Assembly (NCBI RefSeq): GCF_000685395.1
Contig: NZ_AVSQ01000014.1
Location: forward strand, 1-43,235
Length of the DNA: 43,235 nucleotides
From: Candidatus Nitrosotenuis chungbukensis
GTDB taxonomy: Archaea; Thermoproteota; Nitrososphaeria; Nitrososphaerales; Nitrosopumilaceae
Direction of reading: 5' to 3'
Shown here: positions 1-43,235 of the stretch, piece after piece
Layout: the number at the start of each line of letters is the position of its first letter
Numbering within the stretch: the stretch's first letter is position 1
Notes under the pieces: model-generated
Told to the model about the DNA's origin: nothing
What the model saw: only the letters and a program-made list of their open reading frames with translations
Databases searched by the model: none
Made by a program: the position numbers and the translations under genes

Positions 1-1
1 A

Positions 2-1395
2 ACTGCCACCCAAAAAATTACCATAACTGACACTACCGTGCCGTCAATCATCGCACCGTCTGATATCACACTCGAAGCTGCATCGTCTGATGGAAACACC
101 GTATCTTTAGGTGACGCTACGGCATCTGACGCAGTAATGGTGTCATCTGTGACAAACGACGCACCGGAGAGATTCCCGCTAGGTGAGACCACAGTCACAT
201 GGACTGCGACTGATTCATCTGGAAACGTGTCAACTGCAACCCAGAAGATAACTGTAATCGATACCACTGCGCCAACAATTGCAGCACCGTCTGATATCAC
301 ACTTGAAGCTACATCAAAATCAGACAACGTCGTATTGTTAGAGACGCCTATTGCAACTGACAGTGTTGGAGTGGCAAACATAACAAACGACGCACCTGAA
401 TTATTCCCAGTAGGAGAAACCCTAGTCACGTGGACTGCAAGCGATGCATCTGAGAATGTCAATACTGTGACTCAAAAGGTTATAGTGGTTGACACCGTTC
501 CACCAAAGTTTTCCAAATTATCTGACGTCACAGTAGAGGCGACAAGCAATGATAATAATCTAGTTTCACTTGTGATTCCACAAGTTTCAGACATTTTGGA
601 TATTATCTCACTTACAAACGACGCACCAGAGACATTCCCGCTAGGCGAGACCACAGTCACATGGACTGCGACTGACGAGTCTGGAAATGCATCGACTGCT
701 ACTCAAAAGGTATCTGTAATTGATACTACGATTCCGACCGTAATAGCACCGGCAGACGTCACAATGGAAGCGACTTCTGCTAGCGATAATGTAGTACATC
801 TAGGCAACGCACAAGCCTCTGACGCAGTAATGGTGTCATCTGTGACAAACGACGCGCCAGAGACATTCCCACTCGGCGAGACCACAGTCACATGGACTGC
901 AACTGATTCATCTGGAAATCAATCCACTATAACTCAAAAGGTTACAATAATTGATACTACTGCGCCAAAGATTACTGCCCTAGACAGCATAGTCTCAGAG
1001 GCAACTTCTCTTGCAGATAACACGGTGTCATTGACTGCGCCTATTGCAGATGACTCTGTAAGCCAAGTAAAGATAACAAACGACGCGCCAGAGACATTCC
1101 CACTCGGCGAGACCACAGTCACATGGACTGCAACTGACGAGTCTGGAAACACATCTACAATTCCTCAGAATGTTGTTATAGTTGATACTACTGCGCCAAG
1201 ACTAAGCATTCCAGATAATATTGTAATTGACGCAGTATCGCTAACCACTCTGGTTACCGTGGGGACTCCTTCTGTTACTGATCTAACTGACATCACGCCC
1301 AAAGTGACAAACGACGCACCCGAATCATTCCCACTCGGCAAGACAACGATCACCTGGACTGCAGTTGACTCATTTGGCAATGAAATCAGCCAGAC
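2..1395 (+). repeat. Tandem 231-bp coding repeats (HYR modules)
   Basis: The conserved stretch beginning acaaacgacgc recurs at about 152, 383, 614, 845, 1076 and 1307, giving a regular 231-bp (77-codon) period. Identity is highest over the roughly 60 bp encoding NDAPE..FPLGETTVTWTATD and lower in the rest of each unit. Nearly identical DNA in that core suggests recent unit duplication or gene conversion within the array. Confidence 0.85.
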
Positions 1396-1771
1396 ACAGA
1401 CAGTTGAGGTCAATGCGTGCGGCAAGCCAGAATCATCATACAACGTAATGATTGGAAAAGAAGTCGATGACATTTTGGTCGGAACTGGCCTTGCAGACTT
1501 GATAATCGGTCTTGGCGGTGACGACATAATATTTGGCGAAAAAGGAAACGACTGCATCTTGGCTGGTGATGGCGACGATATAGTGTATGGAAATGAGGGT
1601 AGTGATTCCATTAACGGCGCCGATGGCTCTGATGTTATAAAGGGACAATCTGGGGACGACATACTGATTGGTGGAAACGGTGTAGATGTGATTGATGGTG
1701 GAGATGACAATGACTCGTGCAGTGCAACTCAGAACAGCGAAGACGACGTTATCATCAAATGCGAGTCTTAG
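2..1771 (+). CDS. HYR-repeat protein with C-terminal RTX calcium-binding repeats (5' end outside window)
   Basis: The reading frame is open to the window edge (first full codon at position 2), so the N-terminus is missing. About 460 residues consist of HYR-type immunoglobulin-like modules of 77 residues, each carrying a variant of NDAPETFPLGETTVTWTATD; six copies are visible. From about residue 480 follow glycine/aspartate nonapeptides such as GLGGDDIIFGEKGND and GGNGVDVIDGG, typical of haemolysin-type (RTX) beta-roll calcium binding. Cysteines lie in the RTX flanks and near the C-terminus. HYR modules are usually extracellular and adhesive, so this is probably a large secreted or surface protein whose RTX tail folds in calcium outside the cell. 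No C-terminal membrane anchor is seen. The export signal cannot be checked. Family assignment is firm; the adhesive role is inference. Confidence 0.88.
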   Translation, partial: TATQKITITDTTVPSIIAPSDITLEAASSDGNTVSLGDATASDAVMVSSVTNDAPERFPLGETTVTWTATDSSGNVSTATQKITVIDTTAPTIAAPSDITLEATSKSDNVVLLETPIATDSVGVANITNDAPELFPVGETLVTWTASDASENVNTVTQKVIVVDTVPPKFSKLSDVTVEATSNDNNLVSLVIPQVSDILDIISLTNDAPETFPLGETTVTWTATDESGNASTATQKVSVIDTTIPTVIAPADVTMEATSASDNVVHLGNAQASDAVMVSSVTNDAPETFPLGETTVTWTATDSSGNQSTITQKVTIIDTTAPKITALDSIVSEATSLADNTVSLTAPIADDSVSQVKITNDAPETFPLGETTVTWTATDESGNTSTIPQNVVIVDTTAPRLSIPDNIVIDAVSLTTLVTVGTPSVTDLTDITPKVTNDAPESFPLGKTTITWTAVDSFGNEISQTQTVEVNACGKPESSYNVMIGKEVDDILVGTGLADLIIGLGGDDIIFGEKGNDCILAGDGDDIVYGNEGSDSINGADGSDVIKGQSGDDILIGGNGVDVIDGGDDNDSCSATQNSEDDVIIKCES

Positions 1772-1825
1772 CTGGAAAATTAAAATAAGAAATTATAGAA
1801 AGTAGTTTTGTAGTGAGTCTTACAG

Positions 1826-1842
1826 GACTCAATCTTTGAGTC
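1826..1842. terminator. Hairpin in the 311-bp gap after the RTX gene
   Basis: In the gene-free stretch 1772-2082 the clearest structure is gactcaa-tct-ttgagtc, a perfect 7-bp inverted repeat with a 3-nt loop. A T-rich stretch (ggagtcttttctaattt) follows shortly after. It could terminate the RTX transcript or be a protein site; there is no continuous long T-run. The rest of the gap holds no convincing gene. A TATA-like cttata at 2046-2051 probably belongs to the kinase gene. Confidence 0.35.
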
Positions 1843-2082
1843 TGGAGTCTTTTCTAATTTAGTGACCTTGAGGATCCTTTGCATGTTTTAAGAATTTAAG
1901 ACACGACCAAGTTGACCACTAAAATATTTTTACTGTAGTCCTTTGATTGGGTTTCTCTCACGAATCCTTTACATCTGGCAAGTAAGGTTGGATCTGACTA
2001 CTGCCATATTGCTTTCACCCTGAATCCTATTCACATATCATTATGCTTATAGGCAAAAGAATCTAAGCACATCGATGCTCAA

Positions 2083-3831
2083 ATGCGCATTAGAATTGGT
2101 GACATACATTTCATGGGACAACTGCTTCCAGTAGCTGTAATCCTAATCATATCTGCAATAGGCATGTTTCTCATAGCTTGGTATGGGGATATTCAAATTA
2201 ATCAAGAAATACAAAATATTGAACGTGTAAAAAATGACAAACTTCGTCTCCTAACTGACATGCTGGATAGCAATTTAAAAAATGCAGTGAATCTGATTGA
2301 AGTTACTAGGAATTTACCAATAGTGAAAGATGTTTCGCATTCAGAGTTCATCAGTGAAACCACAAGAGGAATACCTGAGGACAAGGATCTAAAGAAAAGA
2401 ATTCTTGCACGTGATATTCTGGACAAGTATGCCTATTTTGAATTCATTACATTCAACATGCCAAACGGCGACTTTTACATGATGGAGCCGTATTCGTCAC
2501 AACTGAATTTACCATATCTGAATTTTGCTAATAGGGACTGGTACAAGGGAGTCATGAAAACTAATGATACGTACGTAAGTGAAGTCTACATATCTGGAAC
2601 TCTTGGTCATAACGTAGTGGCAGTTAGAACGCCAGTCTTTGATGATGGATCTATGGTTGGGATCTGGGGTGGCTCTCTAAGCTTAACAAATCTGGGATCT
2701 AATCTTAAGAAGCTAGAACTGGGTAAAAACGAGCAAGTTTTTTTTATTGATCAGAATTGGAACGTAATCGCAGATTCAAGCGAGTCTGTAACGCAGAGTG
2801 GTCTGGCGCATTACCCGTATTCTGAATTTATTGAAAGTATTCATGACATGGAAACTAAAACATCTGTAACAACAGTCAGTGGCACCAAAATGCATTTTAT
2901 TTATGGTTCTGTAGACGTACCTCACAACAAATGGCTGATAGTGATACAACAACCGTCTTCTGATGTATTTCACACAGTTGACGTGATACGCGCGCAAATA
3001 TACTTGGATATTGTGTTATTGACAATTGTAATGTCTGCAAGCTACGTTATTTTTAGAATGCTTCACTCCAAAAAAATTCTTGTCGCAAAAATTGCCGCAG
3101 CATACAATGAAACGATGTCCCAGAGAGACAAACTCATTAAGATTGATAAAATAAAGGAAGAGTTTTCTGCAATGATAACACATGAGCTAAAAACCCCACT
3201 AGTCCCAATTATCGGATATTGTAAGATGTTAAGGAATCAAATGATGGGACAAATAAATGAGGAACAGATGGACTCTATTCTGACAATCGAAAAAAATGCA
3301 AAGCGACTTGAAACATTAATCACTGATATCATGGATGTACGAAAACTGGATATGAACAAGATGAAATTCACTATGGAAGATCTTTCTATTGCTGATTTTT
3401 TTGTAAATCTTGAATCAAGCTATAAGCAAGTGTTGGCAGAACAAGGCAAAGAATTCATCACAGACATTCCGATGACTGATCATACCATACAAACTGACAA
3501 AATACGCCTGCGTCAAGTTTTTGATAATCTTATCTCAAATGCAATAAAGTTTACTCCTGATGAAAATGGCAAGATCACGGTAGGCTGGAAGATAGAAGGC
3601 AACAAGATTATTTTCTATATACGTGATAACGGAATTGGAATTTCACTCGAATCCCAACAAAATCTCTTTCAAAAATTTTATCAGGTTGATACTTCGGCGA
3701 GAAGAAAGATAAGTGGTACCGGTCTTGGCCTTGCCATTTCAAAGGGAATAGTAGAAAAACTTGGCGGACGAATTTGGGTTGAAAGTGATGGAAAAACTGG
3801 AACTGTTTTTTATGTTGAATTTAATATCTAG
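2083..3831 (+). CDS. dCache-type membrane sensor histidine kinase
   Basis: A 582-residue kinase with TM helix 1 (about 12-32), an extracytoplasmic dCache-like sensor (about 35-300, containing the Cache-style NRDWYKGV segment), TM helix 2 (about 306-326), then a cytoplasmic kinase core. The H-box THELKTPLVPI puts the phospho-acceptor at H367. The N-box (DNLISNAIKF, about 480-490), G1 (DNGIGI, about 515), F-box and G2 (GTGLGL, about 545) are all present, so it should be an active ATP-dependent autokinase sensing a small extracellular ligand. The start is the first ATG after a TATA-like box near 2048. A receiver gene and a DHp-metalloprotease gene follow on the same strand. The metalloprotease carries the same HELKTPLVPI decapeptide, which suggests that the three act together. 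The ligand is unknown. Confidence 0.93.
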   Translation: MRIRIGDIHFMGQLLPVAVILIISAIGMFLIAWYGDIQINQEIQNIERVKNDKLRLLTDMLDSNLKNAVNLIEVTRNLPIVKDVSHSEFISETTRGIPEDKDLKKRILARDILDKYAYFEFITFNMPNGDFYMMEPYSSQLNLPYLNFANRDWYKGVMKTNDTYVSEVYISGTLGHNVVAVRTPVFDDGSMVGIWGGSLSLTNLGSNLKKLELGKNEQVFFIDQNWNVIADSSESVTQSGLAHYPYSEFIESIHDMETKTSVTTVSGTKMHFIYGSVDVPHNKWLIVIQQPSSDVFHTVDVIRAQIYLDIVLLTIVMSASYVIFRMLHSKKILVAKIAAAYNETMSQRDKLIKIDKIKEEFSAMITHELKTPLVPIIGYCKMLRNQMMGQINEEQMDSILTIEKNAKRLETLITDIMDVRKLDMNKMKFTMEDLSIADFFVNLESSYKQVLAEQGKEFITDIPMTDHTIQTDKIRLRQVFDNLISNAIKFTPDENGKITVGWKIEGNKIIFYIRDNGIGISLESQQNLFQKFYQVDTSARRKISGTGLGLAISKGIVEKLGGRIWVESDGKTGTVFYVEFNI

Positions 3832-3949
3832 CAAACATTTCCTGCGTACAATCATACCATCGTATGTGATTTCTGCAAGAGTTCATATTATCATTGACGA
3901 TTCTATTTCGTACGAAAATCTTATTATCTTCTAAACATGGAAATATACA

Positions 3950-4312
3950 ATGAAAATATTGCTGATTGACGACAATCAGGATATTACCACAATGTTTGCA
4001 AAATATTTCAAATTAAAGGGACACGACATCCACGTTTCCAACGGTGGGCAAAACGGTCTACAAATGATCGAAAATAGCCCCTTTGATGCCATTTTACTTG
4101 ACTTGGCAATGCCTGATTTTTCAGGACATGACATTATCGACTATCTGCACAAAAATAACAAAGTGGATCATAAAATAATAATTTCACTTACGGCATCTTC
4201 CGTCTCAGATGACGACAAAGCCTATTTGATAGAAAGGGGCGTTCATTCGGTGCTAAGAAAGCCAATCGATCCGGACGAACTGCTCAACTATCTGATGAGA
4301 ATCAAATCATAA
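3950..4312 (+). CDS. Single-domain CheY-like response regulator receiver
   Basis: A 120-residue stand-alone receiver domain. The acidic pair D7/D8, phospho-acceptor D51 (LLDLAMPD), T81 and K104 (RKPI) are all present, so it should accept phosphate from a histidine kinase. It has no output domain and must act by protein-protein contact or as a phosphate relay or sink. It lies 118 bp after the sensor kinase, with its own TATA-like cttattatc about 26 nt upstream of the ATG. It ends 4 bp before the DHp-metalloprotease gene, so the last two are probably co-transcribed. The natural partners are the kinase at 2083-3831 and possibly the DHp domain of the protease. Confidence 0.92.
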   Translation: MKILLIDDNQDITTMFAKYFKLKGHDIHVSNGGQNGLQMIENSPFDAILLDLAMPDFSGHDIIDYLHKNNKVDHKIIISLTASSVSDDDKAYLIERGVHSVLRKPIDPDELLNYLMRIKS

Positions 4313-4316
4313 CCAA

Positions 4317-5714
4317 TTGGATCCAAATCATCTGATTCGCGAATTTCAACAGATAGCGTTAATTCAGAAAAAATTAGATGGTATGATTAATAGTGATATT
4401 TCAAAAGACGAGCAAATTGCACAAATAATTGATCACATAGAATCAACGAACAATTTTTCAACAAAAACCGTAGAAAATATTCTATCAAATAAAATCGTGC
4501 TGACGGAAAACTCGTTAAACATAATTCATCACGAGCTAAAAACCCCACTCGTTCCAATAAGGACATACGCCGATATGCTATTTCAAGGAAAATTTGGGCA
4601 TTTAACTCCTGAACAAAAGAACAAAGTAGAGATGATCAGCGCAAACGCAAAACAATTACAACAAAAAATTGAAATCTTACTTGATAAAAAAATACATGGA
4701 TCTATCAATAATGTGGATGACGATAAGACAAAATCGTCCATAAAAGAGATGGAGCAACAAAACATGCTACTGGAAAAGATCAATCAACTACTTGTTGAAA
4801 AGAGCGATCGAGATGATTCTGAAATTCAAAAATTGCAAAATAAGGCAGTGGAATCAGAACGGCAAAAAAATGAGATCTTACAGGAACGATTGATATTGAA
4901 TAAAACAGTACATTTTGAAGAACAAAAAAACTTTCAACTTGGTAGAAAAAACATCATCATTATTGCAATTTTTGCCTTAATTGTTGCTGTTAGCTTTACA
5001 TCATATTCATTATATGTTGTAGATTTGGTAGGAAAACAATATCAAGTTTCAAATCTGGGAAAAATAAATAGTGGCGGCTATTTGATACAAAACCTAAGGG
5101 GTGATACTATTGACACTTGGCTGTCTTGGAGACTTGTGCCTGGCTCTACATTACATGTCGGAATAACAAATGCCGCTAAATATCCTGACAAGATTCCATT
5201 GATCAAGGAGGTTGTGCTTTCTGAAGATTCTGTCGATATCGATGACTCGTTGCTTCACAAAGGACTAAGGGGATCAATTTCAACATACTACGTTGGTTGG
5301 AAGGGTGCACTTGAACACATATCTGCACAATCCACTAAATTTACCATTCCATCAAACCTTGATGTAATAGATACACAAGCAGGAGAGGGGGATATTACAA
5401 TAATTTTGACTAACGAAAGAAACGGTGACGGATATTCCGGATTTACCAAATCAATAGCTGACGACTCTCAGAACCAGATCTTAAAATCAACAATCACAAT
5501 CTATGAAGTAGACAAACTAAATGATGAGCAATTCAAAACCGTACTTAGACATGAGTTTGGTCATGCGTTGGGACTTGCACATTCCACCGCACCTGAGGAT
5601 CTGATGGCACCAACAATTCAAACAGCTTATCCATACATCTCTGATTGTGATGTGGATACCTTAGTAAAACTGTATGACGGCGGAATGAATAGCCAAGTTA
5701 CTTGTGAAAAATAA
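4317..5714 (+). CDS. Membrane protein fusing a HisKA/DHp domain to a matrixin-like zinc metalloprotease
   Basis: A 465-residue protein of unusual build. Residues about 60-125 form a histidine-kinase DHp helix pair with acceptor H72 in HELKTPLVPI, but no N, G1, F or G2 boxes follow, so it cannot bind ATP as a kinase. A charged coiled coil (about 140-208) leads to one TM helix (about 212-240). The outer part ends in HEFGHALGLAH (zinc ligands H412, H416, H422; catalytic E413) with a downstream Met-turn candidate at M430 (EDLMAP), the metzincin/matrixin signature. Two C-terminal cysteines could form a disulfide. The predicted topology is DHp inside, protease outside. The start is TTG at 4317, because stops lie just upstream in frame; the first ATG (4383) would remove 22 residues. 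It may be a phospho-controlled or kinase-paired surface protease; this function is inference. Confidence 0.85.
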   Translation: MDPNHLIREFQQIALIQKKLDGMINSDISKDEQIAQIIDHIESTNNFSTKTVENILSNKIVLTENSLNIIHHELKTPLVPIRTYADMLFQGKFGHLTPEQKNKVEMISANAKQLQQKIEILLDKKIHGSINNVDDDKTKSSIKEMEQQNMLLEKINQLLVEKSDRDDSEIQKLQNKAVESERQKNEILQERLILNKTVHFEEQKNFQLGRKNIIIIAIFALIVAVSFTSYSLYVVDLVGKQYQVSNLGKINSGGYLIQNLRGDTIDTWLSWRLVPGSTLHVGITNAAKYPDKIPLIKEVVLSEDSVDIDDSLLHKGLRGSISTYYVGWKGALEHISAQSTKFTIPSNLDVIDTQAGEGDITIILTNERNGDGYSGFTKSIADDSQNQILKSTITIYEVDKLNDEQFKTVLRHEFGHALGLAHSTAPEDLMAPTIQTAYPYISDCDVDTLVKLYDGGMNSQVTCEK

Positions 5715-5908
5715 TATCTGATAAAAAATTAGAGAAAGAGTTTTACAGCTACTCCGATAATCTTACTGTATTTTGTATTATTTTGGTAACAAGACCTGCC
5801 GAACTTGCACTGACTGTTACTCGGAGAACCTTTGGGTCCGTTTAATCTATTGTTAGGGCACTAGCACAAATCTCCAATAAATCCCAATTTGTAAAAATCT
5901 GATTGATT

Positions 5909-7246
5909 ATGAATGTTAAAAGAACTTTTTACTCATTTACGATTAATAATAACAAAAATCATGCCAAATCATTGAAGTCAAAAGACCTCTTTAATCTGGC
6001 AAAGAAGGTAATCCCGTCTGGCGTAAACAGCCCAGTTAGGTATTTTGAGCCATACCCGTTTTACGTAAAAAAAGCGCAGGGGAGCTCAATCTGGGACGAG
6101 GACGGAAACCGGTACACTGACTTTTGCAACGGCTATGGCGCGCTACTATTGGGGCATCGAAATAAAGAGGTAGTCTCTGCAGTGAAAAAACAGCTAGAAA
6201 TTGGAACCATGTATGGGGCACCATCTGCATCTGAAATTGATCTTTCAAAACTAATCATAAAGAATTATCCATCGATGCAAAAAATTCGCTTGGTAAACAG
6301 CGGCTCTGAGGCCACAATGACTGCGATACGCCTCGCAAGGGGAATAACAAAAAAGAAAAAAATTCTAAAATTCGAAGGGTGCTATCATGGAGCACACGAA
6401 TCCATGCTGGTAAAGGCAGGATCCGGCTCTGCACACAACGGGATCTCAATATCTGACGGGATACCTGAAGATTTTTCGAAAAACACCGTCGTGGTACAAT
6501 ACAATGACACCGAACAATTAGAATCCGTCATATCAAAAAACAAAGACATTGCAGGAGTGATTGTGGAGCCAGTACTTGCAAACATGGGGCTGGTACTGCC
6601 GCAAAAAAACTATCTCAAGGAAATGCAAAAAATCACCAAACAACATAACATACCGCTGATATTTGATGAGATAGTGACAGGATTCAGACTTGGAGTTGGC
6701 GGTGCGCAGGAATATTTTGGAATCACTCCTGACATCACAACACTTGGAAAAGCACTGAGCAACGGATTTGTAATATCTGCCGTCGGGGGCAGACGCGACA
6801 TAATGGACCAGCTTGCACCAAACGGCAAAGTTTACGAGGCAAGCACGTTTGCCGGAAACCCCGTGTCTGTTGCCGCCGGAATCGCTTCCATAAGAACAAT
6901 GACTGCTCTAAAAAACAAGCTCTATCCAAAGCTGGAACAATACTGTAACGTGTTATCCCGGACAATAAGCGAGCTTGCAGACGACATGCGAATCCCTCAC
7001 CAATTAAACCACCTCAGCTCAATGTTTCAAATCTTCTTTTCTAACTCTCCGGTGGTTGACTACAAGACATCAAAAAGATCAGACACTGAAAAATTCCACC
7101 GATTCTTCCATCATCTGCTAAAACAAGGCATATTCATTCCGCCATCCCAGTTTGAGACTGCGTTTTTCTCGTATGCTCACACTGCTGACGACATTGAAAA
7201 AACAGTCGATGCCTATAGGCACGCACTAAAAATGGTGAAAAATTGA
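5909..7246 (+). CDS. hemL: Glutamate-1-semialdehyde 2,1-aminomutase
   Basis: A PLP enzyme converting glutamate-1-semialdehyde to 5-aminolevulinate in the C5 tetrapyrrole pathway. The family motifs VIPSGVNSPVR, FCNGYGALLLGH, LVNSGSEATMTAIRLARG, FDEIVTGFR and STFAGNPVS are present, and the PLP-lysine is K281 in TTLGKALSNG. The start is taken at ATG 5909; a TTG two codons earlier is also possible. About 22 residues precede the usual start of the family, so the true start could be further in. Its stop overlaps the next gene by the tetranucleotide TTGA. It heads the operon hemL-hemC-cobA-hemD. The GluTR (hemA) and hemB genes lie about 14-16 kb downstream on the other strand. Confidence 0.96.
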   Translation: MNVKRTFYSFTINNNKNHAKSLKSKDLFNLAKKVIPSGVNSPVRYFEPYPFYVKKAQGSSIWDEDGNRYTDFCNGYGALLLGHRNKEVVSAVKKQLEIGTMYGAPSASEIDLSKLIIKNYPSMQKIRLVNSGSEATMTAIRLARGITKKKKILKFEGCYHGAHESMLVKAGSGSAHNGISISDGIPEDFSKNTVVVQYNDTEQLESVISKNKDIAGVIVEPVLANMGLVLPQKNYLKEMQKITKQHNIPLIFDEIVTGFRLGVGGAQEYFGITPDITTLGKALSNGFVISAVGGRRDIMDQLAPNGKVYEASTFAGNPVSVAAGIASIRTMTALKNKLYPKLEQYCNVLSRTISELADDMRIPHQLNHLSSMFQIFFSNSPVVDYKTSKRSDTEKFHRFFHHLLKQGIFIPPSQFETAFFSYAHTADDIEKTVDAYRHALKMVKN

Positions 7247-8178
7247 AAAAATACCTTCTCGGTACCAGGGGAAGCCAACTATCTATATCACAGACAAACT
7301 GGGTCGTATCGGAGCTTAAAAAAAACAATCCTGGCTGTGATTATGAAATAAAGACGATTCTAACAAAGGGTGATACTGATGCAAGACCGTTATTTACAAT
7401 AGATCAAAAGGGAATCTTTGAAAAAGAAATAGACAAGGCAGTAGCAAATCATGAAATTGATTTTGCGGTGCACAGTCTAAAGGACGTCCCGTCCATACTG
7501 ATGGACAATCTTGTACTTGGATGCGTCCCAAAAAGAGAAGAGGTAAATGACATTTTCATATCAAAAGAAAATCATACATTAGAAACAATTCCAGCAAATT
7601 CCATAATCGGGACAAGCAGTCTTAGGCGGGCAGTACAGGTAAAAAGAAAAAGACCAGACCTTGATGTAAGACCAATCCGAGGAAATGTGGAATCCAGAAT
7701 AAAAAAAGTACAGGACGGAAAATTCGATGGCATAGTTCTTGCACAGGCAGGAATAAACCGAATCGGAATTGACGTAAAACACTCCAAACTATCCTCTGTC
7801 GACTTTCTCCCTTCTCCAGGACAGGGCGCACTTGGAATAATCTGCAGGACAGACGACAAGGAAACACTATCCATGCTAAAGACGATCGAGGATCCTGATT
7901 CCAGAATAGCCGTGGAATCGGAGCGGGCACTCTCAACATTTGTGGAATCTGGATGCAGGTTTCCAGTTGGTGCACACGCGAAGGTGAATGGTTCTGACAT
8001 GAATCTGGTTGTTGTGGCGTATTCCATAGATGGAACAAAATCAATCATCGTGCAGCAAAACGGATCAAGGGCCGACCCTTGTGGTTTGGGTAAGTCAGTC
8101 GCAGAGGAACTGATACAAAAAGGTGTAAATGAGCTTGCCTTGGATTGGAGAGAAAAGCTGGAGGAATGGAACAAATGA
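7243..8178 (+). CDS. hemC: Porphobilinogen deaminase (hydroxymethylbilane synthase)
   Basis: Joins four porphobilinogens into hydroxymethylbilane. The 311 residues match the family length, with the N-terminal KKYLLGTRGSQLSISQ, HSLKDVP, GTSSLRR, IRGN and LPSPGQGALG motifs. C238 in ESGCRFPVGAH is the expected attachment site of the dipyrromethane cofactor. Translation starts at TTG 7243, which overlaps the hemL stop as TTGA; the N-terminus fits the family exactly, so the unusual start codon is well supported. The 3' end overlaps the methyltransferase gene. Confidence 0.96.
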   Translation: MKKYLLGTRGSQLSISQTNWVVSELKKNNPGCDYEIKTILTKGDTDARPLFTIDQKGIFEKEIDKAVANHEIDFAVHSLKDVPSILMDNLVLGCVPKREEVNDIFISKENHTLETIPANSIIGTSSLRRAVQVKRKRPDLDVRPIRGNVESRIKKVQDGKFDGIVLAQAGINRIGIDVKHSKLSSVDFLPSPGQGALGIICRTDDKETLSMLKTIEDPDSRIAVESERALSTFVESGCRFPVGAHAKVNGSDMNLVVVAYSIDGTKSIIVQQNGSRADPCGLGKSVAEELIQKGVNELALDWREKLEEWNK

Positions 8179-8918
8179 CAGGAATCGTATATCTAGTTGG
8201 GGCAGGACCAGGGGATCCAAAGCTAATCACGCTGCGCGCAGTAGAACTGATCAAATCCGCAGATGTGGTCCTGTATGACAGACTGGTAAGCAAAAAAATC
8301 ATATCAATGATTCCAAAAAAGGCAGAAAAAATCTACGTTGGTAGAGACGTTGGAGACGACTACAAACATCAGGATAGCACCAACGATTTAATGGTAAAAT
8401 TTGCAAAGTCAAACAAGAACGTAGTCCGACTAAAGGGAGGGGACCCGTTTATCTTTGGGAGGGGTGGAGAGGAAGCAGAGTACCTACGAAAATACAAAGT
8501 GAAATTCGAAATCATTCCTGGAATAACATCTGGGATCGGTTCTGCAATTTATTCTGGAATTCCACTCACCCATAGAAAATATTCGTCCTCCGTAGTGTTT
8601 GTCACAGGTCATGAGGATCCGGAAAAAACCAAAGACGCTGTAAAATGGAAGCAGCTTGCAAAATCAGTTGAGACAATAGTGATAATGATGGGCCTGTCTA
8701 GAATCGGCACAATATCAAAGTCCCTGATCGCAGGAGGATTGGCCAAAAACACACCAGTTGCAGTAATACAAAATGGAACAACTGAGAATCACAGGATGGT
8801 TGTTGGCACCATATCGAATATAGAAAAAAAGATAAAGCAAAACAAGATCACGCCGCCATCAATAATTATAATAGGAAACGTAGTAAAACTACACAAAACA
8901 ATCGGATGGAAAAAATGA
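8175..8918 (+). CDS. cobA: Uroporphyrinogen-III C-methyltransferase (SUMT)
   Basis: SAM-dependent C2/C7 methylation of uroporphyrinogen III to precorrin-2, the branch to siroheme, Ahb-route heme and cobalamin. Motifs: VYLVGAGPGDPKLIT at the N-terminus, LYDRLV, VVRLKGGDPFIFGRGGEEAEYL, and IPGITSGIGSAIYSGIPLTHR. It is stand-alone (about 247 residues), not fused to HemD or CysG. The start chosen is ATG 8175, overlapping the hemC stop (ATGA); ATG 8166 directly after ggagga is an alternative adding three residues. Its presence inside the hem operon fits a siroheme-dependent route to heme, together with the AhbAB gene at 24321. Confidence 0.95.
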   Translation: MTGIVYLVGAGPGDPKLITLRAVELIKSADVVLYDRLVSKKIISMIPKKAEKIYVGRDVGDDYKHQDSTNDLMVKFAKSNKNVVRLKGGDPFIFGRGGEEAEYLRKYKVKFEIIPGITSGIGSAIYSGIPLTHRKYSSSVVFVTGHEDPEKTKDAVKWKQLAKSVETIVIMMGLSRIGTISKSLIAGGLAKNTPVAVIQNGTTENHRMVVGTISNIEKKIKQNKITPPSIIIIGNVVKLHKTIGWKK

Positions 8919-9715
8919 TTTCAGGAAAGACAATAGCAATCACAAGAACAAAGGAAGATGCAAAGGAGTTCATCGATCTCGCATCGCAGGAAAACGCAAT
9001 CCCTATACCGCTTCCCACACTAGAGCTGGTCAGCAAAGGAGAAAAGATAGCAGACGACTTTTTAGATTCAATCAAAGAGTTTAATCCAGACTATTCGGTG
9101 TTTATGAGTCCAAAGGCAGTCAAATTGCTCTTTGATGTCGCAAAAAACAACTCTAAACACCACGAACTGCAGATGGCAGTTGCAAATACTATCGTGGTTG
9201 CAGTTGGCCCCAAGACAAAAGAGGCACTAGAATCGGAGGGAATAAAGGTAAACCATGTGCCAAACAGGTACTCGTCTGTAGGCGTGGGGGAATCTTTTAC
9301 CAGACTGAACGCCGTTGGAAAAAAAGTCATCATCCCAAGAAGCGGCGCATCAACTGAATTTTTGGCAGACCTCTTGGAAAAAATTGGACTGATCGTAAAG
9401 GAAATCTATCTCTATGACGTAAAGGCATTCTCTGATCATTCCCAGTGGAAAGAATTCACTGAACTGTTTTTGCAAAACAAAATCGATGGCATCGTATACA
9501 CCAGCGTGTCGTCAGTTCAAGGATTTTTTGAAATCATGTCGCATATGTGCGAGAATAAAGATCTCTTGAAGAACTTGGAAAAGATTCAGATCGTTGCAAT
9601 CGGACCCTTCACAGCAGAAGAATTGAAAAAATTTAACGTGCAAACAAAAGTTGCAGACGTGCACACCGTGCATGGCGCGTTTGACGCAATGAAAAATATT
9701 TTTTCATTAGCTTAA
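8915..9715 (+). CDS. hemD: Uroporphyrinogen-III synthase
   Basis: Cyclises hydroxymethylbilane with inversion of ring D. About 266 residues with the two-lobed family pattern: the N-terminal SGKTIAITRTKEDAKEF, VAVGPKTKEALESEGI, the mid-chain PRSGASTEFLADLLEKIG, IYLYDVKAF, YTSVSSVQGFFE and AIGPFTAEEL. HemD is poorly conserved, so motif spacing and the operon position are the main support. The start is ATG 8915, overlapping the cobA stop (ATGA); ATG 8906 is the alternative. It is the last gene of the hemL-hemC-cobA-hemD operon. Confidence 0.92.
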   Translation: MISGKTIAITRTKEDAKEFIDLASQENAIPIPLPTLELVSKGEKIADDFLDSIKEFNPDYSVFMSPKAVKLLFDVAKNNSKHHELQMAVANTIVVAVGPKTKEALESEGIKVNHVPNRYSSVGVGESFTRLNAVGKKVIIPRSGASTEFLADLLEKIGLIVKEIYLYDVKAFSDHSQWKEFTELFLQNKIDGIVYTSVSSVQGFFEIMSHMCENKDLLKNLEKIQIVAIGPFTAEELKKFNVQTKVADVHTVHGAFDAMKNIFSLA

Positions 9716-9769
9716 GCTATGTTAGCTAGACCTACTCCGCCGCACAACTAGTAAACCATGTAAAATCTA

Positions 9770-9776
9770 TTTATAA
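9770..9776 (+). promoter_or_regulatory. TATA box of the suf operon
   Basis: tttataa is centred at 9773, 25 nt before the sufB ATG at 9798. With archaeal TATA-to-start spacing the transcript would begin at or next to the A of the start codon, so the mRNA is predicted to be leaderless. Confidence 0.6.
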
Positions 9777-9797
9777 CATAACGGAGTTTTGTAGTGC

Positions 9798-11198
9798 ATG
9801 ACTACTGAAAATCTAGAAATGGATTATTCAAAATATGATTTTAAAGATTCAACCGAACTATACGTCCACCTTTCCAAAAAGGGACTAACAAGGGAAACAG
9901 TCATTGAAATTAGCAAATTAAAAAACGAGCCGCAATGGATGCTTGATTTTAGATTACGATCTTATGATGTTTTCATGAAAAAACCGATGCCAAAATGGGG
10001 CCCAGATCTTAGCGCAATTGATTTTCAAAACATATACTATTATGCAAAGGCTTCTGAAAAAAGCGAGAAAAGCTGGGATGACGTTCCAGAAAATGTCAAA
10101 AAAACATTTGACAAGCTAGGCATTCCAGAGGCAGAAAAAAAATTCCTTGCAGGCGTAGGCGCGCAATACGAATCAGAAGTAGTGTATCACAGTTTGAGAG
10201 AAGACTTGGCAAAAAAAGGCGTAATCTTCCTTGACACTGAAACCGCATTACGCGAGCATCCTGATATTTTCAAAAAATACTTTGGCAAAGTAATTCCACC
10301 GGAGGACAACAAATTTGCAGCACTAAACTCAGCAGTATGGAGTGGTGGCTCTTTCATCTACATCCCACCAGGAGTCAAGGTAGACATGCCGCTACAAGCA
10401 TACTTTAGGATTAACGCAGAAAACATCGGACAGTTTGAAAGAACGCTGATCATAGCAGACGAAGGATCCGAGGTACACTACATCGAAGGATGCACCGCAC
10501 CTGTGTATTCATCAGAGTCACTGCACTCTGCAGTAGTCGAGCTAGTCGCACACAAAGATGCCAAACTAAGATACACCACGATCCAAAACTGGTCAAGCGA
10601 TGTCTACAATCTGGTAACAAAGAGAGCATATGCATACGAAGGAGCAAAGGTGGAATGGATTGACGGAAACATTGGAAGCAAAATCACAATGAAGTATCCT
10701 GGAATTTATCTACTTGAACCACATGCACATGGCGAAACTCTGTCAATTGCATTTGCAGGAAAAGGCCAGCATCAAGACACCGGCGCAAAAATGGTACACC
10801 TAGCATCTGATACCACATCTAGAACCACATCAAAATCAGTAAGCAGACTAAACGGAAGATCAACATACCGGGGATTGCTCCACGTGGCAAAGGGCGCTAA
10901 AAACGTAAAGGCGTCCGTTAGATGCGATGCCTTGTTACTTGATGATACATCAAAGACTGACACTTACCCATACATGGAAATCAACCAAGAAGACGCAACC
11001 GTTACCCACGAGGCAACCGTCGGAAAAATTGGCGACGAGCAAATATTCTATCTGATGACTAGGGGATTCACAGAAGAAGAGGCACTCACATTGATTGTAA
11101 ACGGATTCATGGAGCCATTCACAAAGGAGCTTCCAATGGAATATGCAGTAGAGCTAAACAGACTCATAAAACTAGAAATGGACGACTCTGTAGGATAA
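9798..11198 (+). CDS. sufB: Fe-S cluster assembly scaffold protein SufB
   Basis: Core subunit of the SufBC2D scaffold complex that builds Fe-S clusters in the cytoplasm. At 466 residues it matches family length and motifs: an N-terminal [13 protein letters not shown], then [44 protein letters not shown], then NGRSTYRG and the C-terminal [20 protein letters not shown] segment. It heads the cluster sufB-sufD-Rieske-sufS-sufU with a clear TATA box 25 nt upstream. A hairpin plus T-tract spans its stop codon. The ATPase partner SufC is encoded separately at 30071-30835. Confidence 0.97.
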
Positions 11199-11217
11199 AA
11201 TCCTACTTTTTATTTTT
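11190..11217 (+). terminator. Hairpin and T-tract spanning the sufB stop (terminator or attenuator)
   Basis: gtaggat-aaa-atcctac is a perfect 7-bp inverted repeat with a 3-nt loop, followed at once by tttttattttt. The sufB stop codon sits at the hairpin apex. The same DNA (ggataaaat, centre about 11197) is placed as a TATA box could be for a leaderless sufD start at 11226. It may uncouple sufB from sufD levels. Confidence 0.5.
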
Positions 11218-11225
11218 GAACGGAC

Positions 11226-12620
11226 ATGCAAGCCCTATCAACAATCACCACAACTCACGTCGATGATATCTCTGCATCAAAAAGTGAGCCAGACTGGCTA
11301 AAACAATACCGAAAGAACTCTTTTACTATCTATCAGACCTTGCCGCCAGAAGTGTCCCCACTATACAACAAGTATACAGATGCAAAGAGAATGGATCCTG
11401 CACAGGTGTCACTGTCCGTAAGCTCAGAGAACACAATCTTTGACACATTAAAGCCACGACTGCAGGAATTAGAATCTGAAATCCACATCATACAGATCGG
11501 CTCTAACATTTTTAGAATTCACGTTCCAGACGAAATGAAGTCAAAGGGGCTCGTGGTAACATCAATTTATGATGCAATAAAGACAGACGGTGATACTGTC
11601 AGAAAAATCCTTGAATCAAGCAACCCAAATGAGGACAAGTACACGGCACTAAACAATGCCGCATTTAATTCTGGAATATTTATTAAAATTCCAAGAAACC
11701 TCGTACTGGAAAAACCAATCCATGTGGTGTCATCAGTGTCACCTGACGGAACATCTGCAATATCAAAAAACATCATCGTAGCAGAGGAATCAAGCAAGGC
11801 AAGTATAGTACAAGAACTCTACGCGCCAAAATCAAGCAAGCAGCAGGCATATCTTGAACTAATGACAATCAACGCACACCAAAACAGTCAGCTGCATCTC
11901 ACATCGTTTCAGGCAATGGATCAAAGCGCAGTTAGCTTTTCGACACGAAACTGCACGATATCACAAGATGCAAAGGTAAACTCGTACCTTGGACTGTTTG
12001 GCTCGATGCTATCTAGATACAGAACCCATTATTACCTAAACGGAGTTGGCGCATCTGTCCAAGATGCCGAGGTCGTATTTGGGAACAATGACCAGTCATT
12101 TGACCTGTCTGCAAATCTGATTCACCTGCAACCGTCCACAGAAGGACAGGTGGTGCAAAGATCCGTTCTAAAAAACAAATCAAAATCATTGTTCAAGGGC
12201 ATGATCAAAATAATGGAAACTGCACCAAAATCAAAATCATTTCTGTCTGGCCGCTCAATACTGCTGGACAAGGATGCAAAGTCCGATGCCATCCCAGGAC
12301 TTGAAATTCTGACAAACGACGTCAAGGCAACCCACTCTGCATCCGTTGCACAAATAGATGAAGAACAGATTTTCTATCTAGGTGCTAGGTGCCTTGACCG
12401 CTCTGAGGCTGAAAAAATAATCATCGAAGGATTCCTAGAGCCGATGTCGCGTGTGATGTCGTACCAGGTAAGGGCTTGGATCTCATACCTGATAGAAGCC
12501 AAGTGGCAAAACAGAGATCTGGTCATAAAATCAGACGAACAACTAAAATCAATAGTGGAAGTAGAGGAAGTAAGATACAAAGAAGCAGATCAGCTTGAAA
12601 CCCACTACAAATACCGGTGA
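11226..12620 (+). CDS. sufD: Fe-S cluster assembly protein SufD (SufB paralogue)
   Basis: Second scaffold subunit, a paralogue of SufB. 464 residues, with the family features PDWLKQYRKNSF at the N-terminus, YTALNNAAFNSGIFIKIPRN, a beta-helical core, FKGMIKI, KSDAIPGLEIL, and the C-terminal HSASVAQIDEEQIFYLGARC and GFLEPM region. The HSASV histidine and DEEQ segment are typical of SufD. It is separated from sufB by 27 bp containing a terminator-like hairpin and overlaps the Rieske gene by GTGA. An alternative name is SufB2, but the N-terminus and gene order favour SufD. Confidence 0.93.
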   Translation: MQALSTITTTHVDDISASKSEPDWLKQYRKNSFTIYQTLPPEVSPLYNKYTDAKRMDPAQVSLSVSSENTIFDTLKPRLQELESEIHIIQIGSNIFRIHVPDEMKSKGLVVTSIYDAIKTDGDTVRKILESSNPNEDKYTALNNAAFNSGIFIKIPRNLVLEKPIHVVSSVSPDGTSAISKNIIVAEESSKASIVQELYAPKSSKQQAYLELMTINAHQNSQLHLTSFQAMDQSAVSFSTRNCTISQDAKVNSYLGLFGSMLSRYRTHYYLNGVGASVQDAEVVFGNNDQSFDLSANLIHLQPSTEGQVVQRSVLKNKSKSLFKGMIKIMETAPKSKSFLSGRSILLDKDAKSDAIPGLEILTNDVKATHSASVAQIDEEQIFYLGARCLDRSEAEKIIIEGFLEPMSRVMSYQVRAWISYLIEAKWQNRDLVIKSDEQLKSIVEVEEVRYKEADQLETHYKYR

Positions 12621-12934
12621 GCATTTTGGCAATCTGGATTAAAGCATGTAACAAAGACCAAGTTGGAAATAACGAAATGTTCAGTTTTGATCACAAGGAA
12701 AAACGACTTCTCATAACAAACCTAAACGGAACCATATATGCGACAGATCGAATCTGCACGCATGCAGAAGCAGATCTATCTTCAGGATTTCTCAGTGACG
12801 AGGGAGTGAGATGCCCGTTACATCTTTCTGTTTTTAATTTGGAGACTGGCAATCCCCTGAACCCGCCTGCAGAGGAGCCGCTGAAAACGTACAATGTTAA
12901 AATAGATCAAAACGAGATCTACGTTGAGGTATAG
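12617..12934 (+). CDS. Small Rieske-type [2Fe-2S] ferredoxin of the suf operon
   Basis: A 105-residue soluble Rieske protein with the two ligand boxes CTHAEADLSSGFL and CPLHLSVFN (C-x-H and C-x2-H). It has no membrane anchor or signal peptide, so it is a cytoplasmic electron carrier of the NirD/biphenyl-dioxygenase-ferredoxin type. Translation probably starts at GTG 12617, which overlaps the sufD stop; a TTG three codons on is possible. Its place between sufD and sufS suggests electron supply to Fe-S assembly or repair, which is inference from position. Confidence 0.9.
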   Translation: MSILAIWIKACNKDQVGNNEMFSFDHKEKRLLITNLNGTIYATDRICTHAEADLSSGFLSDEGVRCPLHLSVFNLETGNPLNPPAEEPLKTYNVKIDQNEIYVEV

Positions 12935-12936
12935 CA

Positions 12937-14178
12937 ATGCAGACTGCAATTTCTATTGAAAAAATTCGAGCGGATTTCCCAATTCTAAAACGAAAGGTGC
13001 GAAACGACAAGCAGCTAGTGTACTTTGACAATGCCGCAACTGCACAAAAACCAATCCAAGTGATCAATGCAATTTCAGACTTTTACACAAATCATAATTC
13101 CAACATTCATCGCGCAGTCCATGCCCTTGCAGAGGAGGCAACAGAGGCATACGAGATGACTCGCGACAAGGTTGCCAAATTCCTCAACATACTGGACAGG
13201 CAGGAGATAATTTTTGTCCGCGGCACGACTGAGGCAATCAACCTCGTAGCGTACACCTGGGGCCGACAGAACGTAAAAGCAGGCGACATCATAGTTACAA
13301 CAGAATACGAGCACCACAGCAACATTGTCCCATGGCAATTGCTGACTCAGGAAAAGGGCGCCAAACTAGAATACATTGGAGTAAACGATGATGGCGAACT
13401 GCTCCTAGACCAGCTTGACACGTATCTTGCAACCGGCAAAGTAAAGCTTGTCGCCATAAGCCAGATGTCAAATGTACTTGGTACCATAACTGACATGCCT
13501 GCAGTGATGCAAAAATGCAAAAAGGCAGGAGTAAGGGTACTAGTTGACGGCGCACAGTCTGTTCCGCACATGAAAGTTGACCTGCAAAATCTCGGATGTG
13601 ACTTTTTCGCGTTTTCCGCACACAAAATGCTGGGCCCAACAGGCGTTGGCGTTCTGTGGGTGAGAAAGGAACTGCTAGAGCAAATGATCCCGTTCCACGG
13701 AGGAGGGGACATGATCCGCGAGGTTCACAAATATGAGACCACCTGGAATGACCTACCATACAAGTTTGAGGCGGGAACCCCGAATATTGCAGACGTAATT
13801 GGATTTTCAGCAGCGCTTGACTATCTGAATAATTTGGGGATGGACTTTGTCAGAAATCACGAAATCGAGATAACAAAATACGCCCTTGAAAAAATGTCCG
13901 CAATCAAGGGACTCAAAATCTATGGAACAAAGGACATCTCAAAGAGGGGAGGAGTAATATCATTTAACTTTGCAGACATTCATCCGCATGATCTTGCAAC
14001 CATCATAGACGAAGAAGGGGTTGCAATAAGATCGGGCCACCACTGCGCACAGGTGCTAATGGAACGACTCGATGTCGCAGCAACATCGCGTGCAAGCTTT
14101 TACATCTACAACACCAAAGAAGAAGTCGACGTTTTGATAAAATCGCTTGAAAAGGCAGCGAGGTTGTTCAAACTATGA
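12937..14178 (+). CDS. sufS: Cysteine desulfurase SufS
   Basis: A PLP enzyme releasing sulfur from cysteine as a persulfide for Fe-S assembly. 413 residues, group II (SufS/CsdA) type: YFDNAATAQKP, HRAVHALAEEAT, FVRGTTEAINLVA, EYEHHSNIVPW, the PLP-lysine K230 in FSAHKMLGPTG, FEAGTPNIA and the catalytic C370 in RSGHHCAQ on the short lobe. It starts 2 bp after the Rieske gene and overlaps sufU by ATGA. The direct sufS-sufU order fits a SufU-type sulfur acceptor rather than SufE, of which there is no sign here. Confidence 0.97.
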   Translation: MQTAISIEKIRADFPILKRKVRNDKQLVYFDNAATAQKPIQVINAISDFYTNHNSNIHRAVHALAEEATEAYEMTRDKVAKFLNILDRQEIIFVRGTTEAINLVAYTWGRQNVKAGDIIVTTEYEHHSNIVPWQLLTQEKGAKLEYIGVNDDGELLLDQLDTYLATGKVKLVAISQMSNVLGTITDMPAVMQKCKKAGVRVLVDGAQSVPHMKVDLQNLGCDFFAFSAHKMLGPTGVGVLWVRKELLEQMIPFHGGGDMIREVHKYETTWNDLPYKFEAGTPNIADVIGFSAALDYLNNLGMDFVRNHEIEITKYALEKMSAIKGLKIYGTKDISKRGGVISFNFADIHPHDLATIIDEEGVAIRSGHHCAQVLMERLDVAATSRASFYIYNTKEEVDVLIKSLEKAARLFKL

Positions 14179-14615
14179 GCGGCAATGCAGACATATACCA
14201 TGAGATGATTGTGGAATATTCAAGGCACCCAAGCAACTTTGGGAAAATTGAAAATCCAGACATAACATACCATGACAGCAATCCTCTGTGTGGTGATTCC
14301 ATTGATATTTTCATGAATATTAAAGACAACAAGGTATCTGACATCAAGTTCAACGGGAGAGGATGCGCCATCTGCATGGCATGCTCTTCTGTCATGACTG
14401 AGATTGTGAAAGGAAAAAGCATTGACGATGTCAAAAAGATACAAAAAGACGACATACTGGGCGAACTTGGCCTGCAAAACCTCCAGGCAGTCAGGATCAA
14501 ATGCGCGCTTTTGTCACTTAAAGTACTAAAATACGGCATCTACACATACCTCGCAAAACATCTAAACGACGCAAACGCAGACGCACTAAAGCAAGAGGCT
14601 TCGGCACTATACTAG
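14175..14615 (+). CDS. sufU: SufU/IscU-like Fe-S scaffold or sulfurtransfer protein
   Basis: 146 residues of the NifU-N/IscU fold. Expected ligand cysteines are C39 in PLCGDS (with D41), C64 in GRGCAI and C110 in RIKCALLSLK. Two further cysteines, C67 and C70, make the local pattern GCAICMACSS, where most relatives have serine or alanine. It overlaps sufS by ATGA, as in Gram-positive sufS-sufU pairs. The insertion before the third cysteine is short, so IscU versus SufU cannot be settled from sequence alone; the sufS linkage favours SufU. Confidence 0.92.
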   Translation: MSGNADIYHEMIVEYSRHPSNFGKIENPDITYHDSNPLCGDSIDIFMNIKDNKVSDIKFNGRGCAICMACSSVMTEIVKGKSIDDVKKIQKDDILGELGLQNLQAVRIKCALLSLKVLKYGIYTYLAKHLNDANADALKQEASALY

Positions 14616-14622
14616 AGATACC

Positions 14623-14946
14623 TTGGCTGACGTTTCATTAGAAATCCGCAAAGTGATTTTTGAAAAATACAACAATCCGGACATTAGATTCACAAACGAC
14701 GAAATATTTGAAATTCTCCAACAAAACAACTCCATTGACAAATCGCTTGTGATAGACGATGTGGAAAAATATTTCACAGATCTGTGCGATGCCGGACTGA
14801 TGCGAAACATCGCACAAAACTTTACCACTCAGTATTTCAAATTATTTGACGATGTGGAAAAAGTAAAATGCAATTCGTGCAATGCCGAGTCCCCGATTGG
14901 AAAATCCGAACCGCGAGTATGCCCTATATGTAAGGCATCTATTTAG
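14623..14946 (+). CDS. Small winged-helix-like protein with C-terminal zinc ribbon
   Basis: 107 residues, not assigned to a named family. The first 75 residues are helical with a winged-helix look: TNDEIFEILQQ, an IDDVEKYFTDLCDAGLM recognition-like stretch, then a short beta segment ending YFKLFD. The C-terminus holds CNSC (C83, C86) and CPIC (C100, C103), a zinc-ribbon or Fe-binding knuckle pair. TTG 14623 lies 7 bp after sufU, so it is the last gene of the suf operon. A role as the operon's regulator or metal sensor is a position-based guess. Its 3' end overlaps the convergent pgk gene by 8 bp. Confidence 0.75.
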   Translation: MADVSLEIRKVIFEKYNNPDIRFTNDEIFEILQQNNSIDKSLVIDDVEKYFTDLCDAGLMRNIAQNFTTQYFKLFDDVEKVKCNSCNAESPIGKSEPRVCPICKASI

Positions 14947-16153
14947 GCTTGTATCTCTGAGCTGCGCTTTCCAAAGACTGGATCATCGGAAGTGTTTCTC
15001 CAGTCAGGTATAGCACCAGTGCACCGCCTGCCGTGCTGATGTGGGTTATCTTTTCTGCCAGCCCGTATTTTTTGAGTGCCGATGTGAGGTGTCCTCCACT
15101 CACTATTGTTGTTGCCATGGAGTTTGCAACTGCCTCTAGGAGTGATCTTGTGCCGTAGCTGAATTTCTCTTTTTCAAAAAATCCCGCAGGCCCGCTGATG
15201 AAAACAGTTCCAGCACTCGATATTATTCTGGAATAATGCTCTATTGTTTTTGGACCAAGGTCATAAATCTGGTCCCCCTTGTTTAGCTCCCTGACGTCAA
15301 GCTCGTACCTTTCACCGTCTTTGTTTATTGCCACGTCGACTGGAGTAAAGAAGACGTCTGGATATTCTCCCATCAGGGCGTGAGCCTTTGCAACTGCCTC
15401 CTCTTCGCCCTTGATTCCAAGGGGGTACTTGATTCGTGCCTGAGCACGCATGAAAACGTTGCCTATGAGGCCAGTTAGGAGAATCTGGTCTGCCCTGCCC
15501 CTCTTTATGAGCATCTTGATTGCTTCCAACCTGTCAGTTACCTTGGAGCCTCCAAGAACAATGACGTGGGGCGCTTTTGCAACTGTTAGTATCTCGTCAA
15601 GCTTTCGCACCTCGCGCTCTACTATTTTTCCAGCACATGCAGGTATCACATGTGAAAACCCTACAAGTGATGGGTGCGACCTATGTGCACTTGGAAATGA
15701 GTCCAGAACACACAAGTCAAAAAGTTTTCCCAGTCTCTTTACCATTATCGTATTTGACGCGTTCTCTGGAGTGAACTCGTAATTTTCCTCCGCACAAAAT
15801 CTCAGATTGTCAAGTAACATGATGTCGCCGTCTTTCATTTTCTTTATTTCAGATTGCGCAAGTGAGCCAATTACATCCTGCACATACGTGATTTTTTTAC
15901 CAAGTAATTTTTCTAAAATTTTTGCGTGCTGCTCCATTCCAACATAATCTGTGTTTCCAACTCGTCCCTGGTGAGATACGACAACCACTCTTGCCTCGCT
16001 TAGGGCCTTGATTGTCTCGATTACCTCTTCGATTCTTTTAGACCCTGAAATTTCCTCCGTTACAGGATCAATCGGGCAATTCATGTCAACGCGCAAAAGA
16101 ACAGTCTTTCCCTTCAAGTCAAAATCGTCAAGGGTTAGAATCTTCACATCCAT
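14939..16153 (-). CDS. pgk: Phosphoglycerate kinase
   Basis: Interconverts 3-phosphoglycerate and 1,3-bisphosphoglycerate, mainly for gluconeogenesis in autotrophic archaea. 404 residues with KTVLLRVDMNCPID, VVVVSHQGRVG, DNLRFCAEEN, DSFPSAHRSHPSLVGF and VIVLGGSKVTDR, and the C-terminal nucleotide-binding ISTAGGALVLYLTG. An alternative start is unlikely because the N-terminus fits the archaeal family. A TATA-like ttaaaat lies 20-25 nt upstream (about 16171-16177). It is a single gene, convergent with the suf operon and divergent from the PAP2 gene. Confidence 0.96.
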   Translation of the reverse strand: MDVKILTLDDFDLKGKTVLLRVDMNCPIDPVTEEISGSKRIEEVIETIKALSEARVVVVSHQGRVGNTDYVGMEQHAKILEKLLGKKITYVQDVIGSLAQSEIKKMKDGDIMLLDNLRFCAEENYEFTPENASNTIMVKRLGKLFDLCVLDSFPSAHRSHPSLVGFSHVIPACAGKIVEREVRKLDEILTVAKAPHVIVLGGSKVTDRLEAIKMLIKRGRADQILLTGLIGNVFMRAQARIKYPLGIKGEEEAVAKAHALMGEYPDVFFTPVDVAINKDGERYELDVRELNKGDQIYDLGPKTIEHYSRIISSAGTVFISGPAGFFEKEKFSYGTRSLLEAVANSMATTIVSGGHLTSALKKYGLAEKITHISTAGGALVLYLTGETLPMIQSLESAAQRYKPK

Positions 16154-16277
16154 TGTCTTTTTCTGCCAGCTTAAAATCTTTCAGCCGATCAGAGTCATTC
16201 CTCCAAAACAATTTACAGTACGATATGGTTAGACGCTTTGAGATAAATTAAAAATGTCATGCATGGATGCGATATAG

Positions 16278-16937
16278 TTGCAAAACTGGTTGTTTGATGT
16301 TAGATCACGGGCGTTTCTGCTGTTTGTACTTGCCTTTATCGTAATGTCCGTTCTGGTACAGGCAAAAATCACGTCTGGCTTTGATAAATCCATCATACTG
16401 TATTTTCAGTCAATAGCAGGAAACCCTGCCGTAGATCTCTTCATGTGGGGCATGACTGAGATAGGCAATGTCATATCGATTCTGCTTTTGAGCGTAATAC
16501 TTGCAATCATACGCCGTACGCGAAGAATAGGAATCACGCTTTTGTTGTGTATAGTGATTGGAACGCTTGCATCTGGATACTTTAAAGGATATGTGATAGA
16601 CAGCCCTCGCCCGGATCTTGAGTTCTTGGGCTCAAAATTCCCATATGCGATAGGCCAGGACACCTTTGTTATTGGGACTGACGGCTCTTTTCCATCCGGT
16701 CACGCAACCAGGGCTGCAATCGTGGCCTTTGTACTTGGATATGCCCTGTCTGAGCGATTCCCAAGGGGCAGGTACCTGATGTGGCTGTTCCCTGTCGTGG
16801 AGTCAATTAGCCGAGTCTATGTCTTGGAACATTATCCGATGGATGTCTTTGGGGGAACTGTTTTTGGAATAATCGTTGCAAATCTGGTAAGCAAAAAAGT
16901 AAAGCTCAGCGAGTTTTTCAAAAAGTCACAGGTTTAG
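16278..16937 (+). CDS. PAP2-family membrane phosphatase
   Basis: 219 residues with about six TM helices and the PAP2 active-site triad: motif 1 near K103-x7-RP (one residue longer than the usual Kx6RP), motif 2 FPSGH (H142) and motif 3 SRVYVLEHYPMD (R179, H185, D189). It probably removes phosphate from a lipid or isoprenoid phosphate such as a polyprenyl diphosphate at the membrane. The start is TTG 16278, with a stop codon immediately upstream in frame and a TATA-like taaaaat centred 27 nt upstream. It overlaps the convergent gene by 12 bp. Confidence 0.9.
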   Translation: MQNWLFDVRSRAFLLFVLAFIVMSVLVQAKITSGFDKSIILYFQSIAGNPAVDLFMWGMTEIGNVISILLLSVILAIIRRTRRIGITLLLCIVIGTLASGYFKGYVIDSPRPDLEFLGSKFPYAIGQDTFVIGTDGSFPSGHATRAAIVAFVLGYALSERFPRGRYLMWLFPVVESISRVYVLEHYPMDVFGGTVFGIIVANLVSKKVKLSEFFKKSQV

Positions 16938-17237
16938 CTCGTCAAGAACTCTTGAACTAATAAGGACAATGGCATAGTTTTCCGCGTCGTGGTGATATGT
17001 CCAATATCTTAGATTTCTTTCCTGTTTTGTCTGCCTTAGCATGTAGTTGATCTCAGTTGTCACGATGAATCCGATTCTTTTTGCTAGGTCTTTTTGCTTT
17101 GGCATCAGTACCTTGTATCCGCCTTTCTGATTTTCAAAACCTAGTCTTACCATTTCTGATGCAAAGGCGGATGCCTCCTTTTCGTTTTTTGTGACAAATG
17201 TTTTTACAATTGGTATCTGCGATGGATGGAACTCCAT
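16926..17237 (-). CDS. Conserved-looking hypothetical protein, 103 residues
   Basis: I do not recognise the family. The protein is soluble, with a mixed alpha/beta look and no cysteine. It begins MEFHPSQIPIVKTFVTKNE and has a GGYKVLMPKQKD turn, RIGFIVTTEINYML and a YWTYHHDAENYAIVLIS strand with paired histidines. An A/T-rich TATA-like box (aatttaattaatt, 17256-17268) is well placed for a leaderless ATG at 17237. The 3' end overlaps the PAP2 gene by 12 bp. Confidence 0.7.
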   Translation of the reverse strand: MEFHPSQIPIVKTFVTKNEKEASAFASEMVRLGFENQKGGYKVLMPKQKDLAKRIGFIVTTEINYMLRQTKQERNLRYWTYHHDAENYAIVLISSRVLDELNL

Positions 17238-17377
17238 AAACTCACAAATGCGTGCAATTTAATTAATTCATCTGGGAAAACAAAAAAACCACGTGATCGA
17301 GTGTTAAAATTCTTAACTTACAAGTCAAATACTGATTATAGTAATACCTTATCGATAATCACATGAGATGATTCTCA

Positions 17378-18220
17378 TTGACCTCATTAGCTAAACTAGC
17401 GCAAAAGCTAAAACAGGAAAAATTAGACGCCGCAAAACAGCGAAGACTGCAAGAAAAAATGCTAAAAGAAGCAGTTTCACTGGCACGCCGATCGTCATCT
17501 GGATTATCGTCAGTTGAACACCGAATGGAGGATTCTAAGATAAAACTAGGCGAAATTAATGCCGAATTTAACCATGTTGTGGCAAGAAAGGAGAGCCTTG
17601 AGAGGCTTGCCTCTGCAGCACAAGAACGCCTAACCCAAGAAATTGCCGCAAAAGACCAGGCCGAAACAGACCTGCAGAATGCCGAAACTGAGGGAGCAAA
17701 GCAAATTGCCGCAGAAAGGCTAGAGCAAATAATTCAGAAAATTGCAGAACTAGAAGAGGAGGCAAAGCAAAGGCAGGCCGCAGCAGATAAACTCGTCAAG
17801 GTGATTGAAGACTTCAAAAAGTCAAAAACCAAAACCTCGCACCAAATCCAAAAACAGGCAAAATCAAAACCAGTGCTGCTAAGCCAGATTAAAACAAGTA
17901 CAGTTGACTCTGAGCGACTCAAAAAACGCGTCGACACTGCAGTCAAAAAAGAACAAAATGTAAGCAAAATCCTAGACGTGGTATCAAAGAAACTGGCAGA
18001 ACAATTGGCAAGAAAAAGAAAAGCGGCAGCTAAAAAGGCGGCCACAAAAAGAAAAGCGGCAGCTAAAAAGGCGGCCGCAAAAAGAAAAGCGGCAGCTAAA
18101 AAGGCGACTAAGAAAAAGACAACAAAAAAGAAAACAGCAATGAAAAAGGCTGTACCAAAAAAGAAAAAGGCAGCCAAAAAGAAATCCGTGAAGAAGCAAA
18201 AGAAAAAGTCAAGGCGTTAA
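17378..18220 (+). CDS. Coiled-coil protein with lysine/alanine-rich histone-H1-like tail
   Basis: 280 residues in two parts. Residues 1-205 are a charged coiled coil rich in E, K, Q and A, with no cysteine and no membrane segment. Residues 206-280 are almost only K, A and R, including three 11-residue repeats KRKAAAKKAAT and then KKKTTKKK runs, like the C-terminal domain of histone H1 or bacterial H1-like proteins. Such tails bind DNA or RNA non-specifically, so a nucleoid-associated role is plausible but unproven. The start is TTG 17378, with a TATA-like cttatc about 28 nt upstream and an in-frame stop (17369) just before. A run of seven T follows the stop. Confidence 0.8.
   Translation: MTSLAKLAQKLKQEKLDAAKQRRLQEKMLKEAVSLARRSSSGLSSVEHRMEDSKIKLGEINAEFNHVVARKESLERLASAAQERLTQEIAAKDQAETDLQNAETEGAKQIAAERLEQIIQKIAELEEEAKQRQAAADKLVKVIEDFKKSKTKTSHQIQKQAKSKPVLLSQIKTSTVDSERLKKRVDTAVKKEQNVSKILDVVSKKLAEQLARKRKAAAKKAATKRKAAAKKAAAKRKAAAKKATKKKTTKKKTAMKKAVPKKKKAAKKKSVKKQKKKSRR
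18014..18112 (+). repeat. Three tandem 33-bp coding repeats
   Basis: Three direct units of 33 bp encode KRKAAAKKAAT, KRKAAAKKAAA and KRKAAAKKATK. They are nearly identical at DNA level (aaaagaaaagcggcagctaa recurs exactly), which suggests recent slippage expansion and likely length variation between strains. Confidence 0.85.
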
Positions 18221-18229
18221 TTATCTGAC

Positions 18230-18236
18230 TTTTTTT
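18230..18236 (+). terminator. Oligo-T terminator after the lysine-rich gene
   Basis: Seven consecutive T follow the stop codon by about 9 nt, a typical archaeal intrinsic termination signal. There is no stem. Confidence 0.4.
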
Positions 18237-18246
18237 ATGCATATGT

Positions 18247-18253
18247 TATAAAA
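18247..18253 (+). promoter_or_regulatory. TATA box for the 18276 gene
   Basis: tataaaa-like DNA (ttataaa) is centred about 27 nt before ATG 18276, which supports that start over the upstream TTG codons at 18261 and 18264 and predicts a leaderless mRNA. Confidence 0.5.
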
Positions 18254-18275
18254 CAGTAATTTGTTGCTATTGTAC

Positions 18276-18878
18276 ATGAAAAAAAGAGGAATCATAGTTT
18301 CGCTTGCAGGCATAGCAATGCTTACCGTTTCATTTTCTATCGCTATTTCTATACTTGAAAGCTCAGGGATGACTGGTGATGAGTTTTTACTTCCAGACGT
18401 ACTAAAGGATGCGTTTGATCAGGTGTCTGAAAAAACACAAATCCAGCCTGGGGATACTGCATATTTCTCGTTTGATGCATCGGGCGACGCAAGAATGCTC
18501 ATGTGGGGATTTCAGGTAATTGATCCCCAAATGGATGAAAGCCTTGCGATTTCTATTTCAAACATCTATGGGGATGATTTTGGAAAATTCACAACAAGCC
18601 AGCCAGTGTTTTTTGAAACACTGGAAATAACAAGATCCGACGTTTACAATTTTAACGTAGAAAACAAAGGCGGCAATCCCGTTACGCTGGTGATGATGTT
18701 TGCAGAAAACCCAGACGACTCTGAATCTGTAATCAACCCGAACTCACCACTTGGCAAATCCCTTCTCCCACTTGCAGCTTCTGGGACTTTCTTCATTGTG
18801 GGTATATTGACCACCATAGTTGGAATAATAATAATTATAATTGATTATAGAAAAAACCGTTCTTCTAATTTTGTCTAG
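18276..18878 (+). CDS. Membrane-anchored protein with two terminal TM helices
   Basis: About 200 residues. An N-terminal TM or signal-anchor helix (KKRGIIVSLAGIAMLTVSFSIAIS) is followed by an extracytoplasmic beta-rich domain of about 120 residues with an FSFDASGDARMLMWGFQV segment. A second TM helix (about 168-190, with a run of isoleucines) and a basic tail follow. No cysteine or catalytic motif is visible. The fold resembles small surface beta-sandwich proteins common in these archaea, but I do not recognise a named family. Its stop overlaps the convergent OB-fold gene by 4 bp. Confidence 0.75.
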   Translation: MKKRGIIVSLAGIAMLTVSFSIAISILESSGMTGDEFLLPDVLKDAFDQVSEKTQIQPGDTAYFSFDASGDARMLMWGFQVIDPQMDESLAISISNIYGDDFGKFTTSQPVFFETLEITRSDVYNFNVENKGGNPVTLVMMFAENPDDSESVINPNSPLGKSLLPLAASGTFFIVGILTTIVGIIIIIIDYRKNRSSNFV

Positions 18879-19171
18879 TATTCTTTTACTATGAGTTCGC
18901 CGTATTTTCCTTTTCCAAGAGAAACTTCGTTTTTGAATGTGTTTGTGTATCCATTTTTGATTAGGATTTTAGAGCCGTTCTTTACCTTAGTTATTTCGTC
19001 TCCCCAAAGGGTCAGCTTGATTTCTCCTGCTGCATCAACTAGAAATGCATTGCACACCTCTGTAGTTCCGCCCATCTTTAGATTGACTGTTCGTGGCGCT
19101 TCCATTCTTTCGACTGTTCCTTCTATGTCGATTTTGTTTCTCATGTTTTTTGCTTCTGCTGTTGTTACCAC
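18875..19171 (-). CDS. OB-fold single-stranded nucleic-acid-binding protein
   Basis: 98 residues with an OB-fold pattern: KIDIEGTVERMEAPRTVNL, NAFLVDAAGEIKLTLWGDEI and KILIKNGYTNTFKNEVSLG. This resembles a single RPA/SOSS-B-type OB domain, so it probably binds single-stranded DNA or RNA in replication or repair. The start is GTG 19171, supported by an A/T box (agtaataagc) centred about 26 nt upstream; ATG 19144 would remove nine residues. There is no zinc finger. Confidence 0.85.
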   Translation of the reverse strand: MVTTAEAKNMRNKIDIEGTVERMEAPRTVNLKMGGTTEVCNAFLVDAAGEIKLTLWGDEITKVKNGSKILIKNGYTNTFKNEVSLGKGKYGELIVKEY

Positions 19172-19286
19172 AAATCAAATCTGAAATAAACCAGTAATAA
19201 GCTTTTTAGTTTCTTGAAAATAGACCAGAAATTCTATAAATTTTACACCGGCGGCGAAAAATTTGTGCGTTTTGCCACTATATCAG

Positions 19287-19294
19287 TTATATAC
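19287..19294 (+). promoter_or_regulatory. TATA box of tRNA-Leu
   Basis: ttatatac is centred 26 nt before the first base of the mature tRNA. Confidence 0.6.
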
Positions 19295-19315
19295 TCAGAT
19301 TTGAAAAATGCATTT

Positions 19316-19415
19316 GCAGAGGTATCGAAGCCCGGCCAACCGAGAGGGACTCAAGATCAAAAAATAAGAAATCCCTTCCTTTAGGGGTTCGTGGGTTCAA
19401 ATCCCACCCTCTGCA
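19316..19415 (+). tRNA. tRNA-Leu (CAA) with a 15-nt intron at position 37/38
   Basis: The acceptor stem gcagagg/cctctgc, D-arm (tcg...cga), anticodon stem aggga/tccct, long variable arm with a cct/agg stem, and T-arm gtggg-ttcaaat-cccac all fold. The anticodon loop ctcaaga gives CAA at 19352-19354, reading UUG. The loop is interrupted after position 37 by atcaaaaaataagaa (19356-19370), the canonical archaeal intron site for a tRNA splicing endonuclease. CCA is not encoded; the discriminator is A19415. A long variable arm confirms a class II tRNA. Confidence 0.95.
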
Positions 19416-19416
19416 C

Positions 19417-19424
19417 TCTTTTTT
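19417..19424 (+). terminator. Oligo-T terminator of tRNA-Leu
   Basis: tctttttt follows the discriminator base by one nucleotide, as expected for tRNA transcript ends in archaea. Confidence 0.55.
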
Positions 19425-19465
19425 ACAAAACTGTCACTTGTAGGACAAATCAAAAACTAGTCTTT

Positions 19466-19588
19466 CTAAACTTCGATTGCGTTAACATATGACACGTTGT
19501 GGGCTGAAAGGCTCTTGTGAAGATCTGCCGACGATTCTTCTTTGAATGTCAAGTTGCATCGATAACACTTCCACATCTTGGCACTCAT
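19466..19588 (-). CDS. C2H2 zinc-finger micro-protein, 40 residues
   Basis: Begins MSAKMWKCYRCNLTFKEE and continues to H-x5-H (LHKSLSAH), so one C2H2 finger with C8 and C11 fills nearly the whole protein. The start is ATG 19588, because a TATA-like ttaaatttta (19607-19616) lies about 25 nt upstream; upstream in-frame codons would place the TATA inside the gene. Single-finger proteins of this size are common in archaea as DNA- or RNA-binding factors or translation partners. The target is unknown. Confidence 0.75.
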   Translation of the reverse strand: MSAKMWKCYRCNLTFKEESSADLHKSLSAHNVSYVNAIEV

Positions 19589-19746
19589 GGGTATAATATA
19601 GCGTTCATAAAATTTAAGGATAGTGGATATTTCATCCACTTTTTTGCATAATCGGATCAAAAACACCAAAAATTACACATTGCTGACACATTATGGCATA
19701 ATTCAACCTGCAAACTAATTTAGTTGAGACAAAAATTCACATCATA

Positions 19747-20364
19747 ATGGATATTTTTTCGATTTTTAGCCAGTTTTCATATTTTGGAATATTTCTCCTC
19801 CTTGTTTTGGTAAACACTGCACCGATTCTGATGCCGCCAACATGGCTCATTCTGGCGTCGTTTCATGCCCTGGACGATACGCTAAGCCCTGCACTTCTTG
19901 CAATAGTTGGGGCAACTGGAGCAACGATTGGGAGGGTTGCTCTGATGTACACTAGTGGATTTTTTAGAAAATTCATGAGCGAGGAAAGAAAGTCAAGCCT
20001 TGATGGAATTGCAAATTACCTAAAGTCAAAAAAGATTGGATATTTTCTTGCCTCGTTTTTGTTTGCATCGACTCCTCTCCCAAGCAACATGCTCTTTATC
20101 GGATACGGCCTGATGAGGGCAAAAAGCGTGCAAATTTACACTGGATTTTGGCTTGGTCGTGTTACATCATACTATGTGATGATTTCAATTAGCCACGTCG
20201 TCCTGACCCCTTTTGCAAAACTATTCGAGGACAGAATGTTGGGAATAATACTTGTAGATGTCCTGAGTATTCTGATACTTGTCTTTTTTGCATGCATAAA
20301 CTGGAACATGCTGATCACGCAAAGAAAAATACAATTCGTAAAGCCGAAACTTTGGAGATTGTGA
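19747..20364 (+). CDS. VTT/DedA-like membrane protein
   Basis: 205 residues with about five membrane segments. The pattern VGATGATIGRVALMYTSGFF, ASFLFASTPLPSNMLFIGYG and FWLGRVTSYYVM matches the VTT (SNARE-associated/DedA) domain: a re-entrant Gly-rich loop, a proline-containing second re-entrant loop and the late GR-x3-Y. DedA-type proteins move lipids or keep membrane potential balance. The usual acidic residue of E. coli DedA is not obvious. It is followed 1 bp later by the HD phosphohydrolase, so the two are one transcription unit. Confidence 0.78.
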   Translation: MDIFSIFSQFSYFGIFLLLVLVNTAPILMPPTWLILASFHALDDTLSPALLAIVGATGATIGRVALMYTSGFFRKFMSEERKSSLDGIANYLKSKKIGYFLASFLFASTPLPSNMLFIGYGLMRAKSVQIYTGFWLGRVTSYYVMISISHVVLTPFAKLFEDRMLGIILVDVLSILILVFFACINWNMLITQRKIQFVKPKLWRL

Positions 20365-20365
20365 A

Positions 20366-20986
20366 ATGAACGATCTAAAAAGACTGGAGTTTCAAGTGCG
20401 AAAGCAGATTCAAAACGATCCTGCGCACGACTTTGAGCATGTAATGCGGGTCTGTAAAAATGTAAAGAAGATAGCAAAACATGAAAATATAAACCCGAAC
20501 TTGGTTTTAGCGGCTGCACTTCTCCATGACGTGGTGTCGTTTCCAAAATCCGACAAGAGATCAAAGACTTCGTCGCTCAAAAGTGCGCAAAAGGCAAAAG
20601 AAATACTGAAAAGATACAATTACACGCAAAATGAAATAAAAACAGTCGTCGATGCAATTGCAGATCACAGCTTTTCAAGAAACGTGACTCCAAAAACAAT
20701 AGAGGGGATGATTCTTCAGGATGCCGATAGGCTTGATGCCCTCGGCGCAATTGGAATTGCACGGACATTTAGTGTGGGGGGTGCGGAAAATAGGCCGATT
20801 TACAGCACAACTGATCCTTTCTGTCGCACCAGGGCCCCCGATGACCAGAATTGGACAGTTGATCATTTTTACCACAAGCTGCTGCTTCTTGAAAAAAAGA
20901 TGAATACTAAATTTGCGAAAAAAGAGGCAAAGCGCAGAACCAAAATCCTCAAGGAATTTCTTGCCGAATTGGGGCAGGAAATCTAG
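20366..20986 (+). CDS. HD-domain metal-dependent phosphohydrolase
   Basis: 206 residues of the HD superfamily, similar in layout to YpgQ/YedJ-type nucleotide hydrolases. Metal ligands are H21/H25 (HDFEH), H54-D55 in ALLHDVV, and D119 in LQDADRLDALGAIG. The C-terminal FYHKLLLLEKKMNTKFAKKEAKRR helix is typical of this subgroup. It probably hydrolyses a nucleoside phosphate; the substrate is not predictable. It overlaps the convergent unknown gene by 4 bp. Confidence 0.9.
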   Translation: MNDLKRLEFQVRKQIQNDPAHDFEHVMRVCKNVKKIAKHENINPNLVLAAALLHDVVSFPKSDKRSKTSSLKSAQKAKEILKRYNYTQNEIKTVVDAIADHSFSRNVTPKTIEGMILQDADRLDALGAIGIARTFSVGGAENRPIYSTTDPFCRTRAPDDQNWTVDHFYHKLLLLEKKMNTKFAKKEAKRRTKILKEFLAELGQEI

Positions 20987-21294
20987 CCGTAATCGACGTA
21001 TCTGGAGTATCTTTTCTCAATCTCCGGGTTTTTCCCAATGAGAATTTTCTCAATTTCTTCCTTGTAGCGGATTTTCATGTATTTTTTTATCTCCAAAAAT
21101 GATTCCTCGTCTGGGTATGACTCGTCTAGTTTCTCTATTGTTGCAAAATACTCGACTGTCTTTTGGCGAAATTCTTCGATTGTCGGCTTTTTTATCTTGT
21201 TTAGCCGGAACCAAATACATGCCCAGCTTGCCCCCACCACATGCGGGAGCAAATCATATGCACGCTCTATCTCAAAACGCTCGTCATTTCTCAT
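20983..21294 (-). CDS. Small helical hypothetical protein downstream of hemB
   Basis: 103 residues, mainly helical, rich in E, K, R and Y, with one cysteine in GASWACIWFRLNKI. I do not recognise the family. Its ATG overlaps the hemB stop (ATGA), so it is translated with hemB and could serve the same pathway, although nothing in the sequence shows how. Its stop overlaps the HD gene by 4 bp. Confidence 0.7.
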   Translation of the reverse strand: MRNDERFEIERAYDLLPHVVGASWACIWFRLNKIKKPTIEEFRQKTVEYFATIEKLDESYPDEESFLEIKKYMKIRYKEEIEKILIGKNPEIEKRYSRYVDYG

Positions 21295-22277
21295 GGATTG
21301 TTCAACTGTTTTGCCATCATTTTTGCAAAATACGTGACAATCATGTCTGCACCAGCTCTTTTAATTGAAAACAAAATTTCTGACATTACATCAGTTTCAT
21401 TTATCCACCCATGCTTTGCTGCGCCCTTGACTAGTGCATATTCTCCTGACACCGAATAAGCAGATATTGGAATGTTGAATCTTCGTTTTGCCTCTGCAAT
21501 CAAATCAAGATATGCAAGTGCAGGTTTTACCATCACTATGTCGACTCCTTCGTTGATGTCTGATTCTATTTCCCGCATTGCCTCCCTTGGGTTGGTAAAT
21601 GGGACCTGGTATGATTTTCTGTCCCCAAATTGTGGGGCGCATGATGCCATATCCCTAAATGGGGAATAAAATGAAGAGCGGTGTTTTGCAGAATGCGACA
21701 TTATTCCGACATCGGTAAACCCCTCCCTGTCTAATCTTTCCCTGATTGCCTTGACCTGGCCATCCATCATGGCAGACGGTGATACGATATCTACCCCGGC
21801 CCTTGCCTGGCTGAGTGCTATTTTTGCAAGTGTCTCATTACTGGAGTCATTATCTATGTGGTTTCCCTTGAGCAGGCCGCAGTGCCCCGATGTAGTGTAC
21901 TGGCAAAGGCAGACATCTGCCATTATTACAATGCTGTCGCCAAAGTTTTTCCTGATTTCTGATATTGCCTTTTGGACAATTCCGTCGTCAACAAACGCCG
22001 CTGTTCCCGCGTCGTCTTTTTTTGCAGGAACTCCAAATAACATGATTGCTGGAATTTTGAGATTTTTTATCTCCTCTACTTCTCTTGTTATGTCTGATAG
22101 CGGGAGTCGCTCGATTTCTGCCATGGAGTCCACCTGAATTCTTGACTTGAGGTCCTCCTGGACAAACACTGGGCAAATCAAATCGTTTGGAGAAAATGTA
22201 ATTTCCTGAACTAGGTTGCGCATTTTCTCATTTCTGCGCAATCTTCGCAGTCGTCTTGTGGGAAAAGAAGACGTCAT
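21291..22277 (-). CDS. hemB: Delta-aminolevulinic acid dehydratase (porphobilinogen synthase)
   Basis: Condenses two 5-aminolevulinates to porphobilinogen. 328 residues with the zinc-site cysteines C123, C125 and C133 in DVCLCQYTTSGHCG and the two Schiff-base lysines K198 (SHSAKHRSSFYSPFR) and K251 (MVKPALAYLD), so it is of the zinc-dependent class. The start chosen is ATG 22277, with a TATA-like tataatt centred 27 nt upstream; an in-frame codon at 22295 would sit between TATA and that start. A 103-residue gene overlaps its end. hemA lies 54 bp upstream on the same strand. Confidence 0.96.
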   Translation of the reverse strand: MTSSFPTRRLRRLRRNEKMRNLVQEITFSPNDLICPVFVQEDLKSRIQVDSMAEIERLPLSDITREVEEIKNLKIPAIMLFGVPAKKDDAGTAAFVDDGIVQKAISEIRKNFGDSIVIMADVCLCQYTTSGHCGLLKGNHIDNDSSNETLAKIALSQARAGVDIVSPSAMMDGQVKAIRERLDREGFTDVGIMSHSAKHRSSFYSPFRDMASCAPQFGDRKSYQVPFTNPREAMREIESDINEGVDIVMVKPALAYLDLIAEAKRRFNIPISAYSVSGEYALVKGAAKHGWINETDVMSEILFSIKRAGADMIVTYFAKMMAKQLNNP

Positions 22278-22331
22278 GAACAAAATCCCATCCAAAGCAA
22301 TATAATTCTAGTCTGGTGCGTTTTGGAAAAT

Positions 22332-23588
22332 CTACTCGCTTTTTTTCTTGTAATCGAAAAGCTTTGTAGCAGCTTTTAGCAGTTCCTCATCTGACTGCTC
22401 TGATGCGCGTCTGATGTTGTTCATCGGCTCTGCAATTATTCCCTCGACTACTGCCTTTGTCAAATCCTCGATTATCTTGATTTTTTCCTGGTCTGTTTCG
22501 CCAAGCATTGATAGCGCCTTTTCCAATTCCTTTACTCTGCGGGTGTCAATGTCCTTGAATATCTCCTTGACTACCGGCTCTACTTCTAGTCTTTTCATCT
22601 GGGCTTCAAGTACTGATATCTCTTCACTAATTATTTTTTCTGCATATGTCTTCTCATTTACCCTGTTTCTCATGTTTTTATCGACAATTTCTGCGATTTG
22701 GTCCAGATTCATCATCTTTATTCCGTGGATGGTGGTGACCTTTTCATCAACTGTTCTTGGGTTTGACAAATCAAGTATCATCATTCCTGTTTTTTTATCA
22801 TTCATCGCCTCTTTGATTCTCTCAAATGTAACTAAAAAGTACGGTGCAATTGTGGCAACAAACAACACGTCGTAGTTTGAAAAGCCCGACAACACATCCT
22901 CAAAACCAATCGGGTTTCCGCCGACTGTCTCGGCAAATGCTTTTGATCTGTCCAGCGTCCTGCTTGTCACAAAAAACTCGTATCCTCGCTTGTTTAGTGA
23001 TTTTGCAACCATTGTAGCTGCCTCGCCAGTCCCAATGAGGAGAATCTTTTTTGATTTTAGATCATCAATGTTTTCCTCTGCAAGCTTTACTGCCATCGAG
23101 CCAACCGAGATGCTTCCCTTGCTTATCCCAGTAGAGTTTCTTACCCTTGTTCCTATTCTGATTGCCTTGTCAAATAGCGTGTTTAGGTATTCTCCTGACG
23201 CCCTGATCTCCCTTGCATTTGTTATTGCTTCTTTTATTTGGCCTAGAATTTGCTCCTCTCCGACCACCATGGAATCAAGACCTGATGTGAGCTTTAACAA
23301 GTGCGAATAGACGTCAATGTTTTCAGATATCTCGAAATTCTCCTTAAACGCCACTTCTTCTAGTCCTGCAAGCGATGCCCAAGTTTTTTTGATTTTTTGA
23401 ATGTTGAAATCGTTTGACAGGCCGAAGACTTCGACCCTGTTGCATGTTTGAAGTATGACGCATTCTTTTAGCCCAGAATACTCTTTGAAATATTCGTATG
23501 CCGAGTCGATATCCTTGAACGTGAACCTTTCTAAAATGTGGATCGGTGAATTGTGAAACGTCACTCTCGCGTTTATTATGTTGCTCAT
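22332..23588 (-). CDS. hemA: Glutamyl-tRNA reductase
   Basis: NADPH-dependent reduction of glutamyl-tRNA to glutamate-1-semialdehyde, the first committed step of the C5 pathway. 418 residues: catalytic C49 in LQTCNRVEVF, GLDSMVVGEEQILGQIKEA, the Rossmann segment KKILLIGTGEAATMVA, DLSNPRTVDE, and a helical dimerisation domain at the C-terminus. The start is ATG 23588, overlapping the stop of the precorrin-2 dehydrogenase gene (ATGA); an ATG two codons upstream is also possible. The coupling links the first step of the pathway with the siroheme branch. Confidence 0.96.
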   Translation of the reverse strand: MSNIINARVTFHNSPIHILERFTFKDIDSAYEYFKEYSGLKECVILQTCNRVEVFGLSNDFNIQKIKKTWASLAGLEEVAFKENFEISENIDVYSHLLKLTSGLDSMVVGEEQILGQIKEAITNAREIRASGEYLNTLFDKAIRIGTRVRNSTGISKGSISVGSMAVKLAEENIDDLKSKKILLIGTGEAATMVAKSLNKRGYEFFVTSRTLDRSKAFAETVGGNPIGFEDVLSGFSNYDVLFVATIAPYFLVTFERIKEAMNDKKTGMMILDLSNPRTVDEKVTTIHGIKMMNLDQIAEIVDKNMRNRVNEKTYAEKIISEEISVLEAQMKRLEVEPVVKEIFKDIDTRRVKELEKALSMLGETDQEKIKIIEDLTKAVVEGIIAEPMNNIRRASEQSDEELLKAATKLFDYKKKSE

Positions 23589-24238
23589 TTCCAATCCCCT
23601 AAAATTCTGATCATTTCCTTTTGTGCAGTTTGCAAATTACCTTCTTTTAATAACTGTTTTATCTTGTTACTATTTAATACAGAATAAAGGAACTTTTTTC
23701 GCTCTGTGATTGTGGGGATCTTTTCTTTTGCCATGTCTCTTGCTATTTTTTGCAGCTTGATCTGGTAGATGTCCTCCTTGTCGATTATGTCGTTGAATAT
23801 TTTTTCTGCCTTTAGCTTTATCTTTCGCGCCATCGCGGGACTCCTGCCACCAGTCGATATGGCAATCTGGACGGTATCTTCAATATTGATCACAGACGGG
23901 TGCGCAAAGTCGCTAAAGTTGGGGTCATCTGCTGCGTATGCGTACGCTCTTTTTTTCTTTGCCTTTTGGACGATCTTTCGGTTCAGCTCTCTGTCATCTG
24001 TTGCAGCCATCACCAAAATGGGATCATATTCCTCTAGAAAGTCTGCATTGTCCAGTCTTGTTTTTTTGAACTCTATTTTGCCGTTTTTTGCATAATTTGT
24101 TATCTGCGTGTTTGCAGAATCGCTGATTACTAGAATTTGGCAGTCCTGGGTCAGGAGCGAATTTACTTTTTTTAGGCCTTCCTGACCTGCACCTACAACG
24201 ATGACTAATTTTCCCCTCAAATTGAGGTCGACAATCAC
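23585..24238 (-). CDS. Precorrin-2 dehydrogenase / sirohydrochlorin ferrochelatase-like (CysG-N/Met8p)
   Basis: About 217 residues of the CysG-N/Met8p family. The N-terminal LRGKLVIVVGAGQEGLKKV binds NAD, MAATDDRELNRKI follows, and ISTGGRSPAMARKIK is the conserved active-site region. It oxidises precorrin-2 to sirohydrochlorin and may insert iron. The start is taken as GTG 24238, because the TATA-like tttata at 24262-24267 lies 26 nt upstream; ATG 24250 would be only 14 nt from that TATA. It is co-translated with hemA and divergent from ahbAB, so siroheme and its decarboxylation are encoded side by side. Confidence 0.9.
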   Translation of the reverse strand: MIVDLNLRGKLVIVVGAGQEGLKKVNSLLTQDCQILVISDSANTQITNYAKNGKIEFKKTRLDNADFLEEYDPILVMAATDDRELNRKIVQKAKKKRAYAYAADDPNFSDFAHPSVINIEDTVQIAISTGGRSPAMARKIKLKAEKIFNDIIDKEDIYQIKLQKIARDMAKEKIPTITERKKFLYSVLNSNKIKQLLKEGNLQTAQKEMIRILGDWK

Positions 24239-24261
24239 GATCTGGCACATCTGGTTTTGTA

Positions 24262-24297
24262 TTTATAGGATTCCCAGACTCTCGTTACGTTTTTAAT
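24262..24297. promoter_or_regulatory. Divergent promoter of the precorrin-2 dehydrogenase-hemA unit and ahbAB
   Basis: Two back-to-back TATA-like boxes: tttata (24262-24267) for the minus strand, 26 nt before GTG 24238, and tttttaat (24290-24297) for the plus strand, 27 nt before ATG 24321. Both mRNAs would be leaderless. Only about 22 bp separate the boxes, so one bound regulator could control both directions. Confidence 0.45.
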
Positions 24298-24320
24298 TGA
24301 AAACTAACACTAAAGCCAGT

Positions 24321-25343
24321 ATGGCATCACTGGATTCCCTTGACAAAGAAATACTAAATGAGATTCAGTGGTCGTTTCCTCTAGTGTCTGAGCCGTACAA
24401 GGAGCTTGCAAACAGGTTTCACCTCACCACCGATGAGATGAAAAATAGAATTTCTAACCTAAAATCGGTTGGAGTCCTGCGACAGCTCTCGGCAATTTTT
24501 GACACAAGAAAGCTTGGATACAAGAGCTCACTTGTCGCAATGTCGATAGAACCAGATAGGCTGGATTATGTTGCAAATCAAATTAATCGCCATCCCGGAG
24601 TCTCCCACAACTATGAGCGAAACCACGAGTACAATCTCTGGTTTACACTGGCAACCCCTCCTGGCACTGATCTTAAAACAGAAGTTGACAAATTTTCAAA
24701 ACTTGGCGGAATAAAAAAGGTCAGACTGCTTCCAACTATCAAGCTATTCAAAATTGGCGTAAAACTTGAGATGGTCGATGAGAAAAAACAGGAAGTAAAG
24801 CCGTCCGAGGAAAAAAAGCAAATCGTTGAAACCAAGTTCGTCCCAACTGAAAAAGACAAGGAGTTCATAAGGCAACTGCAAAAGGACCTTGAGGTGGTGG
24901 ACAGGCCGTTCCTACAAGCAGCCAAAAACCTTGGCATGACAGAAGACCAAGTCTTTGAGCAACTAAAACGGTATGAAAAAATCGGCGTCATGAGAAGGTA
25001 TGCTGCCATTTTAAGACACCGAGACGTCGGATTTACGGCAAACGGAATGATTGTCTGGAATGTACCGGAGCCTCGAATTGAGGATGTGGGTGAAATTCTT
25101 GGTGCGTTTCCGCAGGTAAGTCACTGCTATCAAAGACCTTCGTATCAGGACTGGCAGTACAACGTGTTTTCAATGGTGCACTGCAAGTCTATTCCGGAGG
25201 CAGAGGACGTAGCAAAAGAAATCCAGAAGCAAATCAAGGTGGATGATTACAGAATTCTGTTTAGCTCACGCGAATTCAAAAAGACACGAGTAGAATATTT
25301 TACGGAAAACGAATTCAAAATCGAAGAAACCATTACTGTTTAG
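24321..25343 (+). CDS. ahbAB: Siroheme decarboxylase, fused AhbA-AhbB (AsnC-like tandem)
   Basis: 340 residues made of two AsnC/Lrp-like halves joined by a charged linker near residues 153-172. Each half has an HTH-like start (LDKEILNEIQ; DKEFIRQLQKDLEV) and a catalytic-type core: SHNYERNHEYNLWFTL in the first (AhbA-like, H96) and SHCYQRPSYQDWQYNVFSM in the second (AhbB-like, H268). AhbA and AhbB are normally separate subunits that decarboxylate siroheme to 12,18-didecarboxysiroheme on the alternative heme pathway; fused NirD-L forms are also known. The start is ATG 24321 by TATA spacing (27 nt); a TTG at 24297 overlaps that box. A transcription-factor role is less likely, given the conserved SH.Y.R motifs and the neighbours. 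Confidence 0.9.
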   Translation: MASLDSLDKEILNEIQWSFPLVSEPYKELANRFHLTTDEMKNRISNLKSVGVLRQLSAIFDTRKLGYKSSLVAMSIEPDRLDYVANQINRHPGVSHNYERNHEYNLWFTLATPPGTDLKTEVDKFSKLGGIKKVRLLPTIKLFKIGVKLEMVDEKKQEVKPSEEKKQIVETKFVPTEKDKEFIRQLQKDLEVVDRPFLQAAKNLGMTEDQVFEQLKRYEKIGVMRRYAAILRHRDVGFTANGMIVWNVPEPRIEDVGEILGAFPQVSHCYQRPSYQDWQYNVFSMVHCKSIPEAEDVAKEIQKQIKVDDYRILFSSREFKKTRVEYFTENEFKIEETITV

Positions 25344-26127
25344 TAAGGCTGTTTTTTGTCGCGCCAAAAATTTTGATGTGGCTATAAGAACCAAAAATCA
25401 GAAATATCCATCTCCATGCAAAAAACAAGTTTGCGGCACTGCTTGCTGAAAACACGCCGTAGTACCTTTCGATCAAAAATATGGTGTCTGCAGCAGCCAT
25501 ACAAATCAAGCTCAGCGTCACCGTGACCCACAGAAAGTTGACCTGCCCTCTGAAAAATAAAATTACCGAGATAAACGCAGGAACAAACACTAGTGCGTCA
25601 AGAAATGGATAGACCAAGTTTATTGTCGTCTCAAAGTTGTCGCTGGGAGTGCTTTGTGTGACAAAGTAAAATGACGGCATTATGAAGCTGGTGGAAATTA
25701 CAGCAGAAAGAACGATGTTCTTTTTTGTAATTTTGTTTTTTCTTGGAATCAAATAGAAAATCATAAACCCAAAATACAGAAAATAACTGGTAAAATAAAA
25801 AAAGTCAACCAAATACGAGTTGTTGTTTTCTGCTGCGTACTCCCCAAAATGGTAATACGTCTGATCTGCTGCAAACCACATTATCGTAGCTGCACAATAC
25901 AGGATCCATGCCTTGGAGTTATTACCGGTTAAGCCATGTCTTATGACTAGAATTATTGAGAATGCAACTGCGATTATCGGTACTGTAACAAAAAATATGT
26001 CAGTATAGTAGAACTGGTTTTCAATTAAGGGATAGTCATCTTCATGAAAAAATCCCGCAAGAAGAAAAACAACTACTGCTGATACCAGTGAGAATAGCAA
26101 AAATTCTTTCTGTGAGAGTTTTTGCAT
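25333..26127 (-). CDS. Polytopic membrane protein with about eight TM helices
   Basis: 264 residues, almost entirely membrane-embedded: about eight hydrophobic segments, with short loops and an N-terminal KLSQKEFLLFSLV. Charged or aromatic residues sit inside helices (MWFAADQTYYHFGEY, AAADTIFLIERYYG), as in membrane sensor modules of archaeal kinases, but no signalling domain follows. The function is unknown. A TATA-like cttaaaat is centred about 28 nt before the ATG. Its 3' end overlaps ahbAB by 11 bp. Confidence 0.78.
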   Translation of the reverse strand: MQKLSQKEFLLFSLVSAVVVFLLAGFFHEDDYPLIENQFYYTDIFFVTVPIIAVAFSIILVIRHGLTGNNSKAWILYCAATIMWFAADQTYYHFGEYAAENNNSYLVDFFYFTSYFLYFGFMIFYLIPRKNKITKKNIVLSAVISTSFIMPSFYFVTQSTPSDNFETTINLVYPFLDALVFVPAFISVILFFRGQVNFLWVTVTLSLICMAAADTIFLIERYYGVFSASSAANLFFAWRWIFLIFGSYSHIKIFGATKNSLTKQ

Positions 26128-26167
26128 GCTTGTAATCCTGTGTGTAAGAGATCTTAAAATTGGTTTT

Positions 26168-26452
26168 CTATCTTGCTAGTGCCTTGATAAAATCGTCAAA
26201 GTATTTCTGGGAGACGAACTCGCCTAATTCTGCCCTTATTTCATTTATGATGTCGTCGTAGGCGTCACCAAAAATGTCCTGCAATACTCTTTTTAGAAAT
26301 TCTGGATTTTCATGACAATCTGGAATGTAGCAATTGTAATCCTTTTCTAGCTTGGATACAACTTTTTCATATTCTGGCTTTCCCATTCTTAGGAGGGTGC
26401 TTTCTACTGCAAAAGCAAGCAATGCTCGTTTGGCATTGTTTTCTGCATCCAT
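26168..26452 (-). CDS. Small soluble hypothetical protein, possibly of a thaumarchaeal output-domain family
   Basis: 94 residues starting MDAENNAKRALLAFAVEST. The pattern LRMGKPEYEKVVSKLEKDYNC, IPDCHENPEFLKRVLQDIFG and IINEIRAEL looks like the small helical domains seen as many paralogues in Nitrososphaerota, where similar modules serve as output or interaction domains. Two cysteines are present. The start is ATG 26452, because the TATA-like tatttaatat is centred 27 nt upstream; a TTG two codons earlier is the alternative. Family recall is tentative. Confidence 0.7.
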   Translation of the reverse strand: MDAENNAKRALLAFAVESTLLRMGKPEYEKVVSKLEKDYNCYIPDCHENPEFLKRVLQDIFGDAYDDIINEIRAELGEFVSQKYFDDFIKALAR

Positions 26453-26562
26453 GATCAAAAAAGCGATTTTCCGCTATTTAATATGATGGAACTCTGATCT
26501 AATCTTTCATGCAATTTGTGCAATAATAGCAAAATTCAGATTCCAAATCGGAAAATCAGAAA

Positions 26563-27561
26563 TTATGCAGCTTGAATAGTTGACTTGATCTCGTACGGAG
26601 GCCAAGAGTTGTACAAATCTGTTATCTCTCTCATGTCCTGTGAGCTTAGGTATTTTCCGTCTGACATTGCGGAAAACATTTCGATTTCTTCTGTGCTGAT
26701 CACAGTTGGCAAAACAGACGAGACTGCCCTCTTTGATATGATGAATTTGATTGCAAGCTCCGTAATGTTAAGGCCGTTTCTGTTGGCAATTGGCCTTAGC
26801 TGTTCTACTTTGGCAAGTGATGCCTTGACCCACTCCCCCTTTCGAACAGAGCGATGATCTTTTTCATCAATTTTTGTATCTGCTGACACCTTTCCTGTCA
26901 ATATGCCTGATGCGTCAGGGACACGAACCAAGATCCCGACGTTCTTTCTCTCGGCTGCCTCGATTAACTCGTTTCCAGGCGTCTGCTCCAAAATGTTGTA
27001 CACTGTCTGGACGGCGGAAACGTTCTTTCGGTTCATAGCCTCTAGGCCTTCCTGCGTCCAGCCTATTGCCGGACCGAGTGCAACTTGGTACGTGTTTATT
27101 TTTCCTTCATTAATCTTATTGTCAAGCGTATGGAATATCACGTCGTCTTTGATGTGGTACATTTTTGGATTGTGCAGTCCATACACGTCAATGTAGTCTG
27201 TCTGAAGTCTTTCAAGGCTTTTTTCCAGCGCGTGCTCTGTGAACAATGGGTCAAATCTTTGCGGCAGCTCGCTGTGGCCAATTTGCTGTGCGCCTTCAAA
27301 CTCGTAACCGTATTTTGTGGAGATGACTATGTCGCTTCTCATTCCCTTGAACGCCTCACCGATCAGCTTTTCGCTTTTTCCCTTGCCGTACATGTCTCCC
27401 GTCTCAAAAAAGTTGATTCCTAAATCGTACGCACGTCTGAGCATTCTTTTTGCCTCGTCGTCCTCTATTTTTTTGCCCCACCAGTCAAGCGCAATTGTCC
27501 ACGCCCCAAATCCTATTTCGGATACTTTGATTCCTGATTTTCCAAGCGTCTTGTATTTCAA
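26563..27561 (-). CDS. Aldo/keto reductase
   Basis: 332 residues of the NAD(P)H-dependent aldo/keto reductase family (TIM barrel). KTLGKSGIKVSEIGFG is the N-terminal strand; the tetrad is D56 and Y58 (ETGDMYGKG), K83 (ISTKYGYE) and H in VYGLHNP. The start is TTG 27561, overlapping the upstream stop as TTGA and preceded by ggagat; the open frame upstream of it lies inside the DUF1802 gene and is not used. It is the third gene of the HemQ-DUF1802-reductase operon. The substrate is unknown. Confidence 0.92.
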   Translation of the reverse strand: MKYKTLGKSGIKVSEIGFGAWTIALDWWGKKIEDDEAKRMLRRAYDLGINFFETGDMYGKGKSEKLIGEAFKGMRSDIVISTKYGYEFEGAQQIGHSELPQRFDPLFTEHALEKSLERLQTDYIDVYGLHNPKMYHIKDDVIFHTLDNKINEGKINTYQVALGPAIGWTQEGLEAMNRKNVSAVQTVYNILEQTPGNELIEAAERKNVGILVRVPDASGILTGKVSADTKIDEKDHRSVRKGEWVKASLAKVEQLRPIANRNGLNITELAIKFIISKRAVSSVLPTVISTEEIEMFSAMSDGKYLSSQDMREITDLYNSWPPYEIKSTIQAA

Positions 27562-28103
27562 TTTACGATCTCCTTGAACTTTGCCAATCTCAAATCGAGT
27601 TCTGTCTGGCTCAAAACTGATTCTCCAGAACTGAGATTTGCATTTATGTCTATCCAAGATTTGCAGCCCTGATATTCTGGTTTTAGCGGAATTTCAAATT
27701 CGGGCACCTTGTATACTTTGAGAAACACTGCCTTCATTGGCTTGTCTGGCATCCAGTTCCTTCTTGTCGCAATGTATGGATCACTCCAAATGTGGAACTG
27801 AGATAGCTGATTAATTTTATCGTCAGATAATACGTCTGATTCTGATAGGACTTCGGCATACGATGTTATCTTGTTTTGTCCCTCCTTTGGTTTCTGCCCC
27901 ATTGCGATATCCAAATACTTGCGAAACTGCGGCTTTAGGTTGTCGTAGGTTTGGTGCTCAAATGTGGGAAAAAGAAGAAACTTTTTTGATTCTACTACAA
28001 ATCCGGACGCGACTTCCAGTATTCCGCCTTTTCGCAAAATGACTGTCTGGTCTCCTGATTCAAGTGCCTTGACAACTGTTGCCCACTCCTTTAGCGCGTT
28101 CAT
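27558..28103 (-). CDS. DUF1802 family protein
   Basis: 181 residues matching the DUF1802 pattern: NALKEWATVVKALESGDQTV, then LRKGGILE, FLLFPTFEHQ and a later HIWSDPYIATRRNWMPDKP. The biochemical role of the family is not established. Its ATG follows the HemQ-like stop with no gap, and its stop overlaps the reductase start, so it is tightly coupled to both. A link with heme chemistry is suggested only by position. Confidence 0.85.
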   Translation of the reverse strand: MNALKEWATVVKALESGDQTVILRKGGILEVASGFVVESKKFLLFPTFEHQTYDNLKPQFRKYLDIAMGQKPKEGQNKITSYAEVLSESDVLSDDKINQLSQFHIWSDPYIATRRNWMPDKPMKAVFLKVYKVPEFEIPLKPEYQGCKSWIDINANLSSGESVLSQTELDLRLAKFKEIVN

Positions 28104-28775
28104 CTACCCAAGACTTGCAATTAGCGGAATAATATCTTTCTTGACGCAGACAATCATCGGCGTGTCTCGCTCAATATACCTTGAGACCTGGGTTTCGCGC
28201 AGCTCCATTATCAAATCCTGAAACGCGTGCAGGTTGTCTGTTTCAAATGCCAACATGAAATCCTCGTCGTGGATTCCAAAAGAATACGTCGTGTTTAGCA
28301 CAACTTGCGGAAATTTCTGACCGACCATGATGTGCTCGTCCATCATCTTCTTTCGTTGTTCCACCGGCAGAAGGTACCACTCTCGCGTCTTGATGAATGG
28401 ATAAACGACTGCGTATCTTAGCGGATCATTTCCCTCAACAAAAGATGAGACCCTGCCTGCCTTTGCGTACATTGACTGCCTAGTTGAGGAAAGGTAAACA
28501 TGAGATGGAATGATGTATTTCCCAAATACCGTCAGGTATATCTTTGAGATGACCTCTTGGATTGCTTCGACATTGTCTGCGGAAAACCAGAACAAAAACT
28601 CGGCATCATCTCTCAGCCCTAATGTGGAGTATGCCCTGAATTTTACCTTGGAGTTCCGAATCACTTGCTCTATTTCCTTGGCAGATTCTTCTTTTGCCAA
28701 GTCTGCCATCCATCTCCACTTTGGATCTATTTTAAAAAACGAGAAATTGAAAAACGTCCGCTTTGATTCTTCCAT
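28104..28775 (-). CDS. Chlorite-dismutase-family / HemQ-like heme protein
   Basis: 223 residues of the chlorite dismutase/HemQ family. REWYLLPVEQR contains Y134, equivalent to the catalytic Tyr of coproheme decarboxylases, and DEHIMVGQK contains H148, the expected proximal heme ligand. NTTYSFGIHDEDFMLAFETD follows, as in other archaeal members. HemQ converts Fe-coproporphyrin III to heme b in Gram-positive bacteria. Here it could finish heme made through the siroheme route, in place of or beside AhbD; this is inference. A TATA-like box around 28801 lies 26 nt upstream. It leads an operon with DUF1802 and an aldo/keto reductase. Confidence 0.85.
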   Translation of the reverse strand: MEESKRTFFNFSFFKIDPKWRWMADLAKEESAKEIEQVIRNSKVKFRAYSTLGLRDDAEFLFWFSADNVEAIQEVISKIYLTVFGKYIIPSHVYLSSTRQSMYAKAGRVSSFVEGNDPLRYAVVYPFIKTREWYLLPVEQRKKMMDEHIMVGQKFPQVVLNTTYSFGIHDEDFMLAFETDNLHAFQDLIMELRETQVSRYIERDTPMIVCVKKDIIPLIASLG

Positions 28776-29117
28776 GATTGGTTTTTCCTATGACCATATT
28801 TAACAATAATCAACTTTCTCAAGACCGAAAACACCGCCAAATTGGATGAGTGCTTGTCTGTTTTGCCGTATCGTAATACCTGAAATGGCAGCTTTTGTTT
28901 CTGTTCACGTGCACCGGGCTTGAGCTGATGGCTGCAATAGGAGTTACCGAATATCTGGCGTATCTTGGGCATGTGTCTCTGGCACTGATTTCTGCAATCG
29001 TCTTTGCCGAGGTTATCATGTTTAATTTTGTAATTGACATCGACAGATTTCAGTCAAAGACTGCATTCCTACAATGCTTTGAAAGCTTAATTTTGCGCCA
29101 TTTCCATACTGTATCCA
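28776..29117. other. 342-bp divergent gap with promoters and a doubtful small membrane ORF
   Basis: TATA-like boxes at about 28797-28804 (for the HemQ-like gene) and 29086-29095 (for the TPR gene) mark its ends. A plus-strand frame from ATG 28928 to 29167 (79 codons) encodes one hydrophobic segment (VSLALISAIVFAEVIMFNFV) with native-looking codons, but it runs into the TPR gene. It may be a small membrane protein or a gene remnant. Nothing else is seen. Confidence 0.3.
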
Positions 29118-29852
29118 TTGAGCTATCTTGGAAATCCCATAGACGTAATAAAGAAACTCTATTCTGAACAAAAATGGCATGAAATATTCACATACTGCCA
29201 AACCATGCTAGAGTCAGACCCGAAGGACTTGGTTGCATTGCAAAACATAGCGACTGCGCTATTGCAAGTCGGCAAGTATGATGATGTGATATCGTACTGT
29301 GACACTGTCTTGCAAATGAATCCCATTGATGAATATGCGCTAAAAAACAAAATATTTGCGCTGGAGCGACTAAAAAAACACGATCAAATTATCTTGTGCT
29401 GCGACAAGCTCCTAGAAAAAAATCAACAAGACTCTTGGACACTTGACAGCAAGGGGTTGGCGCTAAATGAGCTAAACCGACATGATGAGGCAATATCAAG
29501 TTATGATGCATCACTCAAAATTAACCCAAACAACACGACTGCGCTCATGAACAAGGCAATCACTCTTTCATACCTAGAACGGTATGCCGATGCCATACCT
29601 ATCTATGACAAGGTGCAGTCAGTCGATAATACCATCAAAGAGGCAGGGCTTGCAAAATCTGAGGCGTACACAAAATTAGGAAAGCCCGATGAGGCATTCT
29701 TGGCAGCACAAGGCTTGCTAGTGCCAGACATTTTAAAGTTCAAAGAAAAGGCAGCAGAAAAACAAATGAGGGTCTTTGACTATTACTGCTTAAACGAATT
29801 TTTGGAAATTGAAAAAAGAGAAAAACAGCACCGGGAAAAACTAGATTCGTAG
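29118..29852 (+). CDS. Tetratricopeptide-repeat protein
   Basis: 244 residues built from about five TPR units of 34 residues, e.g. ALQNIATALLQVGKYDDVI, TLDSKGLALNELNRHDEAI and ALMNKAITLSYLERYADAI, followed by a charged helix to the C-terminus. There is no signal peptide or TM helix, so it is a cytoplasmic scaffold or chaperone-type adaptor. The start is TTG 29118, supported by the TATA-like cttaattt about 27 nt upstream. The stop abuts the convergent DUF167 gene without a spacer. Confidence 0.9.
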   Translation: MSYLGNPIDVIKKLYSEQKWHEIFTYCQTMLESDPKDLVALQNIATALLQVGKYDDVISYCDTVLQMNPIDEYALKNKIFALERLKKHDQIILCCDKLLEKNQQDSWTLDSKGLALNELNRHDEAISSYDASLKINPNNTTALMNKAITLSYLERYADAIPIYDKVQSVDNTIKEAGLAKSEAYTKLGKPDEAFLAAQGLLVPDILKFKEKAAEKQMRVFDYYCLNEFLEIEKREKQHREKLDS

Positions 29853-30062
29853 CTAGACTATCTCAATAATTTTGTCCCTTGACTTGTGACCTTTTTTTAT
29901 TGACACGTTTGCAGAAGACACGCCGAAATGTTTTGCCATTTTCTTTATGACTTCCTTGTTTGCCTGACCGTCTACCGGTTTTGATTTTACGCCGATTGTT
30001 ATCTCATTGCCGTCTACTGTGATAGAATCTGAGTTGAACTCGACGTGCACTTGGTATAACAA
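29853..30062 (-). CDS. DUF167 (YggU-type) protein
   Basis: 69 residues, the whole length of a DUF167 domain: IGVKSKPVDGQANKEVIKKM, then KHFGVSSANVSIKKGHKSRDK. The fold is known but the function is not settled. It starts 8 bp after the sufC stop on the same strand, so it probably rides on the sufC mRNA. Confidence 0.92.
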   Translation of the reverse strand: MLYQVHVEFNSDSITVDGNEITIGVKSKPVDGQANKEVIKKMAKHFGVSSANVSIKKGHKSRDKIIEIV

Positions 30063-30070
30063 ATTTAGTT

Positions 30071-30835
30071 CTATGCGTTTACGATCCAGTCGTAGCCTTT
30101 CTTCTCTAGCTCGTCTGCAAGTGAGGCATCTCCTGATTTTAGGACTTGCCCTCGTGCAAACACGTGCACATAGTCTAATTTTTTGAGGAATTTTAGAATT
30201 CTCGCATAATGGGTAATAACTATGATTGTTGCATCTGGTGTTGAGACGTCGCTGATTGCCTTTGCAACTGCCTGCACCGCATCAATGTCAAGACCCGAGT
30301 CTGGCTCGTCTAGGATGGAGACTTTGGGTTTTAGGACTGCCATCTGGAGCACTTCGGATCTTTTCTTTTCTCCGCCAGAAAATCCCTCGTTTAGATATCT
30401 TGAGAGAAAGTCATCGCCAAGGCCTACTGTCTGTAAGTTCTTTTTCAGATAATTTTGAAATTCTCTAACTGTGATGAACACCTCTCTGTCACTGGATGCA
30501 AGTGATTTGCTTAATGCGTTGTATGATGTTCTAAGAAAGTGCGAAAAGCCGACGCCCGATACCTCTGTCGGATACTGGAATCCCAAAAACAGTCCTTTTT
30601 TTGCCCGCTCGTCAGTTGATGCATGTGTGATGTCTTCGCCGTCAAGCAGAATTTGTCCCTGCGTCACCTCGTATTTTGGATGACCGAGAAGAGTGTAGGC
30701 AAGTGTGCTTTTTCCGGAGCCGTTTGGACCCATTATTGCATGGACCTCTCCCGGACCCGTCTTTAGATTCACGCCTTTGAGAATTAGCTTTCCTTCTCTT
30801 TGGACGTGCAAATCCCTAATCTCAAGTACTGCCAT
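30071..30835 (-). CDS. sufC: Fe-S assembly ATPase SufC
   Basis: The ABC-type ATPase of the SufBCD complex. 254 residues: Walker A GPNGSGKST (K42), Q-loop FLGFQYPTEVSGV, the signature LNEGFSGGEKKRSE, Walker B VSILDEPDSGLDIDAV and H-loop VITHYARIL. The TATA-like tatata near 30862 lies about 27 nt before the ATG, so it has its own leaderless transcript. It is about 19 kb from sufB, unlike the sufCBD or sufBCD operons of most organisms, so its dosage is set separately. Confidence 0.97.
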   Translation of the reverse strand: MAVLEIRDLHVQREGKLILKGVNLKTGPGEVHAIMGPNGSGKSTLAYTLLGHPKYEVTQGQILLDGEDITHASTDERAKKGLFLGFQYPTEVSGVGFSHFLRTSYNALSKSLASSDREVFITVREFQNYLKKNLQTVGLGDDFLSRYLNEGFSGGEKKRSEVLQMAVLKPKVSILDEPDSGLDIDAVQAVAKAISDVSTPDATIIVITHYARILKFLKKLDYVHVFARGQVLKSGDASLADELEKKGYDWIVNA

Positions 30836-30926
30836 GTTTTGTTATTTGCTCCAAAGTCTATATAATTTCGACTAATTTTAGCTGACCCTAATCATATGAA
30901 AAACAAAAAGAAAGAAGGATTAGTGT

Positions 30927-31886
30927 TTAGTTTTTGGCTAAACTTGGTCTTAGTGTCAGATTCAGCTTGTAGCATGAAAGAATTTCTTTACATCTGTTAC
31001 GTATGGTGACTTCGGTTACTCCTGCAATGCTGGACACGTCGCGCTGAAGCACGTTTTGTCCAAGCAAGACGGATGCGATATACAGGTACGCTGCAGCGAT
31101 TCCGTTTGGCGCTTTGCCATCTGCTACGCTTGCGTCGTCTGTCTTTTCGGCAATCTCCAAGGCGAGTCTTTCTACTCGCACATCCGTGTTTGTCATGTTT
31201 GAGATCTTGGAGATGTACTTGTCCATGGTTATGACAGGTGCGGTTACTGAACCAAGCTCCATTACGAGCGTTCTATAGTATTTTGCAGCAAGCTTTGTCT
31301 TCATTTTGAGATCTTTGTTGGATCCCGTGCCACTGCAAATTTCCTCAAGTGACCTTACTACATCGCATTGTTTGCACGCCATGTAAATCACGGCAGCAGC
31401 GATGCACGCAACAGATTTGCCTTTTACCTCCATGTGTGAGTCAAGATTTCTGTAAATCATTGACGATGTTTCCAAAACGTTTGAAGAAAGTGCCAGGCTT
31501 TGACATGTTCCGCCAATTACGGTGAGAACATTTGCAAGTCTTCTCTCTCTTGGGGATGATACCCTGACTCTTTGTTGCCATTTTCGGAGGTTGTGCATCT
31601 GATTTGCAACTTGGTAGTTGATTGTCTTTCCAGAAAAGTCCTTTGTACTGATGGAAATTTCTGTTGCAATTCCCAAGTCGTGTTGCGAAAAAGTAGTTTG
31701 TCCGCTTGCTCGTGTGAGCTTTGTTCTTTCTTCGATGCTTGAGCTTTTTGATTCTGGGCCATAGTCTGCCATCTGTTCCATGACTACAATTCCGCACATG
31801 GAACAAATTTGCTCGCCATTGTGTACGTCGTCAACTAGTGACGATTTACATTCTGGGCAGCATGTTTGTAGTTCTGTTATGTTCAT
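30927..31886 (-). CDS. tfb: Transcription initiation factor TFB (TFIIB)
   Basis: 319 residues. An N-terminal zinc ribbon C10-x2-C13...C28-x2-C31 (CPEC, CSMC) is followed by a B-reader/linker and two cyclin folds (about 125-215 and 220-310; e.g. KSVACIAAAVIYMACKQ and GIAAAYLYIASVLLGQ). It recruits RNA polymerase to TBP-bound promoters. Its ATG overlaps the gar1 stop (ATGA). Nitrososphaerota usually have several TFB copies; whether this is the main one cannot be told from the window. Confidence 0.96.
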   Translation of the reverse strand: MNITELQTCCPECKSSLVDDVHNGEQICSMCGIVVMEQMADYGPESKSSSIEERTKLTRASGQTTFSQHDLGIATEISISTKDFSGKTINYQVANQMHNLRKWQQRVRVSSPRERRLANVLTVIGGTCQSLALSSNVLETSSMIYRNLDSHMEVKGKSVACIAAAVIYMACKQCDVVRSLEEICSGTGSNKDLKMKTKLAAKYYRTLVMELGSVTAPVITMDKYISKISNMTNTDVRVERLALEIAEKTDDASVADGKAPNGIAAAYLYIASVLLGQNVLQRDVSSIAGVTEVTIRNRCKEILSCYKLNLTLRPSLAKN

Positions 31887-32128
31887 CTTTTTCTCTTCCT
31901 AAATTTATCGTGTTTAATCACAGGTTCATCAAGGGAGTACACTTTTTGGTCGATGTATTTTTTGATATTGTTTGTCAGGGATATTGCCGAAGCATATGGC
32001 TTTGATACCGGGCCTATCATTTCCGTTACTTTGGCAACCTTCCTTCCGGTGTTGTCACAAACAATTCTGCCTTCATCAAGTGGTACCTTGAGTCGTATGA
32101 TGACTCTGCCACTACTGGCCAAGTGCAT
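31883..32128 (-). CDS. gar1: H/ACA RNA-protein component Gar1
   Basis: 81 residues with the Gar1 beta-barrel pattern: GRVIIRLKVPLDEGRIVCDN, then KVAKVTEMIGPVSKPYASAI. It serves in H/ACA ribonucleoproteins that make pseudouridine in rRNA. The start is ATG 32128, because a strong Shine-Dalgarno ggaggt lies 10 nt upstream; a TTG seven codons earlier (32149) overlaps that site. It is co-transcribed with tfb, an arrangement common in archaea. The tail is basic. Confidence 0.9.
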   Translation of the reverse strand: MHLASSGRVIIRLKVPLDEGRIVCDNTGRKVAKVTEMIGPVSKPYASAISLTNNIKKYIDQKVYSLDEPVIKHDKFRKRKR

Positions 32129-32138
32129 AATTTCCCCT

Positions 32139-32144
32139 ACCTCC
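32139..32144 (-). promoter_or_regulatory. Shine-Dalgarno site of gar1
   Basis: ggaggt reads on the minus strand 10 nt before ATG 32128, one of the few strong ribosome-binding sites in the window. A TATA-like catata at about 32175-32181 would give a roughly 20-nt leader containing it. Confidence 0.55.
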
Positions 32145-32223
32145 TGCAATTGAAGTCTAGAACCCTCAAGTGCTAATCATATACTTCTGTCAACTTTACT
32201 TTAGCTGCGAGCTATATTGAATT

Positions 32224-32523
32224 TTATTTTGATTGTTTTGCTCTTTTTGCAACGAGTTTTTCTGAAATCTTGTAGAGAACTTTTGCCTTTGGAGTGACTT
32301 TTGGCAGCGTTATGTATCCTGACCTGACAAACGCTCTTCTTGGGAATCGAACCTTGTCATCAGATGCAGTGGTTTCAAATCCAGCTTCCTTTGCGGCATC
32401 TGTTAGTTCTTTGAGGGAAGGATCAAAAACGCATTTGTCCTTTGGGAGTCTTCGCCCCATTCTTTTTGTCAATGTCTTATTGAAATAATCTAACCAGACT
32501 ACGATGTGTTCGTAATCTTTCAT
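32224..32523 (-). CDS. srp19: Signal recognition particle protein SRP19
   Basis: 99 residues: HIVVWLDYFNKTLTKRMGRR, then LPKDKCVFDPSLKELTDAAK and a basic C-terminus. It binds the S domain of SRP RNA and prepares it for SRP54. It starts 4 bp after the rps8e stop, so the two form an operon of RNA-binding proteins. The SRP RNA gene is not in the window. Confidence 0.92.
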   Translation of the reverse strand: MKDYEHIVVWLDYFNKTLTKRMGRRLPKDKCVFDPSLKELTDAAKEAGFETTASDDKVRFPRRAFVRSGYITLPKVTPKAKVLYKISEKLVAKRAKQSK

Positions 32524-32527
32524 TGAA

Positions 32528-32908
32528 TCACTTTAAGAGAATTGCGTTTACTACTCCGTGCTGTCCTGGTCTTGAAACAACACGGCACTTGCCACTTTCT
32601 GTTTCTAAAATTGCGCCCTTGGAAATCACTCCACGTCTTTGGTAGTCGCTGTTTGTTGCGTTTTCTAAAACTTTGAGAATTTTAGTTTTTTTCACTTTGG
32701 CGTCTGGCATTGCCAAATTAACATAATCGATTGTTTTGAGTCCCGTCTTTATGTGATTTGCACGAACCTGTCTTGTCACTGTGACTTGGGCTCCGATGTT
32801 TGCCTCATTTGGAAATCTGTCCATGTCGTACTTTCTTCTGGTTCGTAACGGATGTCTTCTTCCGCCTGTTATCTTGCTTGTTGAAAGATTCTCTACTGAC
32901 CTCTTCAC
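32528..32908 (-). CDS. rps8e: Ribosomal protein S8e
   Basis: 126 residues: ENLSTSKITGGRRHPLRTRR at the N-terminus, FPNEANIGAQVTVTRQVRAN, VLENATNSDYQRRGVISKGA and RVVSRPGQHGVVNAILL at the C-terminus. It belongs to the small subunit and is found only in archaea and eukaryotes. The start is GTG 32908: a TATA-like tttata (32933-32938) is centred 27 nt upstream, and an ATG just upstream (within 32909-32922) is out of frame. Confidence 0.95.
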   Translation of the reverse strand: MKRSVENLSTSKITGGRRHPLRTRRKYDMDRFPNEANIGAQVTVTRQVRANHIKTGLKTIDYVNLAMPDAKVKKTKILKVLENATNSDYQRRGVISKGAILETESGKCRVVSRPGQHGVVNAILLK

Positions 32909-32984
32909 AAGGTCGTTTCATTTTTACTCTAATTTATACACAACGCAAAAATTCTCAAATAATTGGCTTTGACGCAATGTGTGA

Positions 32985-33554
32985 TTATGCTTGCTGGGTT
33001 ACCTGCTCTGGGCTTGCGGATTCTGCCGGCGCCTTTCTGGCCTTTTTGAATAGTTTCTGTTTTAGGACATCTGCATCGCCGCTAATTCCAAAATACTTTT
33101 GAAACTTTATTGTGGTCGTGTAAATTTTTAGCCTGCCAACATTTTGGTGGGCGATATAGTCAAGCTGTTCTAATTCTTTGAGATGCGAATAAACTCCTGT
33201 GCCCCTTGTTTCTACTAGCTGCTTTGATGATATTGGCTGCATGTATGCAATGTATGATAATGTCTTAAGTGTCGCGTTTGGCAAAATTGGTTTTGATGCA
33301 TATCTTCGAATCACACTGTTGTACTCTGGCTTTAGCTGAAACACGTAAGACCCGTCTGGAAGCGTGGCAATCTCAATTGCCTTGTATGCCGACTTTGTCT
33401 TTTTCTCTATCCCGCCAAGCAGTGCAAGTGTCTTTGTCCTAGATTCCGTGCCTGATGCCTTGATTAGCTCCTCTATCGAAAGCGGCCTTCCCGCAGAATA
33501 CAGTGCTGCCTCCAGCCGAGCCGTTGCCTCGCCATCGTCTTCAATTTTTGTCAT
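32985..33554 (-). CDS. scpB: Chromosome segregation protein ScpB
   Basis: 189 residues with tandem winged helices: ARLEAALYSAGRPLSIEELI, then ILPNATLKTLSYIAYMQPIS, TRGTGVYSHLKELEQLDYI and a C-terminal tail. ScpB homodimers bind ScpA in the SMC condensin complex. It starts 8 bp after the scpA stop on the same strand. The SMC gene itself is not here. The tail after about residue 165 is A/E/P-rich and probably disordered. Confidence 0.88.
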   Translation of the reverse strand: MTKIEDDGEATARLEAALYSAGRPLSIEELIKASGTESRTKTLALLGGIEKKTKSAYKAIEIATLPDGSYVFQLKPEYNSVIRRYASKPILPNATLKTLSYIAYMQPISSKQLVETRGTGVYSHLKELEQLDYIAHQNVGRLKIYTTTIKFQKYFGISGDADVLKQKLFKKARKAPAESASPEQVTQQA

Positions 33555-33562
33555 AATCTCAC

Positions 33563-34234
33563 CTATGCCATACTCTCTGTCAGTATGGTTATCTTGATGT
33601 CGTCTTCAATCTGCTCCAAGTCTACCTTTTGATCCCTGGCCAAAAACAAGATTGCAAAAAAGCACCTGATGGAGTCAACAGTGTCTAAATCCGCAATTAT
33701 TGCATGCAAAAACCCAGATCCTGCGTCTCCTATTTTTCTTAGAATCAAGTCCTCGTACTTTCCAATTATGTTCTCAAGCGATACGAAATAATCCTTGAAA
33801 TCCGGAACCTCAACCGGCTCAAACCTTAGGTGTCCTCCCCTCCTCGAGCTTGGGTTAGCGATTGCGCCAATTAGGTTTTCCAAAAGTGAAAGCAATTCGT
33901 CTAGCGTGACAGGATATGTGGATTCGTGGCGATATGGTATGTTGAGCATCTCCACATCCACGTCCGTTCTTCCCCTGAGCGGCTTTTTCTCCATTGCCGC
34001 TTTTTGCAGCGCAAAAATTCTCTCTACCTTCATTCTGTGTATGAGCGAAGACGAGAGTGCTGCCATCCCTGCGACTCGGAGGTCTTTCTTATCTGCCTTT
34101 TTTAAAATGTGAATTAGAATCTCTAAAATCTGAACTATGTTGATCTCCCAGACGTCCTTTTTTGCTATGGTGTTTGGATTAAACAGAACGTTTACTGGAG
34201 CTTGAGAAATGTTTTCTGCTTGGTTCTCACTCAT
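33563..34234 (-). CDS. scpA: Segregation and condensation protein ScpA (kleisin)
   Basis: 223 residues. The N-terminal half holds IVQILEILIHILKKADKKDLRVAG-type helices that contact SMC. A PYRHESTYPVTLDELLSLLE segment and a C-terminal winged helix (FFAILFLARDQKVDLEQ, then DDIKIT) are as in kleisins. It bridges SMC heads together with ScpB. A TATA-like tttaataata is centred about 25 nt before ATG 34234. It is divergent from the alcohol dehydrogenase gene. Confidence 0.88.
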   Translation of the reverse strand: MSENQAENISQAPVNVLFNPNTIAKKDVWEINIVQILEILIHILKKADKKDLRVAGMAALSSSLIHRMKVERIFALQKAAMEKKPLRGRTDVDVEMLNIPYRHESTYPVTLDELLSLLENLIGAIANPSSRRGGHLRFEPVEVPDFKDYFVSLENIIGKYEDLILRKIGDAGSGFLHAIIADLDTVDSIRCFFAILFLARDQKVDLEQIEDDIKITILTESMA

Positions 34235-34331
34235 AACTAAAACACGTGTTTTGTTTAATAATACTGTGGGGCTCTATTTTTTTGCCTTTGCCGGTCAACT
34301 CTTATATTGTTATTACTGCTGTCGATCCGTA

Positions 34332-35381
34332 ATGAAGGCAGCCAGAATCACGTCTCCGCAACAGCCCTTGGAAATAATGGAAATCGAAACTCCAAAACCA
34401 AAAGACGTTGAGGTCGTAGTAAAAGTAAAGGCAACGGGCGTTTGCCACAGTGACTTGCATCTTTGGGAGGGCGGATATGATACGGGTGATGGTTTTATGA
34501 AGGTGACAGACAGGGGAGTCAAATTCCCAGTTACGCCCGGCCATGAAATTGTAGGCACCGTGTCTGAAATCGGGGCCGCCGTCCAGGGAATACGCGTAGG
34601 GGACAACGTTTTGGTGTATCCGTGGATTGGGTGTGGAATTTGCTCCGCATGTAGGGTTGGAAATGACAATATTTGCGACGCCCCACGTTCTTTGGGCGTG
34701 TTTCAAAATGGCGGCTATGCCGAATACGTACTTGTTCCTCATTTCAAGTTTTTAGCTAATATAGACGGAATTGACATGGATGCTGCGACATCGCTTGCAT
34801 GCTCCGGCCTTACAGCTTACACTGCAATTAAGAAATCAAACGCCAATTCGCAACACAGCATGGTGATATTCGGGGCAGGTGGATTGGGATTGATGGGCGT
34901 GCAAATTGCAAGGGCAATCACAAATGCCAACATCGTCTGTGTGGATATCGACGACACAAAGCTTGCTCTTGCAAAGGAGTTGGGAGCTGATAGCGTTGTT
35001 AATTCAAAGGATCCGGATGCGGCGCAAAAAATCATATCTCTTTGCAACGGCAAGGGCGCTGACTGTGTGATTGACTTTGTCAATGCGCCACCAACTGTGA
35101 AGATGGGACTGGCAGTTTTGCGAAAACGAGGAAACATGATCCTCGTCGGACTTTTTGGCGGATCGATTGACCTGTCGCTTGTTACGATTCCGCTAAAGGC
35201 AATCACCATCCAGGGTGCATACACTGGAAACTATAATGACATGCTGGAACTAATTGGCCTTGCAAAGCGCGGAGTGATAAATCCGACGATCTCAAAGAGG
35301 TACTCGCTTTCAGATGCAAACACTGCGTTAGAAGACCTAAAGGCAAGAAAAATAATCGGCAGAGCAGTTATCAACCCTTGA
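34332..35381 (+). CDS. Zinc-dependent alcohol dehydrogenase
   Basis: 349 residues, medium-chain dehydrogenase. Catalytic zinc ligands C38 (GVCHSDLH), H71 with E72 (PGHE) and C157; structural zinc C101, C104, C107 and C115; NAD site GAGGLG at 181-186. The tetra-Cys lobe is complete, so it should be a true ADH rather than a quinone oxidoreductase. The start is ATG 34332, with a TATA-like ttatatt (34302-34308) 27 nt upstream; the open frame to 34209 runs through that promoter and is not coding. The substrate is unknown. Confidence 0.95.
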   Translation: MKAARITSPQQPLEIMEIETPKPKDVEVVVKVKATGVCHSDLHLWEGGYDTGDGFMKVTDRGVKFPVTPGHEIVGTVSEIGAAVQGIRVGDNVLVYPWIGCGICSACRVGNDNICDAPRSLGVFQNGGYAEYVLVPHFKFLANIDGIDMDAATSLACSGLTAYTAIKKSNANSQHSMVIFGAGGLGLMGVQIARAITNANIVCVDIDDTKLALAKELGADSVVNSKDPDAAQKIISLCNGKGADCVIDFVNAPPTVKMGLAVLRKRGNMILVGLFGGSIDLSLVTIPLKAITIQGAYTGNYNDMLELIGLAKRGVINPTISKRYSLSDANTALEDLKARKIIGRAVINP

Positions 35382-35425
35382 AACAACCTAATAATTAATA
35401 AATAAATAACAACGCTTCCAAAAGC

Positions 35426-35986
35426 ATGAAAAAAATAGAGGCGATCATCCGCTCTCAAAATTTCTCGACTCTAAAGGCGAGTCTTTCCAAGATTGGCCAG
35501 TATATTATTGCAAAGCACGACATCTCAAACAATGATGTCTTTGACAAGCAAACAGGACCTAAGGTGGGAAATGCCGGCCTCAAAAGCATCCCGCTGGCAA
35601 AAATCGAACTAGTCGTTCCTGACACTGACGCAAAAAAGGTAATTGAAATAATCTCAAGGTCTTCGGGAATAAAATCCAAAGACGGCGGCAAGATCTTTGT
35701 TTCGGAAATGACTGAAATCGTGGACATGGATACGCTTGAAGGAGAAAAAGAGCTAGAGGCCTCATCTGTGGTGCATACGACAAAAAGAAGCAGGCTAGTC
35801 CCACTGCAAAAATACACACTTCTCAGGGTTGATCAGTTCTATGCGCAAAACAAGGATCTCCTGCAGGCAAATTACAAAATAAAGTCGTTTAGTGACCTAG
35901 TCAACTTTTGCATCCTGGAGTACCTATCGACACTTGACGAAAAGATAAATCCGCAAAAAACAGTTTACGGGCTAAGCCGCGTCTGA
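35426..35986 (+). CDS. PII-like protein with C-terminal ribbon-helix-helix-like domain
   Basis: 186 residues. The N-terminal 110 follow the PII/GlnB pattern: KKIEAIIRSQNFSTLKASLS, IPLAKIELVVPDTDAKKVIE, GGKIFVSEMTEIVDM. The T-loop is short and unlike GlnK, with no uridylylation Tyr region. After a KRSR linker the last 65 residues read YTLLRVDQFYAQNKDLL and FSDLVNFCILEYLSTLDEKI, a strand-helix-helix pattern like ribbon-helix-helix DNA-binding domains. It could thus be a DNA-binding PII regulator. The A/T-rich tract 35391-35409 is placed as a TATA box for ATG 35426. PII assignment is firm; RHH is by pattern only. Confidence 0.78.
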   Translation: MKKIEAIIRSQNFSTLKASLSKIGQYIIAKHDISNNDVFDKQTGPKVGNAGLKSIPLAKIELVVPDTDAKKVIEIISRSSGIKSKDGGKIFVSEMTEIVDMDTLEGEKELEASSVVHTTKRSRLVPLQKYTLLRVDQFYAQNKDLLQANYKIKSFSDLVNFCILEYLSTLDEKINPQKTVYGLSRV

Positions 35987-35994
35987 GTGCAGGC

Positions 35995-36162
35995 CTAGTC
36001 TGAGGCCTTTGACTTTAATTTTGGCAGTCCTTCTTTTACAGCCAGATTTAGTACCTGGGAAAAACTTATTGATTTTTCAGTCTGTATGATCATTTTTGCC
36101 TGAATTTGACGCAGTTGTTTTGTTAGATCGCTATCAAGCAGTATTGTTATTCTATCGCTCAC
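35995..36162 (-). CDS. Free-standing ribbon-helix-helix protein, 55 residues
   Basis: Translates as SDRITILLDSDLTKQLRQIQ, AKMIIQTEKSISFSQVLNLA, VKEGLPKLKSKASD. A beta-strand (RITILLD) followed by two helices with an SFSQVLN turn is the MetJ/Arc fold, typical of small archaeal repressors. The start is GTG 36162, the only start after an in-frame stop, and a TATA-like catata (36185-36190) is centred 26 nt upstream, which argues that it is real. It lies between the PII-RHH gene (convergent, 8 bp apart) and the PII gene. Confidence 0.72.
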   Translation of the reverse strand: MSDRITILLDSDLTKQLRQIQAKMIIQTEKSISFSQVLNLAVKEGLPKLKSKASD

Positions 36163-36240
36163 TACCTGTTTGTGATTTCTAGCTCATATAATGGTGTGTA
36201 CTGCAGCGTAATCATTTGATAATCACATTTACGTTTGATG

Positions 36241-36597
36241 TCAAAGGGCGTCTTTTCCCCTCTGTCTTGTCTGAATGTCTATTGTTTCAGAGACGTCTGA
36301 GATGAATATCTTACCATCGCCACTTGTTCCAGTACTTGCAACATCTAGGATGGCCGATACTATCTGCTCAACTTTGGAATCATCCACAATTGTCATGACT
36401 GTGATCAGGCTGTTGTATTCTGCCTGCTGCATTTTTGTTCCTCTTGAGCTTCTAACTGACGGACGCGCACCCTTTCCGCGCCCGCGTGACTCGACAACCG
36501 TTATTCCAGCCGTACTGACGTCTTCTATTGCAGAAATGATCAGGCTCATCTTGTTATTTGGGATTATGGCCTCAAGACGCTTCACGGTTTTCATCAT
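36241..36597 (-). CDS. PII family signal-transduction protein
   Basis: 118 residues. KRLEAIIPNNKMSLIISAIE, then a T-loop region ESRGRGKGARPSVRSSRGTK without the usual Tyr51, then GDGKIFISDVSETIDIQTRQ with RGKDAL at the end, a clear PII C-terminal signature. It probably binds ATP/ADP and 2-oxoglutarate and contacts a transporter or enzyme. Here it is divergent from a phosphate transport unit, not beside amtB or glnA. The start is ATG 36597 or 36594. Confidence 0.92.
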   Translation of the reverse strand: MMKTVKRLEAIIPNNKMSLIISAIEDVSTAGITVVESRGRGKGARPSVRSSRGTKMQQAEYNSLITVMTIVDDSKVEQIVSAILDVASTGTSGDGKIFISDVSETIDIQTRQRGKDAL

Positions 36598-36645
36598 TTG
36601 CTGACTGTAAAAACCGTTTTGCCAATTCTCAAGTATGGATCGTTT

Positions 36646-36655
36646 ACTATATAGT
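36646..36655. promoter_or_regulatory. Palindromic TATA-like element between PII and phosphate-transport genes
   Basis: actatatagt is a perfect 10-bp palindrome midway in the 111-bp divergent gap (49 bp from the PII start, 53 bp from ATG 36709). It could serve as a TATA box in both directions with leaders of about 27-33 nt, or be an operator. A second plus-strand box, tttaatc at 36681-36686, would suit a leaderless start at 36709. Confidence 0.4.
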
Positions 36656-36708
36656 GGAATATAGTGTATGTAGTACAGGCTTTAATCACATTACCCGTGG
36701 AGCTCTTT

Positions 36709-37341
36709 ATGGTCCAGTGGCTTTCTTGGGTAAAATCAAACGAAAAAGAAATCCTGACAATTCTGGATAATCTTGCGATCAAAGCAAAGGAGGCATCAGA
36801 AGAACTAGTCCAAATGTTCTCACATATTGACAAGGCATCCGAATATCATGCCAAAATAAAGCAAATTGAGCGTGATGCAGACGATCTGACCCGCTCCATA
36901 TTTGCAGAGCTAAACAAGACGTTCATCACCCCGCTTGATAGGGAAGACATGCAGAGAATAGCTGCAAAAACAGATGATGTGATTGATTTCATAGAGGGAA
37001 TTTCCGGCAGAATAGTAAGCTACCACATATCAATAAACCCGCCATACATGCTAGACATTGCGAAAGAGCTCGTAAACGCAATAAAAGAAGTGGAATTGAT
37101 GATATCGAGGCTCAAAAACGTCAAGGCGGATAAATCACTAATTAATCATTGTAGAAAAATAAGCGATATAGAACACACCGTTGACGACCTGTACCGAACT
37201 GCCGTCGGGAAATTATTTGAAACAACAGACGCAATCAACATAATAAAACTAAAAGATATTTACGAATCACTAGAAACTGCATCTGACAGATGTCTTGATG
37301 TTGCGGACGTCATTGAAGATATTGTTCTAAAATACACCTAA
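36709..37341 (+). CDS. DUF47/PhoU-like protein of a PiT phosphate transporter pair
   Basis: 210 residues, all helical, of the DUF47 (PhoU-like) family: EKEILTILDNLAIKAKEASE, DREDMQRIAAKTDDVIDFIE and LETASDRCLDVADVIEDIVL. Such proteins are regularly encoded before PiT permeases and regulate or couple to them, probably through metal binding at the E/D-rich helices. The start is ATG 36709; an in-frame GTG 15 codons earlier would begin inside the promoter region. The permease gene follows after 10 bp. Confidence 0.92.
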   Translation: MVQWLSWVKSNEKEILTILDNLAIKAKEASEELVQMFSHIDKASEYHAKIKQIERDADDLTRSIFAELNKTFITPLDREDMQRIAAKTDDVIDFIEGISGRIVSYHISINPPYMLDIAKELVNAIKEVELMISRLKNVKADKSLINHCRKISDIEHTVDDLYRTAVGKLFETTDAINIIKLKDIYESLETASDRCLDVADVIEDIVLKYT

Positions 37342-37351
37342 AGGAAAAAAC

Positions 37352-38338
37352 ATGTATGAATTAGCAATAGCAGCAATAATCGCAGCATTATTTTTTGATT
37401 TTATCAACGGGTTCCACGACGCGGCAAACTCAATTGCAACAGTTGTTGGAACTAGAGTGCTAAAACCGCTCCAGGCTGTGACCCTTGCGGCCATTGCAAA
37501 TTTCATTGGTCCTTTTCTTTTTGGAGTTGCAGTTGCAACGACCATCGGCAAGGGAATAATCAATCCTGACTTTGTGACAATTCACATCATCATAGGAGCA
37601 CTTTCTGGCGCAATTGCGTGGAATCTAATCACGTGGTACTGGGGATTTCCTTCTTCAAGCAGTCACGCCTTGATTGGCGGCATCATTGGAGCGGGCATCG
37701 CAGGAGCTGGAACGCACGCAATAATTTTTGGCGGACTTGAAAAAGTCGTAACTGGCATAATCATCTCGCCCGTGGTCGGACTAGTTGGAGCATTTTTACT
37801 TGCAACTATAATCATTACTGTCTTTGCAAACAAAAAGCCGGGCAAGGTGAACTCTGCTTTTGGCAAATTGCAGCTTGTATCGTCTACCTATTTCTCATTA
37901 ACACATGGCGCAAACGACGGCCAAAAAACAATGGGAATAATTGCGCTGATTTTACTAACGGAAGGCGTCATTACGGAATTTGCTGTGCCGTTTTACGTGA
38001 TATTGATGGCAGCGCTTGCAATTAGCCTTGGCACGTTCTTTGGCGGATGGCGAATTGTAAAAACCATGGCAGTAAAAATAACACAGCTAAAACCGTACCA
38101 GGGATTTGCTGCGGAGACTGGGGGTGCTACAATTTTGGCAGTCTTGGCGCACGCTGGAATTCCAGCAAGCACGACTCATGCGATTTCGGGCGCTATCATG
38201 GGCGCCGGCGCAGTAAGGCGTATGTCTGCAGTCAGGTGGGGAATTGGCAAAAGAATAATGTGGGCCTGGATAGTCACGATTCCAGCCAGTGCCGGAGTTT
38301 CATATTTGACAATGCTTTTGATCAAACTTTTTGTGTGA
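37352..38338 (+). CDS. pit: PiT-family inorganic phosphate permease
   Basis: 328 residues with about ten TM helices and the two inverted PiT repeats: FINGFHDAANSIATVVGTR in the first, THGANDGQKTMGIIALI in the second, plus FPSSSSHALIGG and IPASTTHAISGAIMGAG. It imports phosphate, probably as a metal-phosphate or with a cation gradient. Short for the family, lacking the long central loop of E. coli PitA, as is usual in archaea. It is translated with the DUF47 gene upstream. Confidence 0.95.
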   Translation: MYELAIAAIIAALFFDFINGFHDAANSIATVVGTRVLKPLQAVTLAAIANFIGPFLFGVAVATTIGKGIINPDFVTIHIIIGALSGAIAWNLITWYWGFPSSSSHALIGGIIGAGIAGAGTHAIIFGGLEKVVTGIIISPVVGLVGAFLLATIIITVFANKKPGKVNSAFGKLQLVSSTYFSLTHGANDGQKTMGIIALILLTEGVITEFAVPFYVILMAALAISLGTFFGGWRIVKTMAVKITQLKPYQGFAAETGGATILAVLAHAGIPASTTHAISGAIMGAGAVRRMSAVRWGIGKRIMWAWIVTIPASAGVSYLTMLLIKLFV

Positions 38339-38393
38339 GTTATTTTCAAATTTCGAGCTAACACATAAAATAAAACAAGTCCCATGTCTAACC

Positions 38394-39146
38394 GTGGCAA
38401 CAAAAGAACCTAACTTTGATCTTGCCCTTACTCATCTGCGCAATCGGCAAAACATGGCTGCATACAACCAGTTTACAATCATCGCGGAATCCATAAAAAA
38501 GACTGATTTAATCAAGGCTGCCCTATCGTATGTGCTTGCAGCAGAATGTAAAATACGCCAAAACAAAGGCGCAGAAGATGAGATAACTGAGGCGGGAAAA
38601 CTCTTTTTCAATTTTGCAAAAAAAGAAAATAATTACAGTGTGAAAAACGCATACCTGTGCGCAGCAAAATGCTTCCTCCGTGCAGGAAAGTATGATGACG
38701 CAAAAGCGGCATTTGAAAAATCAAAAGCCATCAAGAGGAACACTGCTGTAGAAGACCTAAGGCCAGTAATAATAATAGATGACAGCAAGTCAATCGTATT
38801 AAAAATTGAAAATTATCTTGAAAAGCTTGGATACAAAAATACGCACTCGTTTTCTACTGGAAAAGATGCACTAACCGGATGCAAAAAGCTGCTCAAGACA
38901 AACCCGATAATCCTCCTTGATATGGGTCTGCCTGATGTAAACGGGGACGTGGTGGCAAACAAGATTTTGTCGGAAAAACCGGACGCGCAAATCGTACTCA
39001 TAACTGCCGATGAAAAAACAACAAAACGCGTAAAGGACACGATCAGTGTGGGGGTGCTTGCCTTTATTCAAAAGCCTTTTACAATCAAGGAACTCAAAGA
39101 CGCGCTAGATGTTGCCGAATCCGAATACTCGCTATCAAAGAAGTAA
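38394..39146 (+). CDS. Helical-repeat (TPR-like) protein with C-terminal receiver domain
   Basis: 250 residues. Residues 1-120 form TPR/SNAP-like helical pairs (ALSYVLAAECKIRQNKGAED, AYLCAAKCFLRAGKYDDAKA). Residues 123-245 are a response-regulator receiver: D129/D130, phospho-acceptor D176 (LLDMGLPDVNG), T204 and K227 (IQKPF). The output would be the N-terminal interaction module, so it probably signals by protein contact. The start is GTG 38394, with a TATA-like cataaaat centred 27 nt upstream. No kinase is adjacent. It overlaps the convergent Lrp gene by 12 bp. Confidence 0.85.
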   Translation: MATKEPNFDLALTHLRNRQNMAAYNQFTIIAESIKKTDLIKAALSYVLAAECKIRQNKGAEDEITEAGKLFFNFAKKENNYSVKNAYLCAAKCFLRAGKYDDAKAAFEKSKAIKRNTAVEDLRPVIIIDDSKSIVLKIENYLEKLGYKNTHSFSTGKDALTGCKKLLKTNPIILLDMGLPDVNGDVVANKILSEKPDAQIVLITADEKTTKRVKDTISVGVLAFIQKPFTIKELKDALDVAESEYSLSKK

Positions 39147-39635
39147 AAGCGACATGTTTAGAAGATTTATGTCTTTGAAATCGCACTTTGTTATTCTGTA
39201 ATCTATGATGTCATCGGAAAACTTTTCAACTATTCTTGACGTTGGGTTTTTTATTCCGCGATCAATTCGTGATATTACCAGCATATTCCATTCTCCGTCC
39301 ATATTTGCAACAAAAAGATATTCTGGCATGGAAACCACATGTTCTCGTATTGCCTCTTTTAGGGACTCGATTGATTTTGCGACCTTGAATTTCAAAAACA
39401 ACGCCTCATGTTCGTTGGACTCTGCAACGTCGCTTAGCACTGCCTTGTAACCCTTGATGATGCCGCTTTTCTCAAGGCGTTCTATTCTCTTTCGTATGGT
39501 CCTATCTGATACGTCATTGCCTGACTTTCGCAACTCGCTTGCAATTTCTTTTGAAGGGGTGCGGGCGTTACTGTTTAGGATCTCTATGATCTTCTGATCC
39601 ACCTTGTCAAGATTGGACCAACTGTCGTCACTCAT
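39135..39635 (-). CDS. Lrp/AsnC family transcriptional regulator
   Basis: 166 residues. An N-terminal winged HTH (LDKVDQKIIEILNSNARTPS, VSDRTIRKRIERLEKSGIIK) is followed by an Lrp-type RAM ligand/oligomerisation domain (about 75-160; ALFLKFKVAKSIESLKEAIR, YLFVANMDGEWNMLVISR). It is probably a dimer or octamer controlling amino-acid or central metabolism genes. The target is unknown; the adjacent gene on its upstream side is about 310 bp away. Confidence 0.92.
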   Translation of the reverse strand: MSDDSWSNLDKVDQKIIEILNSNARTPSKEIASELRKSGNDVSDRTIRKRIERLEKSGIIKGYKAVLSDVAESNEHEALFLKFKVAKSIESLKEAIREHVVSMPEYLFVANMDGEWNMLVISRIDRGIKNPTSRIVEKFSDDIIDYRITKCDFKDINLLNMSLLLL

Positions 39636-39945
39636 ACATTTTCAACAGAATCCGTGGTTTTTGAATATTGTGTGGTGTCAGGTAAAGCAACTAGTCAAAA
39701 GGTTAAAACCCTGTGTGGCGGCTCAAATCTGACTGGCGTGATCTCAAGGGAATTGTAGACATGTCCACTGATTTTGCGTTTTTAGAAATGATGGCTTGAT
39801 CGTTAGTCGTGTTTAAAGACCGAATTGAGATTGGAATCAAAAACAATCTGTCTACCTTGATTATTTCCGACACTGACAAGTATGTCAATAAAACTAACAC
39901 AAATGTAAGCACGGCTTAATTACATTGCTGACAGACAAACTGTAG
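39636..39945 (+). promoter_or_regulatory. Upstream region of the first DUF3494 gene with duplicated operator/promoter block
   Basis: This 310-bp stretch has no convincing gene. Its distal part, 39871-39920, is 43/50 identical to 42096-42145 upstream of the second DUF3494 gene. The block contains the inverted repeat tgaca-agta-tgtca (39874-39887) and ends in a TATA-like ttaatta (39916-39922), centred 27 nt before ATG 39946. Confidence 0.6.
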
Positions 39946-41721
39946 ATGTTAACTATGAAGAAAATTATTCTACTTCCAGTACTGGTCGCCATGATATCTG
40001 TTGTGTTTTTCTCTACTCAAACTGTCGTTGCAGCTGATTCTTTAGATCTTACCGGAGTCAACAGCTTTGCCATTCTTGCTAATACCTATACTAACTCCGG
40101 CACAGGAATCGTTCTTAACGGCGATCTTGGATATTATGTGGCCCATGGAAGCCCTCCAACAGTTTCTGGTACAATCTTTCCAACTCCTGCTCCTACCTAT
40201 CTCTCAGCAATAACTGCTCAATCTAATCTTCTTGCATCCGTAAACAATCCTGCAAAATCTGGCGCTTGTACGACGACCCGATCTGGGGCAACTGTCTTAG
40301 ACGATCTTCCACAACCGCTAACGCCTGGCGTCTACTGCATTGGTGGAGCTGCTTATGTAAACACCGCAGGGATTGTTCTTAACGGCGACGGAGTTTACAT
40401 CTTTAGAATAAACGGCGCACTTGATACTGTGGCCAACTCACATGTTGTACTAACAGGCAACGCAAAATCTAACAACGTGTTCTGGGTACCAACGGGTGGA
40501 ACAACACTTGGAGCAAACAGTGTTTTTGCGGGGAACATAGTGACTAATGCCGCTACTACCATGGGCAGCACTGTAAGTATGAATGGACGAATACTCTCAA
40601 ATGGTGCAGTTACTACGACAGGACCTGACACAATTGCAGTTCCATCAGGCGCTACTCTAATTCCAATCCCACCAAAAACCCCAACTCCTGCTACCATACA
40701 AGACAGTGAAGCACCGTCTTCGCCACCATCGAAATCTGACAGCGATGGCACAATCCCGACAGATCAAGTCTTTTCGTACAAGGGAAGTACAGGCACATCG
40801 ATATTTTCTTCACAATACATAGAGGTGGCACCAACAGTTGGAGTTGTCAACAAGGCAGTTTTCAAGATATATGAAAAAGCTGGACCTGGTGAAATAAGGC
40901 ATCTTGATTTGGTCTTTGGCGTGGCAGAAGGACAGATATTTAGCGATAGCAGGATCATGGTCCAATGGGACAAGACATGGAATGGAATAGAGACTACCAA
41001 AGTCATCGATCCGGAACATGCCCTGACAAATGTTAGAGTGGAGACCTCAAGGGGATCATGTGACGTAGGTGTTGCCAAAAATGATTGCCTGATTGTAGAG
41101 CTTTATCATACCCTCACAGCACCAGTTGAATTCAACACTATTGCAACAAACGTATCTGACAGAATTAGCAGTCTGTCATATTGGAGTGGTTATGATAGAA
41201 ACGATTTATTGGAATTTAACCAGTTGAGAAAAGATCAGGTGTTGATAGCAAAGAAACTATGGGACAGCTCTAAAATTCAAACTCACATGCCTGTCATAAC
41301 TGATACGGTGCAATATTCTGTAGTCGATAATAGGGACACCATAAAGTTTGCACAGATGAAAAAAGATCAGGCGCTAATAGCAAAGGGAAAGTGGGACAGC
41401 TCTAAAATTCAGGATCCGATGCATGACAAATCCACTCCGTCATACTTTGTAGATACACGAGACACTCTAGCGTTTGAAAAGCTGAAGAAAAGTGAGGCGC
41501 TAATAGCAAAGGGAATATGGGACAGCTCTGCAATCCAAAATCCGCATACTCCAGAACAGTCTGTAAGCCCTGCAACCATGCACTGCCTTGATAACGGCGG
41601 AAAAATAAAGGTGCAAGGAACTGGCAAGTTAATGCAGAGCATCTGCGTGTTTCCAGACGGTTCACAATGTGAAGAAGGGAAATACTTTAGAGGCGAATGC
41701 TACCCAAAGAAGCCTCAGTAA
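39946..41721 (+). CDS. Secreted DUF3494 (ice-binding-like) protein with WDSS repeats and DUF333 tail
   Basis: 591 residues. Signal peptide (KKIILLPVLVAMISVVFFST...VAAD), then a DUF3494/ice-binding-like beta-helix (about 33-240; FAILANTYTNSG, GDGVYIFRINGALDT, NVFWVPTGG, FAGNIVTNA). A P/S/T-rich linker leads to a beta domain (about 275-405; KAVFKIYEKAGPGEIRHLDL). Three units with LIAK..WDSS.IQ follow (about 415-531), then a Cys-rich DUF333 domain (about 544-591; VFPDGSQCEEGK, GEC). Most DUF3494 proteins outside polar life are adhesins or surface proteins, so ice binding should not be assumed. ATG 39946 is favoured by TATA spacing; ATG 39955 is possible. Confidence 0.88.
   Translation: MLTMKKIILLPVLVAMISVVFFSTQTVVAADSLDLTGVNSFAILANTYTNSGTGIVLNGDLGYYVAHGSPPTVSGTIFPTPAPTYLSAITAQSNLLASVNNPAKSGACTTTRSGATVLDDLPQPLTPGVYCIGGAAYVNTAGIVLNGDGVYIFRINGALDTVANSHVVLTGNAKSNNVFWVPTGGTTLGANSVFAGNIVTNAATTMGSTVSMNGRILSNGAVTTTGPDTIAVPSGATLIPIPPKTPTPATIQDSEAPSSPPSKSDSDGTIPTDQVFSYKGSTGTSIFSSQYIEVAPTVGVVNKAVFKIYEKAGPGEIRHLDLVFGVAEGQIFSDSRIMVQWDKTWNGIETTKVIDPEHALTNVRVETSRGSCDVGVAKNDCLIVELYHTLTAPVEFNTIATNVSDRISSLSYWSGYDRNDLLEFNQLRKDQVLIAKKLWDSSKIQTHMPVITDTVQYSVVDNRDTIKFAQMKKDQALIAKGKWDSSKIQDPMHDKSTPSYFVDTRDTLAFEKLKKSEALIAKGIWDSSAIQNPHTPEQSVSPATMHCLDNGGKIKVQGTGKLMQSICVFPDGSQCEEGKYFRGECYPKKPQ
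41191..41538 (+). repeat. Three imperfect coding repeats of about 130 bp
   Basis: Units encoding LRKDQVLIAKKLWDSSKIQ, MKKDQALIAKGKWDSSKIQ and LKKSEALIAKGIWDSSAIQ end at 41280, 41412 and 41538, spaced 132 and 126 bp apart. The variable parts between them carry a YSVVDNRDT- or YFVDTRDT-like lead-in. Confidence 0.8.
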
Positions 41722-42169
41722 TCAAGAAAAATTATTCATTTTTTATACCTAGAACGATCTGCTAGCATTATGATTGTTTGCGGCATTTAGGGATTGAATA
41801 AACATGTGCCTTTGATGGCGGTCCGATCTACTATGATACAAGTTTTGAGTGTAAAACACGAGGACAAAAAAGACACGTGACAAATAAGAAAAGAACACAA
41901 ATGGATTACAAAAGGAACTCAAAAACCAAGGGACAAAGATAAAACTAATCGCGTATCGATGTGCCAGAAATCAAAATTCAAAAAATTAAGTGACCCAAAG
42001 CCAAGTAACTCCCTCTGGCGCCCATTCTTAAGGTATTGAATTCAATAATGTGGAGTTTAGAGATTGATCTCTGATACTAATAGACTAGTTGATCACACTG
42101 ACAGATCTGTCAATAAAACTGACACGAATGTAAGCGCGACTTAATAATAATACCAACATCAGATTGTTA
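41722..42169 (+). promoter_or_regulatory. 448-bp gap with operator-like palindrome and promoter of the second DUF3494 gene
   Basis: I see no gene here. The perfect palindrome tgacagatctgtca (42099-42112) lies about 28 bp before the TATA-like ttaataata (42141-42149), within a 50-bp block shared with 39871-39920. A second, separate perfect palindrome tattgaattcaata lies at 42034-42047. The first half of the gap (41722-42030) is A/T-rich with no clear feature. Confidence 0.6.
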
Positions 42170-43235
42170 GTGTTAACTATTACAATGAAAAAAATTCTTC
42201 TACTACCGGTGCTCGTCGCCATGATTTCTATTGCGTTTTCCTCCATCCCAACTGCTACTGCAGCGGATCCAAGTATTGCAGGACTAGACAATTTTGCCAT
42301 TCTTTCTGAAACCTATACCAACACCAATCCGACCACTCTGACTGGAGATCTTGGATATACTATAGGACCTGATCCTATTACGACCACTCCTGTACTAATT
42401 AACGGCGTAGTGATTGCGTCTCCTAGTACAGCATATGGAACAGCAATAACAAAACAAGGCGAGCTCTTTCTAACCTTAAATAATCCTGCAGAAACAGGAG
42501 TCTGTACAACAACCCTTAACGCTGCAACTGAGTTGTCAACCGCTGTAATTCCTGGAATGCCTGCTGTTGGAACTCTGATACCTGGAATCTATTGTATTAA
42601 CGGCGCTGTCGATATAGCAGCACCCGGAATTACTCTTGAGGGCGACGGAGTTTACATTTTTAGAATAAACGGAGCAATCAATACTGTAACCAACTCAGTG
42701 GTAACACTAGACGGTGCAAATCCTGACAAAGTATTCTGGGTACCATCTACAGCAGCACACGCAACGTCACTTAACACCGTCAGTACTTTTGCAGGTAACA
42801 TAGTGACTCATGGACCTACTACATTATTCGTCAGCGTAAACCTGAATGGAAGAATCTTGTCTGATAACGCAGTTACTACATCAAACGATGTAATTACATC
42901 ATCTAAAACTGCTATCCCAGTATCTGCTGTCATAATAAGCAATGAATGCACGTTTGACTGTTTTCCACCGACATTGGGGACTGGCAACAATAATGAGGAC
43001 TTTGTGGATCAAGGATTTTCATATAACGGAATTACATCAGATATAGATACATTTTCAACATCATATCCAGTACTAACAACCAAAGTTGGAGTTGTCAACA
43101 AGGCCGTTTTCGAGATATATGAAGACGGCGGACCCGACGAAGTGAGACATCTTGAATTGGCCTTTGGTTTGGCTCCGGGACAAATATTTGGCGATAGCGA
43201 GGTTGTGGTAGAATGGGACAAGACTTGGAGTGGAG
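42170..43235 (+). CDS. Second DUF3494 (ice-binding-like) secreted protein, cut by window end
   Basis: The frame is open from GTG 42170 to the end of the window (about 355 codons). The N-terminus (MLTITMKKILLLPVLVAMIS) parallels the first paralogue (MLTMKKIILLPVLVAMIS), including the tta-act codons, and both starts lie about 27 nt after their TATA boxes; ATG 42185 is an alternative. A DUF3494 core follows: FAILSETYTNTN, GDLGYTIG, GDGVYIFRINGAINT, VFWVPST, TFAGNIVTHG. Then come the beta domain with KAVFEIYEDGGPDEVRHLEL and the WDKTW segment. The linker differs from the first copy and carries two cysteines (NECTFDCFPP). Whether it also has WDSS repeats and DUF333 lies outside the window. Confidence 0.88.
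   Translation, partial: MLTITMKKILLLPVLVAMISIAFSSIPTATAADPSIAGLDNFAILSETYTNTNPTTLTGDLGYTIGPDPITTTPVLINGVVIASPSTAYGTAITKQGELFLTLNNPAETGVCTTTLNAATELSTAVIPGMPAVGTLIPGIYCINGAVDIAAPGITLEGDGVYIFRINGAINTVTNSVVTLDGANPDKVFWVPSTAAHATSLNTVSTFAGNIVTHGPTTLFVSVNLNGRILSDNAVTTSNDVITSSKTAIPVSAVIISNECTFDCFPPTLGTGNNNEDFVDQGFSYNGITSDIDTFSTSYPVLTTKVGVVNKAVFEIYEDGGPDEVRHLELAFGLAPGQIFGDSEVVVEWDKTWSG

Follow-up and report, generated by a model that had tools for sequence, protein, structure and literature searches.

A predicted two-component-linked surface matrixin encoded by Candidatus Nitrosotenuis chungbukensis and other Nitrosopumilaceae

A locus of three genes in Candidatus Nitrosotenuis chungbukensis probably encodes a dedicated two-component pathway that has a membrane-anchored surface metalloprotease as its direct output. 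The signal would run from a sensor kinase to a lone receiver (REC), and then through the DHp domain, coiled coil and transmembrane (TM) helix of a fusion protein to the protease, i.e. inside-out and post-translationally; we give this reading a probability of about 0.6. The window analyzed here is a stretch of 43,235 nucleotides (contig NZ_AVSQ01000014.1). Comparative genomics strongly supports the view that the predicted surface protease is linked to two-component signaling, because the fusion and the gene order are conserved, the kinase, REC and DHp lineages are co-inherited and the linkage to receivers is found throughout the protease family. The initial annotation of the locus had proposed such a link together with a possible heterodimer between the kinase and the fused DHp domain; the link is supported, while the heterodimer is not favored.

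Domain content of the locus

The three ORFs are all on the + strand and encode a dCache sensor kinase, a lone REC and a DHp-TM-matrixin fusion protein (Table 1). This order, already read from the sequence in the initial annotation, was recovered from the ORFs and the Pfam matches. The locus contains both parts of a two-component system, a kinase with DHp and CA domains and a receiver with an intact Asp: the dCache_1, HisKA and HATPase_c domains of the kinase all score above the Pfam cut-off, and an active-site census found the acidic pocket, Asp, Thr and Lys of the REC intact. The start codon of the fusion gene is located 4 bases past the REC stop codon. New with respect to the initial annotation are this TTG start and the fact that residues 1-60 of the fusion form a separate conserved helical module (fN). 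A search for a phage origin of the locus gave no PHROG match.

Table 1. Coordinates of genes, domains and motifs in the window.
Feature	Position (residues)	Strand	Remarks
Sensor histidine kinase	2083..3831	+	582 aa, ATG start; TM, dCache ectodomain (61-270), TM, DHp/HisKA (358-423), HATPase (472-580)
Stand-alone receiver (single-domain response regulator)	3950..4312	+	120 aa, ATG start; Response_reg is the sole Pfam domain
DHp-coiled coil-TM-matrixin fusion protein	4317..5714	+	465 aa, TTG start
fN module, helical	4317..4496 (1-60)	+	Own profile A4; first tag motif REFQQIALI at residues 8-16
DHp domain	4497..4700 (61-128)	+	HisKA match; no ATPase domain after it
H72, candidate phospho-acceptor in HELKTP	4530-4532	+	Within the DHp domain
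Coiled coil	4722..4949 (136-211)	+	Second tag motif KEMEQQNMLL at residues 143-152 (4743-4772)
Single TM helix	4950..5018 (212-234)	+	Hydropathy TM at 222; inside the long model helix 136-238
Matrixin (M10) ectodomain, predicted	5079..5711 (255-465)	+	PF00413 above cut-off; Foldseek matches to MMPs
Zinc-binding motif HEFGHALGLAH	5550..5582 (412-422)	+	HExxHxxGxxH motif, H412-H422
Met-turn, Met430	5604-5606	+	Position +8 from the zinc motif

The predicted cytoplasmic half of the fusion protein resembles a kinase core that lacks its catalytic part, as had been proposed. HisKA (PF00512) matches residues 68-123 with 34.6 bits (cut-off 26.9), and Pfam finds no HATPase_c domain in the 465 amino acids; the fusion protein is therefore not a histidine kinase. 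The AlphaFold model shows the DHp domain as a helical hairpin (residues 64-89/98-128), followed by one long helix (136-238) that holds both the coil and the TM segment. This model is a monomer with a pLDDT of 83 and low confidence between the TM helix and the ectodomain (237-261). The predicted topology places the N-terminus inside and the C-terminus outside the cell. The decapeptide HELKTPLVPI, previously noted as common to the fused DHp domain and the kinase, is indeed identical in both and occurs in one further kinase. A generic motif can be dismissed, since only these 3 of the 20 HisKA proteins in the genome contain it. The fN profile (A4) gave 21 matches in 250 genomes; 20 of these are at the loci described here and the remaining one is in a kinase-REC-fN-wHTH operon.

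The ectodomain is a predicted M10 matrixin by zinc motif, Met-turn, profile and fold. Peptidase_M10 (PF00413) matches residues 352-453 with 41.1 bits against a cut-off of 24. The modeled ectodomain matches the structures of MMP-7, MMP-13 and karilysin in Foldseek, with the two MMPs as best hits (probability 1.00, TM-score by target about 0.6). Of 133 related proteases, 127 retain the full zinc motif, and 125 of these 127 have a Met at +8. The protease type that was initially read from the HEFGHALGLAH motif and a candidate Met-turn is confirmed by profile, fold and Met430. Two invariant cysteines, C444 and C463, could form an external disulfide. Neither a propeptide nor a cysteine switch was recognized in the protease; this counts against our preferred reading, in which the ectodomain would have to be gated without a latent form.

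Conservation of the fusion and linkage of the proteases to receivers

Intact fusions were found 17 times, in five genera of Nitrosopumilaceae. The single ORF is kept in orthologs with 91% to 45% identity, which excludes a frameshift or an assembly joint. Purifying selection acts on all parts of the protein, because dN/dS is 0.12 overall and <0.4 in every segment. The His corresponding to H72 is kept in 16/17 fusions and the Glu directly after it is also conserved; the exception (locus L044) has an Asp, which also occurs at this position in two DHp-only neighbors. Hence none of the three observations that the initial annotation had named as speaking against it, i.e. a non-conserved fusion or gene order, an artefact, or loss of the HExxH and H72 residues, was made. 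Split versions of the fusion occur at conserved loci (L038/L107, L102 and L045). A scan of genome contigs yielded just two loci. Across the phylum (300 genomes), matches beyond the family were weak and restricted to part of the ectodomain.

The survey that had been recommended for linkage to kinase and receiver genes gave a positive answer. The order kinase-REC-fusion, or a rearranged form of it, is present at 14 loci. Among related TM-matrixins, most of them without a DHp domain, a REC is the immediate co-strand neighbor in 36/75 clusters compared with 6/213 control genes (p about 1e-18); a kinase lies within two genes in 28/75 clusters and, at the same distance, in 6/213 controls. The fusion is in this sense one form of a larger protease-receiver system. 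Some observations count against the preferred reading: roughly half of the protease clusters lack an adjacent REC, one protease subfamily adjoins a weakly CBS-like protein instead, and the genes may be linked because they are co-regulated or because the REC has other targets. Two other protease subfamilies adjoin a gene for an Ig-like, TM-anchored protein of about 780 aa, which is a first candidate substrate.

A rival explanation is that the genes are mere operon neighbors. The kinase and REC would then control genes or motility, the protease would be a co-expressed housekeeping enzyme and the DHp domain a relic dimerization stub. Kinases and receivers are common, with 20 HisKA and 23 REC proteins in this genome. 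However, the strong enrichment of adjacent RECs, the retention of the His, the purifying selection on the DHp domain and the co-inheritance of the lineages across ectodomain swaps (see below) make this explanation very improbable.

Co-inherited lineages and exchanged modules

At the fusion loci, kinase cores group with kinase cores (SH-aLRT 91), RECs with RECs (91) and fused DHp domains with fused DHp domains (89). The pattern extends to two loci, L105 and L106, where the ectodomain of the protease falls into clades that lack DHp domains. The kinase core from the window falls into the clade of kinases that adjoin fusions, and its REC forms one clade with close relatives at other fusion loci. 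Furthermore, distances in fN plus DHp track those of the REC (r 0.71) and the kinase core (0.60); the ectodomain follows them less (0.40 and 0.22). A heterodimer of the fused DHp domain with that of the kinase, as originally suggested, is not favored because the fused domains have a clade of their own, separate from that of the partner kinases, and because the REC encoded between the two is conserved along with them.

The sensors of the partner kinases are exchanged between loci and include dCache, PAS and CHASE3 domains. In two genomes from two genera, the protease carries, in direct fusion, a related dCache sensor (34% identity). This arrangement bears on an outside-in explanation, according to which the ectodomain binds or cuts a ligand as a sensor and the DHp domain drains phosphate from, or feeds, a REC in an ordinary hub. 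The DHp domain is a signaling domain, and some multi-TM relatives without the third zinc ligand could be binding-only proteins. But the protease lacks a CA domain from which phosphorylation could start, its zinc site is nearly always kept, and a separate dCache sensor ectodomain exists, even in cis with the protease. We consider the outside-in explanation slightly more remote still than that of mere operon neighbors.

The DHp domain is, judged from these sequences, not essential to the design, because the majority of the related proteases have none and many of these adjoin RECs, while the fN helix and the coil motif recur in partner proteins. At these loci the coil motif RELEQEKILL is found in protease coils, in DHp-only proteins and in cytosolic kinases. 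Three genomes encode, after the same kinase-REC pair, an fN helix fused to a DNA-binding winged helix, with no DHp domain. Tagged DHp-only genes adjoin proteases, and kinase-REC-DHp trios also occur.

These findings are consistent with docking in place of phosphotransfer: phosphorylated REC would bind the fN helix and/or the coil, the DHp domain would be a dimerizer or a phosphatase that resets the REC, and H72 would not be a relay site. The change from His to Asp, seen once among the fusions and in two DHp-only genes, fits this explanation, and EpsW~P acting on EpsZ provides a precedent (PMC12802240). On the other side, the use of the His is suggested by its retention, with its catalytic neighbors, in 16/17 fusions and by the fact that DHp-only partners are found in two or more lineages when the DHp domains are placed in a tree. 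Docking alone is in our judgment rather unlikely as an account of the locus. Within the preferred inside-out reading, the choice between true phosphotransfer to H72 and docking only is evenly balanced.

A broader generalization, which we put forward tentatively and at slightly less than even odds, is that many two-component pathways of Nitrosopumilaceae belong to a modular signaling system and have surface matrixins as their direct output, controlled after translation. A common helical tag (RELEQEKILL / RExQQIxLL) would connect kinases, lone RECs, DHp-only phosphotransferases, proteases and even winged-helix regulators, with swappable sensors and outputs around a core pathway that is kept.

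Proposed pathway and known systems

The preferred reading suggests that the cell switches on surface cutting from inside through protein phosphorylation. The dCache domain of the kinase would sense an extracellular cue; the kinase would autophosphorylate and then phosphorylate the lone REC. The phosphorylated REC would engage the protease at its cytoplasmic half. This half, made up of the fN helix and the DHp hairpin, may stand in for a kinase core whose ATPase is replaced by coil, TM helix and protease. There the REC would pass its phosphate to H72 and/or dock at fN-DHp. This would change the DHp/coil dimer, and the change would travel through the TM helix to alter the matrixin ectodomain in its activity, its oligomeric state or its access to substrate. 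Surface proteins would in this way be cut with no need for new transcription. The sequences themselves show the domains, their conservation, the dedicated co-inheritance, the linkage of REC and kinase genes throughout the protease family and the exchange of sensors and outputs; we infer the phosphotransfer and its direction, the coupling across the membrane, the proteolysis and the existence of a substrate.

Stand-alone receivers make up about 75% of the response regulators in Thaumarchaeota (PMC5847659). These largely lack known outputs, and one dedicated receiver lineage now has a concrete candidate target. The predicted output, direct two-component control of an extracellular protease, was found described nowhere; if true, abundant ammonia-oxidizing archaea would remodel their cell surface through regulated shedding, a process in these organisms for which the literature yielded no functional work. 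The initial remark that no system of such design had been described also agrees with our literature search on kinase-matrixin designs, which found nothing of this kind and one paper that names these archaeal matrixins.

A functional parallel is LapD-LapG, where a cytoplasmic signal acts via a membrane protein on a protease of cell-surface proteins (PMC3032545, PMC3032553). LapD, however, is a c-di-GMP-binding protein and sequesters a cysteine protease that is a separate protein, whereas here the protease itself is a TM zinc matrixin with kinase, REC and DHp as input. None of the three genes encodes LapD/LapG-type domains (a c-di-GMP-binding TM receptor or a separate cysteine protease), and the likeness is functional only.

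Spo0B and ChpT are soluble relays that keep a degenerate ATPase-like domain. The fusion shares with them the DHp hairpin with a conserved His, present in model and alignment, the lack of kinase activity and an expected receiver partner (PMC3433190); the position of the ATPase-like domain is taken in the fusion by coil, TM helix and protease. The EpsW-EpsZ pair also has a lone phosphorylated REC that acts post-translationally on a membrane enzyme, but this is a different enzyme with cytoplasmic catalysis, and the target has no DHp domain (PMC12802240). Archaeal proteins with HisKA and its His but no HATPase have been proposed in a census to be phospho-acceptors or to function in transfer or as phosphatases (PMC5847659). 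They differ from the fusion in having PAS/GAF sensors at the N-terminus and come mainly from Archaeoglobi and Methanomicrobia; neither "protease" nor "peptidase" occurs in the main text of that study.

On the protease side, the arCOG04994 "matrixin/adamalysin" proteins of sponge-associated Thaumarchaeota are archaeal matrixins of related organisms and possibly belong to the same family; the passages of the source that deal with them give their role only as possible host-matrix degradation and name no two-component gene link (PMC6697440). Matrix metalloproteinases and karilysin (M10) share the zinc motif, the Met-turn and the catalytic fold with the fusion, which differs from them in having no recognized propeptide, a one-TM anchor and a signaling domain inside the cell.

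The fusion gene and its product

ORF calls and Pfam searches confirmed the trio of kinase, lone receiver (REC) and DHp-metalloprotease genes proposed in the initial annotation. The third gene has a TTG start codon 4 bases past the REC stop and comprises 465 codons; both domains expected in its product, HisKA and matrixin, were recovered, and Pfam detected no ATPase domain in the 465 residues. In domain order the coil, the transmembrane (TM) helix and the protease take the position of the ATPase domain in a kinase. HisKA proteins without an ATPase domain have been proposed to be acceptors or phosphatases (PMC5847659). An AlphaFold model built from 53 homologues shows a DHp hairpin, an unbroken helix (136-238) and a well-predicted ectodomain, which is structurally best matched by MMP-7, MMP-13 and the bacterial MMP karilysin.

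Features of the window locus and of Ig-like proteins beside related proteases (L054, L170)
Feature	Location	Remark
HYR-repeat surface protein with C-terminal RTX calcium-binding repeats	window 2-1771	just upstream of the locus; truncated by the window start
fN, N-terminal helical segment of the fusion	residues 1-60	
DHp domain of the fusion	H72 at 4530-4532	HisKA above Pfam cut-off
Remainder of the fusion: coil, one TM helix, matrixin domain, in this order		PF00413 above Pfam cut-off
Ig-like TM-anchored protein	L054:7015-9357	31% identity to the L170 protein over the whole length
Ig-like TM-anchored protein	L170:1732-4053	

An assembly or frameshift artefact joining two genes was excluded as the source of the fusion, because relatives carry 16 further intact fusions spanning a wide range of identity, and because dN/dS is low in each segment (two independent pairs). 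The genome of the window is Candidatus Nitrosotenuis-like; a 91% identical copy is present on SCVO01000025.

A conserved kinase-REC-fusion unit

Relatives of the protease occur in 99 of 250 genomes of the family, some of them incomplete MAGs; a search of 300 genomes of the phylum gave, outside the family, only weak matches covering part of the ectodomain. About 120 loci were retrieved and annotated with profiles built in this analysis, which is entirely sequence-based and uses mechanically called ORFs. Since the loci were selected by the protease, controls were taken within those stretches and in the own genome.

The suggested linkage to kinase and receiver genes held up in this survey: the order kinase-REC-fusion is found in the window and at 11 other loci (L037, L039, L040, L041, L042, L099, L100, L101, L103, L104, L106). 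The unit is rearranged in L105 and L044, and the fusion is split or broken in L038/L107, L102 and L045. H72 is generally kept, the position being His in 16/17 fusions and the following Glu being kept in all 17; the exception, L044, has Asp and an intact DHp-only gene at the same locus.

Fused and split DHps form one group (SH-aLRT 89). In separate trees the kinase cores and the receivers adjoining fusions also form one group each (both SH-aLRT 91); all these trees have few columns, so that single forks are soft and the overall pattern carries the weight. None of 20 other own-genome receivers in the sample fell within the M10-linked receiver clade. The ectodomains of L105 and L106 belong to DHp-less clades (support 99/93 and 100/99), yet both loci have the customary lineages of kinase, REC and DHp: the cytoplasmic unit moved en bloc. 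Distance correlations agree with this block movement: fN plus DHp tracks REC (r=0.71) and the kinase core (0.60) more closely than the ectodomain does (0.40 and 0.22, respectively). The partner kinases carry dCache (window), PAS (L037, L103, L106) or CHASE3 (L104) sensors; this variety shows an input that can be swapped and a core pathway that cannot.

Protease linkage to two-component genes and surface proteins

The fusion is one version of a broader theme. A REC gene directly adjoins the protease on the same strand in 36 of 75 protease clusters (80% identity), as compared to 6 of 213 control genes from the same stretches (Fisher p ~7e-19), and 28/75 clusters versus 6/213 controls have a kinase no more than two genes away. 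Most of these proteases have no DHp. DHp-only genes (71-164 aa, no ATPase) adjoin the protease in L044, L065, L102, L107, L114, L115, L116, L118 and L149; L234 and L236 have a kinase-REC-DHp-only trio with no protease in the stretch read. At two loci from different genera (L069, L142) a dCache ectodomain is fused straight to the TM-protease, and no kinase, REC or DHp adjoins these fusions; the L069 ectodomain shares 34% identity with its counterpart in the window kinase. By the classical fusion argument, this suggests that the dCache sensor class and the matrixin protease act together.

An Ig-like protein of ~780 aa with a C-terminal TM anchor adjoins two different matrixin subfamilies and is the first candidate substrate. 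The HYR/RTX-repeat neighbour was not seen at other fusion loci, where annotation of neighbours is partial. Matrixins with multi-TM N-termini lie in divergent pairs beside large surface proteins (L060, L062, L063, L073); one partner lacks the third zinc ligand and the Met-turn (active/inactive pair). In a further conserved matrixin locus (L054:5992-6963 and orthologues) a weakly CBS-like partner of ~300 aa replaces REC, and a carbamoyltransferase-family gene (OTCace domains) is adjacent.

Proposed signalling and the fN helix

Inside-out control of the surface protease is the most likely reading (probability roughly 0.6). The dCache domain would detect a cue, the kinase would phosphorylate REC, REC~P would act on the fN-DHp-coil of the protease, and the TM helix would transmit the change to the ectodomain. 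Single steps have precedents: LapD/LapG for inside-out control of surface proteolysis (PMC3032545), a lone REC that activates a membrane enzyme (PMC12802240), ChpT as a DHp-type phosphotransferase (PMC3433190) and the HisKA proteins without an ATPase domain mentioned above (PMC5847659). No description of their combination in one system was found in the open-access literature. That phosphate reaches H72 has about an even chance: the kept His and its kept neighbours argue for it, while the DHp-less relatives and the fN-winged-helix proteins indicate that docking can be enough by itself.

An fN profile gave 21 matches in 250 genomes, 20 of them these fusions or DHp genes at the same loci. The remaining match, L199, is the third gene, following a kinase-REC pair whose REC is 55% identical to that of the window; in its product the N-terminal ~25 residues of fN are fused to a winged helix (HTH_45). 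This arrangement (L199:3024-5487) recurs in two further genomes (L202, L205). These operons probably represent the same pathway with a transcriptional output, so the same kinase-REC lineage can apparently be connected to DNA binding via the same N-terminal helix. As it is shared by protease and winged-helix outputs, fN is a candidate docking element.

The protease coils contain a motif related to the fN tag, [KR]E[LIVM][EQ]Q...LL ('RELEQEKILL'). It is present in 9 of 13 DHp-only proteins and in 6 kinases, but just one of the 982 remaining ORFs at the loci has it; it was noticed post hoc within a coiled coil, and its recurrence may partly reflect coil composition. The better evidence is the profile search of 250 genomes, whose best matches are almost exclusively these loci (exceptions were inspected).

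The genome with the L106 fusion also encodes a receiver domain (L238:4778-5179) that seems to carry an insertion past its phospho-Asp strand, the fN-like tag EDTHKTREAQQIKLLADGI. Elsewhere in the window (38331-39146) a weak TPR-like segment precedes a receiver domain at the C-terminus, which is not the usual domain order of response regulators.
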